Below, one piece after another: positions 1 to 64,000 of a DNA stretch of 64,000 nt. The first letter of the stretch is position 1; every line of letters starts with the position of its first letter. The position numbers and the translations under genes were made by a program. The DNA is taken from the NCBI GenBank assembly GCA_025058345.1, contig JANXEN010000003.1:62001-126000 (forward strand), read 5' to 3'. Below the pieces are notes generated by a model, which did no database searches, had not been told where the DNA came from, and worked only from the letters and a program-made list of their open reading frames with translations. This stretch comes from Sulfolobales archaeon (GTDB lineage Archaea > Thermoproteota > Thermoprotei_A > Sulfolobales > NBVN01).

Positions 1-105
1 CCTTCGTAAAAACGCGAATTAATACTTGAATGGGTGAGGTAGTCAGGCTTATTTACTTTAATTAAAGTATTAAATTAATTTATTGATAACATTGGTGGTT
101 ATACT

Positions 106-924
106 ATGCCTCTATTCCCCTTAGACTTTATGGACAAAAAGCCTATAGGTAAGTCAGGCGAATTCGTACCGGCAGTTGGGGTCGGTACTTGGGGAATACG
201 AAATTACTTAAATGCTGAAAACGCTTTGAAACACGCATTAACCATCGGCCTTAACTTAGTGGATACTGCAGAAATTTACGGGTCGGGAAAGGCTGAGGTG
301 ATTGTCGGAAAGGTTGTTAGGGAATTCAGCGGTGATGTTTTCGTAACTACTAAGTTACCTCCAGAACGTTTCGTCGATAGAGATGAGGCGATAGCTGCTG
401 CAAGAGCCAGTCTCCGTAGATTAGGTTTAAGAAGCGTTGATTTAATACTAATTCATTGGCCGCATCCGCACTTACCGATCGATAGGCAGATAAAGTCTTT
501 AGAGGTGTTGGCTGACTTAGGTCTTTGCAGGTATATAGGGGTCTCAAACTTCAGGGTGAACGAATTATTAAGCGCCTTAGAAGCTACCAGCAAATACGAT
601 ATAGTCGTTAATCAAGTTAAGTACAGCATTTACGATAGAGGTATTGAGAGAGAACTCCTACCTCTATGTATTCGTGAAGGGGTAACTGTTCAAGCATATA
701 CGCCCCTCGAGGGAGGTTTAGTCGCATCTGATAAAAGAATTGCCGACTTCGCCTTAAAGTATGGGAAGACAGCTGTTCAGGTCGCTCTTAACTTCCTAAT
801 ATCTAGGCCGTACGTTCTAGCAATACCTAAATCCGAAAGGGTTGAAAGGATTGATGAGTTTAAAGGTGCTTTAGGGTGGAGGCTAAGCGATAAAGATATA
901 GATCTTATCGAAAGGATCTTTTAG
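106..924 (+). CDS. Aldo/keto reductase
   Basis: NAD(P)H-dependent reductase of the AKR superfamily, probably cytosolic, reducing an aldehyde or ketone; the substrate cannot be told. The 272-residue length is normal for a single TIM-barrel AKR. The catalytic tetrad is visible as D53 and Y58 (DTAEIY), K83 (TTKLP) and H117 (IHWP). GVSNF and the VNQVKYS strand are further family signatures. The ATG at 106 follows GGTGGT; an ATG at 130 is an alternative start. The next gene begins 11 nt downstream, so the two are probably cotranscribed. Family assignment is firm, substrate unknown. Confidence 0.93.
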   Translation: MPLFPLDFMDKKPIGKSGEFVPAVGVGTWGIRNYLNAENALKHALTIGLNLVDTAEIYGSGKAEVIVGKVVREFSGDVFVTTKLPPERFVDRDEAIAAARASLRRLGLRSVDLILIHWPHPHLPIDRQIKSLEVLADLGLCRYIGVSNFRVNELLSALEATSKYDIVVNQVKYSIYDRGIERELLPLCIREGVTVQAYTPLEGGLVASDKRIADFALKYGKTAVQVALNFLISRPYVLAIPKSERVERIDEFKGALGWRLSDKDIDLIERIF

Positions 925-934
925 GTGAGTATCT

Positions 935-1222
935 TTGAGGAAAGCATTAGTCTTAAACCCTAAGGATAACGTGGCAATAGCTCTAACTAACTTAAAGAGG
1001 GACGACGTAGTGGAGGTCCAGGTTGGAGGTGACGTAGTTAAGGTTAAGGTATTAAACGAGATACCATTCGGCCATAAATTCGCTATCAGGGATATTGGAA
1101 ATGATGAACCTATTATTAAGTACGGTGAGGTTGTGGGGGTTGCAACTAAGTCCATAGGTGTGGGGGAGCATGTACATGTTCATAACGTAAGAGGTACGAG
1201 AGGTAGACCTAAGGATAAGTAG
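935..1222 (+). CDS. UxaA-type dehydratase small subunit (SAF domain), stand-alone
   Basis: A 95-residue protein resembling the N-terminal SAF domain of the altronate/galactarate dehydratase family, where it forms the small subunit or N-terminal part of a sugar-acid dehydratase. The pattern seen is a hydrophobic start (ALVLNPKDNVAIAL), then IPFGHKFAI, then IIKYGEVVGVAT and a His-rich tail HVHNV. The TTG start at 935 has GGTGAG just upstream. In two-subunit members the large subunit usually follows, but here a tungstate transporter comes next, so the partner is elsewhere or absent. Family likely, reaction inferred. Confidence 0.8.
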   Translation: MRKALVLNPKDNVAIALTNLKRDDVVEVQVGGDVVKVKVLNEIPFGHKFAIRDIGNDEPIIKYGEVVGVATKSIGVGEHVHVHNVRGTRGRPKDK

Positions 1223-1230
1223 GGATTACG

Positions 1231-2121
1231 TTGTTAAGATTTAGTTCCAAGTCCTTAATCATAGCTTTTGCCACTATCGTTGTAATGCTCCTCCTATCGA
1301 ATGCTGCCGTACGTAGCGACGATGTTTTAAGGATCTCGACGACGACCTCGCTACAGCAGATCGGTTTAGTGGACGCTTTAATGAAGGACTTCATGATGAG
1401 GCAGGGAGTAAAGATTAGATATGAGGTCATAGTATCTGGTTCAGGGGAGGCGCTTAGACTTCTAGGAGACGGTACTACATGTATAGCATTCACACATGCT
1501 CCATCCCTCGAATACACATTAATTAATAAAGGAACCATACGTAGGTTAGGGTTTGTAGGCTTCAACGAATTCGTGATTGTAGGACCTAATAAAGACCCGG
1601 CAGACGTTTTAAACGCACGCAACGCTGTTGATGCATTCTCAAGAATTTACAGAATGGGTGAATTGGGATTAACTAAATTCATTAGTAGGGGTGATAACTC
1701 AGGAACACATATCCGTGAGATTCTTATATGGAATTTAAGCGGTTTAAACCCTAAGGGGAGGAGCTGGTATTTAGAGACTGGGCAGGGAATGCAGCAAGCA
1801 CTTATAATAGCGGATGATGTAGAGGGATATACCCTAAGTGACCTAGGAACTTACGTTAAGTTACTGAACGCCAATAAACTACGGAATACCGTAATTTTAC
1901 TTAAAGACTCAACGAATTTAATAAATGTTTACTCATTATATGCGTCGAATAGTGATTTATGCAGGGGATTTACACCAATTATTGATAGGATTGCCGCATA
2001 CGTTATGAGTGATGGTCAGAACTTACTTATTGACAGGTTCGAAGGATTGGTGAAACCTTTTAAGGGCCATGAAGACTTAGTTAACACGTCATGGAATTAC
2101 CTAGCTGTTGGTAGGCGTTAG
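1231..2121 (+). CDS. tupA: Tungstate ABC transporter, substrate-binding protein
   Basis: Extracytoplasmic binding protein for tungstate (possibly molybdate), delivering oxyanion to the permease encoded next. Residues 8-26 form a hydrophobic signal or anchor. The mature part starts with the TTTSLQQIGL anion-binding motif (about 37-46) and carries ISRGDNSGTH (151-160) and the W-L-SGLNP region typical of the TupA family rather than ModA. The TTG start at 1231 lies 8 nt after the previous stop. It is followed within 2 nt by the permease, giving a compact tupABC operon. Tungsten uptake fits a thermophile with tungsten-dependent oxidoreductases, although none is encoded here. Confidence 0.9.
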   Translation: MLRFSSKSLIIAFATIVVMLLLSNAAVRSDDVLRISTTTSLQQIGLVDALMKDFMMRQGVKIRYEVIVSGSGEALRLLGDGTTCIAFTHAPSLEYTLINKGTIRRLGFVGFNEFVIVGPNKDPADVLNARNAVDAFSRIYRMGELGLTKFISRGDNSGTHIREILIWNLSGLNPKGRSWYLETGQGMQQALIIADDVEGYTLSDLGTYVKLLNANKLRNTVILLKDSTNLINVYSLYASNSDLCRGFTPIIDRIAAYVMSDGQNLLIDRFEGLVKPFKGHEDLVNTSWNYLAVGRR

Positions 2122-2123
2122 TT

Positions 2124-2759
2124 ATGGAGGAGATTTTAGACATAGTTCTGAGGTCAGTATACATCTCAGGTGTAGCATCTTTTTTAGCGTTCCTCGTAGG
2201 TTTCTTCCTAGTATTGAAGGCTGTTGACTTAAGGTTTAAAGAATTCATACTAAGCGTTTTCGAAGCGTTGATAGGTGTTCCTACCACAGTTATAGGACTC
2301 TTGATATATTTGCTAATATTCCCTCGAGGACCTCTCGGAACTCTAAACCTCCTCTACACTCCCTACGCAATAATTTTAGGGGAGTTCTTAGTGGCTCTCC
2401 CAGTAGTTTTTTCAACCTTATACAGACCTGTGGAAAATGCTTTGAAGGATTTGAGGGAATTGGTCATTAGTTTAGGTGGAAATATTGAGGAAACTACTTG
2501 GTTAATTCTTAGGGAACTTCTACCATCTCTAGTATCGTCCTTCCTTATGGGTTTCTCCAGAGCCATAGGTGAATTAGGCGTTGCATTAATTGTGGGTGGG
2601 AATATAGCAGGAAGTACAAGAGTATTAACCACAACGATAGCCCTCATGACGTCTATGGGGGAATACGAGACGGCAGTCCTCCTAGGGCTTACTTTAGTCT
2701 CACTTGTTTTGATCATATCAATAGCTTTAAAACTCATGGGTGAGTTGAGGTGGAAGTAG
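2124..2759 (+). CDS. tupB: Tungstate ABC transporter permease
   Basis: Inner-membrane permease of the tungstate importer, 211 residues with about five or six hydrophobic segments. The cytoplasmic EAA-type loop that docks on the ATPase is visible around residues 115-150, where ETTWLILRELLPSL is followed by FSRAIGELGVALIVGGN. The ATG at 2124 is 2 nt after tupA. The 3' end overlaps the ATPase start by 10 nt, consistent with translational coupling. Family assignment is strong; tungstate specificity is taken from the TupA-like binding protein. Confidence 0.9.
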   Translation: MEEILDIVLRSVYISGVASFLAFLVGFFLVLKAVDLRFKEFILSVFEALIGVPTTVIGLLIYLLIFPRGPLGTLNLLYTPYAIILGEFLVALPVVFSTLYRPVENALKDLRELVISLGGNIEETTWLILRELLPSLVSSFLMGFSRAIGELGVALIVGGNIAGSTRVLTTTIALMTSMGEYETAVLLGLTLVSLVLIISIALKLMGELRWK

Positions 2760-3400
2760 AGTTAAGGGATGTTGGATACACGTATGATGGTGTGAACTAT
2801 GTATTTAAGGAATTAACGCTTAGATTTAGTAACGGGTTCCACTTAATAGTGGGTCCGAACGGTTCTGGAAAAACTACATTACTTAAGATAACATCGCTCA
2901 TCTACAGACCTAGTAGGGGTAAGGTACTAGTTGAAAACCGTAGTTTCTGGGACTTAAATAACGATGAGATGACATCGATAAGGAGGTGCTTCACGTACGT
3001 TCATGAGAAGGCACTACTAATTAGGGGTAATGTGAAGGTTAACCTAGAACTAGGTCTTAAGCTACGTAACATCAATGATTACAATCGTCTGAAATACTAT
3101 ATAGATAGATATGGTATGGTAGACATCCTTATGAAGGATGCTAAGAAGTTGAGTGCAGGGCAAGCGAAGATAGTTTCGTTGACGAGGGCTTTAGCTGTAA
3201 AACCTAAAGTGCTTTTACTCGATGAACCCCTCACACACATCGATTATGAAAGGTCTATATTAATCATCGAAGATTTAGTTAAACTCGTTAAAGAAGGGTC
3301 TACGGTTATCGTAGCTACTCATTATTTAATCCCTGAGTTGAAGGATTACATCGACACCACATATGAAATAATTAACGGGGTCATACGGGTTAAGCCCTAA
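2750..3400 (+). CDS. tupC: Tungstate ABC transporter ATP-binding protein
   Basis: ATPase subunit of the importer, 216 residues. It has Walker A GPNGSGKTT (35-43), signature LSAGQ (about 133-137, Ala in place of the usual Gly), Walker B VLLLDEP (about 154-160) and the H-loop ATHY. The residue normally Gln in the Q-loop appears to be His (TYVHEKALL, about 85). The GTG start at 2750 overlaps the permease by 10 nt and follows a GAGTTGAG purine-rich stretch. It ends 26 nt before the convergent marC-like gene. Confidence 0.9.
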   Translation: MEVELRDVGYTYDGVNYVFKELTLRFSNGFHLIVGPNGSGKTTLLKITSLIYRPSRGKVLVENRSFWDLNNDEMTSIRRCFTYVHEKALLIRGNVKVNLELGLKLRNINDYNRLKYYIDRYGMVDILMKDAKKLSAGQAKIVSLTRALAVKPKVLLLDEPLTHIDYERSILIIEDLVKLVKEGSTVIVATHYLIPELKDYIDTTYEIINGVIRVKP

Positions 3401-3425
3401 CGTTTATATAGATTCTTACAGCTGA

Positions 3426-4013
3426 TTACGTCATTAATAAATCTTTTACACCTCTCAACAGCATTTCAGCTGCGAACGAAGCAATTATCAAAGACATAAA
3501 CCTACCTAAACCGTTTACGAATGTCGCTCCAACTAACCTTAATATGTGTGGGGAGAGCTTAAGTGTTAGGTAAACTGCTGTGAAAGCTATGTAAGCAGAA
3601 ATTAATGTGCTTCCTACACCGTAAACACCTGTGGATATTATGAGCAAAGTCATTGTACCTGGTCCAACTATTAAGGGAGTCGCTAGAGGGACAATTATGT
3701 ATTCACCGACCTCTATCTTGGATGGTTTATGACCGGTTATTAATGTGTCTAAAGCGACGGCCATTAAGATAATACCTCCTGCGATCTTAAGCGATGTTAT
3801 ACTTATTCCAAACAACATCAATATGTAATTTCCGCCTAGAGTGAAAAGCGTGAGTAATACAAATATTGCTAGGGAGGTTTTAACGACTATTTTCTTAGCT
3901 TCGTCGGTAGTTAAGGATTCTAATATTCTCATGAACTGCGGAATAGCTGCTATAGGGTCCATTATGGCGTAGAGTTGAACCGAAAGCCCTAAAATTACGT
4001 TAATGTCGACCAT
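3426..4013 (-). CDS. MarC-family integral membrane protein
   Basis: A 195-residue membrane protein of the MarC/UPF0056 family with about six transmembrane helices. Typical features are the N-terminal QLYAIMDPIAAIPQF, the central LFGISITSLKIAGGIILM and PLATPLIVGPGTMT. The biochemical role of this family is not established. The single gene is convergent with tupC and just downstream of, on the same strand as, the MBL-fold gene, 43 nt apart, so it may be cotranscribed with it. Family assignment is confident, function unknown. Confidence 0.9.
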   Translation of the reverse strand: MVDINVILGLSVQLYAIMDPIAAIPQFMRILESLTTDEAKKIVVKTSLAIFVLLTLFTLGGNYILMLFGISITSLKIAGGIILMAVALDTLITGHKPSKIEVGEYIIVPLATPLIVGPGTMTLLIISTGVYGVGSTLISAYIAFTAVYLTLKLSPHILRLVGATFVNGLGRFMSLIIASFAAEMLLRGVKDLLMT

Positions 4014-4056
4014 ATAATCCCCAAATTATATAGCTAGTCGATCTGTTTTTGAGATG

Positions 4057-4941
4057 TTAGAGCTTCTCCCTCTTTAATGAGAATTTAAAGCCTGAGTGAA
4101 TCTTATGGTAATTATCTTTAAACTCATCGCTGAATATTTTCTCAGCTTTAAATCCAGTGCAGTGTCCGGTATATATCTGCATAACGCCTAATTCCTTTAA
4201 AGAATTAACCGTTTCGACAACATCACCATCATCGTACTTCAACATGTGGAAACCCCCTATGACCGCATAGATGTTTTCTTTAAGTACTTCTGATGCGTGC
4301 TTAGCTATGTTGACGATTCCGCTATGGCTGCATCCACTAATTATTATTAAGCCTAAATCATCTACCTTAATAGCTACTCCAGAATCATCAGGTAGGTCAT
4401 CAGGAACTAACTCACCGTCGTCTAATATCGTGTAGAAGTCCTTCTTATATTTCGATAGGTCGTAGTAATTTCCTATTTCACCTAGATAATATGTTGATGG
4501 AGCTATTTGCATTAAACTCTTTGTGAGCACTAAGTTAGTTTTAAATTTAGTGAAGTCCTCACAGGTATAAGGCATGCCCTTATCGAATTCCTGCTTACTT
4601 TCATTTAAAACTATGGAGGGTCTGAAAATCCAGGGGTGAGATATAACGGTTAGACGTTTACCACATCTTTTAAATATATTCATCACGTGTTTAAGACCGC
4701 CTGTATGGTCGTAATGTCTATGACTTAACACAACGGACTTAATATTACTTAAATCGATATTTAAAGCGGTTGAATTATGTTTCATTATTTGGTTGCTTGG
4801 CCCAACATCGAATAGTATACTCTCGACATTAGTGTCTGAGTAAATTTTCATGAATACTGAAAGACCATGTGATGAGAGCAGTCTAGTAAATCCTGAATAA
4901 TCATCATTTAGGACGTGGATATCCACCCTGTATACTCCCAA
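4057..4941 (-). CDS. MBL-fold metallo-hydrolase (COG1237 type)
   Basis: Metallo-beta-lactamase-fold protein of the group that includes 7,8-dihydropterin-6-methyl-4-(beta-D-ribofuranosyl)aminobenzene-5'-phosphate synthase, 294 residues. It shows FDVGPSNQIMKHN near residue 45, the metal motif SHRHYDHTGG (73-82), SGCSHSGI (around 204) and GGFHML then TGHCTGF further on. Methanopterin biosynthesis is possible in some archaea, but members also occur outside that pathway, so the substrate is left open. Divergent from the Ldh2-type gene at 5034. Confidence 0.85.
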   Translation of the reverse strand: MGVYRVDIHVLNDDYSGFTRLLSSHGLSVFMKIYSDTNVESILFDVGPSNQIMKHNSTALNIDLSNIKSVVLSHRHYDHTGGLKHVMNIFKRCGKRLTVISHPWIFRPSIVLNESKQEFDKGMPYTCEDFTKFKTNLVLTKSLMQIAPSTYYLGEIGNYYDLSKYKKDFYTILDDGELVPDDLPDDSGVAIKVDDLGLIIISGCSHSGIVNIAKHASEVLKENIYAVIGGFHMLKYDDGDVVETVNSLKELGVMQIYTGHCTGFKAEKIFSDEFKDNYHKIHSGFKFSLKREKL

Positions 4942-4988
4942 TTAAACACCGAGATAATAATGTGGGCGTAATAAATAAAAATTACTCC

Positions 4989-4998
4989 TTTAAACTTA
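4989..4998 (+). promoter_or_regulatory. TATA box for the Ldh2-type gene
   Basis: TTTAAACTTA lies with its centre about 26 nt before an expected start of transcription near 5020. That leaves a short leader containing GTGAG just before the ATG at 5034. Confidence 0.5.
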
Positions 4999-5033
4999 AT
5001 AATGTGTTTTAACCTATTACTAATTGTGAGATT

Positions 5034-6074
5034 ATGGCCGAATACGTTAAAGTATTACCTGAGGATTTAAGGAAGTTCACAGCGACGTGCTTTATGAGGT
5101 ATGGAGTACCACCTGATGATGCTGAACTCATCGCAGATCATTTAGTTTTAGCTAATTTAAGGGGTGTAGACTCACATGGAGTTATTAGAATACCCTATTA
5201 TACGGAAGGGGTTAGGAAGGGTTTAGTTAAGGGGAAAGCCGAAGTTAGAGTTATTAATGAGACCGAAACAACAGCTCTTATAGACGGCGGTAACTACCTT
5301 GGTATACCAGTAGCTACTAAAGCAACTGAAATAGCCATAAGTAAGGCTAAATCAGCTGGTCTTGCTGCAGTCGGTGCGAGGAATCTAGGACATGTCGGCA
5401 TGCTTGCATACTACACTTTGAGAATAGCTAAGAACGGACTGATAGGTTTAGTGACAGTTAACGCGCCTGCTCGCGTAGCTCCGTGGGGTGGGGCTCAAGC
5501 GATGTTTGGAACTAACCCTATTAGCTTCGCATTCCCGACGAGCAAGAAACCCGTAGTTGTGGATATGGCTACTAGCGCTATTGCAGCATTTAAAATTAGG
5601 TTAGCTGCATTGAAGGGTGAGAAAATACCTGAGGGTATAGCGTTAACTAAAGATGGTAGACCTACTACAGACCCTAAAGAGGCTTATGACGGCATACTAC
5701 TCCCGTTCGGTACCTATAAGGGATACGCCATATCCTTAGTTGTTGAGATATTGTCAGCTGTTCTTACAGGAGGTATTTTAAGTAAATACGTATTCAATCA
5801 TCCATCAACTCAAGGAGGGTTCTTCGTGCTCACCATCAATCCATCTAGATTTAGAGAATATGATGAGTATTTAAGAGACATAGATGCATTAGTTAACCTC
5901 ATTAAGGCATGTCCACCGGCTCAAGGATTTAACGAGGTTTTAGTTCCTGGAGAACCTGAAGATAGAAACTATGAAGAAAGGATTAGAAACGGCGTTCCGA
6001 TAGATACTAGCACTTGGAAACTCCTCGTAGACGTGTCTAAGGAGTTAGGTGTAGAATTACCTAAAACTATTTGA
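5034..6074 (+). CDS. Malate/L-lactate/ureidoglycolate dehydrogenase family (Ldh2)
   Basis: NAD(P)-dependent oxidoreductase of the COG2055 family, which oxidises 2-hydroxy acids such as malate, lactate, sulfolactate or ureidoglycolate. The 346 residues carry the family marks LRGVDSHG (42-49, with the catalytic His48), GARNLGHVGML (about 114-124), FGTNPISFAFP and VVVDMATSA. The downstream gene is an Nramp-like transporter 86 nt away on the same strand, hinting at uptake and oxidation of the same acid. The exact 2-hydroxy acid is not deducible. Confidence 0.93.
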   Translation: MAEYVKVLPEDLRKFTATCFMRYGVPPDDAELIADHLVLANLRGVDSHGVIRIPYYTEGVRKGLVKGKAEVRVINETETTALIDGGNYLGIPVATKATEIAISKAKSAGLAAVGARNLGHVGMLAYYTLRIAKNGLIGLVTVNAPARVAPWGGAQAMFGTNPISFAFPTSKKPVVVDMATSAIAAFKIRLAALKGEKIPEGIALTKDGRPTTDPKEAYDGILLPFGTYKGYAISLVVEILSAVLTGGILSKYVFNHPSTQGGFFVLTINPSRFREYDEYLRDIDALVNLIKACPPAQGFNEVLVPGEPEDRNYEERIRNGVPIDTSTWKLLVDVSKELGVELPKTI

Positions 6075-6123
6075 TTTAGTACTTCAAGATTATGTAATTT
6101 TTACAAGTGATTCGGCAGCTAAA

Positions 6124-6131
6124 TTTTTAAA
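6124..6131 (+). promoter_or_regulatory. TATA box for the first Nramp-like transporter
   Basis: TTTTTAAA sits 30-37 nt before the ATG at 6161, in the gap after the Ldh2-type gene. A GAGGT stretch lies about 5 nt before the ATG, so the gene seems to have its own promoter and a Shine-Dalgarno site. Confidence 0.45.
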
Positions 6132-6160
6132 CATCAACTATTAGAGTTATAGAGGTCTCT

Positions 6161-7636
6161 ATGGCAAGTAATTTCGGTATAAGTGATATAGAGGTTGTTG
6201 ATAAGTTACCTACTCCTGAGGAGGTATTCAGAGTTACTAAATTAGGTCTTAAGGACATGGCTCTTAAGGTTTTAGGCCCTAGTATTATTGCTGTTGGTGT
6301 CGCTATCGGAGGTGGGGAGTGGTTATTAGGTCCTGCAACAGCTGTACGCTACGGATTAGGTATGGCCTGGATAGTTTTAGTTTCAGCCCTCCTTCAAACA
6401 ATTTATAACGTATGTCTAGTGAGGATATCAATGTATTGTGGGGAACCTCCTATAGTGTACCTTAAGAGGGTTCCTCCTGGACCTAAGTTTTGGACTATTG
6501 TCCTTCCATCAATTATCGTAGCTTGGGGTTCTTGGGGTCTCGCAGGTATAGCCGGTTCAGGGGCCACTGCCTTAGGTTCAATAATACTTGGTAGATTACC
6601 CACTGCCAGAGATGCTGATTTAGTTAGATTTTTAACTATCGTCATAATTTCAGTCTGCGTATTAATCGTCTTATTCGGTTCTAAGATTGAGCGTACATTA
6701 GAGTTAGCTAATTGGTTTTTCGCTACATTCATAATACTTACTTTATTACTCGTCGTCGCACCTCTAACCGTTAAGGCCCACATAATCTATGAGGCTGTGA
6801 TAGGCACCTTCAACTTCGGCTACATACCTCCTGGAGCTGATATGAGTTTAATTACTGCTTGGTGGGCGTATACAGCCTTAGCTGCAGGACTTAACTTCAT
6901 CTTCATGAATTGGTATAGAGATAAGGGTTATGGGATGGGTGCAGTTGTTGGCTACATCCCAGCATTAATCGGCGGTAAGAAGGTTACACTATCACCGGCA
7001 GGTAAGATATTTAAACTCAATGATGAGAACGTAAACATTTTTAAGAAGTGGATGAGGATACTTAAATACGATCAATGGCTTATATTCTTCCCAGGAGCTA
7101 TTCTAGGTATGTACTTACCGTCGTTGATCGCGGTCTCACTATTACCTAGAGGGCAGCAACTACCTCCTTGGGGGGTTGCTGCACATATATCTAACGAATT
7201 CGCCAGCATTGTAGGTGGTTGGGGATACTATCTCATAGGTTTAATTGGCTTTATAGTGATGTTAAGTTCCGCGCTTGGCGCATACGTAGATTCCGTTCCA
7301 AGGAATTTAACAGACCTTCTATGGGGGTCTGAAGGAGTTAGGAGGTGGTGTAACTGGGACGTCAGGAGACTTTACTACTCGCTACTCCTTATATACGTAT
7401 CTTTTACCTTATGGGCTCTTTATCAGACACAGCCACTCATACTGGTTATCATCGCAGCAAATGCTGCAAACCTAGTGGGTATATTAGTAGTTCCTGCAGT
7501 CATATACCTTAACTATAAATTACCTAAGGAGATAAGGCCTAAGATGTGGGAGAATTTAGCGCTCATCACGTTCTTAGCACTTTCGACGTATTTCTTCTTA
7601 TTTACGTTGCTTGGGCAGTTAGGGATTAAGATATAA
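6161..7636 (+). CDS. Nramp-like membrane transporter lacking the DPGN motif
   Basis: A 491-residue carrier with about eleven hydrophobic helices, related to the Nramp (COG1914) superfamily. The first helix has IGGGEWLLGP (about 50-58) where metal-transporting Nramps carry DPGN, and no MPH motif is seen in the sixth helix. A hydrophilic loop with RDKGYGMG (about 253-260) and a charged N-terminus containing EVVDKLPTPEEVF are shared with the paralogue at 21761-23263. Loss of the metal ligands argues against simple divalent-metal transport. Position after an Ldh2-type dehydrogenase suggests an organic substrate; this is inference. Confidence 0.8.
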   Translation: MASNFGISDIEVVDKLPTPEEVFRVTKLGLKDMALKVLGPSIIAVGVAIGGGEWLLGPATAVRYGLGMAWIVLVSALLQTIYNVCLVRISMYCGEPPIVYLKRVPPGPKFWTIVLPSIIVAWGSWGLAGIAGSGATALGSIILGRLPTARDADLVRFLTIVIISVCVLIVLFGSKIERTLELANWFFATFIILTLLLVVAPLTVKAHIIYEAVIGTFNFGYIPPGADMSLITAWWAYTALAAGLNFIFMNWYRDKGYGMGAVVGYIPALIGGKKVTLSPAGKIFKLNDENVNIFKKWMRILKYDQWLIFFPGAILGMYLPSLIAVSLLPRGQQLPPWGVAAHISNEFASIVGGWGYYLIGLIGFIVMLSSALGAYVDSVPRNLTDLLWGSEGVRRWCNWDVRRLYYSLLLIYVSFTLWALYQTQPLILVIIAANAANLVGILVVPAVIYLNYKLPKEIRPKMWENLALITFLALSTYFFLFTLLGQLGIKI

Positions 7637-7665
7637 AGTTTAGTTACATTGAGAGATAATTGAAG

Positions 7666-8415
7666 TTACTTTATGACGGCACCGCTTTTTAAGATCGCCT
7701 CCAACCACTTGACGTATCTGATTTCTAAACCTAATGAACTCAACTTCTTAACAGTGCTTTCAACGTCATAATCTACTCTCAACCAATTTAATTCCCACGT
7801 TTTTAGATTTATTAGTAGTGCAGATGCTTTTGGATTCCCATCTCTTGGCTGACCTACGCTTCCGGGGTTTAAAACCTTCAGGCCGTCGACTGAGATCTGC
7901 ATCTGGATGTGGGTATGTCCAACGACGACGTAATCAGCATCAACTAATTGGGGTTTAACCGCGTAAATTTTGTCTGTTAATGCTAATTTAATCTCATCTA
8001 AAGAGAGCTCAGGTCTTAGGTAGCCGTATAGGTTATTTCTGGGAGATCCGTGGACTGCGTAGATACGTGAACCATTCATCAATGTTTTATGCTTCAACGA
8101 TAAGCCCTTAAGCCATGCTTTTTGCTCTTTACTTAACAGTTTAAGTGATATATTGTTTCTAGTATATTCACTAAGTTCATGTAATTCTGGAGCACACCTA
8201 CAGTCGGTATTGTATGCGACCGCGTAGTCGTGATTACCCATCAACGTCAAATCAGGTTTTAACTCCTTAACAATATCTATTACTATATGAGGTTCTGGGC
8301 CGTAGTCAACTAAATCACCTAGAACCCATATGTAGTCCCAATCCTTAATCGTATTTAGTAAAGTTCTTAACGCATCAGCATTTCCATGTATGTCAGAAAT
8401 GATTAATAGCTTCAA
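7666..8415 (-). CDS. Metallophosphoesterase (YfcE/MPP superfamily)
   Basis: Calcineurin-like phosphodiesterase with all family blocks: ISDIHGN near the start (D8, H10), LGDLVDYGP, MGNHDYA, VHGSP, VGHTHIQM and LNPGSVGQPRDG. Cleaves a phosphomonoester or phosphodiester with two bound metals; substrate unknown. I prefer the TTG at 8415 because GGTGAG lies 2 nt before it and the protein then begins directly with the first beta strand. The frame stays open to an ATG at 8445, which would add ten residues. Divergent from the RidA gene. Confidence 0.88.
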   Translation of the reverse strand: MKLLIISDIHGNADALRTLLNTIKDWDYIWVLGDLVDYGPEPHIVIDIVKELKPDLTLMGNHDYAVAYNTDCRCAPELHELSEYTRNNISLKLLSKEQKAWLKGLSLKHKTLMNGSRIYAVHGSPRNNLYGYLRPELSLDEIKLALTDKIYAVKPQLVDADYVVVGHTHIQMQISVDGLKVLNPGSVGQPRDGNPKASALLINLKTWELNWLRVDYDVESTVKKLSSLGLEIRYVKWLEAILKSGAVIK

Positions 8416-8447
8416 ACGCTCACCTAAAATACATACCGTTATCATAC

Positions 8448-8456
8448 TTTAAATAA
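8448..8456 (+). promoter_or_regulatory. TATA box of the RidA gene
   Basis: TTTAAATAA is centred about 24 nt before the ATG at 8476, the spacing expected for a leaderless archaeal transcript. No Shine-Dalgarno site precedes this ATG. Confidence 0.55.
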
Positions 8457-8475
8457 CTAAATATATATCAATTAC

Positions 8476-8889
8476 ATGGTGTCTAAGTTGATTAAATCCG
8501 TATTTACTGATAATGCGCCTAAACCAGTAGGTCCTTATAGTCAGGGAGTCATAGCCGGTTGCTTACTCTTCATATCAGGTCAAATACCTATAGACCCCCG
8601 TACTGGGGAATTGGTTGAGGGAGACTTCAGAGCTAAGGTCAGAAGGGTTTTAGAGAACGTTAAGTCGATAGTTGAGGTTGCTGGTGGCAGACTTGAAGAT
8701 GTGGTTAAAGTAACCGTGTTTCTAAGGGACATAAAACAGTTTCAGGTCTTTAATGAGGTTTATTCTGAATACTTCAAAATTAATCCACCCGCTAGGTCGT
8801 TAGTCGAGGTTTCTAACTTGCCAAGGGGAGCTGATGTTGAGATTGAAGCAGTAGCATACATATGTAGAAACCATGAGTGCGTTCAGTAA
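8476..8889 (+). CDS. ridA: RidA/YjgF/UK114-family protein
   Basis: A 137-residue member of the RidA family, trimeric enamine/imine deaminases that remove reactive 2-aminoacrylate produced by PLP enzymes. Visible marks are [43 protein letters not shown] (with the conserved Arg) and the final [13 protein letters not shown] threonine dehydratase that would make its classical substrate is encoded at 47519-48475. Start at 8476 is supported by the TATA spacing. Confidence 0.93.
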
Positions 8890-8970
8890 ATATTTTTGAT
8901 GCATAGTGGTTTAGCCTAAACACTTCCCAGACTCTTAAGTTTATAGAGAAAATTATCTACCAATTAAGAG

Positions 8971-8992
8971 TTAACGGCTACGTGACCGTTAA
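8971..8992. repeat. Inverted repeat upstream of nurA
   Basis: Perfect 7-bp arms TTAACGG and CCGTTAA separated by 8 nt. It lies between ridA and the TATA box of nurA, 37 bp before that TATA box. It could be an operator or the 3' hairpin of ridA; nothing in the sequence decides between them. Confidence 0.5.
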
Positions 8993-9028
8993 ATTAACTA
9001 GTATGTAACTATCAATGTAAGTATATAG

Positions 9029-9036
9029 TTTTATAT
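9029..9036 (+). promoter_or_regulatory. TATA box of the nurA-herA-mre11-rad50 operon
   Basis: TTTTATAT ends 25 nt before the GTG start of nurA and is followed by GGGTAG immediately upstream of the start. It is the only clear promoter for the four-gene repair operon. Confidence 0.5.
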
Positions 9037-9060
9037 TTTCCGACATGTTATTTAGGGTAG

Positions 9061-10113
9061 GTGGTTGTTATCCCCCTACATGATTTATTAATTAATGATT
9101 TATCAGGGGCTATGGGTGACTTGCTCAATAAAGTTACCTCAGTAGGTGCTTTAAATAGATATTTGAGGGACGTTGACGTTTATCCGATAAGGTCTTCTCC
9201 CTCAAGCGACCCAGTAGTTGTTGTAGCAAGCGATTCCAGTAGCGTCTTGAAGAAGTTATCTATAGCAACCATATACGCTGTGCAGGCAGCATCTCTTAGA
9301 GCCTCTCTTAAATCACCATCATCAAGTAAACTAACTATTAAATCCTTAGCTGGTTATTACATGCCTGTACCTGATGAGGTAGTACCTCATGAATTAATTG
9401 ATAGGGTAATTCAGTTGATTTCTAAGAGTTTGGAGGTTAGGTCATTATTTGATGTTTTGGATGAGGGTAGTATAGCCTTATTCGATGGTTCCCTTCTTTC
9501 GTTTCTTTGGGGGTATACTGAAAGGAGGATGCCTAAGGGTTTTTACCCAAGGTCTTATGAGAGAATTAACGATATTTGGTATGAGGTTTTTTCAGGAATC
9601 ATCAAAACATTACATGAGGCTAAGCCCTTATTTATAGCGAAAACCCTTATGAGGAATTACTACGTAGATATGCTGCTATCCAACGATGTCCCTAAGGAAT
9701 ATAAGGAAAGCGTTAATGATTTAATATTAATTAACGCGCTCAGAAGGTTTGGCAGACTACCTAAAACTCCATACGTGCTTCAACCAATTTATGTTGAGCG
9801 TAAGGACTTACCTAGACCATTGAATGATTTGAAGTTGGATTTAGGTGCCATTACACCTATTACGGTCACGTACGTTGCATTTAACCCTGCTTCCCAACCT
9901 TACCAGCTGTCGATGCCGGGTAAAGTTGGAATTGATGAGTTGGTGGAATTAGTTAGCGAGGTGTATCTATACTCACTTAGCGGTTATCCGGACCCGCTTA
10001 AGGTTACTCATAATAAGTGTAAAATAAGTGGTGCTGAATTTAGGTTAATGTTATATAAGTTAGGTCTTTCGTCCGTCCCTACAGGACGTGAGTTGTTGGG
10101 TGAATTTCTATGA
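9061..10113 (+). CDS. nurA: NurA 5'-3' nuclease
   Basis: Single- and double-strand DNA nuclease that works with the HerA translocase in end resection for homologous recombination. The 350 residues are typical. Acidic metal-binding positions of the RNase H-like fold are seen in VVVASDSSS (about 51-59) and IALFDGSLLSF (about 138-148). The C-terminal part contains a SMPGKVGIDELV segment often involved in HerA contact. GTG start at 9061. The stop overlaps the herA ATG by 4 nt. Function is supported by motif and by the invariant gene order. Confidence 0.92.
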   Translation: MVVIPLHDLLINDLSGAMGDLLNKVTSVGALNRYLRDVDVYPIRSSPSSDPVVVVASDSSSVLKKLSIATIYAVQAASLRASLKSPSSSKLTIKSLAGYYMPVPDEVVPHELIDRVIQLISKSLEVRSLFDVLDEGSIALFDGSLLSFLWGYTERRMPKGFYPRSYERINDIWYEVFSGIIKTLHEAKPLFIAKTLMRNYYVDMLLSNDVPKEYKESVNDLILINALRRFGRLPKTPYVLQPIYVERKDLPRPLNDLKLDLGAITPITVTYVAFNPASQPYQLSMPGKVGIDELVELVSEVYLYSLSGYPDPLKVTHNKCKISGAEFRLMLYKLGLSSVPTGRELLGEFL

Positions 10114-11720
10114 GTCAACCAATAGGTATTGTAGGTGAAATTTCAAGTCCAACTGAGGTTGATGTTAAGGCTTTGGTGCCCATACCTTCAGGGACGTATA
10201 TCTACTTGAGATTTAAGGTTAGGAGCCCCCCGACTTATGAGGAGAGTGAGAGGGAGGTAGTCGGTATCATAGGTTCTTGCATATATAGGTCTGTAGTACC
10301 GGTATTAACGACTCCTAATCTTCCATTATATGAGAGAGCTACCTATTTAAGTGATTTAAAGAGTGAGAGTCTTATGAGAGCTATCATTATAGCGGATGTA
10401 AGTAGTGGTCGTGCTGAATCCCCGAGGTACCCCCCACCTCCAGAAACGCCTATATACTTAGCTCAACTTGAGCATCTCAAAGTTCTATATGGCTATGACT
10501 TAGGGTCAAGCATAGAGTTGGGTTCCTTAGTAGGTTTTGAGGACTTAAGGGTAAGAGTTAATGTTAACTCCTTAGCTAAGCATTTGTTAATCACTGGCAC
10601 AACAGGTTCTGGGAAAAGTAATCTCGTAGCCGTATTGGCTGATAGGATAGCGCAGATAGGGGGGTCTGTAGTCATATTTGATGTTCATGGGGAATACGTT
10701 AATTTAGAAAGTACTGATCCTAAAAATGTTAACGTGTTAGTATACGATGCAGCAATAAATCCTATAGAGACTCCGATAAGTCTTCTGGTAAACTTCATAA
10801 TTCCGGAGGCTGCAGCATCAAAGCAGAGAAGGTTGTTGAGGAACGCGTTAAAGAATTTAAATGACGACATTCGTCAGAAGGCATTAGAGGGTAGGAAACC
10901 ATATAAGTTAGTTATTTATGAAGAGTCTAGAAACGTATATTCAAATGATGAGGGTGTTAGTGATGTTGTTGAGGTTTATAAGGAACTCCTCAAAGAGCGT
11001 CTACGTAATGAAGGTAGTAAGAGTAAGGAGAAATCCGTTACTGATGTAGAGGATAAGGTAGATGATTTCTTTGAGTGGCATAGAATTAGTTTAGAGGCTC
11101 GTAAAGTTAGTGAGTTATTAAGTAATGGTAGGATAGTTGTAGTTGACGTCTCTACTTTTACGGATGAGGAGAAAGATTACATGCTTAAAGTAATTGTTGA
11201 AGACCTCCTTTGGTACCTTAAGGAGGGCAGCAAACGTACCGGTAATTTCACTGCAATACCTACTTTACTAGTTGTTGAGGAAGCTCATCTATTCCTAGGC
11301 GGTGGGGCAACAACTAAATCTAAGGAAGCTCTTCAGAGGTATATTAGGGAGGGCAGGAAGTTCGGGGGAATGTTAGCTATAGTCAGCCAAAGGCCTAGGG
11401 CATTAGATATCAACGTAGTATCTCAAGTCCAAAGCTATGCGTTCTTGAAATTAGTTCAAAATCATGATAAATCAACGGTGATGGAGTTAACTGACGTACT
11501 AAGTGATGAGTACGTAAATATTCTCCCAACGTTGTCCCCGGGACATGCGATACTGATGGGTGAGTGGATCGGTAAGTATCCAGCATATGTTAAGATTGAC
11601 GTACATTCAGGTAAGAAAGTTGGGGCAACTCCAAACATAACTAAGATATGGCGGGAAGGTTTAGAGAGGGTAGCGAAGTCCTTAGAGAGGCAATCACTTA
11701 TTGGTGAATGGGAAGGGTAA
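10110..11720 (+). CDS. herA: HerA hexameric DNA translocase/helicase
   Basis: FtsK-like bidirectional DNA helicase that feeds DNA ends to NurA, 536 residues. An N-terminal beta-barrel HAS domain (about 1-120) precedes the RecA-like core with Walker A TGTTGSGKSN (about 161-170), FDVHGEY and Walker B LLVVEEAHLF (about 388-397), then the sensor SQRPRALD. A charged insertion around residues 290-325 links the halves. The ATG overlaps nurA by 4 nt; mre11 follows after 6 nt. Very secure. Confidence 0.95.
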   Translation: MSQPIGIVGEISSPTEVDVKALVPIPSGTYIYLRFKVRSPPTYEESEREVVGIIGSCIYRSVVPVLTTPNLPLYERATYLSDLKSESLMRAIIIADVSSGRAESPRYPPPPETPIYLAQLEHLKVLYGYDLGSSIELGSLVGFEDLRVRVNVNSLAKHLLITGTTGSGKSNLVAVLADRIAQIGGSVVIFDVHGEYVNLESTDPKNVNVLVYDAAINPIETPISLLVNFIIPEAAASKQRRLLRNALKNLNDDIRQKALEGRKPYKLVIYEESRNVYSNDEGVSDVVEVYKELLKERLRNEGSKSKEKSVTDVEDKVDDFFEWHRISLEARKVSELLSNGRIVVVDVSTFTDEEKDYMLKVIVEDLLWYLKEGSKRTGNFTAIPTLLVVEEAHLFLGGGATTKSKEALQRYIREGRKFGGMLAIVSQRPRALDINVVSQVQSYAFLKLVQNHDKSTVMELTDVLSDEYVNILPTLSPGHAILMGEWIGKYPAYVKIDVHSGKKVGATPNITKIWREGLERVAKSLERQSLIGEWEG

Positions 11721-11726
11721 TTAAGG

Positions 11727-12890
11727 ATGCTTCTACTGCACGTGTCTGATACACATCTAGGGTCTAATAAACCAAGTAAAACTCGGGAGAGGGAGTTAGA
11801 TTTCTATGAAGTATTCGACGAAGTTATAGACATAGCTATTAGGGAAGGTGTAGATGCGATTATACATTGCGGTGACCTCTTCGATGACCCTAAGCCAAGT
11901 CCTCAAGCATACTTTTACGCATTTAAGTCGTTGAGAAGGTTGAGGGAGGCCGGAATAGATTTTCTAGTTGTTGCTGGCCAGCACGACCAGCCTAAAACAT
12001 CGGCTTTATCGCCATTAAGGGTGTTGGAAGAAGTTGGGTTAGCTAAGGTCTTAGCAACCTTCGAGCCGTGGACGGGGGTTATTAAGTTGAAGGGTAATGA
12101 GTTAGGAATTACGGCAATCCCCTATGCAGACCCTCAGGGGATTCAAGAACTTATTAAGGTTGTGAAGAGACCTAACGCCAGTAAAAGAGTGGTAATGGCT
12201 CATCTCCTTCTCAAGGAGTTAAATCTGCCTGTAGCTCATCTCTCTTTAAATGAGCTAAGAATTATCGATTACAACTACGTGGCTTTAGGTGATTACCACG
12301 GGAGGTATGTAACTAACTACGGCGGTATCCCCATCGTCTACCCCGGATCTACTGAAGCTCAGGACTCCCTAGATAGTAGGGATGAACGGTTTGTAGCGCT
12401 AGTTGATATAGGTAGAGAAGGTGTTGCAGTAAATTGGGTAAAACTAAGTAAGTTTAGGAGATGGTTAATAATAAAGTCAAGTACGTATGAGGAATTGATT
12501 AAACGCCTAGGGGAAATAAATTTCAGTGAGTTCCTTAAACCACCCATACTATATGCTGAGGTAAGTAATGTGAAGTCAGTTAACCTGAACGCGAAGAGGG
12601 TTCTCGATTATCTAACTAAATTAACGCAGGGCGGTAAGATATCGTTCTATAACATAAAAACCCCAAACATCTCTGAGGAACTCGAAGGACCGCAACGTGA
12701 GGTAACAACATCGGTATCAACACTTGACTCCGTAGTTCATAACTTATTGAAAGATCCGAAGCTATCTGAATTAGTTTTAAGTATAATTAAGGGTAGCGAT
12801 GATGTTGAATTTGTTGAAGCCTTAATAAATCAATTAATGAATGATCGAGAGTTAATTAATAAGTTAGAGAAGCTGGTGAAGACTAAGTGA
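11727..12890 (+). CDS. mre11: Mre11 nuclease
   Basis: Nuclease subunit of the Mre11-Rad50 double-strand-break complex, 387 residues. Phosphoesterase motifs run VSDTHLG (6-12), HCGDLFDDP (about 47-55), VVAGQHDQP (about 85-93), VMAHLLL and VALGDYHGRY. Compared with Pyrococcus Mre11, the Asn of GNHD is Gln and the first His of GHIH is Asp. Two metal ligands are therefore substituted, while D8, H10, D49-equivalent and the other His residues stay. The gene order leaves no doubt about identity. Four-nucleotide overlap with rad50. Confidence 0.94.
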   Translation: MLLLHVSDTHLGSNKPSKTRERELDFYEVFDEVIDIAIREGVDAIIHCGDLFDDPKPSPQAYFYAFKSLRRLREAGIDFLVVAGQHDQPKTSALSPLRVLEEVGLAKVLATFEPWTGVIKLKGNELGITAIPYADPQGIQELIKVVKRPNASKRVVMAHLLLKELNLPVAHLSLNELRIIDYNYVALGDYHGRYVTNYGGIPIVYPGSTEAQDSLDSRDERFVALVDIGREGVAVNWVKLSKFRRWLIIKSSTYEELIKRLGEINFSEFLKPPILYAEVSNVKSVNLNAKRVLDYLTKLTQGGKISFYNIKTPNISEELEGPQREVTTSVSTLDSVVHNLLKDPKLSELVLSIIKGSDDVEFVEALINQLMNDRELINKLEKLVKTK

Positions 12891-15178
12891 TAATTAGGCA
12901 TATTAGGCTTAGCAACATACTCTCACATGAGAATTCTGAAGTAAGCTTTCCAGATGGAATAATAGCTATTGTAGGCCCTAATGGAGCTGGGAAATCATCA
13001 ATAATTGATTCCATATATGCTTCCCTATTTACGGATGCAACTATAGACATCAGGGGACGTAAGAAGGAGTTCTTTGTAATGAGAGGTAAGGAGAGGGGCG
13101 GAATAGAGGTATCTTTAGAGGTTGGAGGTATTAAATACCTGATTACTAAGGAGATAGGTGTTGGTACCCCTATTCAGGCATATCTATACGTAGTCGAAGG
13201 GAGTAATAAGAAAATCAAGGGTGTAGGAGTTTTAAATGTTGCGAATGAAGTAGGCAAGATCTTAGACCTCCCAGCAGCCAGTGTTAAAGACTTAAGGAAC
13301 ATGGTTAGAAGTACAATTATATCGTTACAGGACGAGCTTACGAAGATAATAGACATAACGGATTCCGAAAGAAGGGAGTGGATACTCTCATTACTAGGCC
13401 TTAGCTACCTAGAAAAGTCCTTAGAAATCATTAAGAAATTCACAAGCAAGAAGGACAAGTTAGAAGGCATGCTAGAGAGTGAGAAGAACGAACTAAACAA
13501 CAAATTACGTGAGTTTAAAGAAATTAAATCTAGGAAAGCATCGTTGGAGTTAAAGCTATCTCAATATAATTCAACTATAAAGGACCTTAGAAAGAAGCAT
13601 GACGATATATATGAAAAGGTTGCTTTAATTAATGAAGCCCTTCAGATACTGGAAAGGTTGAAGGCCCTCATAATTATTAAGAGAGTAAAGGAATTGGAGG
13701 AGTTGAAGTCTAGACTCGAGGTCTTAGAAAGCTTCGAAGTCAATGAATATTTGCGAGTGAAGGACGAGTATGACAGGAGGGTGAGGGACTTAACTTCACA
13801 TAAGAGTAAACTCGCTGATGTTTTACATGATATATCAAATAAGTTAGGGGTGTATGTCAATGATTATGATTCTCTTAATAAATTGTTGACGGAGTTGAGG
13901 TTAAAGGGTGAGGAGTTAAGCGGTTTAATTAATCGCAGTAGGGCGCTCAAAGAGCTGTATGCTTTATTCATAGATAAGTTTGAATTGACGAAGGAATGCC
14001 CTATATGCGGCTCATCAATAAAAGATCCTATACTAATAAAGAGTAGCTTAACTCAAGAACTGGTTAAGTTATCCGAAAGGATTAAGGAACTAAGTCGGGA
14101 ATCCACAAACATTAAAATGAAAATTGAAATAGTTGAGAACACTTTAGATAGGCTGGTTAAATTAATTAACACTATTGAAGTACTGGAGAAGTCGATTTCA
14201 GAAATAAGTGATAGACTAAACGACCTAAATAGGAATGCATTAAGGATATGTGGAGAGCTCTCAGAAAGTTTTAAGGCCATTAATAACGAATCGATCGAGA
14301 GATGTATTGAGTACTTAAGGTCACGGAGAGATATTTTAAATAAGGTTAGGGGTGAGCTAGAGTACCTAAATAACTTAAGGGTTGGGTTGACGGAGGACCT
14401 GCAGCCTCTGGAAATTCACTCCTTACGCGGTAGGGTTAGTGAGATCTTCGTAAAATTAAGCGTCAATTATGTTGTCCCTGAAAGGTGGGAGGACGTCGAT
14501 GTTATAAGGAATAGATTAAGTGAGATGAGCAGGAAGTCGAGTTCGGAGCTTGATAGGGTGAAGGAAGAAATCTTTAAGACTGAAAAAACGATTACAGAGA
14601 TAGAGGCAGTACTTAAGGAATTAAGTAGTAGGGCTGAAGCATTAGATGGTTACATTAAGGAAGTAGAGAAGAAGGTATCTGAATTAGAGAGTCAGATTAA
14701 GAGCTATGAGATAATCCTTGAATTCTTTAGTAAGTACTTAGGTAAGGATGGCTTGATAGCTAAGGAATTAACTAGAGTTGTTAGGGATGAGTTAGAGAGG
14801 AGGACAAATAGAATATTATCTAAGATAGGGTTGAGGCCGATAGAGATTAACGATGAGTTCCAGATACGTGTTAAGGTATTAGGAGATTCCTTACCTATAA
14901 GTAACGCAAGTGGTGGTGAGAAAGTCGGTATTTCGATCGCTTTGAGGTTAGCGCTTGCTGAGTTAATTATGGGTAGAGAGCCCACTACGTTAATCCTAGA
15001 TGAACCGACGGTGTACTTAGATGATGATAGACGTGAGCAAATATTTGAAATCATTAAAGAGTTAAGTAAGTCGCTGAAGCAAATTATAGTTGTGACTCAT
15101 GATGAAAGTGTAATTGATATAGCTGATAAAGTTATTAAGGTAGAGAGGGTAGGTGAGGTTAGTAAGGTGAGTTCTTAA
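12887..15178 (+). CDS. rad50: Rad50 ATPase
   Basis: SMC-like ATPase partner of Mre11, 763 residues, at the short end for archaeal Rad50. Walker A GPNGAGKSS (30-38) is followed by a long coiled coil (about 150-640) interrupted by the zinc hook CPICG near residue 370. The C-terminal lobe has signature NASGGEKVG (about 671-679) and Walker B TLILDEPTVYLDDD (about 702-715). GTG start at 12887, overlapping mre11 by 4 nt. The operon ends here, 6 nt before a convergent gene. Confidence 0.95.
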   Translation: MIIRHIRLSNILSHENSEVSFPDGIIAIVGPNGAGKSSIIDSIYASLFTDATIDIRGRKKEFFVMRGKERGGIEVSLEVGGIKYLITKEIGVGTPIQAYLYVVEGSNKKIKGVGVLNVANEVGKILDLPAASVKDLRNMVRSTIISLQDELTKIIDITDSERREWILSLLGLSYLEKSLEIIKKFTSKKDKLEGMLESEKNELNNKLREFKEIKSRKASLELKLSQYNSTIKDLRKKHDDIYEKVALINEALQILERLKALIIIKRVKELEELKSRLEVLESFEVNEYLRVKDEYDRRVRDLTSHKSKLADVLHDISNKLGVYVNDYDSLNKLLTELRLKGEELSGLINRSRALKELYALFIDKFELTKECPICGSSIKDPILIKSSLTQELVKLSERIKELSRESTNIKMKIEIVENTLDRLVKLINTIEVLEKSISEISDRLNDLNRNALRICGELSESFKAINNESIERCIEYLRSRRDILNKVRGELEYLNNLRVGLTEDLQPLEIHSLRGRVSEIFVKLSVNYVVPERWEDVDVIRNRLSEMSRKSSSELDRVKEEIFKTEKTITEIEAVLKELSSRAEALDGYIKEVEKKVSELESQIKSYEIILEFFSKYLGKDGLIAKELTRVVRDELERRTNRILSKIGLRPIEINDEFQIRVKVLGDSLPISNASGGEKVGISIALRLALAELIMGREPTTLILDEPTVYLDDDRREQIFEIIKELSKSLKQIIVVTHDESVIDIADKVIKVERVGEVSKVSS

Positions 15179-15183
15179 CACCA

Positions 15184-15894
15184 CTACCCAAGGACTAGGA
15201 CTTCATGACCATTTGATCTAACTACGTAATTCAGTAGTTCCTCAAGGCTGTTGAACACGGCGATAGCTCCTACGCTACATAATTCGTAGAAAGTGTAACC
15301 ATCGGTGTCTAAGGCTATGAAGCTGGAGTTAATGTTCTTAGCTAAGTAGCCGTCAGTAAGTGAATCACCTATAACTACAGAATCCTCACCTACAACACCT
15401 TTCAGCTGGTCCGGGTACGGCTTCGGCCTACCGCCAACGTCCCTACCGCAAACGCAGATACTATTTAGAGGTATTTTCACCCTCCTGAGGACTTGATTAA
15501 TGACCGATGCTGGCTGAAGTGATGAAATATACACCCTCTTCCCTCTCCTAATTAGTGTTTTGAGGAACTCACCAGCATAGAAGTCAATGAATATTTTAGA
15601 AATTGCTTGAAATTCGTAAAGTTCTAAAATTTTAGAAAAAAGTTCGAATTTTTCATGAACTCCCCAATCACCGTAACATATTTTAAGTAGGTCGTAAGGT
15701 TCTACGTACTTATTAACTTTATCGACATCAAAACCGCATTCAATCATTGCCTTAGCTAATTCTTTTCTAGCGCTTAAGAAGTCCATCATCTGAGTAAACC
15801 TATGGACTAAAACACCGTCGAAGTCTATGATATAAGTACCTCGTCTTAAGGCGTTTGAGAGTTGGGTATGTGTGTGGTTATTACACATTATCAT
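15184..15894 (-). CDS. HAD-superfamily hydrolase
   Basis: Haloacid dehalogenase-type phosphatase, 236 residues. The nucleophile motif DFDGVLV starts at D24, with D26 as acid/base. The VYISSLQP strand supplies motif II, a Lys sits in GGRPKPYP, and IGDSLTD is motif IV. The helical cap lies between. This layout matches phosphoglycolate phosphatase-like members, but the substrate is unknown. The N-terminus preceding the first strand is about 20 residues longer than usual; a later start is possible, but no better start codon is seen. Confidence 0.85.
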   Translation of the reverse strand: MIMCNNHTHTQLSNALRRGTYIIDFDGVLVHRFTQMMDFLSARKELAKAMIECGFDVDKVNKYVEPYDLLKICYGDWGVHEKFELFSKILELYEFQAISKIFIDFYAGEFLKTLIRRGKRVYISSLQPASVINQVLRRVKIPLNSICVCGRDVGGRPKPYPDQLKGVVGEDSVVIGDSLTDGYLAKNINSSFIALDTDGYTFYELCSVGAIAVFNSLEELLNYVVRSNGHEVLVLG

Positions 15895-15945
15895 CTACAC
15901 CACCTCCGAACTTCAATTAAAACGCACAGATGCATTTATCTATTT

Positions 15946-17436
15946 CTATGCTGGCCTTCTCCTAGCCTGCATCCACATGGGGGGTATGAAGATAGCGAGT
16001 GCAGGAAGCAATTCCAGCCTACCTAACCACATATGAAGTATTAGAACAACCTTCGGCAACTCACCCATACCTATTAGGGATATATATGCAGGTCCTACGT
16101 TGCCCTGTGCGGAAGCAATCGCTGAGATGGCAGCGAAAGGTTCATATCCGAAGAACGTGAATGCTAAGACTCCTAATCCAAGCATGGCGAAGTATATTGA
16201 AAGGAAAGTGAAGATCCTAGTTATGTCTTCAACCTCTAGTACATGGGAGTTGATCTTTATGGGTTTTATGGTGGATGGTGAGAGATATAGGTGCTCTAAT
16301 TGGTTTGCCACCACCTTTAACGCAATAATTATTCTACCTAACTTAATTGCGCCGCCTGTAGAGCATAAATTCCCGCCAATAAGCATCAAAATGACTAATA
16401 AGAACTTAGATAGCGGTGGCCATAGATTGATGTCGGAAGTTAAGTAACCGGTAGTAGTAAGTATGGAGATGGTTTGAAATGTTGAAATCCTGAACGCCTT
16501 TAAGATGTCTAGGCTCATGTTGAGGATTAGGTCTGATGCGATTATTAATGTTGATACACCCGATATGAGTAAGTAATAACGCACTTCATAATACTTGAGG
16601 AAAGATCTAAAACCTAATTTAAAGAGCGCGTAGTGAGCTATGAAACTAGTAGCGCCTAAAAACTCAAATATCGTAAGAATTAATTCTATTGTTGGGTTAT
16701 TGTAGGCAGCTATGCTAACATCTCTGGTTGAAAATCCTCCTGTCGCAATAGCTGTAAAGGAATGTGTTACGGCATCGAACATACTCATTCCAAACATCCA
16801 CAATAGTAGGGTGCATATAGCCGTGTAGATGAGGTATATGATCCATAAATCCTTTACGGTCACCCATGTTGATGGCCTTATTTTAAGCTCCCTAGCCTCT
16901 GCAGTATATAGTCTGAGGAGATCTACTCCACTTAAAGGTCCTGCTATCATAATGAACAATAAGATAATGCCCATCCCGCCAACCCATTGTGTGAGTGACC
17001 TCCACATAAGTATTGTTTTAGGGAGTAATTCGATGTTACTGAAAATTGTCATTCCTGTTGTTGTAAATCCTGACATGCTTTCAAAGTATGCGTCAATTAG
17101 TGATGTATTGCATATTAAGTAATATGGTATGGCGCCAACCAGTGGAACTATTAACCAGCTAATTCCCGCGATTATGAGCGCGGAGCTTAAGTTTATTTGC
17201 GTGGGGGGTCCTGTTAGACGAGACAGTAAGTATGAAGGTATGAGTAAAGAGACACTTAAAAGTAACATTACCCTAACTTCATTAAGTTCGCCGTAAATCA
17301 TTCCTACTAATGCTGGGATGACGAGTAAGAAACTTAAGGCTAGTAATACCCTAATTAATGAGCTAAGGATATGTTGGAAATCAGTGAAAACATTAGATAT
17401 TTTCACTTCAACCACTGGGTTTATTCCACCATGCAT
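15946..17436 (-). CDS. trkH: TrkH/KtrB-family K+ transporter
   Basis: Membrane subunit of a Trk/Ktr potassium (or sodium) symporter, 496 residues with four repeated M1-P-M2 units. The selectivity-filter segments are visible as SGFTTTGMTI, TAIATGGFST, TTTGYLTSD and a fourth near ASAQGNVGPAY. QWVGGMGIIL is a further TrkH signature. No TrkA regulatory subunit is nearby, so the gating partner must be elsewhere. ATG start at 17436. Confidence 0.92.
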   Translation of the reverse strand: MHGGINPVVEVKISNVFTDFQHILSSLIRVLLALSFLLVIPALVGMIYGELNEVRVMLLLSVSLLIPSYLLSRLTGPPTQINLSSALIIAGISWLIVPLVGAIPYYLICNTSLIDAYFESMSGFTTTGMTIFSNIELLPKTILMWRSLTQWVGGMGIILLFIMIAGPLSGVDLLRLYTAEARELKIRPSTWVTVKDLWIIYLIYTAICTLLLWMFGMSMFDAVTHSFTAIATGGFSTRDVSIAAYNNPTIELILTIFEFLGATSFIAHYALFKLGFRSFLKYYEVRYYLLISGVSTLIIASDLILNMSLDILKAFRISTFQTISILTTTGYLTSDINLWPPLSKFLLVILMLIGGNLCSTGGAIKLGRIIIALKVVANQLEHLYLSPSTIKPIKINSHVLEVEDITRIFTFLSIYFAMLGLGVLAFTFFGYEPFAAISAIASAQGNVGPAYISLIGMGELPKVVLILHMWLGRLELLPALAIFIPPMWMQARRRPA

Positions 17437-17473
17437 TTAAGTTTATTAGGTAGGTCAGCAGTACTGCAGAATG

Positions 17474-18343
17474 CTAAGAAGTTTTCGAAATTACTTTATT
17501 CTTAATGCAGCCTATCTTATCTATACATATCTCAACTACGTCACCAGGGCTAAGGAATTCACCCCTAACGTACCCAACACCGCTGGGGGTACCAGTTGAT
17601 ATAACGTCACCAGGCTCTAACGTCATGACCTCACTTATATCCTGAATCAGATCAGGTACCTTAAATATCATGTTCCAAGTACCGGAATCTTGCTTCACTA
17701 CGCCGTTGACTTTAGTCACGATTTTAACTGTGTGGGGATCAGCGATTTCATCAGCAGTAACTATCCAAGGACCGCATGGTGCGAAGGTATCGAAGCCTTT
17801 ACCCTTATCCCACTGACTTATTGCCTTCTGAACATCTCTAGCTGTCACATCGTTCATAACCATATAACCTAAAACGTAATCTAAGGCGTGTTCATTACTG
17901 ACGTCCTTCGCTTGTTTACCTATAATTACAGCTAACTCACCCTCATAATCTACCTTCTTAGAACGTTTCGGTAGAACTATGTCGTCGTAAGGACCGATAA
18001 TTGCTGAAGGCGGTTTTAAGAATATTACGGGTTCTTTGGGGGTCTCCATACCTACCTCCTTAGCATGGTCTGAATAATTCAAACCTATGAAAACCATCTT
18101 AGATGGTTTAGGTATTGGTGGTAGGAGTTTAACAACTTTTAAATTAATACAGTTATCTAGTTGAACTTTATCTAAGGTGCTAGACACCTTACTGGTTAAT
18201 TCCTTATTCGTGAGGAATTGAATGACATCCTTAGGTAATTCTAAACCACACAAGCTACTTAAGTATAATCTATCACATACGTATTCGTTGATGATTACAC
18301 CCCAATCCACGTAACTCCCTACTCTAAAGCGAGCTACTTTCAA
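17474..18343 (-). CDS. Fumarylacetoacetate hydrolase-family enzyme
   Basis: FAH-fold C-C bond hydrolase or decarboxylase, 289 residues. The core has FIGLNYSDHAKEVG (85-98), metal ligands E134 and E136 (DYEGELAVI) and D165 (MNDVTARD), then GPWIVT and STGTPSGVG. Members act on acylpyruvates, 2-keto-3-deoxy sugar acids or homoprotocatechuate intermediates. In crenarchaea several are linked to 2-keto-3-deoxy-pentonate metabolism, but this cannot be fixed from sequence alone. TTG start at 18343 with GGTGA upstream. A cupin gene lies upstream on the same strand. Confidence 0.9.
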   Translation of the reverse strand: MKVARFRVGSYVDWGVIINEYVCDRLYLSSLCGLELPKDVIQFLTNKELTSKVSSTLDKVQLDNCINLKVVKLLPPIPKPSKMVFIGLNYSDHAKEVGMETPKEPVIFLKPPSAIIGPYDDIVLPKRSKKVDYEGELAVIIGKQAKDVSNEHALDYVLGYMVMNDVTARDVQKAISQWDKGKGFDTFAPCGPWIVTADEIADPHTVKIVTKVNGVVKQDSGTWNMIFKVPDLIQDISEVMTLEPGDVISTGTPSGVGYVRGEFLSPGDVVEICIDKIGCIKNKVISKTS

Positions 18344-18404
18344 TTAAGTCACCATAAGTTTATGTTGTTGAATTTTAAAAAATTAATGATTAAATATACA
18401 TTAA

Positions 18405-18806
18405 CTAAGTGCCTTTATATGTAAAGTCCTTCACTTTGATGAAGTTCTTAAATATTGGTTGCTCACCACCAGGCGGTGAGTAGACGAATAGGAACTCTAA
18501 CGATTGACATGTCGATGTGTTCTCAAATCCGTGTTCCTCACCAGCCTCAGCATATATGAGTGTGTACGGGGTGACGTTGTATTCTTTATCCTTCGTAACC
18601 CACTTACCTTCTCCATGAAGTATGAACATCATCTCATCACATTCATGTTTATGGAGAGGAACTCTTACACCGGGCCCCATAACACCCATTCCGATGCTCA
18701 TGTTCTTAATTCCGAGTAATTCTGGATTACCAAATATCTTAACTCTGCGTAATGGATTTTCCGGATGGTGAAACTCAGCTGCTTCAGAGAATTTAACAAC
18801 TTTCAA
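18405..18806 (-). CDS. Small cupin-domain protein
   Basis: Single cupin barrel of 133 residues. Motif 1 is VPLHKHECDEMMFILHGEG, giving two His and a Glu as metal ligands, and motif 2 has GEEHGFENTS with the third His. Such proteins may be sugar isomerases, dioxygenases or binding proteins; nothing here is specific. The TTG start at 18806 sits in a context (GGTG, then CTTAATTGAAAGT) almost identical to that of the following FAA-family gene 61 nt downstream, with which it may form an operon. Confidence 0.82.
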   Translation of the reverse strand: MKVVKFSEAAEFHHPENPLRRVKIFGNPELLGIKNMSIGMGVMGPGVRVPLHKHECDEMMFILHGEGKWVTKDKEYNVTPYTLIYAEAGEEHGFENTSTCQSLEFLFVYSPPGGEQPIFKNFIKVKDFTYKGT

Positions 18807-18864
18807 TTAAGGACACCAAAATACGATTTAATTCAGTAATTAAAAATTTTTAATATATATCCAT

Positions 18865-19596
18865 TCAACGCGGTATAAGTTCTACCTTCCCGTAGTTATT
18901 AATGATCTCTGTAAGCTTAGATATGTTCTTAGTATATAGGAGGAACCTGACGTTATAGCCCTTAATTTTCTTTGATAATTCAACACACTTCCTCTTACTA
19001 TGTTCTACGGCGACGTATTCTTTACTTAGTGGAAATTTAATAACTATGTACTGACTGCTTGAAACTATACCTGTATCGTAGACTTCGTAGCCCCTTAGGA
19101 CGTAGGTTACCGTCCTACCTGCTCTCCTTGGAATTAGGTCAGTTGCGACGTACCCAACATATGGCACGAGATAACCTATTAGGTACACTATAAATCTTGT
19201 TGTTGCCTCAGCATCTACGAATCTAGGCAATATGAAGTAAAAGAAGAGGAAATACCACCCAAACACCAATAGTATTCCGGAAGATTCGATTAAGCTCTTA
19301 GTGCTTTGTTTTCTAATCTCATCCATCAATATGAAGTCCTTCTCTAAAAGTTTTGAGACCTCTTCATTGTCAACCTCTAGTAAGACATCGCCACGCTTAA
19401 CTTCCTCAGCGACGACATCGAATAATTTAGGAGGCTTTCTAGAAGTCCTATAGCCTGTGTAAACCACTATGGTGATAAAGCCTATGAAGGCTAGTAGAGT
19501 CATAAAAGTGTACTGCGGGTAGTAGACATTAGTGATAGCCAGTAATACAAGCAGCGTCAACACTATTGCATGAGTCGCTACTTCAACACCCCTCAA
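18865..19596 (-). CDS. Membrane protein of unknown function (possibly DUF2208-like)
   Basis: A 243-residue protein with two N-terminal transmembrane helices (about 6-24 and 29-47). A soluble segment with VKRGDVLLEVDNEEV follows, then two more helices (about 105-125 and 135-155), and a C-terminal soluble domain of about 85 residues rich in beta strands. It resembles a crenarchaeal family I recall as DUF2208, but this is from memory of the pattern only. Divergent from the aldolase gene at 19665. No function can be assigned. Confidence 0.65.
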   Translation of the reverse strand: MRGVEVATHAIVLTLLVLLAITNVYYPQYTFMTLLAFIGFITIVVYTGYRTSRKPPKLFDVVAEEVKRGDVLLEVDNEEVSKLLEKDFILMDEIRKQSTKSLIESSGILLVFGWYFLFFYFILPRFVDAEATTRFIVYLIGYLVPYVGYVATDLIPRRAGRTVTYVLRGYEVYDTGIVSSSQYIVIKFPLSKEYVAVEHSKRKCVELSKKIKGYNVRFLLYTKNISKLTEIINNYGKVELIPR

Positions 19597-19664
19597 AAGA
19601 TCACCTAAGTTATAGAAGTTAAAGATATTTTAAGTTATGCTGAAATATTAATTCGGTTTATAGT

Positions 19665-20576
19665 ATGAGGTTGTCTAAGGAGACGTTAAACGGTGTGATT
19701 GTTGCAATCGTAACTCCCTTTAAGGATGATTACGAGCTTGACTTAGAAGGCCTGAGGACCCTCACTAATTACTTAGTGTATAAAGGAGTTCACGGCATCA
19801 TGACTCCAGGAGGTAATGGAGAGTTTCCACATCTACTACCTGATGAGAGGATTAAAGTAGTGGAAACAGTTAGGGAGAGTACGCCTTCGCACGTATCTGT
19901 AATTGCTTGCGTATCGGCTTGCGGGCTTAAGGAAGCTTTGACTTATGTGAAGCATGCTGCGGATGTAGGGGCTGACGGTATAATATCTACCCCACCTTAC
20001 TATTATAAATTGCCTCATGAGTCGTTGTTCGAGTTCTTTAGAACATTGTCGGAGAAATCTGAAATACCTGTAATCGTCTACAATAATCCATCATATACTG
20101 GTCATAACATTACTCCGCAACTGATGGCTAAGATAGCATCACTTAATAACGTAATAGGTATGAAACAAAGTAATAGTGATATAGGTCAGACATCAGAGAT
20201 CATTAGGTTGGTGGGACATAAAATATCTGTGCTTACAGGTATTGACAGTCAGTTCTTCCCGACCTTATGTATTGGAGGGCGTGGGATTTTCTCAACAGCT
20301 GCGTGTGTAGTACCTAGACATATGGTGAAGCTTTATGAAGAGTTTACCGGAGGAAATTACAGAAAGGCGTTTGAGATACATGTTAAGCTACAGGAGCTCT
20401 TTAAGTTCTTCGAATATGAGCCCGGTTATGTAGCTCCATGTAAGGAGGCGCTCCGCATGCTTAACCTCCCAGCAGGACCTGTACGTAAGCCTTTACCATC
20501 CCTCAGTAGGGAGGAGGTTGAAGAACTTAAGCATGTATTAACTAAACTTGAACTTACATCTACTCAAGAGGCTTGA
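19665..20576 (+). CDS. DapA-family aldolase (KDG aldolase/dihydrodipicolinate synthase type)
   Basis: Class I pyruvate-dependent lyase, 303 residues. The Schiff-base Lys is K167 (GMKQS) and the proton-relay Tyr is Y139 (VYNNP). TPGGNGEF replaces the usual GTTGE pyruvate-binding turn. In crenarchaea this family includes the 2-keto-3-deoxygluconate aldolase of the branched Entner-Doudoroff route. The overlap with an MFS carrier and proximity to sugar dehydrogenase and isomerase genes favour a catabolic aldolase over lysine synthesis. ATG at 19665. Confidence 0.88.
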   Translation: MRLSKETLNGVIVAIVTPFKDDYELDLEGLRTLTNYLVYKGVHGIMTPGGNGEFPHLLPDERIKVVETVRESTPSHVSVIACVSACGLKEALTYVKHAADVGADGIISTPPYYYKLPHESLFEFFRTLSEKSEIPVIVYNNPSYTGHNITPQLMAKIASLNNVIGMKQSNSDIGQTSEIIRLVGHKISVLTGIDSQFFPTLCIGGRGIFSTAACVVPRHMVKLYEEFTGGNYRKAFEIHVKLQELFKFFEYEPGYVAPCKEALRMLNLPAGPVRKPLPSLSREEVEELKHVLTKLELTSTQEA

Positions 20577-21754
20577 CGTGTCTGGTCATGCATTTAAGGC
20601 ACTACCCTTTTTTAGTCCTCGTACTATGCGTGTCAACTAACTTCCTATTTGGATTTAAGCACGTCTGGTCTGTATTAGTTCCTTCTATAGAATCAGAATT
20701 TAACGTTTCGAGATCTTTAGCGGTCCTTCCATTCAGCGTTATGTCGATTACTAACATAGTTGGTTTCTTAGGGATTGACTACATCAAGTCTAAGATAGGG
20801 CTGCGGTTAACACTGCTTGTTATTACACTTTCCTCAGGCCTGGGATTAATGTTGGCATCACTATCTCATGATATAATGTCTCTTACATTATCATACGCAG
20901 GGATATACGGTTTAGGTCATGCCTTAGGTTACGTATTAGCAGTCACTTTAAGCGTTAAATGGTTTTACAATAGTCGTAGGGGGTTAGCGGCAGGTTTGAC
21001 GTCAGGCGGCTATAGCTTAGGGACGCTAGTACTGGCCCCCCTAACATCATTCTTAGTTAACTCATATGGGTGGAGAATACCTCTAATGCTGTTAGGTGTA
21101 GTGTCTCTAGCAGTGATGTTAGTAGCTACTTTAATTCTTAATGAACCGGTGGAGTATGAGGATAACTCATCTAAGTCGTTTAGCCCTCTAGACCTATTGA
21201 AGAGCTCTGTCTTCTATGCTGCTTGGTTGATGTTATTCTTTACAAGTTTAATCGATGGTTTTGCAATATCTCATTTAACGCCCTTCATGGTTCAGTACGT
21301 CGGCGTACCATCACTAATAGCTTCAGTTGCCATCAGCATCTATTCAGCTATCAATTTCCTTAGTAGGATATTGATGGGCGGACTCTCCGAACGTTTAGGA
21401 ATACCTAAAATCCTACTGATGGTTTATTTGCTCTCCACTTTGAACGTTGTTTTATTCCCGTACTACAGGACAGTTGTATTGGCTTACTTAGGGTCCTCAG
21501 TAGTTGGATTGGTTCACGGTACTAACGTAGCGTTTACTCCTCTAATAGCTGCCTCTATGTGGGGCTCTAAATACCTCGGAAGTAATTATGGATTACTGCT
21601 GACTGCAGCTACGGTCGCTATGTTTGTGGGGCCAATAATTGGTGGTTTATCCTACGACTTAACCGGTAATTACGATGTTGGTCTACATCTCCTTTCAGCC
21701 TTATCTGCCTTAGGAATACCATTACTTCTCTTCCTGTGGAAAAAGTTTGAATAA
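20573..21754 (+). CDS. MFS transporter
   Basis: Major facilitator, 393 residues with about twelve helices, resembling the oxalate/formate-antiporter-like group of monocarboxylate carriers (PSIESEFNVSRS after helix 1, and the glycine-rich GLTSGGYSLG in helix 4). The TTG at 20573 overlaps the aldolase stop by 4 nt; an ATG at 20588 is an alternative start. Coupling to the aldolase gene suggests import of its sugar acid or export of its product; this is inference. Confidence 0.85.
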   Translation: MTCLVMHLRHYPFLVLVLCVSTNFLFGFKHVWSVLVPSIESEFNVSRSLAVLPFSVMSITNIVGFLGIDYIKSKIGLRLTLLVITLSSGLGLMLASLSHDIMSLTLSYAGIYGLGHALGYVLAVTLSVKWFYNSRRGLAAGLTSGGYSLGTLVLAPLTSFLVNSYGWRIPLMLLGVVSLAVMLVATLILNEPVEYEDNSSKSFSPLDLLKSSVFYAAWLMLFFTSLIDGFAISHLTPFMVQYVGVPSLIASVAISIYSAINFLSRILMGGLSERLGIPKILLMVYLLSTLNVVLFPYYRTVVLAYLGSSVVGLVHGTNVAFTPLIAASMWGSKYLGSNYGLLLTAATVAMFVGPIIGGLSYDLTGNYDVGLHLLSALSALGIPLLLFLWKKFE

Positions 21755-21760
21755 TTAGTT

Positions 21761-23263
21761 TTAGAAGATCTTTACACCGAAGGTATAGTATAGCAGTACA
21801 TTTACGAATATAATCGAACTGAACGTAAACATTATTGCTAAGAACACGTAGTTCCATCGAGGCGCCCTATATTCGGGTGGCAGTAACTTCTCGTTGATGT
21901 ATATTAACGCAGGTATTGCCCAGAAGGCCATGAAGTGCGGTACGTTAGCCGATATAAGCAGCACTAGTAGGGGTTCTAAGCCAGACCATATGATTGTTGT
22001 GGCGAACATTATGTAGAGTATGAGGAACATGTAGTAAAGCCTTCTGATATCACCTTTAGCCCATTTCCTAACACCTTCATTAGTACTCCATAGCACCTCT
22101 ATGATGTTTCTACTTAGGTTATCGCTAAGCATGTATTGGGTAGTGAAGAGTATGAGTAAACCTATTGTACTTATTAGGTAGAAGCCCCATGGACCAACTT
22201 TAGCTGCGAATGCTTCAGCCACATGGGCGGCTACCCCCCACCCACCTAGGACTGTCCCCCTAGGAAGTAATGACGTAGCTATAAGTGCTGGTACAGTACC
22301 TGCGAATGTACAGAAAGTGAAGTAGGTCAGCCACTGGTCCAGTGATACGATCTTGACCCACTTTTTGAAAGTAGCTACGTTCTCTGGAGTAGGCTTCGGA
22401 AACTTACCTATCGGGCTTACAAATACCTTAACTCCACCCACAGCACCTGATATGTAACCTATAAGGGAGCCCATACCGTAGCCTTTATCCCTATAGTAGA
22501 CTACGTTATACCAGTTGTGAGCCATAGCACTACCTACATAGCCGACGAACCCACCAAGTAGTAACGCATCAACCCCTGGCGGTATGTAACCTATTCTCAC
22601 TAAACCTACCGCAAATTCACTAAGTACGTCTGCCCTAACTGTCAGAGGAACAACTACGAATAGTAACGAAATCACAATAAAGGCTGTAGCAACCTTCATA
22701 ACCCACTCTATAATCGTTGCGATTTTACGCCCGAATAGCAGTAGAGCCAGCACTATGAGGAACCCTATTGACGCGACAGACCTGACAAACGGTGCATCAG
22801 CAGCGCCAGGAATCCTACCCAATATTATTGCTGCTAAAGCTGTAGCAGCTCCCATAGCCCATCCAGGCCATGCGACCCTAGCTGCATGGTTTATAGCTAC
22901 GAACCAACTCCAGAACTTAGGGCCTCCTGGAAGCCTACTGAAGAACACAGCAGGTATCTCACCGAAGGCAATGATAAGTCTAGTCCACATGACTTGATAC
23001 GCTGTTTGACAAGCAACTAATAACCATATAGCCCAACCCATACCCCATCCATACCTCACTGTGAAGGCGGGAATCATAAGCCACTCACCGGAGCCGAAGG
23101 CATCTCCAACAGCTATAAATGCCGGGCCCATAATTATCGTTAACAAAGTCTTTAAATCTACCTTAGGTATCTTAAATGCATCCTCAGGTGATGGAAGCTT
23201 GTCAACAACCTCTATGGGTCTAGCACCAAGCATGGTGGTCCTCGATTCTGAGGATCCCTGCAT
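21761..23263 (-). CDS. Nramp-like membrane transporter, second paralogue
   Basis: A 500-residue carrier clearly homologous to the product of 6161-7636. It shares the N-terminal EVVDKLPSPEDAF, the first helix with DAFGSGEWL (about 54-62) in place of the Nramp DPGN signature, the central RDKGYGMG loop and SLLPRGT before GWGVAAHV. It has about eleven helices. It lies convergent with the MFS gene and 90 nt upstream of a zinc alcohol dehydrogenase gene on the same strand. Transport of a carboxylate or sugar acid is a guess from context; metal import cannot be excluded. Confidence 0.8.
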   Translation of the reverse strand: MQGSSESRTTMLGARPIEVVDKLPSPEDAFKIPKVDLKTLLTIIMGPAFIAVGDAFGSGEWLMIPAFTVRYGWGMGWAIWLLVACQTAYQVMWTRLIIAFGEIPAVFFSRLPGGPKFWSWFVAINHAARVAWPGWAMGAATALAAIILGRIPGAADAPFVRSVASIGFLIVLALLLFGRKIATIIEWVMKVATAFIVISLLFVVVPLTVRADVLSEFAVGLVRIGYIPPGVDALLLGGFVGYVGSAMAHNWYNVVYYRDKGYGMGSLIGYISGAVGGVKVFVSPIGKFPKPTPENVATFKKWVKIVSLDQWLTYFTFCTFAGTVPALIATSLLPRGTVLGGWGVAAHVAEAFAAKVGPWGFYLISTIGLLILFTTQYMLSDNLSRNIIEVLWSTNEGVRKWAKGDIRRLYYMFLILYIMFATTIIWSGLEPLLVLLISANVPHFMAFWAIPALIYINEKLLPPEYRAPRWNYVFLAIMFTFSSIIFVNVLLYYTFGVKIF

Positions 23264-23352
23264 ACAGAATACCTAGAATACACTTACTAACAAATTAATA
23301 TACGTTATTGAATGTAGAAGAATGTTAAATTGAAATATCCTATTAATTAAAT

Positions 23353-24402
23353 CTACATAACCACTACCTGTCTTCCTAAGGTCCTCCCCTCTTCTATAGA
23401 CTTAAACGCCTCATTGACTTCATCTAACCTATACCTAGCTGTAACCACAGCACTGTAGTTAATCTTACCTCTTCTAGCTAGGTTTACGACCTCATGCTGC
23501 TCAGAAAGGCTTCCTGTGTAACTACCTACTATAGTTAACTCATTGCGTATAACCCGTGGTCTAGGTATGGTAACACCTTCCTCACCCATATGACCTACTA
23601 AAACGTAGACCCCTTTAGTATCTAAGACGTTTATATAGGTAGCTACTACCTTAGGTGATGCTACTAAATCTACTACTGCCCTAACGCCTCTACCCTTCGT
23701 CAACCTCAGTACCTCATCTATAGGATTAACCTTAGATGGGTTTACAATGCAGTCAATCCTTGCTAACTTTGAAGCAAACTCTATGGCCTCTTCCCTCACA
23801 TCTACCCCAATCATGTTTACGTAAGGTAGGACGGTTTTAACCCACTGCACTGCATACGATCCTAATCCACCCAATCCTACAATAGCGACGTAGTCGTCGG
23901 GTCCAACATAGTTGATTAACTTCTTAATAGCTCTATAGGTTGTCAATCCAGCACATGCAAGTGGTGCCAACGCAGGTACGTCATCCAATCCCTCAACATC
24001 TACCAAAAACCTATAATGTCCTACGTAAACGTACTCCTGCAATCCACCATCGACGTCTAAACCTAGACGACGTCTCTTTCTACCTAACTGAGTTAGGCCT
24101 GCTAACGTGAATTCGTCCTCCTCCTCATACTGCCATGGGTACACCAACACCTTCCTATTGAGAAGTGGTTTAGGTACTCCATCACCGCATGCTACGACAG
24201 TTCCCACGATCTCGTGCGATAGAACTATAGGCAATTTCTTAGGGAGGCCTGCAGGTCTATAATCCCCTCTCCATGCATGGATGTCTGAGTGACATATCCC
24301 GGTGGCGATCGTCTTAACAAGTACTGACTCACCTTTAGGCTCTATAGTAGGGATATGTTCTATAACTAGTGGTTTGTAGAAGTCCTTAAGGAGTACCGCC
24401 AT
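23353..24402 (-). CDS. Zinc-type alcohol dehydrogenase (MDR family)
   Basis: Medium-chain NAD(P)-dependent dehydrogenase. Catalytic zinc ligands are seen in GICHSDIHAW and LSHEIVGTVV, and the Rossmann turn in VGLGGLGSYAVQ. The structural-zinc lobe lacks the four Cys: the region reads YPWQYEEEDEF followed by an Arg/Lys-rich loop, so the structural zinc site is probably lost. I choose the ATG at 24402, giving 349 residues as usual in the family. The frame remains open to an ATG at 24477, but that 25-residue extension has no family likeness. Substrate unknown. Confidence 0.9.
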   Translation of the reverse strand: MAVLLKDFYKPLVIEHIPTIEPKGESVLVKTIATGICHSDIHAWRGDYRPAGLPKKLPIVLSHEIVGTVVACGDGVPKPLLNRKVLVYPWQYEEEDEFTLAGLTQLGRKRRRLGLDVDGGLQEYVYVGHYRFLVDVEGLDDVPALAPLACAGLTTYRAIKKLINYVGPDDYVAIVGLGGLGSYAVQWVKTVLPYVNMIGVDVREEAIEFASKLARIDCIVNPSKVNPIDEVLRLTKGRGVRAVVDLVASPKVVATYINVLDTKGVYVLVGHMGEEGVTIPRPRVIRNELTIVGSYTGSLSEQHEVVNLARRGKINYSAVVTARYRLDEVNEAFKSIEEGRTLGRQVVVM

Positions 24403-24714
24403 ATGTGATTTAGGTGGTATAAAACCCAAAATAAAGCACCAATTAAAACTATTATTAAAGGTATATAAAGTAATCATATAAGTGGTTACTTTGAAAGATA
24501 CTTTAGCCGCACCGCATCTAAGTTTAACGACTTACGGACCCTTTGATTGTTCGCGGGTATCATAAGATGATATTCAATAGTCGTTATCCAGGTCCCAACA
24601 CCCTGTAGGTGGGTCAGCAAAAACGTCGTTTTAATTTACTAAGCAACTCAGTGGGATCGATTGAATGAGAAAATGCTGGACATTGCCTAAATGTTAATGG
24701 CTATTTGGTTGGAG
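24403..24714. other. Intergenic gap between the alcohol dehydrogenase and rpiB-like genes
   Basis: About 310 nt without a convincing gene. On the minus strand there are two TATA-like stretches, TTTATATA around 24460-24467 and TTTTATA at 24418-24424, which could drive the dehydrogenase gene. I looked for a tRNA, C/D box RNA and long hairpins and saw none. Confidence 0.4.
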
Positions 24715-25164
24715 TCACTCGGTTTCGAACTTCTTGAGTTGTTCTATGTTGTGTATTTCTGAAGGGTCGGGCTCCTGGATTGAGAACCATGCGTCGATTA
24801 TTTCCTTAGCTAATTCCTCAGAAAGTAATCTAGCACTTAGAGCTAATACGTTAGCATCATTCCATAGCCGGGCTCCCTGTGCAGTCCGAGCATCTACACA
24901 GAGGGCAGCTCTAACACCCCTAACCTTATTGGCTGCTATCGAGACTCCAGTACCTGTGTAGCATATTATAATTCCGTAATTGACTGCGTTCGAAGCAACT
25001 AACTTACCAACTTCGTAACCGACGACGGGCCATGGTTCGGGATTCCCGCTTTTAAGGCTGCCTAATGGGATTACGTCGAATCCTTTAGACTTCAGGTAAT
25101 TAGCTACGTAGTTAGCTATGTGGTAGTTATCATCGGAGCCAACAGCGATTTTAGCGTTGTTCAT
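24715..25164 (-). CDS. RpiB/LacAB-family sugar-phosphate isomerase
   Basis: Isomerase of the ribose-5-phosphate isomerase B / galactose-6-phosphate isomerase fold, about 149 residues. It shows IAVGSDDNYHIANYV at the N-terminus, the catalytic Cys in IICYTGTGVSIAANK, then RAALCVDARTAQGARLWNDANVL. The second Cys-region differs slightly from E. coli RpiB (CYTG against CGTG). I choose the ATG at 25164, preceded by GAGGTG, because an upstream ATG at 25179 would lie inside the previous gene. The gap to the upstream isomerase-like gene is 4 nt, so the two are an operon. Confidence 0.87.
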   Translation of the reverse strand: MNNAKIAVGSDDNYHIANYVANYLKSKGFDVIPLGSLKSGNPEPWPVVGYEVGKLVASNAVNYGIIICYTGTGVSIAANKVRGVRAALCVDARTAQGARLWNDANVLALSARLLSEELAKEIIDAWFSIQEPDPSEIHNIEQLKKFETE

Positions 25165-25168
25165 CCTT

Positions 25169-26440
25169 TTACACCTCACTTAAATACTTAATTAGGGATT
25201 CGTAAGTGATGAAGTCCATTCCAAACATATGCGATATTACCTTAAGTCTATCGCTGATATTTCCAGGTATTAATACGTGATGGTTGCTTAATGCTATGTT
25301 AGGGAAGTCACTTAGGTCTACTTCAGATTCTAATATGACCTGCGTTCTACACATCGCTTCAGATTTGAACCCGCTGTCCACAACCTTAGCCTTAAGGCTA
25401 GCTACGGTCGTGAACTCTCTATCAACACTCGCTAAGGTATACGGACCGTTAGGGATACTACAAGTTAGTGAGTAGGGGTAATTAGACTCAAAATGTGTTA
25501 ATAAACTACATTGATACCCTAATTTAGTTGCTATTGTACAGTGTGATAACACCATACGGTTTCCGTTGATCGATGAGACGTTTGCAATCCACGCTGGCCA
25601 AACACCTAAGGACTTAACCATAAGCATGATTAATAAGGACCTTAGATCGGCTTCACATGCGGTAGGTACTCCATCATCATTGAGTAGTGATACAGCTAAG
25701 CATGGAGTCAGACCGTATTTCATTATGAATGGGAAGCAATCTATTGCTATGGCGTTATATCCGTAATTACTTAATAATTTCTTCATAGATATATATACCC
25801 TTAAAGTATCCTTCAAATATTTTTCATTAACTCCAAGTAAGTGTAATTTAGACTTGAGATTAATTAAGCTACTCATCACTTCCTCATCGCTAACATCTTT
25901 GAAAGACCTTTCTAACTCTTCATAGCTCAATAATGATAACTTAATGCCGTACGTACCTTCAAATAGGTTGTAGTAGTCCTCAGGGGAATCACTTACTACC
26001 GCAACGTGAGTTCTTACTATATCGTTTAGTGCTTTACCTAATCTCACTGCTTCCTCTAAGGTCTCAACACATTTCTTACTTCTTAATTCTTCACAGAAGT
26101 AAATTTTGGCTGCGATCCCTTCAACATCTGCCCTACTTCTTATAGAGATAGCTGAAGGTAAGCTATTATGCTCACCGTGTGCAAGTATGATAGCTCCTTT
26201 AACACTGCCTTGCGTTATAAGCCTTCCTCCAAGTCTGCTGGTTCCACCAGTCAATATGAGGAGGATAGGTATGGACTTATTAATAACGTTTAGTACCTCA
26301 TCAGTTATTAAATCCTCTGAATCCAGAACGTTGAAGACCTTAATACCATGTGCTTCGAATAATGTTTGAATAGACTTCAGTAGATTCTCATAGTACTCAC
26401 GGCCATGGATTTTCGACGCTAATGGGATGACAACACTCAT
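25169..26440 (-). CDS. L-fucose/L-arabinose isomerase-like protein
   Basis: A 423-residue protein related to the fucose isomerase family (COG2407), which interconverts aldoses and ketoses with a bound metal. The family-like core is AIAIDCFPF and TPCLAVSLLNDDG, followed by TACEADLRS with the conserved Glu, and near the end a SNHHVLI segment whose His may bind metal. The N-terminal half (1-180) is a Rossmann-like pair of domains with TGGTSRLGG. Directly followed by an RpiB-type isomerase, suggesting two successive isomerisation steps in a pentose or deoxysugar route. Substrate unknown. Confidence 0.75.
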   Translation of the reverse strand: MSVVIPLASKIHGREYYENLLKSIQTLFEAHGIKVFNVLDSEDLITDEVLNVINKSIPILLILTGGTSRLGGRLITQGSVKGAIILAHGEHNSLPSAISIRSRADVEGIAAKIYFCEELRSKKCVETLEEAVRLGKALNDIVRTHVAVVSDSPEDYYNLFEGTYGIKLSLLSYEELERSFKDVSDEEVMSSLINLKSKLHLLGVNEKYLKDTLRVYISMKKLLSNYGYNAIAIDCFPFIMKYGLTPCLAVSLLNDDGVPTACEADLRSLLIMLMVKSLGVWPAWIANVSSINGNRMVLSHCTIATKLGYQCSLLTHFESNYPYSLTCSIPNGPYTLASVDREFTTVASLKAKVVDSGFKSEAMCRTQVILESEVDLSDFPNIALSNHHVLIPGNISDRLKVISHMFGMDFITYESLIKYLSEV

Positions 26441-26511
26441 AGCAACACCATCAAATCTAATAGATAATACGTTAATAAGTGTGAGTTGTTTAAATAGGAT
26501 AGGGGGTTGTT

Positions 26512-27204
26512 TTGGGTAGGATTACTTGGTACGGTCACGCATGTACGTTAGTAGAGTTAGATGGTGTTAACGTATTGATAGATCCGTGGATTACTAACCC
26601 ATCATCGCCGTATAGATCGGTTAATGAGTTTATAAAAAGCGTCACAGATGTGGATTTCATGGTAGTCACACACGATCATGGCGACCACGTAGGCGATGTT
26701 CTTGAACTACTTAAGCACTACAAGAATGCTAAGCTACTCAGTATATTTGAAATCGCAAACCAGTTGGGGAATGAGGCAGGCGTTTTAGAGAGAGTGATAG
26801 GGGCTAATATTGGAGGGCCTATAAAGTTAGGTAAACTTACAGCAATACTTACCCCGGCGATTCACTCATCAATTAGAGGTAACCCTACTGGGGTTGTACT
26901 TATTGGTCCTGAGGGAAGTGTATATCATGCGGGAGATACTGGTCTATTTGCTGAGATGTCCCTCATAGGAGAACTATACAATGTGAAGGTAGCGCTGCTA
27001 CCCATAGGCGGTCATTACACTATGGGAGTTAAGGAGGCGGCAAAAGCTGTGGAGCTCATAAAACCTAAATACGTAATTCCCATCCACTACAATACCTTTG
27101 ACTTGATAAGGACTGACCCTTCAGAGCTAAAAAGCAAGGTAGCTGAGTTAAGCATTCAAACATCTGTCATCATCTTAAAACCGGGCAGTCACTTCGAGTT
27201 CTAA
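26512..27204 (+). CDS. Metal-dependent hydrolase, UPF0173/UlaG-like MBL fold
   Basis: A 230-residue metallo-beta-lactamase-fold hydrolase of COG2220. Motifs are TWYGHACTLVEL (4-15), DPWIT, VTHDHGDHVGD (about 53-63), PAIHSS, YHAGDTGLF and the final PIHYNTFD. These supply the two-metal site. Family members hydrolyse varied esters or lactones, and some are L-ascorbate-6-P lactonase-like, but the substrate here is unknown. TTG start at 26512, preceded by AGGGGG. Divergent from the isomerase operon. Confidence 0.9.
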   Translation: MGRITWYGHACTLVELDGVNVLIDPWITNPSSPYRSVNEFIKSVTDVDFMVVTHDHGDHVGDVLELLKHYKNAKLLSIFEIANQLGNEAGVLERVIGANIGGPIKLGKLTAILTPAIHSSIRGNPTGVVLIGPEGSVYHAGDTGLFAEMSLIGELYNVKVALLPIGGHYTMGVKEAAKAVELIKPKYVIPIHYNTFDLIRTDPSELKSKVAELSIQTSVIILKPGSHFEF

Positions 27205-27249
27205 GTAATTTAGACTTATGATTATGAAATAAACTTCAAGGTTTTATCT

Positions 27250-28812
27250 TCATTGAGGATACACCTTACTGCCGCCTACGTAAGTTTCAAGTACCTTTAT
27301 CTTCCTAATTCCCTTGATGTCGACTTCTAGCGGATCTCTATCAATTACTATGAAGTCAGCTTTCTTACCGACATCCAACGTGCCTACGATGCCATCTAAA
27401 AATAACGCATATGCTGAACCCACCGTATGAATGTGTAGGGAGTTTAAGACATCTACAGATTCATCCATAGTGTAGTGGCTTAGTGAGGTCCCCTCATACT
27501 CGCCTCTAGTAACAGCTGCATATATTGTTTCCCATGGGTTCGGAGGTTCTACAGGTGCATCGCTTGAGAATCCTGTCGGCAGGTATTCACTTATCTTTTT
27601 AAGAGGGTATACGTATCTCACTCTACCTAATCCTACTCTATTAATCACCCACCAGTCGCTTATCGTGAATCTAGGTTGTACCACAGCTGTTACACCCAAA
27701 TTCTTCGCCATGATCAATTGTTCGTCCCTCACTATTGACATATGTTCGATCCTATGTCTACTTTCTTTAACGTCGCTTAGGAGTGAGTAGAATTTAAGAG
27801 CTATATCAAGTGCTTTATCTCCTATAGCGTGTGTTGCGATCTGCAGCTTATACTTATGTGCTATATGAGCTACTTTACTTAGCTGCTCCTCCGAGGTGAC
27901 TTGGATCCCGTAGGTATTAGGTTCATCCTCGTATGGCTCTCTGAGTAATGCTGTATGAGCGCCTAATGAGCCATCTATGAATACTTTAACGCCCAGTATT
28001 TTCAGCTCATCATCACCTAAACCTCTTACAATCCTGAAGCGATCAATAAGTTCTATATATTCACTACTGAGGTACAGCCTAATCCTGATGGGGAGATGGT
28101 TCTTCAACTTCATTAATTGCAGTGCATGGAATTCGCTTAAGCTACAGTTCATGGAACCAATAGATGTTACACCATTAGCCAATAAATGTTGAATGCCTCT
28201 TGTTAAGTCATTAATTACTAAGTTCGTGTCATCCCTCAACTCCTTAAGTACATGATTTAATACATCCTCCCTAATGATGCCGGTGGGGGTTCCATCATCA
28301 TCACGTACCACGTTCGATGATGTTGCGAATCGTTTATTAATCTCCAATACTTCTAGAGCCTTACTGTTAAGGACTGCTAGATGAAGGCATACCCTAGTAA
28401 GTAGCACCGGTTTATCCCTAACCGCCTCATCTAAATCATACCTGTTGATTATCCTCCCTTCTTCGAAAAGCTCATGATCCCATCCGTGACCAAGTATCCA
28501 ATATTCATTACTTGAAGACGCACGATCCTTAACGAGTTTCTTAACATCTCTAATTGACTTCAGCCCTCTTAAGTCAATCGAGCCTATACTGTTACCTAAG
28601 CTCGTTAGATGGAGGTGGGGGTCAATAAATCCAGGCATTACTACGTAACCTCGAAGATCGACTAGCTCTCCACCATACTTACTAATCAACGAGATTACTT
28701 CTCCCTCACTCCCTAAGTAGGCGACAGTATCTCCGATTACTATAAACCCTTCGTAAACCTCGGGTGGTTTAAACTTGGAGTAAACATTACAATTTATGAA
28801 TCCCTTAATCAT
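27250..28812 (-). CDS. Amidohydrolase (YtcJ-like)
   Basis: Metal-dependent amidohydrolase of the YtcJ/exoenzyme-regulatory type, 520 residues. It has GFIDPHLHLTSLG (His pair for metal), GHGWDHELF, the mid-protein VFIDGSLGAHTA, THAIGDKALD, HRIEHMSI and the C-terminal FSSDAPVEPPNPW with the metal Asp. The ending KADFIVIDRDPLEVD is characteristic. Substrate unknown, probably an N-acyl or cyclic amide. Single gene, convergent with the MBL-fold gene. Confidence 0.92.
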   Translation of the reverse strand: MIKGFINCNVYSKFKPPEVYEGFIVIGDTVAYLGSEGEVISLISKYGGELVDLRGYVVMPGFIDPHLHLTSLGNSIGSIDLRGLKSIRDVKKLVKDRASSSNEYWILGHGWDHELFEEGRIINRYDLDEAVRDKPVLLTRVCLHLAVLNSKALEVLEINKRFATSSNVVRDDDGTPTGIIREDVLNHVLKELRDDTNLVINDLTRGIQHLLANGVTSIGSMNCSLSEFHALQLMKLKNHLPIRIRLYLSSEYIELIDRFRIVRGLGDDELKILGVKVFIDGSLGAHTALLREPYEDEPNTYGIQVTSEEQLSKVAHIAHKYKLQIATHAIGDKALDIALKFYSLLSDVKESRHRIEHMSIVRDEQLIMAKNLGVTAVVQPRFTISDWWVINRVGLGRVRYVYPLKKISEYLPTGFSSDAPVEPPNPWETIYAAVTRGEYEGTSLSHYTMDESVDVLNSLHIHTVGSAYALFLDGIVGTLDVGKKADFIVIDRDPLEVDIKGIRKIKVLETYVGGSKVYPQ

Positions 28813-28884
28813 CGGGTTATGTCCTACATTTAAGGCGTTAAAATCTTTAAAACCTTAGCTCAGAGGATTATTTGGTGTAATGTA

Positions 28885-29364
28885 GTGCCTGTAAGATTTA
28901 AGTATGCCGTGGGGTCTCAGGGTAGGGTGGTTGTTGCGAGGCTTCAGCCAGGATCCGATATCATAGAGGGTGTTGAGAAGTTATGTGACGAGTTAAACAT
29001 TGAATACGCATACGTTGATGTAGGTACTGGAACTCTCTCCAAGGCGACGGTAATGTACTTCATACCTAACCCTAACATGAAGCTAGGAGCTAGTTACAGC
29101 CCTCCTAAGGAAATAGTAGGGCCTCTATCATTTCTAGGAGGATCGGGTGTAGTAGGGAAGGACGATAAGGGTAATAGACTTACACACATTCATGGGGCGG
29201 TATGCGATCAGTGGGGACACGTTCACGGTGGACACTTAGTTAAAGGTGGTAATCCAATACTAGTGACGTCTGACGTCATATTAGTTGAGTTGAAAGGGAT
29301 TAAAATAGTTAAGAAATACGACCCTGAGATAGATTTCTCGCCATTAGAACCTGAGCAGGGTTAA
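28885..29364 (+). CDS. PPC/DUF296-domain protein
   Basis: A 159-residue single-domain protein of the PPC (DUF296) family, known as the part following AT-hooks in plants and as stand-alone trimeric proteins in prokaryotes. Seen are VVVARLQPGSDIIEGVE, YVDVGTGTLSKATVMYF and the His-rich HIHGAVCDQWGHVHGGHL (about 99-116), which is likely a metal site. No DNA-binding hook is present, so a DNA role should not be assumed. GTG start at 28885. Confidence 0.85.
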   Translation: MPVRFKYAVGSQGRVVVARLQPGSDIIEGVEKLCDELNIEYAYVDVGTGTLSKATVMYFIPNPNMKLGASYSPPKEIVGPLSFLGGSGVVGKDDKGNRLTHIHGAVCDQWGHVHGGHLVKGGNPILVTSDVILVELKGIKIVKKYDPEIDFSPLEPEQG

Positions 29365-29384
29365 AAAAAGTATAGTTATTTTTT
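29363..29384. terminator. Bidirectional T-rich terminator
   Basis: A run of seven A (29363-29369) and, after ten bases, a run of six T (29379-29384) lie between the ends of two convergent genes. Each strand therefore reads an oligo-T tract just after its stop codon, as in archaeal intrinsic termination. Confidence 0.55.
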
Positions 29385-29714
29385 CAGTAAATCTTCACGA
29401 GGTGGTGAGAAAACCTCAATAACCACCAGTTTATCAGGTCCTGGATTCCTCGTTTCATGAGGTTCGTTCGACCTAAAGCTGTATGCTGTACCTTCATTAA
29501 ATACGTATATCCCGTCAGCGGTTTTAACCTCTGCCCTACCCTTCAATACATAACTTATCTGTTCATGTATGTGAGTATGCCATGGAACGTTAGCACCTGG
29601 ATCTAACTCAACCATCATGAGCATGAGTTTTTCACCAACTATTAAGATCCATCTTCTCCTATCTTTAGTTTCAGATTCTTGATAAAGGGCGGTCTCCTTT
29701 GTTGTAAATTTCAT
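29376..29714 (-). CDS. Small cupin-domain protein
   Basis: A 112-residue single cupin. Motif 1 is VPWHTHIHEQISYVLKG (HxH, then Gln in place of Glu and a later His missing) and motif 2 contains RSNEPHETRNPG with a His. Such small cupins often bind a metal and take part in sugar or amino-acid metabolism; nothing specific can be said. ATG at 29714 with a probable TATA upstream in the divergent gap to the acetyltransferase gene. Confidence 0.85.
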   Translation of the reverse strand: MKFTTKETALYQESETKDRRRWILIVGEKLMLMMVELDPGANVPWHTHIHEQISYVLKGRAEVKTADGIYVFNEGTAYSFRSNEPHETRNPGPDKLVVIEVFSPPREDLLKK

Positions 29715-29802
29715 TAAATACGCACCGTATTAATATTCTTGTCTACATATATAAATTAAATAATTTTAGAATATGAATGATGTTGAAGTTTTGTGAATTG
29801 AC

Positions 29803-30285
29803 ATGCAGTACGAACCTGGATGTAAGGACTGCGGATGCTATTTAATAGTACGGGAGGTTAGGTATGATGATATGAAGCATGTAGTTGATATTGAGAGGAA
29901 ATCCTTCAAATACCCATATACGGTCCTAACGTTTATTACTTTAATGAATCTTTACCCAAATTACTTTCTCGTATGTGAGTATTGTGGTAGGGTAGTAGGG
30001 TACGTCTCAGCAGCTGTCGGTAAAGACGGCTACGGACATATAATCTCTATAGCTGTAGATCCAGAGTTTAGGGGGCGTGGGATAGGGAAATTACTGATGG
30101 GGAACGTAGAGTCTAGACTTTATGGGGACGGCATTAACAAGTTTAAACTAGAGGTAGCTGTGAGTAACCAAATAGCTGTGAAGATGTATAGTTCTCTAGG
30201 CTATAAAGTATCGAAAGTTTTAAGTAGGTACTATCCAGATGGTGAGGATGCTTACTTAATGATTAAAGATCTCTCATCATCTTAA
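29803..30285 (+). CDS. GNAT-family N-acetyltransferase (RimI-like)
   Basis: Acetyl-CoA-dependent acetyltransferase, 160 residues, close to archaeal RimI/Ard1 enzymes that acetylate protein N-termini. The acetyl-CoA site is IAVDPEFRGRGIGKLLM (about 84-100), followed by EVAVSNQIAVKMYSSLGY. Unusually it carries CKDCGC at residues 7-12 and CEYCG near 58-62, two CxxC pairs that could bind zinc or form disulfides. ATG at 29803; a later start would remove the first CxxC. Confidence 0.88.
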   Translation: MQYEPGCKDCGCYLIVREVRYDDMKHVVDIERKSFKYPYTVLTFITLMNLYPNYFLVCEYCGRVVGYVSAAVGKDGYGHIISIAVDPEFRGRGIGKLLMGNVESRLYGDGINKFKLEVAVSNQIAVKMYSSLGYKVSKVLSRYYPDGEDAYLMIKDLSSS

Positions 30286-30313
30286 TCACTGCAGTCAACA
30301 TAGGGGTATTGAT

Positions 30314-31597
30314 TTACTTCCTAATCATGTTTCTAACCTTATCAAGTATGTATGGATGTACATATAGCCTAGTTATAGCTATGTACCTAGGTATAGAGTT
30401 TATTATAGATGACTCAAACTCCGTTATCCTCGTTGTTGACTCATTATCTAATATCTTAACACATAGATCCTCATCAACTAGGTTCAATTCCTCAACATAC
30501 GGTATAGCCATGAAGTCCTTATAGCCTAGACCGTTTATTATTAAATCCTTCAAATTACTTAAGGATATCGCTTCCTCGTTCTCCCTAACGCTCAGAGGTT
30601 CCCGCGATAATTTGATCTTATCATATACTGCTTTATATCCAACTCTATTGAAGAGCAGTCTTATGAGGTCTTTTAAGTCATCGCTGCCTAAGTTCTTAAC
30701 TAATGTGAGGTTCATTAGGCCTGCTATGTAGTTATCGTCCCATAGGTAGAAAGTACCTTTCTTTATGGTTGATAAAATGTTGGAAATGGTTGTAAATGGC
30801 TCTAAGTATTCCCTCAGTTCATTAAGCATCATCTCGTATATGGTCTTCATCATTACTTGAAAAGCAGCTATAGTTTTATGATGATATACGGCTCTATACA
30901 TATGCATTCTGGCAATGTAGAAGTTTTCAATTGCCTGCACTGATTTTGCGGGAACAGCAATTTCACCGTCCTTATCCACCATCAAAGTATGAAGGATCCT
31001 ATCTATATCTATCATCCCGTAGGCAACGCCTGTATGTAGTGAGTCCCGTAGGAGGTAGTCAATCCTATCCGCATCTAAGTCGCTAGATAGTAACATATTA
31101 TGTAGGGGTTCCTTATGGGTTCCCCTAATTATTGACGATACCTCCTTCGGATTAACGCCGTACTTCGAGAACACTTCATTTAGGTAAGGGTCGTTCTCTA
31201 TTACATAGGTAGCCATTTCCTCATGTCTCACTTTAAATGCTTGAGTCATGTAAAGCTCTATGGCGTGACTGTAAGGTGTGTGACCTATATCGTGGAGGAC
31301 CCCCGCAATCCTGAGAAGTTCATAGTCATCTCTCTTTATGTAACCTTCATCAATGAATTTACTGGCAATTATCCCAATAACATGCATTACCCCTAGTGAG
31401 TGAGAAAACCTAGTATGTACCGCACCCGGGTAGACGTACCACGCAAGAGCTAATTGCTTAATCCTCCTCAATCTCTGGAGTGTTGGGGTTTCAATAACCT
31501 TAAGCTCTAATTCAGATACCGGTATATAACCGTAGATCTCGTCGTATATGCTTTTAACACCCTTACCTACACTTGATGTACTCCTTAATCTAACCAT
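30314..31597 (-). CDS. HD-domain phosphohydrolase (dGTPase-like, COG1078)
   Basis: A 427-residue metal-dependent phosphohydrolase. The HD metal site is formed by HTRFSHSLGV (61-70, His66), LHDIGHTPYSH (101-111, H102-D103) and a later DLDADRIDYLLRDS with the fourth ligand. This arrangement matches dNTP triphosphohydrolases of the SAMHD1/YwfO type. The remaining 200 residues are helical. Function as a dNTPase is likely but untested. Single gene, convergent with the acetyltransferase gene. Confidence 0.92.
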   Translation of the reverse strand: MVRLRSTSSVGKGVKSIYDEIYGYIPVSELELKVIETPTLQRLRRIKQLALAWYVYPGAVHTRFSHSLGVMHVIGIIASKFIDEGYIKRDDYELLRIAGVLHDIGHTPYSHAIELYMTQAFKVRHEEMATYVIENDPYLNEVFSKYGVNPKEVSSIIRGTHKEPLHNMLLSSDLDADRIDYLLRDSLHTGVAYGMIDIDRILHTLMVDKDGEIAVPAKSVQAIENFYIARMHMYRAVYHHKTIAAFQVMMKTIYEMMLNELREYLEPFTTISNILSTIKKGTFYLWDDNYIAGLMNLTLVKNLGSDDLKDLIRLLFNRVGYKAVYDKIKLSREPLSVRENEEAISLSNLKDLIINGLGYKDFMAIPYVEELNLVDEDLCVKILDNESTTRITEFESSIINSIPRYIAITRLYVHPYILDKVRNMIRK

Positions 31598-31767
31598 AAA
31601 TTCCGCCTGCTAATACATCAATATTTTATAGCTTATATTTTTAATCAGTACTGACCTCGTAGTTAAGTATTTAAATCCTAAAGAAATAGGTATCCGGTGG
31701 TTGGTATGCCCCAAACCAATTAATATGCGATAGGTGCGGGAAAACCTACGACGTTCTTAGCTATAAA

Positions 31768-32922
31768 GTGATCTGCGACTGCAGCGGTTTGCTTAGAATT
31801 AAGTTAAACGAATTCTCTCAAGATATAAGTTGGGACTTATTTAGGAAAAGGAAGTTCAACATGTGGAGATATAGAGAATTAATACCTCTGCCCGTTGATG
31901 CTGAAATCGTAACATTGAATGAGGGGGGGACACCTCTAGTGAAGGCAAATAATTTGGGGAGGATGTTAGGTGTTGAAGAACTCTACATGAAGTATGAGGG
32001 TAGTAACCCTACAGGGAGTTTCAAAGATAGAGGTATGTCGGTAGGGGTCTCTATAGCTAAGTACTTAGGGGTTAAGGCAGTTGTATGTGCGTCAACAGGT
32101 AACACATCATCCAGTATGGCGGCTTATGCAAGTAAGGCCGGCATAAAGCCAATATTGGTGGTGCCGAGGAACGGGGTCGCTAAAGGTAAGATGGGTCAGG
32201 CAGTATTGTTCGGCGGTACCGTTATTGAGGTGGGTGGGAATTTCGATCTAGCTATGAAAATAATTATGAATCTTGCTAAGGATCTAAAGGTATATCCCTT
32301 GAACTCTATAAATCCTTGGAGGATTGAGGGACAGAAGACTGTTGCCTACGAAATAGTTGATGAGTTAGGGGTCCCAGATTGGATATCACTGCCTGTTGGA
32401 AACGCTGGGAATATCACTTCGCTTTGGAAGGGTCTTAAAGAACTTAAAACTCTAGGACTTATAGATAAATTACCTAAGATATTAGCGGTTCAGGCTGAGG
32501 GAGCTTCACCAATAGCTAAAGCATTCCGTGACGGTAACTACGTCCCTCAACCTAAGGTTGAGACGGTAGCATCCGCGATAAAGATAGGTAATCCAGTGCA
32601 TTGGGAGAGGGCTCTAAACGTATTGAAGGAAAGTAAGGGAGTCGCATTAACCGTAACTGATTCTGAAATAATTGGCGCTCAGAGAGAACTCGCGAGGAAG
32701 GAGGGATTAGGGGTTGAACCAGCTAGCGCAGCTGCCGTGGCCGGTGTGTATAAGGCGTTAGAGTTAGGTGTTGTTGATAGGGGAGAGTCTTTGGTGGCTA
32801 TCCTAACTGGAACCGCATTAAAGGATCCTGAGAGCGCCGCAAGCCATGACGTCGAGTACTTAGAGTCCGAAAATGAGGAAGTGGCTGTGAAGATCATCAA
32901 TAAATTAGTAAATGGTGTGTAA
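31768..32922 (+). CDS. thrC: Threonine synthase, N-terminus probably frameshifted
   Basis: PLP enzyme converting O-phosphohomoserine to threonine. GSFKDRGMS carries the PLP Lys (K86 in this numbering), and STGNTSSSMAAYA, LPVGNAGNIT and ILTGTALKDP are characteristic. The GTG at 31768 cuts the expected N-terminal zinc ribbon: the same frame upstream encodes CDRCGKTYDVLSYK and then CDC, but has no start codon before an in-frame TAG at 31687. An ATG at 31706, preceded by CCGGTGGT, would join the frame if the CCCC run at 31709-31712 had one more C. Either a sequencing indel, recoding or internal initiation. Confidence 0.9.
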   Translation: MICDCSGLLRIKLNEFSQDISWDLFRKRKFNMWRYRELIPLPVDAEIVTLNEGGTPLVKANNLGRMLGVEELYMKYEGSNPTGSFKDRGMSVGVSIAKYLGVKAVVCASTGNTSSSMAAYASKAGIKPILVVPRNGVAKGKMGQAVLFGGTVIEVGGNFDLAMKIIMNLAKDLKVYPLNSINPWRIEGQKTVAYEIVDELGVPDWISLPVGNAGNITSLWKGLKELKTLGLIDKLPKILAVQAEGASPIAKAFRDGNYVPQPKVETVASAIKIGNPVHWERALNVLKESKGVALTVTDSEIIGAQRELARKEGLGVEPASAAAVAGVYKALELGVVDRGESLVAILTGTALKDPESAASHDVEYLESENEEVAVKIINKLVNGV

Positions 32923-32934
32923 ATGACTTAGTAA

Positions 32935-33390
32935 TCAAAAGTACTTACTAAATACATTTAATGCAGTACTTATGTTTTCGTAGTTTATGTAAGGCTTCCT
33001 TGAGAGAAGTTCTTTAACAGGATCTTCAGGCTTCGGAAAGACATCTCTAGAAAGCATTAAGTAGCTTGCAATTATCTCTAACGAGAGTCCAACATCCATG
33101 TTTAAACCTCTTAACTCACTCAGCATTGATTTTAACTTAGATACGGAACTATAATCTAATTCCTGACACCTACACCCTCCGCGGTCTTCGGAAGCTCTTA
33201 AGTCCCTACTTAGGGTTTTAGAGTAAGGTCCTCTGATATGCCATATGAACTTATAGCCAAAATTAATGTTGAATATTGTTTGGGCTACGTAAACTATCTT
33301 CTGAGCCAGTAATCTATCCTTAAACGACCTAAAGTCTGAGCGGATACCTAAATCAGTTAATAACTTAATTACGCAGCAACTTCTAGACAT
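32935..33390 (-). CDS. Small protein with GPYS motif, function unknown
   Basis: A 151-residue protein I cannot name with certainty. The first half, with RLLAQKIVYVAQ, FNINFGYKF and RGPYSKTLSRDL (about 53-64), resembles the helical 'Panacea/SocA-like' antitoxin-type domain, where GPYS...DL is a recurring pattern. It also has Cys residues at CC (5-6) and CRC (73-75). No toxin gene is adjacent: the neighbours are threonine synthase (convergent) and tRNA-Gln (divergent). Function not assigned. Confidence 0.6.
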   Translation of the reverse strand: MSRSCCVIKLLTDLGIRSDFRSFKDRLLAQKIVYVAQTIFNINFGYKFIWHIRGPYSKTLSRDLRASEDRGGCRCQELDYSSVSKLKSMLSELRGLNMDVGLSLEIIASYLMLSRDVFPKPEDPVKELLSRKPYINYENISTALNVFSKYF

Positions 33391-33505
33391 TTCATCACCT
33401 AATCAATATGGTGTAATTGTGGTTATAAGAAGTACTATCTAAGAAACCATTTTAACAACTACATGAGTTAGGTAATATTCAGGTAATACCGCCATATGTA
33501 TAAAG

Positions 33506-33513
33506 TATTTAAG
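33506..33513 (+). promoter_or_regulatory. TATA box of tRNA-Gln
   Basis: TATTTAAG lies 26-33 nt before the 5' end of the tRNA, embedded in an AT-rich stretch, as expected for archaeal RNA polymerase. Confidence 0.65.
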
Positions 33514-33538
33514 TTTACTTTTACTTAAATTCTACTGA

Positions 33539-33652
33539 AGCCGGGTCGTCTAGCGGTCAAGGATGCGGGGCAGGTTGTTAGTACAAACCCCCGAGTTTGG
33601 TCCTATGGGGAGATCCCCCGCGACCGGGGTTCGAATCCCCGCCCGGCTACCA
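33539..33652 (+). tRNA. tRNA-Gln (TTG) with two introns
   Basis: Acceptor stem AGCCGGG/CCCGGCT, D arm GTCT...GGAT, T arm CGGGG-TTCGAAT-CCCCG, discriminator A and an encoded CCA (33650-33652). The anticodon stem is CGGGG (33566-33570) with CCCCG (33616-33620). Removing 33572-33595 (24 nt) and 33601-33614 (14 nt) gives the normal loop C-TTTGG-C with anticodon TTG. Both introns fold as bulge-helix-bulge: intron 1 pairs CGGG with CCCG between 3-nt bulges; intron 2 pairs CTTT with GGAG. The mature tRNA is 73 nt plus CCA. Confidence 0.93.
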
Positions 33653-33660
33653 TATATAAA

Positions 33661-33669
33661 TTATTTTAA
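33661..33669 (+). promoter_or_regulatory. TATA box of the 2-hydroxyacid dehydrogenase gene
   Basis: TTATTTTAA starts 9 nt after the tRNA and is centred 25 nt before the ATG at 33690, predicting a leaderless transcript. The same T-rich stretch may terminate the tRNA transcript. Confidence 0.5.
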
Positions 33670-33689
33670 TTTCTTTACATTAACTTCTT

Positions 33690-34691
33690 ATGGTGGGCTG
33701 CGTGAGCAGTAGGCCCGTTGTATCTGTGCTTTCAACGAGGGATGCACCTCTTCATGAAGATGCTGTTAAACTCCTTAAGGAGAAGTTTATCATTAAGTTC
33801 GTTACCACTAAGGGTTGGATTTCCGATGAGGAGGTCATTAGTGAGGTTGCCGGTTCTGACGCCATTTTAGTTAGGATCGGTCGTGTTGATAAGCCGGTTA
33901 TGGATGTATGCCCTAAGTTAAGGATCATATCTGTTCATGGTGTGGGTTTTGATAGGGTTGATGTTGATGTGGCCAGTAGGAGGGGAATTTTAGTGACTTA
34001 TACACCTGGGGCCAACGCTCAGTCAGTTGCTGAGTTGACGGTAGGTCTAATAATTACGGTCTTGAGGAGGCTACATTTAATAAGGGATAAGATGGCCGAA
34101 GGTGGATGGGATGACGCCAGGGTTTACGGTACAGGTTATGAAATCTATGGGAAGGTCGTAGGTTTGGTTGGTATCGGTAATATAGGGAGTAGAGTTGCTA
34201 AAGTTGTTAAAGCTATGGAGGCTTCCGAGGTTTTAGCTTATGACCCCTATGTACCAGAATCTAAGGCATCGTCCTTAGGTGTTAGGTTAGTGGACCTAGA
34301 GACACTGCTTAGGAAATCTGATATAGTGTCTATTCACGCACCATTAACTAAGGAGACATATCATTTAATCAATGAAGATAGACTTAAACTCATGAAACCT
34401 ACATCAGTTATAATTAACACATCACGTGGTGGGTTAATAAATACTGAAGCTCTGTATAGAGCATTGAAGGAGGGTTGGATTGCTGGTGCAGCATTAGATG
34501 TTACAGATCCTGAACCACTGCCTAAGGGACACCCGCTCTATGGATTACCTAACGTGGTGATAACGCCACACATAGGAGGTTCCACATATGAGTGTTGGAG
34601 GAGGGTGTCATTAACTGCTGCTGAGGAAATAATTCGTAGATTTGAGGGTTTACCTCCCTTAAATCCTGTAAATCCACAAGTACTTAAATAA
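33690..34691 (+). CDS. D-isomer-specific 2-hydroxyacid dehydrogenase (SerA-like)
   Basis: NAD-dependent dehydrogenase, 333 residues, of the D-3-phosphoglycerate/D-lactate/glyoxylate reductase family. The Rossmann motif is VGLVGIGNIGSRVAK. The catalytic Arg-Glu-His set is visible in INTSRGGLIN, DVTDPEPLP and ITPHIGGST. HGVGFDRVDVD precedes the cofactor domain. It lacks the ACT regulatory domain of long SerA proteins. Phosphoglycerate or hydroxypyruvate activity is possible. Confidence 0.9.
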   Translation: MVGCVSSRPVVSVLSTRDAPLHEDAVKLLKEKFIIKFVTTKGWISDEEVISEVAGSDAILVRIGRVDKPVMDVCPKLRIISVHGVGFDRVDVDVASRRGILVTYTPGANAQSVAELTVGLIITVLRRLHLIRDKMAEGGWDDARVYGTGYEIYGKVVGLVGIGNIGSRVAKVVKAMEASEVLAYDPYVPESKASSLGVRLVDLETLLRKSDIVSIHAPLTKETYHLINEDRLKLMKPTSVIINTSRGGLINTEALYRALKEGWIAGAALDVTDPEPLPKGHPLYGLPNVVITPHIGGSTYECWRRVSLTAAEEIIRRFEGLPPLNPVNPQVLK

Positions 34692-34692
34692 T

Positions 34693-34956
34693 TTATAAGT
34701 AATCTCTGATATAGGTAGCTAAGAACTTAGTTAAAGGATTTGATCTAACGTAATTGTATAGCTTATTTAAGAAGTCCTTAACTGCATCTTCACCAACATC
34801 GTTTCTCCCTAGAAAATCCTCAATCATTAGTAAGACCTTATCTAACGCCTCGTAAAGGTCATCATCGATGGCATTATCCCTGAAGAACAGCACAATGCCG
34901 TAAAGATCCTTAATCCGTTCCACGACATCTGCTCCAGAACTCATCGCCAACGCCAA
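34693..34956 (-). CDS. Small helical hypothetical protein
   Basis: An 87-residue acidic, mostly helical protein not recognised. Hydrophobic heptad-like spacing runs through VVERIKDLYGIVLFF and LYEALDKVLLMIEDFL. The stop is 2 nt from the convergent dehydrogenase stop. Starting at 34956 gives MALAMSSGAD; the inner ATG (MSSGAD) is equally possible. Coding nature is supported by its position filling the gap and by normal codon use, not by homology. Confidence 0.55.
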   Translation of the reverse strand: MALAMSSGADVVERIKDLYGIVLFFRDNAIDDDLYEALDKVLLMIEDFLGRNDVGEDAVKDFLNKLYNYVRSNPLTKFLATYIRDYL

Positions 34957-35023
34957 CAGTACTGATACTTTAATAATAATAAATTTTTAATAAAGCAACT
35001 ACATCATCTTGAGGAGTGCTTAG

Positions 35024-35557
35024 ATGTTAGTAGTTGTAGGAAGCACTAACAGGTCTAAATTAAGCGGTGTTGAGAAGGCGTATAGTTTGTTTGTTAAGGA
35101 TTTAGAAGTATTAGGTGTTGCGATATCTTCAGGACTTCCACCGCAGCCTACGGACTTAGACTCAACTTTTAAGGGAGCGTTAACCAGAGCTTTGAAGTCT
35201 CTGGAAATCGTTGGAAATGCTGATCACGGGGTCGGTGTTGAGGCAGGTTTATTCACGTTCAGAGGTGCTTGGTTCGACGTCCATGTTGCAGCTATCGCAG
35301 ATAGGGACGGTAAGGTGACTTACGGATTAAGTCCTGCATTCGAGGTACCTAAGAAGTTTACTAAAGATTTACTTGATGGGAAAGCCACTGAGTTAGAGGA
35401 ATTAGTTGATAGCTACTTCAGTACTAAGAACATAGGTGAATATGGAGGTCTTATTAAATTCCTTACTGATGGTCATGTCTTAAGGGACGATTTAATCTAC
35501 CACTCAGTTCTTATGGCGTTAATTCCAAGATTGAATGAGGGATTGTACTTCAGGTAA
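35024..35557 (+). CDS. Inosine/xanthosine triphosphatase (YjjX/DUF84)
   Basis: House-cleaning NTPase that removes non-canonical purine nucleotides, 177 residues as usual. Conserved features are GSTNRSKLSGVEKAY (6-20), SGLPPQPTDLDSTFKGA with GVGVEAGLF, and WFDVHVAAIADRDG. The ATG at 35024 is preceded by GAGGAG nine nucleotides upstream. A small gene follows after 38 nt. Confidence 0.9.
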   Translation: MLVVVGSTNRSKLSGVEKAYSLFVKDLEVLGVAISSGLPPQPTDLDSTFKGALTRALKSLEIVGNADHGVGVEAGLFTFRGAWFDVHVAAIADRDGKVTYGLSPAFEVPKKFTKDLLDGKATELEELVDSYFSTKNIGEYGGLIKFLTDGHVLRDDLIYHSVLMALIPRLNEGLYFR

Positions 35558-35595
35558 TTCATTTAAATGCTTAAAAACCTACTTAAATCGTAGAT

Positions 35596-35808
35596 ATGGT
35601 GGATGGTATGCCTATAGAGATTAGGGATGAGGAACATGCCCTAAAGTTAGGTGAAGTAGCTATAGAATGCAGGGTTAAGAAGTTAGAGAAGGAGAAGGTA
35701 GCTAAAGTTAAATTCAGGACTAAAAAATACTTATTCACATATAAATTACCTCTAGAAAAACTTGATGAGTTCTTAGGAAAGGTTAAATGTAAGGTTGTTG
35801 AGGTCTAA
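35596..35808 (+). CDS. Small basic hypothetical protein
   Basis: A 70-residue Lys/Glu-rich protein without recognisable family. It alternates short beta-like segments (EVAIECRVKKL, KVAKVKFRTKKYLFTYKL) and ends in KVKCKVVEV. The frame has two nearby ATGs, at 35596 and 35608. Codon use resembles the neighbours. A nucleic-acid-binding role is conceivable from charge only. Confidence 0.55.
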   Translation: MVDGMPIEIRDEEHALKLGEVAIECRVKKLEKEKVAKVKFRTKKYLFTYKLPLEKLDEFLGKVKCKVVEV

Positions 35809-35919
35809 CATCAGCTAAACCCTGCCGTCATCACAGAATCAGCGATCGAAGGCATCATCAGCGCTCTAAATAATATTAATTTATTAAAGTTTTAAGGATT
35901 AAGTAATTCGGTAATTACT

Positions 35920-36264
35920 TTGCCTGAGTTCGAAATGGATGAGTTCCGAAAGTTTTTCCCTAAGTTATTTAAGGAAATAATTGATGAGCGATCTTCATCA
36001 GACGCAATCCGTAAACTTTCTGAAGATCCTCTGAAGGGCTATGTGCCAAACGTCTATGATTTCTTGGGTAGGGTAAGGAATGTTGAGGAAGGTTTAATGG
36101 TTATTGATTATTTAGAGAAAAGGGGTGAATTAAATAAGGACTTAGCTGATGGATTGAGGAAAGAGTTAATTAATAAGGGTGTAGAAGCCTTCGGTGAGAG
36201 GAGGGAATTCGGATATTATTTTAAATTATCCTCAGATAAGAGGCGGGAGAACAAGTCTAAATAG
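35920..36264 (+). CDS. Conserved archaeal small protein (DUF2095-like)
   Basis: A 114-residue protein with the order FRKFFPKLFKEI (9-20), GYVPNVYDFLGR (about 40-51), a central MVIDYLEKRGEL and a C-terminal EAFGERREFGYYF. I recall this arrangement from an archaeal uncharacterised family (DUF2095), but cannot confirm it. TTG start at 35920. Mostly helical, charged tail. Function unknown. Confidence 0.65.
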   Translation: MPEFEMDEFRKFFPKLFKEIIDERSSSDAIRKLSEDPLKGYVPNVYDFLGRVRNVEEGLMVIDYLEKRGELNKDLADGLRKELINKGVEAFGERREFGYYFKLSSDKRRENKSK

Positions 36265-36282
36265 ATGGTTTGGATCTTAACC

Positions 36283-37104
36283 TCACTTCTCGGTTGAGAC
36301 CAAGATAAGTGCGGAAGTCATTAAAACATAGGCCAACAATAGCAGTTCTGTAGGAATTCTACCAAATATGACGTAATCCCATAGTGATGCAAATACAGGT
36401 TCTATTGACGCAATCACAGATGACGTAGATGCCTTTAAATGCCTTGCACCTTTTGCAAATAACCTGTACGGTATTAACGTGCAGAAAATTGCGAGGTATG
36501 AGCCTGCTATTACTGAGTTGTATATATTTGCTGAGGTGAATTTATGTGTTGGTGTTAAGTAAAGAAGAGTTAGGGGAGCTACAGGGATTAACGAGTATGG
36601 CATCGCTCCCCAGGAGACTTCCTTATCGTAACCGCGTGCAGAGAAGTACCTTACCAGGGATATGTATGATCCGTATATAAAGCCTGTGAGGAGTCCTAAG
36701 AATAGGCCGTACATGTTGATGGTGTTATTTAATAAACTATCTAAGCCCATTAAGAATACCGAAACTAGAATGAGTGACATACCTAACAATGTTAATTTGT
36801 TTATCTTTTCCCCATACTTAAGGGCGATTAGCGTACTCCATAAAGGAGCTGTATACAGTAAATAGGCAGCAGGTCCAACACCAGTTAAGGCCACTGAAGC
36901 CACGTAGGATATGAATAGAGTTCCTAACACTAAGCCACTTACTAGTGACGCTCTAGACTTCGATCTAAAGATGGATGAGCTGACAGCTGCTATGATAATT
37001 GTCCTAGTAAATAGCATGAGGATTATGTCGCTGCTGTACATCGTTGCTATACCTATGGTTGACCAAAGAATAGATGCCACTACTACATATGCACCGGCCC
37101 ACAT
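36283..37104 (-). CDS. EamA/DMT-family transporter
   Basis: A 273-residue drug/metabolite-type carrier with about ten helices in two EamA repeats. Typical segments are VVASILWSTIGIA at the start, TGVGPAAYLLYTAPLWSTLIAL closing the first repeat, and SVIASIEPVFASLWDYVIFGR in the second. Substrate not predictable. Divergent from the flavoprotein gene; both may use the palindromic promoter region between them. Confidence 0.88.
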   Translation of the reverse strand: MWAGAYVVVASILWSTIGIATMYSSDIILMLFTRTIIIAAVSSSIFRSKSRASLVSGLVLGTLFISYVASVALTGVGPAAYLLYTAPLWSTLIALKYGEKINKLTLLGMSLILVSVFLMGLDSLLNNTINMYGLFLGLLTGFIYGSYISLVRYFSARGYDKEVSWGAMPYSLIPVAPLTLLYLTPTHKFTSANIYNSVIAGSYLAIFCTLIPYRLFAKGARHLKASTSSVIASIEPVFASLWDYVIFGRIPTELLLLAYVLMTSALILVSTEK

Positions 37105-37130
37105 ATGGACACTAAATCTTAATATAATCC

Positions 37131-37144
37131 CTTAAGTATTTAAG
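37131..37144. promoter_or_regulatory. Palindromic divergent promoter
   Basis: CTTAAGTATTTAAG has arms CTTAA/TTAAG and provides a TATA-like box on both strands. The plus-strand box TATTTAAG is centred about 23 nt before the ATG at 37163 (leaderless). The minus-strand copy is about 33 nt before the ATG at 37104. Confidence 0.5.
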
Positions 37145-37162
37145 GAGTACTGGTAGATTTAC

Positions 37163-38215
37163 ATGAAATTTAAATTAGGATGTATGTCTGAGAGGAAATT
37201 AAGTGGTAGGAAGGTAGCTATATTGGGTTCCGGCCCAGCTGGTTTAGTGGCAGCAGGATTTCTTGGATGTAGTGGTGCTTACGTAGATATCTACGATAAG
37301 CTCCCTGAGCCTGGAGGTCTGTTATTGTTTGCCATACCTAGCAGTAGGATAGCGGTCGAGGGGGTTCGAGGAGGGGTTAGAGAATTATTCGAAAACTCCA
37401 ACATCAACTTCGTAGGACGGACGAAGGTAGTTAGTTCTAAGAGGGAGATTGATGAAGGGGATGAGTTCGTGAAGTCCGTTGAAGGATTTGACGGAATAGT
37501 TGATAAGTACCATGCAGTGCTAATATCCACTGGGGCTTGGAAGTCTAGACCTTTAGGAATACCTGGAGAAGAATATAGGAACGTGTTTAAGGCTCTAGAT
37601 TTCTTATTTAGGGTTAAGTCTCAGGAGTTAGGGTACTTAGGGCATGAAGAAATTACATCGGTTAAAGGAAAGACTGTCGCAGTAGTAGGTGCAGGTCTTT
37701 CAGCAATTGATGCTGCGTCAGAATCATTAAAAATGGGCGCATCAAAAGTCTATATGCTCTATAGGAGGACCATTAAGGAGGCACCCGCAGGTGAGAGAGA
37801 AATTAGCAGCTTAATAAGGATGGGGGTCATATGGATTGATCTGGCCGTCCCCGTAAGGATTATAGGGTCTGGAGGATTAGTTAAAGGTGTTAGATTGGTT
37901 AAGTGTAGGTTAGGGGAACCAGACGAGAGTGGTAGACCTAAACCTATTCCCATTGAGGGAAGTGATTTTGAGTTAGATGTGGATATAGTAATTAACTGCG
38001 TTGGTGAAATACCTACACCTCCTATAGTAAATGGGGAATTAGGCATTAGATTAAGTAAGGACGGTAAGATATTAGTTAATGAAGCTAGGGAGACAACTAG
38101 GAAAGGGGTCTACGCAGCAGGTGACGTTGTTTTAGGACCTTCAAGGATCGGCTTAGCTATTAAGGACGGTTTAATAGCAGCTAGGTCTATGGGAAACTAC
38201 TTAAGTATGCTTTAG
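37163..38215 (+). CDS. FAD-dependent NAD(P)H oxidoreductase (GltD-like)
   Basis: A 350-residue pyridine-nucleotide flavoprotein related to the glutamate synthase small subunit but without its N-terminal iron-sulfur domain. The FAD site is ILGSGPAGLVAAGFL (about 18-32) with LPEPGGLLLFAIPSSR, the NAD(P) site VAVVGAGLSAIDAASE, and the C-terminal FAD contact GVYAAGDVVLGPSRIG. ATG at 37163 agrees with the TATA spacing; 37184 is an alternative. It precedes the NuoL/NuoM-like pair by about 100 nt, so a role as electron-input module is possible but speculative. Confidence 0.87.
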   Translation: MKFKLGCMSERKLSGRKVAILGSGPAGLVAAGFLGCSGAYVDIYDKLPEPGGLLLFAIPSSRIAVEGVRGGVRELFENSNINFVGRTKVVSSKREIDEGDEFVKSVEGFDGIVDKYHAVLISTGAWKSRPLGIPGEEYRNVFKALDFLFRVKSQELGYLGHEEITSVKGKTVAVVGAGLSAIDAASESLKMGASKVYMLYRRTIKEAPAGEREISSLIRMGVIWIDLAVPVRIIGSGGLVKGVRLVKCRLGEPDESGRPKPIPIEGSDFELDVDIVINCVGEIPTPPIVNGELGIRLSKDGKILVNEARETTRKGVYAAGDVVLGPSRIGLAIKDGLIAARSMGNYLSML

Positions 38216-38272
38216 TTGCGATTAGTTTTAAGTCATAAATGCTTTACTACCTAAACTATGAAAGGTCTCAAA

Positions 38273-38282
38273 TAAATTTTAA
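38273..38282 (+). promoter_or_regulatory. TATA-like box before the nuoL-like gene
   Basis: TAAATTTTAA predicts transcription starting near 38304. That lies downstream of the TTG at 38291 and favours the ATG at 38315 as the true start. Confidence 0.4.
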
Positions 38283-38314
38283 TTGCTGTTTTGGAATTAG
38301 GCTTTGGAAAAGTG

Positions 38315-40366
38315 ATGACTAATGACCTACTAATTATAGAATTGATGGCTCCTACGATCGCGGCATTAGTGTTGTTAATTTTTAAAAATAAATCTATCTC
38401 GGCATTTATTTCTCTAATATCCGTATGTCTATCTTTTGCAGCATCGTTAATTCTGCTGTTAAATGTTATTGATGGGGGAATTATATCTATTGATTTGGTT
38501 AATGAGTGGATAGTGCTTCCTGGCTTAAAGCCTATAGGAGTGACCTTCACTTTAGATTTTTTAAGTACTCTTGTGAGCCTCCTTGTCTGCGGGTTAGCTA
38601 CTCTTATTCTCACTTACTCAATTAGTTACGTAAATGCGGATAGCGATTATCATGATACCCGGAGATATTGGTTCCTAATTCTTATTTTCATAGCAAGCAT
38701 GCTAGTGGTGATTAACTCCGATAATTTCATTCTAATGTTCGTTGGCTGGGAGGGGATGAGTTTAAGCAGTTATTTACTTATAGGCTATTACTACGGTGAT
38801 GAAAGCAAGTATTGGATTGGAGGCCCGTTAAATAAGGCTCCGATGTATAAACCAAGTCAATGCTCCTACATTACTTTCCTAATCGTTGGCTCTGCAGATA
38901 CGTTCATGCTGCTTGGTATTGTCATGCTTATGGTACTTACAGGTTCTCCTTATTATGAGGATCTATACGTTATTAAGGAACTATTGATTGAAGGCATTCC
39001 TGACTGGGCAGTTGTTCTATCTTTTATCTTGTTTCTGTTAGGGCCTATCGCTAAATCGGCGCAATTCCCCCTACATTTGTGGCTGCCTTATGCGATGGCT
39101 GGACCTACTCCAGTATCAGCGCTTTTACACTCAGCTACTATGGTTAAGGCAGGCGTTTACATAATTTTGAGACTACTTCCTTATTTGATAGAGATATCTC
39201 ACGTGAGCAGCGTATTTACCTTAATATTCTACCTATTGGTGGTTTCTGGAAGCGTCTCAATGGTAATTGCTGCGGTAAATGCTGGAAGGTCTATTGAACT
39301 TAAGAGGGTGTTAGCCTACTCGACGATTAGTCAAATAGGTTATATGTTTATCCTTTTAGGTGTGGCTGGGTTTGCGGAGATACCTTTAGTGGCAGGTGCT
39401 GCAACCCTATATCACTTAATTAATCATGCGTTGTTTAAGTCAGCACTTTTCTTAACGGCTGGGATCTTAATCCATACTACAGGTACGAAATATTTAAATG
39501 AGATGGGACTACACATAAAGGAATTTAAGTCAGTATTCATCGTCACATTAATCTCAAGTCTCAGCTTAATTGGTGTTCCACCTCTAATGGGATTTTGGAG
39601 TAAGGAATTCATAATAGAAACGGTTATTGGCGCTGGTCATTACATCCTCTTTTTAATTACGTTATTATGTTCCTTTTTAACAGCCTTTTACGCAACTCGT
39701 ATGCTTGTAATAGTGTTCGGGGGGCAGAGCGACGCGCATTACGGACATCATAATGTTGATAGACTTATGTACTACCCGCCGTTGATTTTAACATCAGCTA
39801 CATTCATTGCTGGAATTGTAGGTCTAGATATTAAAGGTAATTTATTGAGGATGATAACGTTGATTGAGGAGTTAGAACACAAGCATTTAGAACCTTCATT
39901 TATAGTAGCATCTCTTGCCGTGATCTTCGCAGGCGTGTTACTAGCGGTTTACGTTAACGTTTCATACATACCTTACTCATCGATGTTCGATAGGTCCTTT
40001 GTAAAGCTTAGAAAAATCTATAGCTTAAGAAAGTTATTAATAATTCTCAAGGAGTACAAGAACAGATTCAATTACCGTAAGATGTTCAATTACTTTATCG
40101 TATTATCAAGGTGTGTTAACTGGTTAGTTCATCGTGAAAGGCACTACCTGAATTTCGGGTTAGTTACTGTAGTTATTAGAAACTTCTTCACTACCGCAAA
40201 CTACCTACTTGACTTGACCGTCATGGTTATTGGGAGAAATTCTTTCAAGTATTTAAAGAAACTATTTAAGGCTGTGGGTTATGCTGATATGGATACATTT
40301 CTATCCGTATATGTGGTTACGTTATCAATTCTTTTAACGGGGATGTTAATATTACTTTTTAGGTGA
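38315..40366 (+). CDS. NuoL-like proton/ion-translocating subunit
   Basis: Antiporter-like membrane subunit of the complex I/Mrp family, about 683 residues. Strong marks are DNFILMFVGWEGMSLSSYLL, then AQFPLHLWLPYAMAGPTPVSALLHSATMVKAGVYI split over helices 7-8, with the conserved Lys and HSAT, and LINHALFKSALFLTAG. About fourteen helices are followed by a long hydrophilic stretch (about 560-660) and a last helix. The frame could start at TTG 38291, but promoter spacing favours 38315. Next comes a NuoM-like gene after 3 nt; no other complex I genes are present. Confidence 0.9.
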   Translation: MTNDLLIIELMAPTIAALVLLIFKNKSISAFISLISVCLSFAASLILLLNVIDGGIISIDLVNEWIVLPGLKPIGVTFTLDFLSTLVSLLVCGLATLILTYSISYVNADSDYHDTRRYWFLILIFIASMLVVINSDNFILMFVGWEGMSLSSYLLIGYYYGDESKYWIGGPLNKAPMYKPSQCSYITFLIVGSADTFMLLGIVMLMVLTGSPYYEDLYVIKELLIEGIPDWAVVLSFILFLLGPIAKSAQFPLHLWLPYAMAGPTPVSALLHSATMVKAGVYIILRLLPYLIEISHVSSVFTLIFYLLVVSGSVSMVIAAVNAGRSIELKRVLAYSTISQIGYMFILLGVAGFAEIPLVAGAATLYHLINHALFKSALFLTAGILIHTTGTKYLNEMGLHIKEFKSVFIVTLISSLSLIGVPPLMGFWSKEFIIETVIGAGHYILFLITLLCSFLTAFYATRMLVIVFGGQSDAHYGHHNVDRLMYYPPLILTSATFIAGIVGLDIKGNLLRMITLIEELEHKHLEPSFIVASLAVIFAGVLLAVYVNVSYIPYSSMFDRSFVKLRKIYSLRKLLIILKEYKNRFNYRKMFNYFIVLSRCVNWLVHRERHYLNFGLVTVVIRNFFTTANYLLDLTVMVIGRNSFKYLKKLFKAVGYADMDTFLSVYVVTLSILLTGMLILLFR

Positions 40367-40369
40367 TTA

Positions 40370-41818
40370 ATGGTGGTCTTAGAGTTAGTAGTAATACCTA
40401 TGGTTGCTGCTGTAGTAGTATTTAGCGTACGTAATGATAGGGTAGCATCTATATTGAGTACAGCTACTGTAGGCTTTTTATCGATTTACCTGGTTTTAAT
40501 TTCATTATTTAAGGAGTTACCAATGGTTGAAAACTATATCGAAGTCGTTGTACATGGGCATTTTGAGTACTCCTTCTCCTTAGGGGTTGACGGCTTCAAT
40601 ATCGTGGTTTTAATAACTGCTTTGACGCTTCTTCCATCAATTTACCTTTATTCTTATGACTACATGAAGCATAGAATTAAGGATCTGGAGGGCGTCACGT
40701 TAAATCTATTCTACGGTTTACTACTGTTAAACACCTCCGGTATTGTGGGAGTACTCATTTCATACAATATGATCGCATTCATAATATTCTATGAGTTGAT
40801 AGTTCTAACTTCTTGGGGTTTGATATATTTCTACGGTTACGGTAATCGGGTTATGGTATCCTTCACCTACTTAGTGTGGTCCTTAATAGCATCGTTGATC
40901 ATAGTTATAGGCCTCTCAACAATCTATGTATATGCAGGTACCTTCCAATTCAACCCTTCATCATTAGCAGGTATACCTCCGTGGGTGTATTACATACTCT
41001 TAATAGGTTTCGCTATAAAGATGGGGCTTTTTGGAGTTCATATGTGGTTACCATTAGCTCATGCGGAAGCCCCCACTCCTTTTAGCGCTGTGCTCAGTCC
41101 ACTGATTGTCGGTATAGGAGGTTACGGATTTCTAAGGGTTGTAGGACCTTTCGTAGATTTATACGAACTCACATTAGTTCTCCTAGTTTGGGGGATTGCA
41201 TCAATAATTTATGGAGGGTTAGGCGCGTTACTTGAAGATGATATTAAGAGGATACTGGCTTATTCAAGTATAAGCCATATGGGGTATTTAGTGCTTGCAC
41301 TATCTGTCCACGACCCTCTACTCAGCACTATGTCGTTTTCTTATCACTATCTCTCTCACGCATATGCGAAGGCTTTACTATTCCTTTCCTCAGGAGTCCT
41401 TATATACGCGTTAGATATCAGGAATATCAACATGGTTGGTGGGATACTCAGAAAGTATAAGTTATGTGGATTAGGGTTTATGGTGGGGTTCCTCAGCCTT
41501 GCTGGTTTACCACCTTTTGCTGGATTTATATCGAAGCTATTAATAATTTCGTCAGTAATTAGGACAGCTTCTGAGGCTTCTTTAGAGCTTTACGCCCTCT
41601 CCTTAGCGGCGTTAGTGTCGATGGTGTTTACGATAGCTTACGGTTTAAGAGTCATTAAAAATGTGGTATTCGGTGCTTTAAGGCCTAGTAATGTAGAATT
41701 CGTTAGTTTACCAATAACTATGCATATAAGTCTAATTATAATAATTATACTTCTAGTAATTACTTGGTTCATACCTCATTTATTGTTAAACCTTATGTTG
41801 GGGGCATTCAAACTGTGA
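40370..41818 (+). CDS. NuoM-like proton/ion-translocating subunit
   Basis: Second antiporter-like subunit, 482 residues with about fourteen helices. It shows FYELIVLTSWGLIYFYGY (the conserved Glu of helix 5), GFAIKMGLFGVHMWLPLAHAEAPTPFSAV in helices 7-8, and SYSSISHMGYLVL-type segment then HAYAKALLFLSSG. ATG at 40370 lies 3 nt after the NuoL-like stop. The pair alone could act as an ion pump module with an unknown redox partner or be parts of a scattered complex. Confidence 0.9.
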   Translation: MVVLELVVIPMVAAVVVFSVRNDRVASILSTATVGFLSIYLVLISLFKELPMVENYIEVVVHGHFEYSFSLGVDGFNIVVLITALTLLPSIYLYSYDYMKHRIKDLEGVTLNLFYGLLLLNTSGIVGVLISYNMIAFIIFYELIVLTSWGLIYFYGYGNRVMVSFTYLVWSLIASLIIVIGLSTIYVYAGTFQFNPSSLAGIPPWVYYILLIGFAIKMGLFGVHMWLPLAHAEAPTPFSAVLSPLIVGIGGYGFLRVVGPFVDLYELTLVLLVWGIASIIYGGLGALLEDDIKRILAYSSISHMGYLVLALSVHDPLLSTMSFSYHYLSHAYAKALLFLSSGVLIYALDIRNINMVGGILRKYKLCGLGFMVGFLSLAGLPPFAGFISKLLIISSVIRTASEASLELYALSLAALVSMVFTIAYGLRVIKNVVFGALRPSNVEFVSLPITMHISLIIIIILLVITWFIPHLLLNLMLGAFKL

Positions 41819-41906
41819 GATCGTTCATGAGTTATTATATCCGGTGATGTTAATATAGCTTAATTAGCCAGTAATTCTAAGGTAGTATTGGTGTGTAATA
41901 AAGATA

Positions 41907-42716
41907 ATGTTGATCCCTACGTATGTGAAAGCTTTGAGTGTTGCGGTATACTTACTGATGACCATCAATTTAGCTAACGTTATGGTTGTTCAGAAAGATC
42001 TAGTTCTGTCCGGGCTTAATGATGGTGTAGTCATAGATTATCGGGGTAAGGATCAGATTTACGTTTTGACATCTGATTTATCTGATGCATTCATTTCTGA
42101 TGTAATTAACACTTCAGGTGGTGGAGTTTTTTCTGGACGCATATACATGAGGTTAAGTAAGCAGGCATTTAATTTAAGTGATGCTTATTTCATGGTGGTC
42201 CTATATTCACCTAGTCCCTACGTAATTAACGTATCTAGAGTGAGCTCCGAAAAGGTGTTGACGGATATTCTTAACAGTCCTGGGAATGTAAGCCTGCAAC
42301 TAACTTTCCGACTGATAAATAACTTAACAGGCAGTTACGTAACACCAACTATTCAAATCCCTATGTATTTAAGGGCGCCTATATGGAATGTAGCTATAGT
42401 TTTAGTAGTTTTAACTATGTTCATATCTACTGCGGTACTTGATGTGAGGAGTTACTCTCAGTTGAAGAAGGATAGATGGGGTGTTGAGGAATCAGTTGCG
42501 TTGTTAGTTAGGTATCTGCTCTATGGGTCCTTAACGGCGTTTATTGTAAGTGTCGTAGCTACTGTTGGATTAACTATATACAATAACATAGTTTTTAAGA
42601 ACTTCAGCTTCGATATATCTTGGCTGTTAATACCTTTCATTATACTATTCTTAAGCGCTGTTGTTTATTACGCTTGTAAGTGGAAGGGGTGGTATGATGT
42701 CATCGATGAAGAATGA
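41907..42716 (+). CDS. Membrane protein with glycosylation-rich ectodomain, unknown function
   Basis: A 269-residue protein not matching a family I know. A first hydrophobic segment (about 7-25) leads to an ectodomain of about 130 residues with at least five N-glycosylation sequons (NTS, NLS, NVS twice, NLT). Three transmembrane helices (about 162-183, 203-226, 237-258) and a short charged tail follow. The gene overlaps the AAA-Lon gene by 23 nt, implying coupled translation. The predicted topology puts the beta-rich domain outside the cell and the tail inside. A membrane anchor or sensor for the downstream protease is an inference from the overlap. Confidence 0.75.
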   Translation: MLIPTYVKALSVAVYLLMTINLANVMVVQKDLVLSGLNDGVVIDYRGKDQIYVLTSDLSDAFISDVINTSGGGVFSGRIYMRLSKQAFNLSDAYFMVVLYSPSPYVINVSRVSSEKVLTDILNSPGNVSLQLTFRLINNLTGSYVTPTIQIPMYLRAPIWNVAIVLVVLTMFISTAVLDVRSYSQLKKDRWGVEESVALLVRYLLYGSLTAFIVSVVATVGLTIYNNIVFKNFSFDISWLLIPFIILFLSAVVYYACKWKGWYDVIDEE

Positions 42717-45432
42717 TGAAAACGTCTATTGGTGGTTAAGGAATTCAGCGTTGAGGAGAGTTCTCTATCTCCCATTATATCTAGTGAATAGGGATTTCAG
42801 GAAGTGGAAGAACGCTAAGTTGACGCCGGCGAAGGTTAAGAAGAAGTTAAGGGAGGTTGATAAGCTGTTCCCTAAGAGGAGGGAAGACCTAGTTGGTAGA
42901 GATAAGGAATTTGAGATGATTATGTCGGCAATTGCTTACCATGTCATTAAGGACGAGACTATTATTGACTTACTTAAGGGGATGCAACCTCCGAAATTCT
43001 TTCTACTTAAAGGTAATACAGGCACCGGTAAATCTCTGCTAGCTGAGGTCTGTTTAAGGGAGGCAGTAATATATGGCTTAAAACGCGGAGTTAACGTGCA
43101 GCCTATGGTGATTCAATGCGATGAGATCTTCCACCCACTCTACGGACAGTCGTTAAGGAATTTAACAGCCATATTTAGAAGGGCTGAGGAAACACCTACT
43201 GTAATCTTCTTAGATGAGTTCCACTCCATCGGTATGAAAGTTGAGAAGCCTATGTACGGCGCGGAGCGTGAGGACGTTAAGGTTCAGGATCTCTTCATTG
43301 AACATATAAATAAGATAGTTGACGGTAATAAAAGAGTGTTGATAATAGCTGCTACTAATAAGTTCGAAACTATAAGGGAAGACATAAGGAGGAGGGCGTA
43401 TGTAATAGATTTAGACCAAAACATTACTTGGGAGATGTTGATGGCAGTTCTCGACTCACAGTTAAAGAGGTTTGGTTGGACTCATTTAAGGACTGAGGAG
43501 GTTATGAAAGTTCTTGAGAAGTCAGTAAGTGCTTATAGGCAAACTCAGCTTACCCCCTTCGATATAATTGATGCATGCACTAAGGTCTATCTGAAGAAGG
43601 TTGAACCGCTTAGAAGTAAAATACTAGGCAAGTTCTTCGGTTCAACTAAGATTGAGGAAGTTATCAAAAATAACGTGACCTTAGAAGATTTTAAATTAGT
43701 TTCTAGGGAGTTGAGGGGTTATGTAGAGCAGGAGAAGAGTGTGGAGGTTTTAGGAACTATACTTCAGATAAAGCCTGCAGTGAATTACTCGGACATAGGT
43801 GGATTATTCAGCATTAAGGATAAGTTGTTTAAGTTAGTTATGCTTAGTTTAAGGCCGGAGCTCTCAGGTAGGCTTGGCTGGGTCCCACCTAAAGGTATTT
43901 TACTTTACGGTGAGCCTGGCTGTGGTAAGACCTACCTGACTAAAGCAATCGCTAAGGAGGCGAATGCTACTTTCTTCTACGTCCCTGCTTCACAACTATT
44001 GATTAATGCTAAGTGGGTTGGTGAGCCTGAAAAGAATATTAAGGACTTATTCTCATTAGCTAGAAGGCATTCACCAAGCATAGTGTTCTTCGACGAGTTT
44101 GACGTTATAGCCACAAAGAGAAGAGGTGACCCAGTTGGTGATAGGTTAACTGCTCAAATACTTACTGAGTTAGACGGTCTTCAACCGCTGGAAGGTATTT
44201 TAATCATCGCAGCAACTAATAGGATTGAGGCAATTGATGAAGCTGTAATTAATAGGTTCGAACCTTACGTAGTTGAGATACCTCTACCTAGGAACGACGC
44301 AGAGCGATTAGACATTATCAGGGTTCATCTTCGGCAATACGTCCACCATATCGACCCCGAGGTAACTCCTGAAAGGGTTTTAAGCATATTGAAGAGATTC
44401 AGAACTGTTTCGCCTAGGGTTATAGCTGAGGTCATTAGAGAAGCAAATAGGTTAAGGGCTCAAGAAGTTACAGCTATAAATGACTTAAAGAGCGCTTTAA
44501 ATACTACAAGATATGATGAGTTAATTAAGTTCTACTCTGATGAGTTAAGCAGAGCTAAGGAGGTTTTAAACGCTTCAAGCGTAGATGAAGTCATTAAAGT
44601 TAGAATCGAAGATTATAAGCTTAAGTTATATCACTTCGAAAAAGCTGCTGAATCTCTCGAGCAAGACATAGATAGGGAATTGATAGATGTGCAGGAAAGT
44701 CTAATTGCTGTTGAGCTTCGTCCAGGGGTTACGATCGGGTTAGGGACCGACACCCAGGGTAGGAGGGGTATCCCACTAATTGTTGAGTGTTCGGTCAACC
44801 CCTACGGTAGCGGTAAGGTAAGCATCACTGGGGTTGCTAAATCAGTTATAATGGGTCCCGGAATCTCTGTTGAAGACCTTAGCGTAGTGGAAAGCGCATC
44901 CAATGTGGTTGACTACATAAAGAATTACGTAATGATGAAGATAGGTCTCGACTTAAGGAACTTCGACTTCAGATATCAAGTTATAAGCCCTATGGAGGGC
45001 GTTCCAGGCGCTGGTGTTAGTGGACCGAGTCTAGGATTAGCATTAAGCGTTGCAACCATATCAGAACTTGCTAAAATTCCTGCCAGTCCAGACATAGTTA
45101 TGACCGGTAAATGCGATATTAAGGGTGGTGTAGGCCCAGTCGGTGGCTTAGACTGGCGCGGATCGGGTAAGATACTAGCAGCTATAAGAACTAAGAAAGT
45201 TAAGATAAGGAAGTTCTTAATGCCTAAATGGAACTATGTAAGGTCTCCAGACGAGATTAAAGTATTGGAGGAAAACGATATAAGGGCAATACCTGTTGAA
45301 AGGCAGGTAGATGCTTGGATTATATCGTTAAACCTCAGCAATGAGGAAGAATTAATACTCAAATTAGCGAGTAATTTGAAGGAGTTATTAAATTCATCAA
45401 GCTTTAGAAATAACTATTTTGATGGTAGATAG
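42694..45432 (+). CDS. Double AAA+ ATPase fused to a Lon-type protease domain
   Basis: A 912-residue predicted ATP-dependent protease. AAA1 has Walker A GNTGTGKS (about 107-114) and Walker B VIFLDEFHS (about 170-178). AAA2 is CDC48-like, with Walker A GEPGCGKT (about 406-413), Walker B IVFFDEFD (about 463-470) and AATNR. A helical linker of about 110 residues leads to an S16 Lon domain with SGPSLG (Ser779) and GSGKILAA (Lys826). The Ser-Lys spacing is 47, against 43 in E. coli Lon, explained by a four-residue insert after GGL. The ATG at 42694 follows GGAAGGGGTGGT. No transmembrane helix is seen. The combination does not match standard LonA or LonB architecture. Confidence 0.88.
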   Translation: MMSSMKNDENVYWWLRNSALRRVLYLPLYLVNRDFRKWKNAKLTPAKVKKKLREVDKLFPKRREDLVGRDKEFEMIMSAIAYHVIKDETIIDLLKGMQPPKFFLLKGNTGTGKSLLAEVCLREAVIYGLKRGVNVQPMVIQCDEIFHPLYGQSLRNLTAIFRRAEETPTVIFLDEFHSIGMKVEKPMYGAEREDVKVQDLFIEHINKIVDGNKRVLIIAATNKFETIREDIRRRAYVIDLDQNITWEMLMAVLDSQLKRFGWTHLRTEEVMKVLEKSVSAYRQTQLTPFDIIDACTKVYLKKVEPLRSKILGKFFGSTKIEEVIKNNVTLEDFKLVSRELRGYVEQEKSVEVLGTILQIKPAVNYSDIGGLFSIKDKLFKLVMLSLRPELSGRLGWVPPKGILLYGEPGCGKTYLTKAIAKEANATFFYVPASQLLINAKWVGEPEKNIKDLFSLARRHSPSIVFFDEFDVIATKRRGDPVGDRLTAQILTELDGLQPLEGILIIAATNRIEAIDEAVINRFEPYVVEIPLPRNDAERLDIIRVHLRQYVHHIDPEVTPERVLSILKRFRTVSPRVIAEVIREANRLRAQEVTAINDLKSALNTTRYDELIKFYSDELSRAKEVLNASSVDEVIKVRIEDYKLKLYHFEKAAESLEQDIDRELIDVQESLIAVELRPGVTIGLGTDTQGRRGIPLIVECSVNPYGSGKVSITGVAKSVIMGPGISVEDLSVVESASNVVDYIKNYVMMKIGLDLRNFDFRYQVISPMEGVPGAGVSGPSLGLALSVATISELAKIPASPDIVMTGKCDIKGGVGPVGGLDWRGSGKILAAIRTKKVKIRKFLMPKWNYVRSPDEIKVLEENDIRAIPVERQVDAWIISLNLSNEEELILKLASNLKELLNSSSFRNNYFDGR

Positions 45433-45684
45433 TCTCCTTCTAACACCTTCTGCTTCAAGATAAATAGATCCTAAATTAATAGACCGAAGATTAATGGCCT
45501 GACTTAATTGCTTCGAAGACACAGCAACCAATACTGCCTTCGATACATTACTGCCACGAGCCTTAATAACCGCCTCCCTGCAATTGAACATGTTTAACTT
45601 CATTAGGACAGCCAAAACATACCTCATAAAGAATTTCCTACCTACATATACCACGTTATCCATGCAGAGACTGTCATCACTCAT
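45397..45684 (-). CDS. Alba-family chromatin/RNA-binding protein
   Basis: Divergent Alba paralogue of about 95 residues. Alignment to Sulfolobus Alba is clear in NVVYVGRKFFMRYVLAVLM, EAVIKARGSNVSKAV and the final LSTIKIVISK. The DNA-contacting basic pair is RK instead of KK, and the RNRFLPD segment that mediates dimer-dimer contacts is replaced by a different stretch. The ATG at 45684 is chosen because a TTTATT box lies about 25 nt upstream; the frame extends to 45717. Its 3' end overlaps the AAA-Lon gene tail-to-tail by 36 nt. Confidence 0.85.
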   Translation of the reverse strand: MSDDSLCMDNVVYVGRKFFMRYVLAVLMKLNMFNCREAVIKARGSNVSKAVLVAVSSKQLSQAINLRSINLGSIYLEAEGVRRRLSTIKIVISKA

Positions 45685-45842
45685 TAGAATATACCAAATA
45701 AATGGGTCCTGATGCAATAATAAATTTTATTTATGCTGTATTTACGGTTAAGTAACGAAATTTAACAGCAATTATTAAATTAATTCGATGGTTTGTGATG
45801 CTAGCCTCGGCTAATTAGTGCAGAACATTATAAACGTTCGAC

Positions 45843-47438
45843 TTAAGTTACATCTATAATTGTGGGTTTAAATTTCCCGCCATCGTACATAAGCTTTATA
45901 CTTTTCTTCCATCCACTACTTTCTTCAGGGTGATCGGTTCTGAAATGACTTCCCCTACTTTCAGTTCTCAATAAAGCAGATGTGGATACGGCGATTGATG
46001 CAAGCAGAGTATTTTCCAGTTCTGAATACTTAATGACTTCCGTCCAGTTATTGATGGCTATATTGTCTAGGTGTTCATACATCTCATTCAGCCTATTCAA
46101 TGCTCTCTTTATAGACTCCTCACTTCTTAATACTCCTACATCAGCCCACATAATATGTCTTATTTCTAGTTTAAGGCTTTCTGGAGAATACTTTCCCTCT
46201 CTCAGAACGTATTTCCTTGTAACGTCTACTACAGCGCTATCTTCGCTGCGTGAGACTTTGTCATGGAATTCGTTATTTAGGTATTTTAGGATGTTTTCAG
46301 CAGCCTTCATTGATGTGACTACGCATGAAGTTAACGCGTTACCGCCTAATCTATTTGCTCCGTGGACTCCTCCCACAAGCTCACCCGCTATGTAGAGTCC
46401 ATTAACTGATGTGTTGATGTTGTGGTCTACTTCTACTCCACCCATGGAGAAGTGTGCAGTTGGAAGCACCTTAACTGGAACAGTTAGTTTAAGCCTCCGC
46501 ATTAATTCATGAGCAAATGATGACAGGCTATCCTGCTGGTCCTCCGGGTAGAGTAGTAAGGATCCCTCAACATCATTTCCTGCAGCAACTTCAAACATCA
46601 TACTTCTCGATAATGCATCCCTATAATATATTATGGCTTTACCTAAACTTTCAAGTCCGTACTTAGAAATCAATTCCTCACCTAATTTATTAACTAACCT
46701 TCCCTGCTGAAACGGTATCATGAAACTAGGTTTGGACTTCTCTGCGATACCTAGAGGGAAAAACTGGGTGAATTCCATATCTACTAGAGGTAATCCAAGT
46801 CGTAAACATATCCCATGACCATCACATGTAAGTTGTTGCGGATTATCACTCCTAATAAATATGTTTGAAATTCCTCCAGTAGCTAAACAAACCGCTTTAC
46901 TATTGATGGTTACGTATTCACCGCCATAAGTGATGCCTACTGTGTAGAATGTTGAATCGCTAACCCTCACTATATCAAGGACATGTGTATTATCCAATAT
47001 AGTGGTATTCCTCCTATTTAATACATATCTCCTAAGCGCTAACACTATTTCCTTACCTGGGAAAAGTGGATCTTCGCTGATGACTCTTAAAGTCCCCCTA
47101 GATGCCTTAAATCTAAGTCCAACACCTTCTAATGCGGTTATTGAGTTGAAAGCATAATCAGCTAGAAGCCTCACCAACGCAGTCCTATTAATATATCTTC
47201 CACCCTCAATTACATCTCTTACGTACTCCTCCTTTGAGTAACCACTTACGGGGCATCTAAAAGCCCCTGCAGAATAGTAAGTCGAGGACCCGAAACCTAA
47301 GGATGATTTAGAAATAATGATAGCTTTAACATCATTCTTATATTTGGAAAGTAGATCAATGAAGTAAATTGTGGATAAACCTGCTATGCCACCGCCGATT
47401 ACGACTAAATCTGTACTTAACATCTTCGTAGTGTTCAT
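45843..47438 (-). CDS. FAD-dependent dehydrogenase, fumarate reductase/succinate dehydrogenase flavoprotein type
   Basis: A 531-residue flavoprotein of the FrdA/SdhA/NadB family. The FAD-binding VIGGGIAGLSTIYF lies at the N-terminus. Catalytic-region marks are TAHFSMGGVEVD and AGELVGGVHGANRLGGNAL, and the C-terminal LRTESRGSHFRTDHPEE is typical of SdhA-type proteins. MGG after the His favours fumarate/succinate enzymes over L-aspartate oxidase. No iron-sulfur or membrane-anchor subunit is adjacent, so it may be a soluble reductase or use a distant partner. Single gene. Confidence 0.87.
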   Translation of the reverse strand: MNTTKMLSTDLVVIGGGIAGLSTIYFIDLLSKYKNDVKAIIISKSSLGFGSSTYYSAGAFRCPVSGYSKEEYVRDVIEGGRYINRTALVRLLADYAFNSITALEGVGLRFKASRGTLRVISEDPLFPGKEIVLALRRYVLNRRNTTILDNTHVLDIVRVSDSTFYTVGITYGGEYVTINSKAVCLATGGISNIFIRSDNPQQLTCDGHGICLRLGLPLVDMEFTQFFPLGIAEKSKPSFMIPFQQGRLVNKLGEELISKYGLESLGKAIIYYRDALSRSMMFEVAAGNDVEGSLLLYPEDQQDSLSSFAHELMRRLKLTVPVKVLPTAHFSMGGVEVDHNINTSVNGLYIAGELVGGVHGANRLGGNALTSCVVTSMKAAENILKYLNNEFHDKVSRSEDSAVVDVTRKYVLREGKYSPESLKLEIRHIMWADVGVLRSEESIKRALNRLNEMYEHLDNIAINNWTEVIKYSELENTLLASIAVSTSALLRTESRGSHFRTDHPEESSGWKKSIKLMYDGGKFKPTIIDVT

Positions 47439-47518
47439 TAATTTCCAACCAACTTCAATTGCAACATCTATATAATAAACTTTCCACGGATCCTCAAAGG
47501 TTGTTTAGGTGATTAGGT

Positions 47519-48475
47519 TTAGCTTTCGATGACCTTCTTAAGGGTTGGTAAGTCAACCCTACACCCAGTTATAACTAAAACTACTTTCTTGTCTTTGAAC
47601 AAGTGCAGGTTCTTCAGATACGCAGCTACTGGCAGTGCTGCAGACCCCTCGACAACCATATGATGTTTCTCTAACATAAGCTTCATGCATCTCCTTATTT
47701 CTTCCTCAGCTATCAACACAAAATTATCTACATACCTCCTACATAACTCATATGTTATAGCCCCTTCTTCAACCCCTCCAGCCACGCCATCCGCTAACGT
47801 CGGCTTCGATTCAACGTTGATTACCCTACCAGCCTTAATTGAGTGGTACATCACTGCTGAGTTTTCGGGTTGAACTCCAACTATTTCCACATGAGGTGCT
47901 ACGTTCTTTAAATACGATGCTATGCCGGACGCTAGGCCACCGCCTCCGACCGGTACGATTATTACGTTAAAGTCCTCAAGTTGTTTAAGGAGTTCTACAG
48001 CGATGGTTCCTTGGCCAGCTATTACTTTAAGATCGTTATACGGTGAAACGTAAATAGCTCTGTGTTCCTCAGCAAATTTCCTAGCATATAGTTCGGTTTC
48101 TAGCGAATCCTTCCCGTAGAGCCTAACATCAACATCATAGAGCATTATGTCATCAACTTTTGCAGGGGATACATTCTCAGGTAGGAATACAGTACCTTCT
48201 AGACCTAATAATCTGAGGGCGTAGGCAAATGCAACGCCATGATTTCCGGTTGATGCAGTTACGAAGGACTTACCGTTCCTATGCGACAGTAACTTATTTA
48301 TAACACCACGGATTTTGAAAGACCCGGTTACCTGTTGGTTTTCGAGTTTTAAATGAACTTGAGCCTCCCCTAACTTGCTTAAAAATATTGAATGCTCTAA
48401 TGGAGTCACTCTGATATATTTTCTGATGGTTTCCTCAGCGTTTAATATATCTTCAAGTAATTTAACGTTAATCAC
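47519..48475 (-). CDS. Threonine/serine dehydratase
   Basis: PLP-dependent ammonia-lyase of the IlvA/TdcB family, 318 residues, making 2-oxobutanoate or pyruvate. PLP Lys is K54 (TGSFKIRG). TASTGNHGVAFAYA and VGGGGLASGIA bind the substrate carboxylate and phosphate. The short length without an ACT regulatory domain is typical of catabolic forms. RidA, which removes its enamine product, is encoded elsewhere in the window. Confidence 0.93.
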   Translation of the reverse strand: MINVKLLEDILNAEETIRKYIRVTPLEHSIFLSKLGEAQVHLKLENQQVTGSFKIRGVINKLLSHRNGKSFVTASTGNHGVAFAYALRLLGLEGTVFLPENVSPAKVDDIMLYDVDVRLYGKDSLETELYARKFAEEHRAIYVSPYNDLKVIAGQGTIAVELLKQLEDFNVIIVPVGGGGLASGIASYLKNVAPHVEIVGVQPENSAVMYHSIKAGRVINVESKPTLADGVAGGVEEGAITYELCRRYVDNFVLIAEEEIRRCMKLMLEKHHMVVEGSAALPVAAYLKNLHLFKDKKVVLVITGCRVDLPTLKKVIES

Positions 48476-48597
48476 CTAAGGGAAATCTAACACTATGGAT
48501 TTATAAAGTAGTTTATAGAGCAGTCCCATCATTCCATGATGCATTAGTTGAGGGAAGTATAGCTTTACAACCTAAGGACTGCAGGAAGGTAGTTTAG

Positions 48598-48613
48598 CTT
48601 AGATGTATCTAAG
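48598..48613. repeat. Inverted repeat upstream of the EamA gene
   Basis: CTTAGA and TCTAAG separated by TGTA, in the divergent gap between the dehydratase and EamA genes and 52 bp before the ATG. Suitable as a regulator site; no evidence which protein would bind. Confidence 0.35.
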
Positions 48614-48664
48614 GTTAACATTTAATAATTTAATGTCGTGAATTGTACCTAGTGATGTGGTTAG

Positions 48665-49540
48665 ATGGACTTAAGAGGTGGTGGAGTTAAAGGGCTTACG
48701 TCACTGCTACTTGTTTCTATCTTATGGGGCACTTCCTTCCCAGCAATTAAGACCGTCATGATGTCAGTGAATGAGTACACATATACATGGGTTAGGAGTC
48801 TGATAGCAATTACTGGTTTAACGCCTTACTTAATATACGTATATAGGAACGGTAGGCTTTCAGTTCAATCAATTAAAGGAGGTACTATGGCAGGTGTAGC
48901 ATACGCCTTAGGTCTATGGCTCCAGGGTTGGGGCACTAAATACACTACAGCGTCTAATTCAGCCTTCATAACCGGATTAAGCGTGGTTTTCGTTCATATG
49001 TACACTGGGGTGATTAGAGGAAGGTATAGTTATAAGATGGGGGTTACACTTGCCTTATCGTTGCTAGGGCTTTATATGTTGACGACCCCAACCTCTGGAT
49101 TTAATGTAGGGGACTTACTCGTGTTATTAGGTTCATTTATGTGGGCTGCTCAGATAATTCTAGTTAGTAGGTACTGTAGTAGTGATCCTTTGGTCTTCAC
49201 CTTGTTTGAGATGGTTCCAGCGCTGATGTTTATCTTCCCTGATGTTATGTTTTATGGTTATGTGGGGATCGACTTTAATTCCCTCCTCATAATCGCTTAC
49301 TTAGCTATCGTATGTAGCGATGCTGCTTTCGCGCTGCAGGTGTTTGGGCAAAGGTTCATAGATCCAGCAGTTGCTGCTGTAATATTTTTACTTGAGCCCG
49401 TAGCTGCTTCTGTTTTCTCATACATATTACTGAAGGAGGTTATGGGTTTACATCAATTAATGGGTGCCTTACTAATACTTATCTCAATGTCTATAGCATC
49501 AACCGATAAGTCTATGTTAATGGATGTTAAGGAAAAATAG
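48665..49540 (+). CDS. EamA/DMT-family transporter
   Basis: A 291-residue carrier with ten helices in two EamA repeats: LLLVSILWGTSFPAIKTVM near the start, WLQGWGTKYTTASNSAFITGL at the end of the first repeat, and PAVAAVIFLLEPVAASVFSY in the second. Typical of amino-acid or metabolite exporters; substrate unknown. The ATG at 48665 follows GTGGTTAG. It ends 9 nt before a convergent gene, with a T6 tract in the gap. Confidence 0.88.
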   Translation: MDLRGGGVKGLTSLLLVSILWGTSFPAIKTVMMSVNEYTYTWVRSLIAITGLTPYLIYVYRNGRLSVQSIKGGTMAGVAYALGLWLQGWGTKYTTASNSAFITGLSVVFVHMYTGVIRGRYSYKMGVTLALSLLGLYMLTTPTSGFNVGDLLVLLGSFMWAAQIILVSRYCSSDPLVFTLFEMVPALMFIFPDVMFYGYVGIDFNSLLIIAYLAIVCSDAAFALQVFGQRFIDPAVAAVIFLLEPVAASVFSYILLKEVMGLHQLMGALLILISMSIASTDKSMLMDVKEK

Positions 49541-49549
49541 TTGGGTTTT

Positions 49550-50332
49550 TTAAATAAACTTCACAGATACAGAACCTATTCTGTCAAAGCTTACTTTAAC
49601 GTAGTCTCCTGCCTTTACAGGTATTGCAGTCACTAATGAACCAGTTATAACAATCTGTCCGGCTTTTAAGTAGTCCCCTACTTCGGAAATAGCGTTTGCG
49701 ATGAATACCATTGAATTTACCGGGTTGCCTAGCGCTGCAGCCCCAGTAGCTGTAGCAACTACCTCTCCTATTTCCACCACACATCCAACTAACTTTAAGT
49801 CAAGTCCGTCAATACTCTTAATATTGCCACCTAAGACTACTCTAGCAGCTCCTGAGCTATCAGCTACGAAGTCTTCGACTTTACGCTTTCCAGCTACTCT
49901 ACTATCAACTATTTCTATTGCTGGTAAGACTCCTGCAGTGGCTTTAACTATGTCTGCCGCTGAAACTCCAGGACCCTTAACATCGTCCTTAAGTAGGAAA
50001 GCGATTTCGGGTTCAATCCTTGGTTGGATGAGTTTCTTAGTTTCTACCTCACCGCCGTCTGCTACAACCATGCCGCTGGTGAGGTACCCCCACTCAGGCT
50101 TATCGACACCCCACGCTTGTTGCATCGCCTTTGATGTAAAGGCTACTTTAAACCCTATGACCTTTTCACCTTTCTTAATTCTCTCATTTAAGATATTGAA
50201 GTTGATCTTTCTGGCTTCACTTAGAGTAATTCCTGGGTATGTGGTGGTGATGGCGTCAATCGGTTTACAGCTTCCCTCAGCCTCCAATAATTTATAAGTA
50301 ATTTCCTTAATTAAATCCTCAGATAGAGGCAT
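49550..50332 (-). CDS. 2-keto-4-pentenoate hydratase-family enzyme
   Basis: Hydratase/decarboxylase of the MhpD/DmpE family, 260 residues. The metal ligands E107, E109 (RIEPEIAFLL) and E140 (PAIEIVDSR) match those of known members, and GFKVAFTSKAMQ is the substrate loop. In aromatic meta-cleavage the reaction adds water to 2-hydroxypenta-2,4-dienoate. No aromatic ring-cleavage genes are present, so a sugar-acid or other 2-keto acid substrate is equally plausible. ATG at 50332. Confidence 0.88.
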   Translation of the reverse strand: MPLSEDLIKEITYKLLEAEGSCKPIDAITTTYPGITLSEARKINFNILNERIKKGEKVIGFKVAFTSKAMQQAWGVDKPEWGYLTSGMVVADGGEVETKKLIQPRIEPEIAFLLKDDVKGPGVSAADIVKATAGVLPAIEIVDSRVAGKRKVEDFVADSSGAARVVLGGNIKSIDGLDLKLVGCVVEIGEVVATATGAAALGNPVNSMVFIANAISEVGDYLKAGQIVITGSLVTAIPVKAGDYVKVSFDRIGSVSVKFI

Positions 50333-50375
50333 ACATTAAAACCTCCATTTATAGATTGTAAGGATTCTTAAATAC

Positions 50376-50382
50376 TTTTAAG
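50376..50382 (+). promoter_or_regulatory. TATA box of the malic enzyme gene
   Basis: TTTTAAG predicts a transcript start near 50405. A GAGGT stretch at 50404-50408 precedes the ATG at 50416 by 7 nt, so leaderless and SD-led initiation are both possible. Confidence 0.45.
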
Positions 50383-50415
50383 TATATTTCCGAATATTTG
50401 ATTGAGGTTTAACTT

Positions 50416-51729
50416 ATGGATGTAAAGAAAGATTGGTACTCCATTTCTGAAGAACTTCACCGTAGGTATAGGGGGAAGTTAGAGGTTGTTCCCAAGGTAC
50501 CTATTAGGAGTTTTGATGATTTCTCTATATGGTATACTCCTGGTGTCGCCGAACCCTGTAGGAGGATTAAAGCTGGTGGTAAGGAACTCTCTCTAGAGTA
50601 CACTTTTAGGTGGAATTTAGTTGCGGTAGTTACTGATGGGACGAGGGTTCTTGGTTTAGGTAAGATTGGCCCGGAGGCAGGACTTCCAGTTATGGAGGGT
50701 AAGTCACTCCTGTTTAAGTATTTGGGCGGCGTTGATGCTGTACCTCTTGCTTTAGCTACGACAGACGCTGATAAATTCATTGAAGTTGTTAAGCTTCTAG
50801 AACCTAGCTTTGGAGGCATAAATTTAGAGGATATCGAACAACCTAAGTGCTTCTATATATTAGAAAAGTTAAGAAATGCACTAGAAATTCCCGTATGGCA
50901 TGACGACCAGCAGGGAACTGCTGTGGTGAATCTAGCTGCTGTGTTGAACGCTTTAAAGATCGTTGGTAAGAAGTTAAGCGATATTAGGGTAGCTATCATT
51001 GGTGCTGGGGCATCAGGAATCGCTACCGCTAAGTACTTAATGGCGGCTGGTGTTAAGGCTGGTAACATATACATGGTGGATACGAAGGGAATACTACATA
51101 GGGATAGAGCTGACTTAAGAACGGGTGATTTCTCAGTTAGGTGGAAGAAGGAGATGGCTGACATAACTAACGCTGAAGGTAGGGTAGGTGGTATGGCTGA
51201 AGCAATTAAAGGAACTGACGTCCTTATAGGGTTATCGACACCTGGGCCTGGAGTCATTAAACCGGAGTGGATCAGATCAATGAATGATAATCCAGTGGTT
51301 TTCCCTCTAGCTAATCCTGTACCCGAGATTTGGCCTTGGGAGGCTAAGGAGGCAGGTGCTAAGGTGGTGGGGACGGCTAGGTCGGACTTCCCCAACCAAA
51401 TTAATAATAGCTTGGCATTCCCAGCCGTGTTTAGAGGTGCGTTAACCGTTGGGGCGAGAAAAATAACTGATGGGATGTGTTTAGCTGCTGCTTATGCCAT
51501 AGCTGAATTCGCTGAGAAGGAAGGAATTTCGAACGATAGGATATTGCCGACTATGGATGAGGTTGAACTATATATCTATGAAGCAATAAAGGTTGCTGAA
51601 AAAGCGGTTGAGGAAGGTGTTGTTAGGAGGAAGGTCTCTAGGTCGGAATTAGAGACAGATATAAGGGAACTTATACTTAGGCCTAAGAAATACCTAAAGA
51701 TAGCTGAGGAGAACTCACTAATAAAGTAG
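50416..51729 (+). CDS. NAD(P)-dependent malic enzyme
   Basis: Oxidative decarboxylation of malate to pyruvate, 437 residues, the usual short prokaryotic form without a phosphotransacetylase domain. Conserved blocks are WYTPGVAEPCRRI (36-48), GKIGPEAGLPVMEGKSLL with the catalytic Lys, IPVWHDDQQGTAVVNLAA with metal ligands, and the Rossmann turn IGAGASGIATAKYL. FPLANPVPEIWP and RSDFPNQINN close the active site. Links the organic-acid enzymes of this window to pyruvate. Confidence 0.94.
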   Translation: MDVKKDWYSISEELHRRYRGKLEVVPKVPIRSFDDFSIWYTPGVAEPCRRIKAGGKELSLEYTFRWNLVAVVTDGTRVLGLGKIGPEAGLPVMEGKSLLFKYLGGVDAVPLALATTDADKFIEVVKLLEPSFGGINLEDIEQPKCFYILEKLRNALEIPVWHDDQQGTAVVNLAAVLNALKIVGKKLSDIRVAIIGAGASGIATAKYLMAAGVKAGNIYMVDTKGILHRDRADLRTGDFSVRWKKEMADITNAEGRVGGMAEAIKGTDVLIGLSTPGPGVIKPEWIRSMNDNPVVFPLANPVPEIWPWEAKEAGAKVVGTARSDFPNQINNSLAFPAVFRGALTVGARKITDGMCLAAAYAIAEFAEKEGISNDRILPTMDEVELYIYEAIKVAEKAVEEGVVRRKVSRSELETDIRELILRPKKYLKIAEENSLIK

Positions 51730-51757
51730 GAAACACAATTAAAATTTTATTAACTAC

Positions 51758-51764
51758 TTTTATA
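51758..51764 (+). promoter_or_regulatory. TATA box of the Mrp-type ATPase gene
   Basis: TTTTATA is centred 26-27 nt before the ATG at 51788, which is why that ATG is preferred over GTG 51785 and ATG 51794. Confidence 0.5.
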
Positions 51765-51787
51765 CGCATTGCTTACTACTTAATGTG

Positions 51788-52627
51788 ATGCTTATGAGTG
51801 AACGTAACGTTCAGAGACCGTATGAAGAACTTAACAAGTTATTAGATGAGAAGATGCGTTCAATTAAGTATAAGGTCGCTGTAGTAAGTGGTAAAGGCGG
51901 TGTGGGAAAGAGTTTCTTAACTGCATCAATGGCCGTGCTAGCAGCCCAAACTGGTAAGAAAGTCGGTATCGTTGATGCAGACGTTCACGGCCCTTCCATA
52001 CCTAAATCCTTAGGTATTAGCAATCCTCAAATAACTGTAGGACCCAATGGTATAGAACCAGTAACAGGACCATTAAACATTAAGTTAATTTCCACGCAGC
52101 TCTTCCTCCCGCAAGATGACTTGCCACTAATTTGGCGGGGACCTTTAAAGGGAAGACTTATAGCGGAGTTCTTATCAAGTGTTAATTGGGGAGTTCTTGA
52201 TTACCTATTCATAGACTTACCTCCAGGTACTGGAGATGAAGCTTTAAGCATAGCTCAATATGTGAAGGGACTTACTGGTGCATTAATAGTAACAATACCT
52301 ACCTCGCTCTCTAAATTAGTCGTTAAGAAGGCAGTTAGGTTCTGCGGAGAACTTCAGATCCCCATTATAGGCGTTGTTGAAAATATGAAAGAATTCATAT
52401 GTCCATCAAATAACATAGCGTATCCGATATTCCCAGGGAATGCTGGTAAAGAACTTGCAGAGGAATTAAGTATCAATTACTTAGGTTCTATTCCATTAGA
52501 TCCTAGGGTTAGTGAATGTATGGATGTAGGAGTTCCTTTCGTGCTTAAATATCCTGATAGTCCAGCAGCTATCTCTTTAAAGAAGTTAGCTTCTGAAGTA
52601 ATGGAGTTAGTTGAGGGTAGTAGTTGA
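51788..52627 (+). CDS. Mrp/NBP35-family P-loop ATPase (iron-sulfur carrier type)
   Basis: Deviant-Walker ATPase of the ApbC/Nbp35 family, about 279 residues. It shows SGKGGVGKS (34-42), VDADVHGPSIPKSLG, DLPPGTGDEALS and the late GVVENMKEF. The family's iron-sulfur CxxC normally follows that last motif, but here it reads ICPSNNIAY, so the second Cys is missing. Either the cluster is bound differently or this member has another role. Overlaps the epimerase gene by 4 nt. Confidence 0.88.
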   Translation: MLMSERNVQRPYEELNKLLDEKMRSIKYKVAVVSGKGGVGKSFLTASMAVLAAQTGKKVGIVDADVHGPSIPKSLGISNPQITVGPNGIEPVTGPLNIKLISTQLFLPQDDLPLIWRGPLKGRLIAEFLSSVNWGVLDYLFIDLPPGTGDEALSIAQYVKGLTGALIVTIPTSLSKLVVKKAVRFCGELQIPIIGVVENMKEFICPSNNIAYPIFPGNAGKELAEELSINYLGSIPLDPRVSECMDVGVPFVLKYPDSPAAISLKKLASEVMELVEGSS

Positions 52628-53547
52628 GGATTTTAATTACAGGCGGTGCTGGATTCATAGGCCATTATTTAGCAACTTACTTGACCACTCTAGGTCATGA
52701 TGTTACATGCTTAGATAATCTAAGTCGGGCCTCTAAGGATGCTGTAGATATCTTACGGAATAACGGTATCGAATTAATAGTGAGCGATGTAACAGACTTT
52801 AACTCGCTTTCCGCTGCAGTAGGTTTAGTAAGACCTGATGTTATAGTGCATGCCGCCGCTTTAATAAGTGTTGAGGAATCCTTAGAGAAACCTAAAGAAT
52901 ACTTTGAAGTTAATTTTATGGGAACATTAAACGTTGTTAGGGCTATGGAGAGGTTTAACGTTAGTAGAATCATATATGTAAGCTCCGCAGCTGTTTACGG
53001 TAATCCGGTTAAATTACCAATTAATGAGGACCATCCAACTAATCCGAGATCACCGTATGGTTTAAGTAAGTTATTTGGTGAGGGTGTAGTTAAGCTTTTC
53101 TCTCAATTAAATAATTTTGAACACATAATACTTAGATTGTTCAACGTTTATGGTCCTAGACAGAAACTCACTCATTATTCGGGAGTCATAGTTAAATTCG
53201 TGCATAACGTAATGAACGATTTACCGCTCACGATATACGGTGATGGCGAGCAAACGCGAGACTTTATACATGTTATTGATGTCTGCAGAGCTGTCGAACT
53301 TTCACTCACGACCAAACACTTCAACGAGATATATAACGTTGGTAGTGGTGTTCCAACAAGCATTAAGGAGCTGGCTAATATGGTTCAATCAATTAAAAAA
53401 TCTAAGGCAGGCATCGTTTACGAACCTCCTAGAGCTGGTGACATACTCCACAGTTATGCAGATATATCAAAAGCTACTAAACTCTTAGGTTTTAGACCAT
53501 CAATAAACATTGTAGACGGGATTAAAGAACTTCTAAAACTCAGGTAA
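52624..53547 (+). CDS. NAD-dependent nucleotide-sugar epimerase/dehydratase
   Basis: Extended SDR enzyme, 307 residues, of the UDP-glucose 4-epimerase type. NAD site TGGAGFIGHYL (6-16), HAAALISVEES, the catalytic Tyr145 and Lys149 in SPYGLSK, and FNVYGPRQ then YGDGEQTRDFIHV in the substrate half. Likely supplies activated sugars for glycans. TTG start at 52624 within the preceding stop region. A membrane protein gene is convergent, overlapping by 15 nt. Confidence 0.92.
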   Translation: MRILITGGAGFIGHYLATYLTTLGHDVTCLDNLSRASKDAVDILRNNGIELIVSDVTDFNSLSAAVGLVRPDVIVHAAALISVEESLEKPKEYFEVNFMGTLNVVRAMERFNVSRIIYVSSAAVYGNPVKLPINEDHPTNPRSPYGLSKLFGEGVVKLFSQLNNFEHIILRLFNVYGPRQKLTHYSGVIVKFVHNVMNDLPLTIYGDGEQTRDFIHVIDVCRAVELSLTTKHFNEIYNVGSGVPTSIKELANMVQSIKKSKAGIVYEPPRAGDILHSYADISKATKLLGFRPSINIVDGIKELLKLR

Positions 53548-54120
53548 TAACATGTATATGAACGATACAGTTAGTGATGTGGGGAACATTACTAATGAAA
53601 TCAGTTGGTAATTCCTTAAATGAATTTCCAGATATTCATAAGTCTTAATCCCTGCAAGCGAGAGTATTATTAATGGTATCAAGTAGGCTGAAACGGCTAA
53701 AACGATAGTGAATATGGAGAATACCATATTGAAACTAAATTTATTAACAGAGATGAAGGTCCTCTTGAACAATCTCCAAATACTTGTGTGTAGTATAAGG
53801 AAGTTCGCCATCGTTACAGCCGTAACAACCTGCGTTAATGTGTAGATTTGATGAATAGCGGAAACCTTCGAAATAATCAATAAAGTAAGTAAAGCAATTG
53901 TTTGCATGAGTAATGCTTTAGCATACTTGACCAACCGTTCATTACTTAAGGCATGTGCTGTAAGCAAAGCACCAAATGAGTAAATAATTAATGCTAAGAT
54001 TAAACACTTAACTTTCAAAGCGTTTAATGGTTCTGAATGAAAAGGTATGAAAGCTATCGATAGTGATGTCAGTCCAGCTACTAATGAATTTCTGCTGAGT
54101 CCTCCCAAACACATAACCAA
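53533..54120 (-). CDS. Integral membrane protein, unknown
   Basis: A 195-residue protein with about six hydrophobic helices (roughly 10-24, 36-54, 64-84, 88-108, 127-150 and 170-192) and short loops. No family recognised. The 3' end overlaps the epimerase gene by 15 nt. The upstream 120 nt to the isochorismatase-like gene is an AT-rich divergent promoter region. Coding nature is supported by the regular helix pattern. Confidence 0.6.
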   Translation of the reverse strand: MVMCLGGLSRNSLVAGLTSLSIAFIPFHSEPLNALKVKCLILALIIYSFGALLTAHALSNERLVKYAKALLMQTIALLTLLIISKVSAIHQIYTLTQVVTAVTMANFLILHTSIWRLFKRTFISVNKFSFNMVFSIFTIVLAVSAYLIPLIILSLAGIKTYEYLEIHLRNYQLISLVMFPTSLTVSFIYMLLPEF

Positions 54121-54212
54121 TTAAAGATGATTAGGGAGGAAAAATTTCTAAAGGTCACACATAAACCTAGACCTGAGAATTACATTATGATAATGTGATA
54201 AATGATTTAAAA

Positions 54213-54220
54213 TTTTTAAA
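54213..54220 (+). promoter_or_regulatory. TATA box of the isochorismatase-like gene
   Basis: TTTTTAAA is centred about 25 nt before the ATG at 54241 and no Shine-Dalgarno site is present, so a leaderless transcript is expected. This supports 54241 over the ATG at 54256. Confidence 0.55.
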
Positions 54221-54240
54221 TAATGCTTTCTAAATAAAAT

Positions 54241-54855
54241 ATGGGGTCGTTATTCATGGTATTTAAGGCTGACGAAACTGCTATAGTTTTAATTGAATTC
54301 CAAAACGATTTCTGCAAACCAGGATACCCGCTTTATCCCGGTATCGAGGCGGTTTTAAACGGATATAAAGTTATTGAAAATACGGTGGAGTTAGTTAAAG
54401 TAGCTAGGAGTAAAGGAGTCCTCATAGTTGGTTGCCCCATCGTTTTCGAAAGCGATTATAAAGACCTCGGCCTGGACTTCGGGATTAAAGCTAATGTTAA
54501 GAAGTTAGGGGTTTTCCGAAAGGGGACGAAGGGGTCTGAATTCATAGATGAACTTAAACCGTATGTAGATATATATGTCGAGGGAAAGAGGGGTCTTGAC
54601 GGATTTCATGGCACTAACCTAGATATGATCTTAAGGTATAGAGGAATTAAGAACGTAGCCATTGCTGGATTCTTAACGAATGTGTGTGTAGAGTCCACCG
54701 CTCGAACTGCATACGACCTAAACTATAAGGTAATTATAGTCAAGGATTGTACTGCCGCAATGTCATGGGAAGAGCAAAGATATGCTGAAGAGAAGTTATT
54801 CCCATTAATTGCTGAGGTTTTGACTCACAAGGAATTTTTAGAAAGAATTAAATAG
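54241..54855 (+). CDS. Isochorismatase-like cysteine hydrolase
   Basis: A 204-residue hydrolase of the isochorismatase/nicotinamidase fold. The catalytic triad is D23 (EFQNDF), K116 (EGKRG) and C149 (FLTNVCVES). The cis-peptide region before the Cys reads VAIAGFLTN. Substrates in this family are amides or vinyl ethers such as carbamoyl sarcosine, nicotinamide and ureidoacrylate. It sits next to the minus-strand catabolic cluster with a creatininase-family enzyme, so amide cleavage in the same pathway is possible. Confidence 0.9.
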   Translation: MGSLFMVFKADETAIVLIEFQNDFCKPGYPLYPGIEAVLNGYKVIENTVELVKVARSKGVLIVGCPIVFESDYKDLGLDFGIKANVKKLGVFRKGTKGSEFIDELKPYVDIYVEGKRGLDGFHGTNLDMILRYRGIKNVAIAGFLTNVCVESTARTAYDLNYKVIIVKDCTAAMSWEEQRYAEEKLFPLIAEVLTHKEFLERIK

Positions 54856-54936
54856 AGTTCTTTTTCCTCACATAACCTTACCTTCATCTTCGAACCACTA
54901 CATGTTAGGTAGAGAGATTCACTTTACGCTAAGTGC

Positions 54937-56046
54937 CTACTTCCTCGACATATAGAGCTTTAAGTCCTTAGTAACTTTCACTCCTAAGCCTGGCTCATCA
55001 AATATATTGACTAGTCCTCCCTCAATCTTTATTCCTGTTACCGGGTTATTTTCAAGTAATATTTCAGACCTACCTACCTCACTGACCGTTATATTTGGAG
55101 TTGATATGAAGAGGTGAATTCCTGCAGCATCTAGAATACCTGTCTGCGCTACATAAGTCCCTATATTGCAGTCTATACCTCCTTCAAACGCTATAGTTGC
55201 GTATTTCTTAGTACTTGCTATACCTCCGTTCAACGGTTTTAGAGCAAGCATGTCTGCAGCTTTTTCATAAACAAGTCTCAATATGAATTCGGGCCTTACG
55301 CTTTCATCAGCAACTATTGTAATTTCAGTATTTCTTGTAACTTCCTTCAAACCCTCAATATCGTGGGCTAATACAGGCTGTTCAACGTAATCAACCCCGT
55401 AACGTTCAAGCTGCCTTATCACCCTTAACGATCTCTTTGCATTGATCCAGCTCTCACCCACATCTAAGTTTAAGATGATTTTATCGCCAACAGCCTCTCT
55501 GATACTTTTAACCCGCTCTACATCGAGTATAGGGTCATCGCCGGCCTTCATCTTAAGAACTTTAACACCATTTCTTAAATAATCTTCAGCAACTGCTGCT
55601 GCTTCCTCCGGAGATAGGAGAGGGATTAAAGATGATGCAGGGGCAACTTTACCTTTTATTGAACCCCCTAATAACTTATACAGCGGAATGTTTAGATGTT
55701 TCGCCAACAAATCATGTAGAGCTACATCCAAACCCGCAATAATATGTTCGCTAACTTTAAACTTCCTCACAACTTTAATTACGATGTCGTTGAAGTTATA
55801 TGGATCTTCGTTAATTAATAAACCTTTTAATCTGCTGATGAAAAGTTCTTTAATAACTTCAGGTGTTTCGAACATCCTAGGAATTGATGGTATTTCCCCG
55901 TAACCAATTAGGCCATCATCGGATTTAACCGTCACTATGTTGGTTGTTAGGTACTGCTGTGAGACGACTTCTGTTTTCTTTGCACTTCTGTATGGCAGCT
56001 TCATCTTTATGTCCAGCGTCATTACATCTACGTCAGTAATTTTCAT
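54937..56046 (-). CDS. Enolase-superfamily enzyme (muconate-lactonizing/dipeptide-epimerase subgroup)
   Basis: A 369-residue enzyme abstracting the alpha-proton of a carboxylate with Mg2+. It shows the K165-x-K167 motif (LKMKAGD), metal ligands D195 (LNLDVGES), E222 (YVEQPV), D247 (VADES) and K270 (ALKPLNGG). This Lys pair marks the MLE subgroup: cycloisomerase, o-succinylbenzoate synthase, dipeptide epimerase or related racemases. It is the last gene of the minus-strand cluster, 22 nt after the zinc dehydrogenase gene. The true substrate is unknown. Confidence 0.9.
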   Translation of the reverse strand: MKITDVDVMTLDIKMKLPYRSAKKTEVVSQQYLTTNIVTVKSDDGLIGYGEIPSIPRMFETPEVIKELFISRLKGLLINEDPYNFNDIVIKVVRKFKVSEHIIAGLDVALHDLLAKHLNIPLYKLLGGSIKGKVAPASSLIPLLSPEEAAAVAEDYLRNGVKVLKMKAGDDPILDVERVKSIREAVGDKIILNLDVGESWINAKRSLRVIRQLERYGVDYVEQPVLAHDIEGLKEVTRNTEITIVADESVRPEFILRLVYEKAADMLALKPLNGGIASTKKYATIAFEGGIDCNIGTYVAQTGILDAAGIHLFISTPNITVSEVGRSEILLENNPVTGIKIEGGLVNIFDEPGLGVKVTKDLKLYMSRK

Positions 56047-56067
56047 AGATTAGCACCTATGTGAGCT

Positions 56068-57120
56068 TTAGGGTTTAACAACGACCTTGATGGGATCACC
56101 TATTCGTTTCTCAAATACCTCAAAAGCCTCTATTACATCACTCAGTGGAAATACGTTTGTTATAATCTTCTTTAGATCGATTTTACCGCTGGACGCTAGC
56201 TTAATCACACGTTCCAGTGCGTTACGCGCTTCACCTCTTGTACCCTTTATGGTAAGTCCCTTAGTTACGATCTCACCTAGTACAAGCGGTGTTGGCTCCC
56301 AAGTTATACCTAACATTAGTAGCCTTCCACCTCTCCTCAACATCTTAACGCTCTGCAATACAGACTCTGCTGATGGTGTAGTGTTGATAACTAAGTCAAC
56401 TCCTAAACCATCTGACACTTCCATAGCTACCTTTACAGGGTCTTGTCCCTCCTTCACATTTACAAGTACATCGGCACCTAACTCTTTAGCGAGATTTAGT
56501 CTAGCCCATCTAGTGCCAACCATCACAGTTGTTCCAGCGCCTAATGCCTTAGCTATAGACAATGATGTAAGTCCTATAGGACCTGGCCCTATGATTACTA
56601 CAGTCTCACCAGGATCTAAACCTATTTCCATAATACCGAACATTGAAGTCCCTGCGGAGACTGCCATTGCACCTTCCTCAAAGCTCATGCCGTTAGGTAG
56701 TTCATGAGCGTTTCTTGCCGGAGCAGCTACGTATTCCGCGAAACCTCCGTTAACGGTAAAACCTAACGTCCTGTGGCCAGGTTTACCGTAGTTAACGCAG
56801 TAAGAGTAGTAGCCAATTTTGCAGTTCCTGCACTGACCGCATCCGCCATGAGGCTCGATTGCTACCCTATCACCTACCTTAAGTCCTAGAACGTTAGATC
56901 CCACTTCGACTACAGTCCCAGCGGTCTCATGTCCGGGTATGATGGGGTAGGCAATGTAGTCGGGGTAGGAGCCATTCTTAATTTCTATATCTGAGCCGCA
57001 TATCCCAACAGAATTCACCTTAACTAGAATCTCATCTTCCTTTATCTTAGGGATAGGAACTTCCTCAACACTTAGGTCTTTAGGCTTACGTATAATTAAT
57101 GCCCTCATTTTACCCTCCAA
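56068..57120 (-). CDS. Zinc-binding polyol/threonine-type dehydrogenase (MDR)
   Basis: A 350-residue MDR dehydrogenase. Catalytic zinc ligands C41 (GICGSD) with H64-E65 (GHETAG), complete structural zinc site C94, C97, C100, C108, and the Rossmann turn IGPGPIGLTSL. Resembles sorbitol, threonine and galactitol dehydrogenases. Unlike the dehydrogenase at 23353 it keeps the structural zinc. ATG at 57120, or 57108 (MRALIIRKP). Probably oxidises a sugar-alcohol or hydroxy acid imported by the TRAP system upstream. Confidence 0.92.
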   Translation of the reverse strand: MEGKMRALIIRKPKDLSVEEVPIPKIKEDEILVKVNSVGICGSDIEIKNGSYPDYIAYPIIPGHETAGTVVEVGSNVLGLKVGDRVAIEPHGGCGQCRNCKIGYYSYCVNYGKPGHRTLGFTVNGGFAEYVAAPARNAHELPNGMSFEEGAMAVSAGTSMFGIMEIGLDPGETVVIIGPGPIGLTSLSIAKALGAGTTVMVGTRWARLNLAKELGADVLVNVKEGQDPVKVAMEVSDGLGVDLVINTTPSAESVLQSVKMLRRGGRLLMLGITWEPTPLVLGEIVTKGLTIKGTRGEARNALERVIKLASSGKIDLKKIITNVFPLSDVIEAFEVFEKRIGDPIKVVVKP

Positions 57121-57171
57121 TTACATAACACCATATTAAATTATGAAATAATTGGGTTATATATTTTCTTT

Positions 57172-58407
57172 TTATTTAGAATTACGAACTAAATCATTTA
57201 AATACTTAATTACATTCAAAGCTACATCCAAATCGTTAATGTTGGAATTTATTTTCATAACCTTTACAGCATTGCTGACTTTCCCCTCTATCCTCTCAAT
57301 AAACTTCATATCATCGCCTGGCTCATATAGTGGTCCTCCCTCCCTATCAAGGACTGAGAAACCTTTTAAAGGCAGTATTAAAACTACGTTGTCTCTAGCG
57401 TTCACTAATTTCGTATTTAAGTGGTCAGCAACGGATAGAAGTTCTTCTTGTGTAAGCCTCACGTTAGTGTTGTACGGATTGTGGTAGTGGGTTTTCCTTC
57501 CTAAAAACCTGTGTGGTATACTCTCTGGAGGGCCGAAAACTAGGTAGTTTATACTTCCAGGAGCTATTATAAGAGGTAATCCCATCTTAACGGCGTTAGT
57601 AAGTCTGGGTTTCATAGGCCTATATATATCCTCAGGAATAACCTCCCCAACTAATTCATGTAGGTTTAAATCCAACACAGCGTTGAAGAATCCGTTCTCA
57701 ATCAATTCCTCCATAGCTGAGCCTCCTGCCCCAGATGCGTGGAAAACGACTACTTCATAATTTAATTTCTTCAACATCTCAACACAGGATTTAGTAAGTT
57801 TTCCAGTTGAACCTAAAGTAGTTATCGCAATCCTCTTAGCTGAGTCATAAACGTCTATACCTCTATAACCTAATACCATACCAGCCATAGCGTTGACGGC
57901 ATTTCTAAGTATAACTTTAGATATGGTATTTGGTCCAAACTCAAGGTCAGAAACTGAGAACATCATCATTATGTCTTTATATTCTATGTATGGCCTAATA
58001 TTACCTGAAGCTACGGTAGATACCAATAACTTAGGAATACCTAGTGGTAATGATTTCATAGCAATTGATGCAGCGGCTGTCCCTTGATTACCGCCAATTC
58101 CTATAACTCCACCTAATTCCCTAAGCATTTTATTAAGTACTTTGCCTGCACCTAAACCCATTGTCTTAATAGCTTCATCTCTCCTAATAATTCCTGATTT
58201 AACGCCTTCCGCAAATTCTTTAGGGTCTATATTTAATTCCCTTAATATATCCTCTCTAGGGACATCTGGTTTAGCCTTAGGTTCATCCAATATACCCAAA
58301 TCAAATATGATGGGTTCTAAGCCGTATTCCAGGAGTAAGTTCTTAATATAGAAAGCTTCCATACCCTTAGTATCTAAGGTAGCTAATACTACTACCTTTC
58401 TACCCAT
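57172..58407 (-). CDS. Tm-1-like ATP-binding protein (UPF0261)
   Basis: A 411-residue protein of the Tm-1-like/UPF0261 family, named after a plant virus-resistance protein whose N-terminal domain binds ATP. Seen are LATLDTKGMEAFYIKN (8-23), GIGGNQGTAAAS with GIPKLLVSTVASGN, then MFSVSD and FHASGAGGSAMEELI. The C-terminal half has VVLILPLKGFS. In bacteria it often sits with a TIM-barrel phosphoenolpyruvate-hydrolase-like partner, which is absent here. Biochemical role unknown. Lies 33 nt after the creatininase-family gene on the same strand. Confidence 0.9.
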   Translation of the reverse strand: MGRKVVVLATLDTKGMEAFYIKNLLLEYGLEPIIFDLGILDEPKAKPDVPREDILRELNIDPKEFAEGVKSGIIRRDEAIKTMGLGAGKVLNKMLRELGGVIGIGGNQGTAAASIAMKSLPLGIPKLLVSTVASGNIRPYIEYKDIMMMFSVSDLEFGPNTISKVILRNAVNAMAGMVLGYRGIDVYDSAKRIAITTLGSTGKLTKSCVEMLKKLNYEVVVFHASGAGGSAMEELIENGFFNAVLDLNLHELVGEVIPEDIYRPMKPRLTNAVKMGLPLIIAPGSINYLVFGPPESIPHRFLGRKTHYHNPYNTNVRLTQEELLSVADHLNTKLVNARDNVVLILPLKGFSVLDREGGPLYEPGDDMKFIERIEGKVSNAVKVMKINSNINDLDVALNVIKYLNDLVRNSK

Positions 58408-58440
58408 GAGTGAATACCTAAGTTCCTAAGTAAATCGTTT

Positions 58441-59223
58441 TTAAAATGCTCTTTCTTCGAAATCCCTAACTTTAGCTTTTATATTGACGTTCTTAAGTTC
58501 CTTGCAGAACTCAGCTAAATGAGTTGATATCCTATCAACCAATAACCTTCCGGTTTCAGGTGTTGCTATGAAGGGATCACCTATGGTTGCGTTATCGCTA
58601 TACTCGTGGTGTTCTAACGGTATCCAAATGTTCTCGCTACCCATGAACTCTATAGTCGGCGTTCCATCAGTTTTAATGAACTTCTCACCTAACCATTTAG
58701 GTGCGTGTATACTTCTAGGCTGAGCCCTCTCCATCTTAACTAAGTGAGGTCTGTAATACATGAGGATTGCTGTCTCCTCCTCACCTGAATGCCAGCCTGG
58801 GGCATCCTCCGGTTTTGACTTAAGTAGATCTTTAATTAACTTAATATCGCGTTCTGTAGGTACCTTATACCATATAGGCAGTGCACCGGTTTTATACCTT
58901 ATAGCCCTTAACGCATCGTCCATGACCTTAGTGTTGGATCCGTGGTGGGAAACGAATATTAACTTATTAAATCCGTGGTATATGAGGCTCAAGGCGATAT
59001 CGTACAGCATATATCTGAAAGTCGTCCCCCTTAAAGTTATAGAGCCGTATCCCCTATTAACTTCACCCATGTGATGTGGAGAGTAACCGTAAGGCATTAA
59101 TGGTGTGTGTGGTACGTTGCCCTTCTCCGCAGCTTTCTCAACTACTGCGAGCGTTATGTAGCTATCAGTTCCTAGAGGTATATGCGGTCCATGCTTCTCA
59201 CAACTACCTATAGGTATCAACAC
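58441..59223 (-). CDS. Creatininase-family hydrolase, N-terminus probably frameshifted
   Basis: Metal-dependent amide or C-C hydrolase of the creatininase fold. SCEKHGPHIPLGTDSY carries Glu, His and Asp ligands, VSHHGSN the middle loop and GEEET the last Glu. The GTG at 59223 truncates the first strand. The same frame upstream still encodes EAQEWLKETDVV but has no start before a TGA. An ATG at 59308 would join the frame if the five-T run at 59288-59292 (five A on the coding strand) were one base shorter. Family includes creatininase, MftE and 3-dehydro-scyllo-inosose hydrolase. Confidence 0.87.
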   Translation of the reverse strand: MLIPIGSCEKHGPHIPLGTDSYITLAVVEKAAEKGNVPHTPLMPYGYSPHHMGEVNRGYGSITLRGTTFRYMLYDIALSLIYHGFNKLIFVSHHGSNTKVMDDALRAIRYKTGALPIWYKVPTERDIKLIKDLLKSKPEDAPGWHSGEEETAILMYYRPHLVKMERAQPRSIHAPKWLGEKFIKTDGTPTIEFMGSENIWIPLEHHEYSDNATIGDPFIATPETGRLLVDRISTHLAEFCKELKNVNIKAKVRDFEERAF

Positions 59224-59361
59224 GACGTCTGTCTCCTTCAGCCACTCCTGCGCTTCTACAAAGCTACACTCAAGTAAATTATAAGGCTTTTTCGAACTTA
59301 TACCACATCACCTTATACCTAAGGAATTAATCCTTAAAAAACGTTTACTTAAAGATATTAA

Positions 59362-61218
59362 TTACTTTATTAATTTTCTCTTACGTAGGACTGTGTTAAT
59401 AATCGTCGCTACTGAGAGTATTGATAGTCCAACAACATCTGTTAAGTAAGTGATTTCAGGGTATGCAAGTAATATACCTGCTAAACCGTATAATATTCTC
59501 TCAGGTATTGAAATCGACCTCATGAAGTATCCTGTAATTGCAACTGTTATGCTGATGAGTCCTAATAACCCTAAAATAAATGATGCAGCTGCTTCTAATG
59601 GAGTGCCTAGAGCTAATAGAGACGGTCTTATTGTGAAGATGAAGGGCACTATGAATGCCGGTAATGCAATCTTAATTGCGTGATATCCTGATTTCATGAT
59701 ATCTGAGTTGAATATGGCACACGCGGTGTATAGGGCTAAGGCGACAGGTGGAGTAATGGTTGAAAATGTTGCGAAGTAGAATATGAACATGTGTGCAGCG
59801 ATTGGCGGGATGCCAAGCTTGACGACTGCTGAGGCAATAGTAATAGCTACTATTAGATAAGCGACCGTAGCCGGCAACCCCATACCCAAAATAATGCATG
59901 AGAACATTATTAAGATTAAGGCAAGAATTAGGTTACCAGCCGATAAAGATTCTATAGTAAGAGATAATTTTAGACCGAGACCAGTCATCATAACAGATGA
60001 ATATATCATACACGCGGCTGAGATAGCTACACCAAGCATCACTACCCTGTCAAAAGCCTCATGAACAGCTTCTATGAAATCCCTTAAACTCAGCCTTGTG
60101 CCTTTCCTAATAAAAGATACTAAGATCGTCGATATTATGGCATACATCGCAGCCCTAGTTGGTGAATAACCTAATAGTATGAAGTACGTCACTACGAATA
60201 AAGGTATTAACGTGTGTCCATATTCTTTAATTAAATTTAAGTTATTGGTTCGACTCACGGTTGCTGAACCTTTTAAACTACCACGAGCTAGCAATAGAGA
60301 TGAATCTAAATAGACGTGGATTATTAACGATAAGAAGTAGAGAAAACCCGGAAGGAATGCAGCGATAACTATATCCCTATATGATATTCCTAGAAGGTCA
60401 GCCATTAAAAATGCTGCGGCACCCATAACTGGGGGCATTATTAATGCTCCTGCAGCGCCTGCAGCTATTATAGCTGCAGACTTTTCTGGAGTAAACCCAT
60501 ATGACTTCAATAATGGCTGGAAAGTCGTCCCTGTTAAGGCGGCGTTTTCCGGAGCACTTCCAGAAACCATCCCTAAAAACATATTGCTAAGGACTGAGAC
60601 TATCCCAGGACCGCCCTTCACTTTTGAAATCGGGGAAAGACCATCAATTATTAACTTAGTCGTCTTAATTCTGTGTAACAAAGAACCCATTATGTTGAAC
60701 GCTATTACGTAAGTAGCAGCTATACTCATTGGAGTACTCCATAACCCCTCTCTAGTCATGTAGAGATATCCGATAAGCATGTTGAGTGGGTAGCCGCCAT
60801 GTCCCCACATACCAGGAATGTAGTTTCCGAAGTACGAGTAAAGTATAAATGCTAGTGATACCAACGTCAATACCTTACCTACGTAGATCCATGTAAGCAT
60901 CAATATAGATACGATAGTTATGATGCCGAAGACGAATTCAAGCTGTGTTGGTATACCAGCTCTGTAGGCAACATCAACATAGTTAACAGATATGTAAATT
61001 GATGGTATTACAGAAATTATTGAGAGCGGTATTAATCCCACTTTCATAATGTTGGATTTAGCCTTCTTGAAGAGCTTTAAGAAAGCTAATATTAAAACCA
61101 TCTGAAGGAATAAACTGTTCTGAAGAAATGGATCAAAAGTGTAGGTTAAGAAACTATAGAGAAAAATGGCACCATATATTATTGCAACCGTTCTACTGGC
61201 TAACCATAAGGTATCCAT
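59362..61218 (-). CDS. TAXI-TRAP transporter, fused 4TM/12TM permease
   Basis: Membrane component of a TRAP carboxylate importer, with small (DctQ-like) and large (DctM-like) parts fused, 618 residues and about sixteen to eighteen helices. Marks of the DctM part are MVSGSAPENAALTGTTFQPLL, EKSAAIIAAGAAGALIMPPVMGAAAFL, CIILGMGLPATVAYLI and STITPPVALALYTACAIF. Works with the binding protein encoded just upstream and uses an ion gradient. TAXI is the TRAP type known in archaea. Substrate probably a C4-dicarboxylate, amino acid or sugar acid; undetermined. Confidence 0.92.
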   Translation of the reverse strand: MDTLWLASRTVAIIYGAIFLYSFLTYTFDPFLQNSLFLQMVLILAFLKLFKKAKSNIMKVGLIPLSIISVIPSIYISVNYVDVAYRAGIPTQLEFVFGIITIVSILMLTWIYVGKVLTLVSLAFILYSYFGNYIPGMWGHGGYPLNMLIGYLYMTREGLWSTPMSIAATYVIAFNIMGSLLHRIKTTKLIIDGLSPISKVKGGPGIVSVLSNMFLGMVSGSAPENAALTGTTFQPLLKSYGFTPEKSAAIIAAGAAGALIMPPVMGAAAFLMADLLGISYRDIVIAAFLPGFLYFLSLIIHVYLDSSLLLARGSLKGSATVSRTNNLNLIKEYGHTLIPLFVVTYFILLGYSPTRAAMYAIISTILVSFIRKGTRLSLRDFIEAVHEAFDRVVMLGVAISAACMIYSSVMMTGLGLKLSLTIESLSAGNLILALILIMFSCIILGMGLPATVAYLIVAITIASAVVKLGIPPIAAHMFIFYFATFSTITPPVALALYTACAIFNSDIMKSGYHAIKIALPAFIVPFIFTIRPSLLALGTPLEAAASFILGLLGLISITVAITGYFMRSISIPERILYGLAGILLAYPEITYLTDVVGLSILSVATIINTVLRKRKLIK

Positions 61219-61295
61219 TTAAACACCTTGACCTCATAAAGTTAGATTTTAAGGAAAAAATATTTTTAGTATTGACCTAGTAAGTTAAGTTAAAG

Positions 61296-62288
61296 CTATC
61301 TTTTAGGTAGTAATTGATCAGGTATTTTGATGTTCTTCTCGTTATAATATTTAACTACACCTGGATGCAGTGGTACAGGTGCCTTCAGCAGCAGCTCAGG
61401 TTTTAAATCCTTAGCCTGCGGATAAGACTCTGTTAGAGGTCCTACATTTTCATAAATAGCCTTCACTGCATTGTATATGAAGTTTTCGGGCATGTCTGAA
61501 CGTGCCACAACTAATGTCCAATCTACAGGTACTAAAGCGGGGTTCGATCCTTCGTATTGAGTGCTGAAGTCAAAGGTTTCGAAACTTAGATGGGGTAACG
61601 CATTTTTAATCTTATTTACCTCCTCAGATGATAGGGAAATCACCCTCAATTTCTTACTTAGTGATAACTCCTTATACTGTGATGCGAATGTTGTTGAGGC
61701 GGCAGCATCTATTTCACCTTTAGATAACGCAATCGCAGCATCGGTATGCGTCAAGTATGTGGGGGCGATATTGATACCTAAGACGTTGAATATCTGTGCG
61801 GCGAGCTGCTCAGTTAAGGAACCCCTTGTTAGGATATTAACCCTCTTACCATTAAGGTCTGACATTGATTTGATTGGGGAGTCCGCAGGAACTAGTACAT
61901 GAAAATATGTTGGCGGTAGTAATGGGAACACAGCGTACACCTTAGAGGTGCAGTTACCGTAAGGCGCTTCCGCACGGAGGATTTTAAGCGCTTCACCGGC
62001 ACTCACTACTCCAAACTCACCAACACCGCCGCACATCTTCTTTGCATTATCTACGAATCCCTGTGTGGCTTCGAGAGTGTAAGTAACTCCCGAAATCCTA
62101 TTCTGCCACACCTTTATTAAAGCGGTTCCGAATTGATATCCGCCACCACCTGAAACTCCAGCCATGAATCGAACATGCGATATTTGAGGAGTTGATGGTG
62201 TTGATGTCGCATAATATGCAGCTATTCCTACTACTATTACCACTAAGATGAGTGTTAAAGCTATGTATTTGCCTTTGGCGCTACTCAA
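61296..62288 (-). CDS. TAXI-family TRAP solute-binding protein
   Basis: Extracytoplasmic binding protein, 330 residues. An N-terminal hydrophobic anchor (about 8-27) precedes FMAGVSGGGGYQFGTALIKVW, a TAXI family hallmark, with VPADSPIKSMSDLNGKRVNI and KGEIDAAAST further on. It delivers the substrate to the fused permease encoded 77 nt downstream. First gene of the minus-strand cluster that ends with the enolase-superfamily enzyme. Confidence 0.92.
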   Translation of the reverse strand: MSSAKGKYIALTLILVVIVVGIAAYYATSTPSTPQISHVRFMAGVSGGGGYQFGTALIKVWQNRISGVTYTLEATQGFVDNAKKMCGGVGEFGVVSAGEALKILRAEAPYGNCTSKVYAVFPLLPPTYFHVLVPADSPIKSMSDLNGKRVNILTRGSLTEQLAAQIFNVLGINIAPTYLTHTDAAIALSKGEIDAAASTTFASQYKELSLSKKLRVISLSSEEVNKIKNALPHLSFETFDFSTQYEGSNPALVPVDWTLVVARSDMPENFIYNAVKAIYENVGPLTESYPQAKDLKPELLLKAPVPLHPGVVKYYNEKNIKIPDQLLPKR

Positions 62289-62443
62289 AATTTACCCCAT
62301 ATCATAAACTATGAAGCGTTAATAAGTTTTATAGTTGGTTGATGCGGATTATTGCCTCAGAACGGTGATAATTTGTAGATTCAGTGATTATCTACTTCAT
62401 CAGTGGATACGTTTGGATATTTAATTTAAGTGAGTATTACGGA

Positions 62444-63292
62444 TTATAAATTTAGCTCCTTCTTTATGTAAAGGTCTATGTCGTTACCTATTTCAAATGA
62501 CCTCTTATATGCAGCCTCGATCGTCTCAATCAACGCTGACTTAATACCTCTTGACTCCATAACTGCTAGTCCTCGAATTGTGGTACCGCCGGGCGTGGTT
62601 ACTTCATCCCTAACTTCAGCTGGATGTACGTCCCTATTCTTAAGAAGTATTGCAGTACCTTCGAGAACGTCTAATATTGCTTTATACGCTATATCCCTAG
62701 GCATGCCAGATGCGACAGCTCCAAGGACTAATGCGTCGATGATTTCAGATATGAATGCTGGACCACTACCAGCTAATGCAGTCCATATATCGATGTATTC
62801 TTCCGGGACCCAGTAGACGGTGCCCAAACATTTAAACATATCTCCAATTACTTCCTTCGCATACGTATCGTTATTTAATGTTGATATTGCGGTCGATGCC
62901 TTCTTAACCGATGCATTGATGTTTGTCATAGCTCTAAATACCTTAGCATTCGTCAATACTGTCTCTAAAGTTCTCAGTTTAATGCCAGCCATCACTGACA
63001 CAATCTTTTTCCCATTCCATACATCCCTTCCAACTTCCCTAATTATAACAGGAAAGTGATGTGGCTTAACACTAAGTATTATTAGATCTGCCTTCGTTAC
63101 AGCCTCTTTGTTATTCCTAGTAGTATCTGCTCCTAACGATTTAGCGTTCTCTAAAGTGATATCCCTCCGCCCAGTAGCTATTAACTTAATGTCGGGGTAG
63201 CACTCCTTTATAGCCTTAATTATGGCTGAACCTATCTTACCAGCACCTATTACTGCAATAGTTCTAACATCCCGCGATAAACTCACCTTCAA
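62444..63292 (-). CDS. proC: Pyrroline-5-carboxylate reductase
   Basis: Last step of proline synthesis, 282 residues. The NAD(P) site is IAVIGAGKIGSAIIKA (12-27), and LSVKPHHFP, SVMAGIKL, GSGPAFISEIIDAL and the C-terminal VTTPGGTTIRGL are all family marks. The His in place of Gln or other residues in the VKP loop is within normal variation. Single gene upstream of the TRAP cluster with a 155-nt gap, so probably independent. Confidence 0.94.
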   Translation of the reverse strand: MKVSLSRDVRTIAVIGAGKIGSAIIKAIKECYPDIKLIATGRRDITLENAKSLGADTTRNNKEAVTKADLIILSVKPHHFPVIIREVGRDVWNGKKIVSVMAGIKLRTLETVLTNAKVFRAMTNINASVKKASTAISTLNNDTYAKEVIGDMFKCLGTVYWVPEEYIDIWTALAGSGPAFISEIIDALVLGAVASGMPRDIAYKAILDVLEGTAILLKNRDVHPAEVRDEVTTPGGTTIRGLAVMESRGIKSALIETIEAAYKRSFEIGNDIDLYIKKELNL

Positions 63293-63372
63293 TACCTACA
63301 GTATTAAACGACTAGCACTTAAAAACGTGACTAAATGCGGTACGTAATGAATGGGTGTGGACGATATGGAAG

Positions 63373-63380
63373 TATTTAAG
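63373..63380 (+). promoter_or_regulatory. TATA box for the small gene and ABC transporter
   Basis: TATTTAAG, identical to the box before tRNA-Gln, predicts a transcript starting near 63403. That places the start of the small protein at 63424 rather than at 63355. Confidence 0.5.
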
Positions 63381-63423
63381 ACGTATATACTCCTCTAGAA
63401 TATCACTATGGGGATACAGTGAG

Positions 63424-63636
63424 ATGTCTATAGAATCAATTTACTTAGGACCTGAGTCTGATGCAGCCTATTTACCGCTAATGAGATCAACGTGTAAAGA
63501 ACATGTCCCTACCAGTATAAGGTCGTCAATCCATGGTGAAAATTTTAGAAAGTTCTTGTTATTTAGTAATTTATTGAATTCATTAAGCAATTATTGTATC
63601 ACGCTTAGAAGTGTGGAATGTTGTAGCGAACGTTGA
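63424..63636 (+). CDS. Small hypothetical protein (possibly Pcc1-like)
   Basis: A 70-residue frame starting at ATG 63424, preceded by GTGAG and located just after a good promoter. The pattern FRKFLLFSNLLNSLSNYCITLRSVE faintly recalls the C-terminal part of the KEOPS subunit Pcc1, with its LNS near the end. The likeness is weak and from memory. The ABC ATPase starts 24 nt downstream, so the two may be cotranscribed. The function is uncertain. Confidence 0.4.
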   Translation: MSIESIYLGPESDAAYLPLMRSTCKEHVPTSIRSSIHGENFRKFLLFSNLLNSLSNYCITLRSVECCSER

Positions 63637-63660
63637 TTTACTATTAGTTGGTGGTATTTT

Positions 63661-64000
63661 ATGGTCGGAGAATCTATAATGGTAGAAAAGATTGTTAAGA
63701 GATTTAGGGATGTTACAGCAGTTGATGGAGTGTCCTTTTCCGTGAGGGAGGGTGAGGTCTATGGTTTGTTAGGCCCTAATGGTGCTGGTAAGACGACAAC
63801 AATTCATATCTTGACGACTTTATTAAGGCCTACCTCAGGTACTGCATACGTTGCTGGCTACGACGTCGTTAAGGAGTCCGATAAGGTTAGGAAGGAAATA
63901 GGTATAGTGTTTCAAGATCCCTCCTTAGATGATCAGTTGACCGCATACGATAACATGTATATTCACGGTAAGCTCTACGGTTTAAAAGGCGATGTTTTAA
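63661..64000 (+). CDS. ABC transporter ATP-binding protein (partial, runs off the right edge)
   Basis: The first 113 codons of an ABC ATPase, open at the window end. ATG at 63661 is preceded by GGTGG. The Walker A LGPNGAGKTT is at about 38-47, and GIVFQDPSLDDQLTAYDNM is the Q-loop region. The latter and the VREGEVYGLLG lead-in are typical of the DrrA/CcmA type drug or lipid exporters, whose permease would be expected downstream. Signature and Walker B lie outside the window. Confidence 0.88.
   Translation, partial: MVGESIMVEKIVKRFRDVTAVDGVSFSVREGEVYGLLGPNGAGKTTTIHILTTLLRPTSGTAYVAGYDVVKESDKVRKEIGIVFQDPSLDDQLTAYDNMYIHGKLYGLKGDVL

Follow-up and report, generated by a model that had tools for sequence, protein, structure and literature searches.

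A family of archaeal Lon-type proteases with two AAA modules and an adjoining membrane-protein gene: a candidate membrane-tethered protease

FtsH, which joins one AAA module to a zinc M41 peptidase, and the m- and i-AAA proteases are membrane-tethered AAA enzymes that serve membrane protein quality control. Among the S16 Ser-Lys proteases, LonA carries a LON N-terminal region, one AAA module and an active site of the form PKDGPSAG. The archaeal LonB (MEROPS S16.005), an AAA-driven protease held at the membrane, has a single AAA module, distinct in type and interrupted by a TM insert, together with the motif VEGDSAS and a Ser-Lys spacing of 42 (PMC9569914); the same source gives exactly 42 residues between Ser and Lys for LonA and LonB, and describes two other atypical subfamilies, LonC, in which ATPase activity is lost and one AAA module kept, and LonBA, with one AAA module and no LonB-type anchor. 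An older survey that included five crenarchaeal genomes detected no Lon in them (PMC2605481). Searches of the open-access literature turned up no account of an S16 protease with tandem AAA modules, and the available parts of PMC2605481, PMC9263693, PMC5070193 and PMC9569914 do not mention one.

The locus described here lies in a 64,000-nucleotide stretch of Sulfolobales DNA (the window) and comprises a membrane-protein gene followed by the gene of a large AAA protease (Table 1). The protease frame opens at ATG 42694, with the next in-frame ATG at 42697; TTG 42661, 11 codons upstream, is also possible as a start. Pfam places PF00004 (AAA) twice in the product (E 1.4e-55 for the whole protein, 1.2e-19 for the D1 half alone) and PF05362 (Lon_C) at aa 676-868 (E 4.8e-11; 43.1 bits vs a gathering cut-off of 21.1), in agreement with an earlier note on this DNA, which had read from the letters two complete P-loop modules followed by an S16 domain. 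In NCBIfam the protein stayed under the cut-off for every family among the matches listed. Residues W13, W14, L20, L28 and W38 of the N-terminal segment are near-invariant across the family, and the helical linker is the least conserved region of the protease, its YKxxxxHF motif excepted. An AlphaFold2 model of the large subunit (six sequences) reached a pLDDT of 52 and was discarded.

Table 1. Features of the two genes and their positions in the window.
Feature	Position	Strand	Basis
Membrane partner subunit (269 aa); its gene shares 23 nt with the protease gene	41907..42716	+	Adjacency in carriers
Partner beta-sandwich, predicted extracytoplasmic, aa 25-137	41979..42317	+	AF2, mean pLDDT 75
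Partner three TM helices, aa 159-186, 193-230, 237-260	42381..42686	+	AF2, Asgard fusion
Purine-rich Shine-Dalgarno-like stretch GGAAGGGGTGG, within the partner gene, ahead of the protease start	42682..42692	+	Sequence
Partner conserved acidic tail, predicted cytosolic, ending KGWYDVIDEE	42687..42713	+	Alignment, Asgard fusion
AAA-AAA-Lon protease subunit, 912 aa	42694..45432	+	ORF, Pfam, family alignment
N-terminal WW motif and basic amphipathic segment, aa 13-40	42730..42813	+	Family alignment
First AAA module (D1), aa 63-345	42880..43728	+	Pfam, alignment, AAA tree
Second AAA module (D2), aa 346-600	43729..44493	+	Pfam, alignment, AAA tree
Helical linker between D2 and S16, aa 601-675	44494..44718	+	Alignment
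S16 Lon proteolytic domain, aa 676-890	44719..45363	+	PF05362, profile match to solved Lons, own clade
Catalytic Ser779 in VSGPSLG, invariant	45028..45030	+	Alignment, profile match to solved Lons
Family-hallmark loop DWRGSG (GGxxxRGxGK)	45151..45168	+	Alignment, Ser-Lys spacing measurement
Catalytic Lys826, invariant	45169..45171	+	Alignment, profile match to solved Lons

Both motor modules carry intact ATPase motifs: D1 has Walker A GNTGTGKS (107-114), Walker B VIFLDE, a pore-loop tyrosine in PLYGQS and RRR at the arginine-finger position, and D2 has Walker A GEPGCGKT (406-413), Walker B IVFFDE, the pore loop KWVGEPEK and Arg521. In a quick tree of AAA modules, D2 grouped with classical CDC48-type AAA modules yet outside CDC48 D1 and D2, D1 formed a divergent branch of its own, and both fell outside the AAA modules of Lon. 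Neither is thus a CDC48 ring proper, which refines the CDC48-like second ring of the earlier note. From these placements, the protein is most readily viewed as a double motor of the CDC48 type that carries an S16 domain, and not as a Lon with an additional AAA module. The tandem arrangement, the clade of D2 and the KWVG pore loop are shared with CDC48/VAT, whereas the divergent D1, the C-terminal S16 domain and the lack of a CDC48 N-domain match set the protein apart, as does its TIGR01243 score of 215.7 bits vs a cut-off of 802.65.

Solved Lon proteases are matched by a profile built from the family's S16 domains: the 'Putative protease La homolog' chains 1z0c/1z0w come first (E 3e-22), followed by the 3k1j Lon (E 5e-21) and by further bacterial and mitochondrial Lons. 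In these alignments S779 and K826 fall on the catalytic Ser and Lys and match the solved LonB dyad, which confirms the pair picked out in the earlier note. The best-matching solved S16 domains are archaeal, and we take them, in line with PMC9569914, to be LonB. The spacing of the two residues is 46 in 18 of 19 family members measured and 48 in the remaining one (one clade), vs 42 in E. coli LonA and in each LonB with a readable motif, because of the GGxxxRGxGK loop; the four-residue insert after GGL that had been noted by eye is thus exact, and it is family-wide. The catalytic Ser follows a Pro, a feature shared with LonA, yet it sits in VSGPS and not in PKDGPSAG or VEGDSAS. In the S16 tree, where some joins lie on long branches, the S16 domains of the family form one clade (support 99/98) that stands apart from LonA, LonB and a LonB-like group of Thermoproteota.

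Compared with the described families, the double-AAA protein by its sequence is none of LonA, LonB, LonC or CDC48, and the earlier view that it fits neither LonA nor LonB is borne out. An S16 domain with a Ser-Lys dyad places it in the S16 peptidase clan (PF05362 is above cut-off in 40 of 40 carriers scanned), while its spacing lies outside the 42 residues of LonA and LonB. Resemblance to LonA ends with the S16 fold and the A-type centre: there is no LON domain, and TIGR00763 gives 54.4 vs 608.05 bits. From LonB, with which it would share an AAA-driven Ser-Lys protease held at the membrane (here predicted from genes), it differs in its two AAA modules, the anchor in a separate subunit, VSGPS and the spacing of 46 (TIGR00764, 53.5 vs 516.6 bits). 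Every member read has intact Walker A and B motifs in each of its two modules, unlike LonC with its degenerate ATPase motifs, and no M41 domain was found in the protease frame by Pfam.

Relatives were sought by profile searches with the S16 part of the window protein. Full-length homologues of about 900-935 aa, a few of them cut by contig ends, were found in 42 of 398 sampled Thermoproteota genomes, and 2 of 79 genomes from the Asgard phylum to which L036 belongs also carry the double-AAA Lon. At E <= 1e-30 there was none in 100 genomes from the phylum that includes L050 (Archaeoglobi) or in 97 from the one that includes L033 (Thermoplasmata), whose LonBs score near 1e-20 against the family S16 profile. 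The gene is common in several other Thermoproteota families, occurs in four genomes of one further family in the window's class, and is found in MAGs labelled Sulfolobales, Desulfurococcaceae, Desulfurococcales, Thermoprotei B19_G17 and Methanomethylicia. In the window's own order, by contrast, only 4 of 214 genomes have it, representing 3 genera within a single family, and none of the 118 high-quality genomes does; a fifth match there (6.9e-9) is a 615-aa frame of another kind. The proposal of the earlier note that this could be the housekeeping protease of the lineage fails, because most of the order is without the gene. In the S16 tree the window copies nest among those of other Thermoproteota families, and f71, a family of the same class, has the other type, which suggests horizontal transfer into the window's family.

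Beyond what the earlier note described, the double-AAA Lon is a family with a linked upstream membrane-protein gene. This partner lay directly upstream in 6 of 6 loci first compared; in L026 and L027 it overlaps the protease gene, is only about 28-30% identical, and is the only neighbour in common. A membrane-protein gene of the same anatomy stands directly upstream in families f16, f23, f27, f28, f30, f36, f40, f43, f59, f63 and f71, and in f18 it adjoins the protease divergently and is homologous to f23-type partners (E 1e-39 to 3e-51). Thus, such a gene adjoins the protease in all carriers with a readable flank; at L103, L106, L126 and L130 the contig or locus is cut or masked at this point. 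The partner matched no Pfam family. An AlphaFold2 model of the window's copy (pLDDT 75) shows a signal helix, a nine-strand beta-sandwich and three TM helices, and no Foldseek match to it was obtained at E <= 1e-3, so no fold family is claimed. Five N-glycosylation sequons fall within aa 22-158, and the TM1-TM2 loop is basic. Partner identity to the window copy is 26-62%. Partners of group A (window type) and of group B (f23/f18/f71 type) are alike in anatomy, but profile comparisons of groups A, B and C were weak (A-B, 31 columns, probability 8%; A-C, 226 columns, E 5e-4, probability 33%), which is why we do not claim that all partners are homologous. The partners of f28 are without the ectodomain and keep the TM helices and tail, so the tether appears to be the conserved core.

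The two proteins are one chain in two Asgard genomes, G579 (L203) and G589 (L204), in which the partner TM region and a YE[IM]IDE tail continue in frame into the protease at its WW segment. The L203 fusion is 1012 aa long and that of L204 is cut by a contig end; the partner profile matches the first 120 residues of both (E 4e-14 to 5e-14), and the protease part is 56% identical to the window protein. A KW[KR]GW tail was considered as a docking motif and set aside, since it partly encodes the Shine-Dalgarno-like sequence (GGAGG at that site in L023, L026 and L027) and overlaps the start codon; such coding may explain some of the tail conservation in operons (the KW[KR]G part), and only the IDE part was used as evidence. 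The IDE tail is kept in the Asgard fusion, where there is no start codon or ribosome site, which points to constraint on the protein. The fusion is the strongest evidence and points to both proteins working as one membrane-tethered enzyme.

Other candidates for proteolysis at the membrane were sought in the carriers. The FtsH peptidase domain (M41) was found in 0 of 24 carriers, while the control for this search was positive in 10 of 14 genomes. A TIGR00764 search returned LonB-like Lons in 28 of 398 Thermoproteota genomes, none of them carriers. Mutual exclusion with LonB was considered and rejected as too weak alone, with 0 genomes shared between sets of 28 and 42 in 398 and about 3 expected by chance. 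Besides the double-AAA family, PF05362 found mainly short S16 proteins and S16-plus-TM proteins in 40 carriers.

The motifs of the double-AAA Lon are consistent, as far as sequence can tell, with an ATP-dependent self-compartmentalised protease. Together, the two genes probably encode a membrane-tethered ATP-dependent serine protease of new architecture, taking the FtsH/LonB role where neither was found. The small subunit would place its beta-sandwich ectodomain outside the cell, cross the membrane with three helices and present an acidic tail to the cytosol, onto which the large subunit may dock through its N-terminal WW/basic segment. Six copies of the large subunit would assemble into a stack in which the D1 ring, the D2 ring and the S16 protease ring each make up one layer. 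The pore loops of the two motor rings would draw substrates in, and the Ser779-Lys826 dyad would cleave them; the likeliest substrates would be damaged or unassembled membrane proteins and cytosolic proteins near the membrane. We also lean, if less firmly, towards regarding the assembly as a third membrane-integrated AAA protease architecture, with two motor rings, one S16 ring, a separate anchor bearing a sensory ectodomain and a new spacing class, that would serve membrane quality control in archaea without FtsH and LonB.

A membrane partner, a D2 nearest to the classical CDC48-type AAA modules and a Ser-Lys loop lengthened beyond that of described Lons would also suit an Msp1/CDC48-like dislocase that extracts or remodels membrane proteins, its S16 domain only trimming or processing particular substrates. 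However, both Walker sets, VSGPS and the GGxxxRGxGK loop are common to all family members, and an alignment of 39 relatives shows at least 97% conservation at 167 of 912 positions, among them the WW pair (13-14), the Walker A and B motifs of each module, the pore tyrosine of D1, S779 and K826; this conservation, which takes in the ATPase as well as the protease motifs, is not due to chance. With these motifs all invariant while S16 identity to distant clades is 36-40%, proteolysis is probably central, and a dislocase is unlikely. A soluble housekeeping protease of the LonA/LonB quality-control kind with two AAA modules, the membrane gene being an unrelated operon mate, would agree with the intact dyad and with the absence of LonB from the carriers tested; we hold it to be slightly less likely, given the linkage of the partner in all clades, the in-frame Asgard fusion and the patchy occurrence in the window's order. 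Least probable is that the membrane protein is a dedicated substrate (a sensor or regulator) and not a structural subunit. Its fast evolution against a conserved protease (61-85% identity to the window copy among relatives) and the ectodomain loss in f28 would allow this, but a tether agrees better with the covalent link between TM part and protease in two Asgard genomes and with the f28 partners, which retain TM helices and tail alone.

As a membrane-tethered protease, the double-AAA Lon would unite a CDC48-type double motor with a Lon protease domain, and it breaks the fixed 42-residue Ser-Lys spacing; the putative anchor is a separate gene in Thermoproteota and part of one chain in Asgard archaea. 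For the removal of damaged membrane proteins in archaea without FtsH or LonB, it is a testable candidate for part of the answer, one that does not extend to the window's whole order, most genomes of which are without the gene.

Several other S16 proteins and neighbouring genes were also recorded. The LonB-like proteins of the 28 Thermoproteota genomes (L161-L172) are ~735-790 aa long, carry the A-type motif VDGPSAG with TAVGG replacing PVGG, all fall below the TIGR00764 cut-off and form an S16 clade of their own; they are possibly, by these features, another unnamed Lon subfamily. The window's own genome (C53) encodes a 662-aa protein with a signal peptide, an N-terminal S16 domain, a C-terminal TM helix and no AAA module (L002:1159-3147), and S16-TM proteins of this kind are present in many carriers as well as in other archaea. 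The partner gene is directly preceded by two consecutive genes for proton-antiporter-type (NuoL/NuoM-like) subunits (38291-41818, + strand), a pair conserved in the family's related genomes, and the 3′ end of the protease gene is overlapped by a small convergent Alba-domain gene (45397-45717, - strand; PF01918, E 2e-6) that is kept in related loci of the same family. Close to the Asgard fusion gene, reading by eye showed one peroxiredoxin-like and one superoxide-dismutase-like frame (L203:2-1197), and an oxidative-stress setting is possible for that gene.
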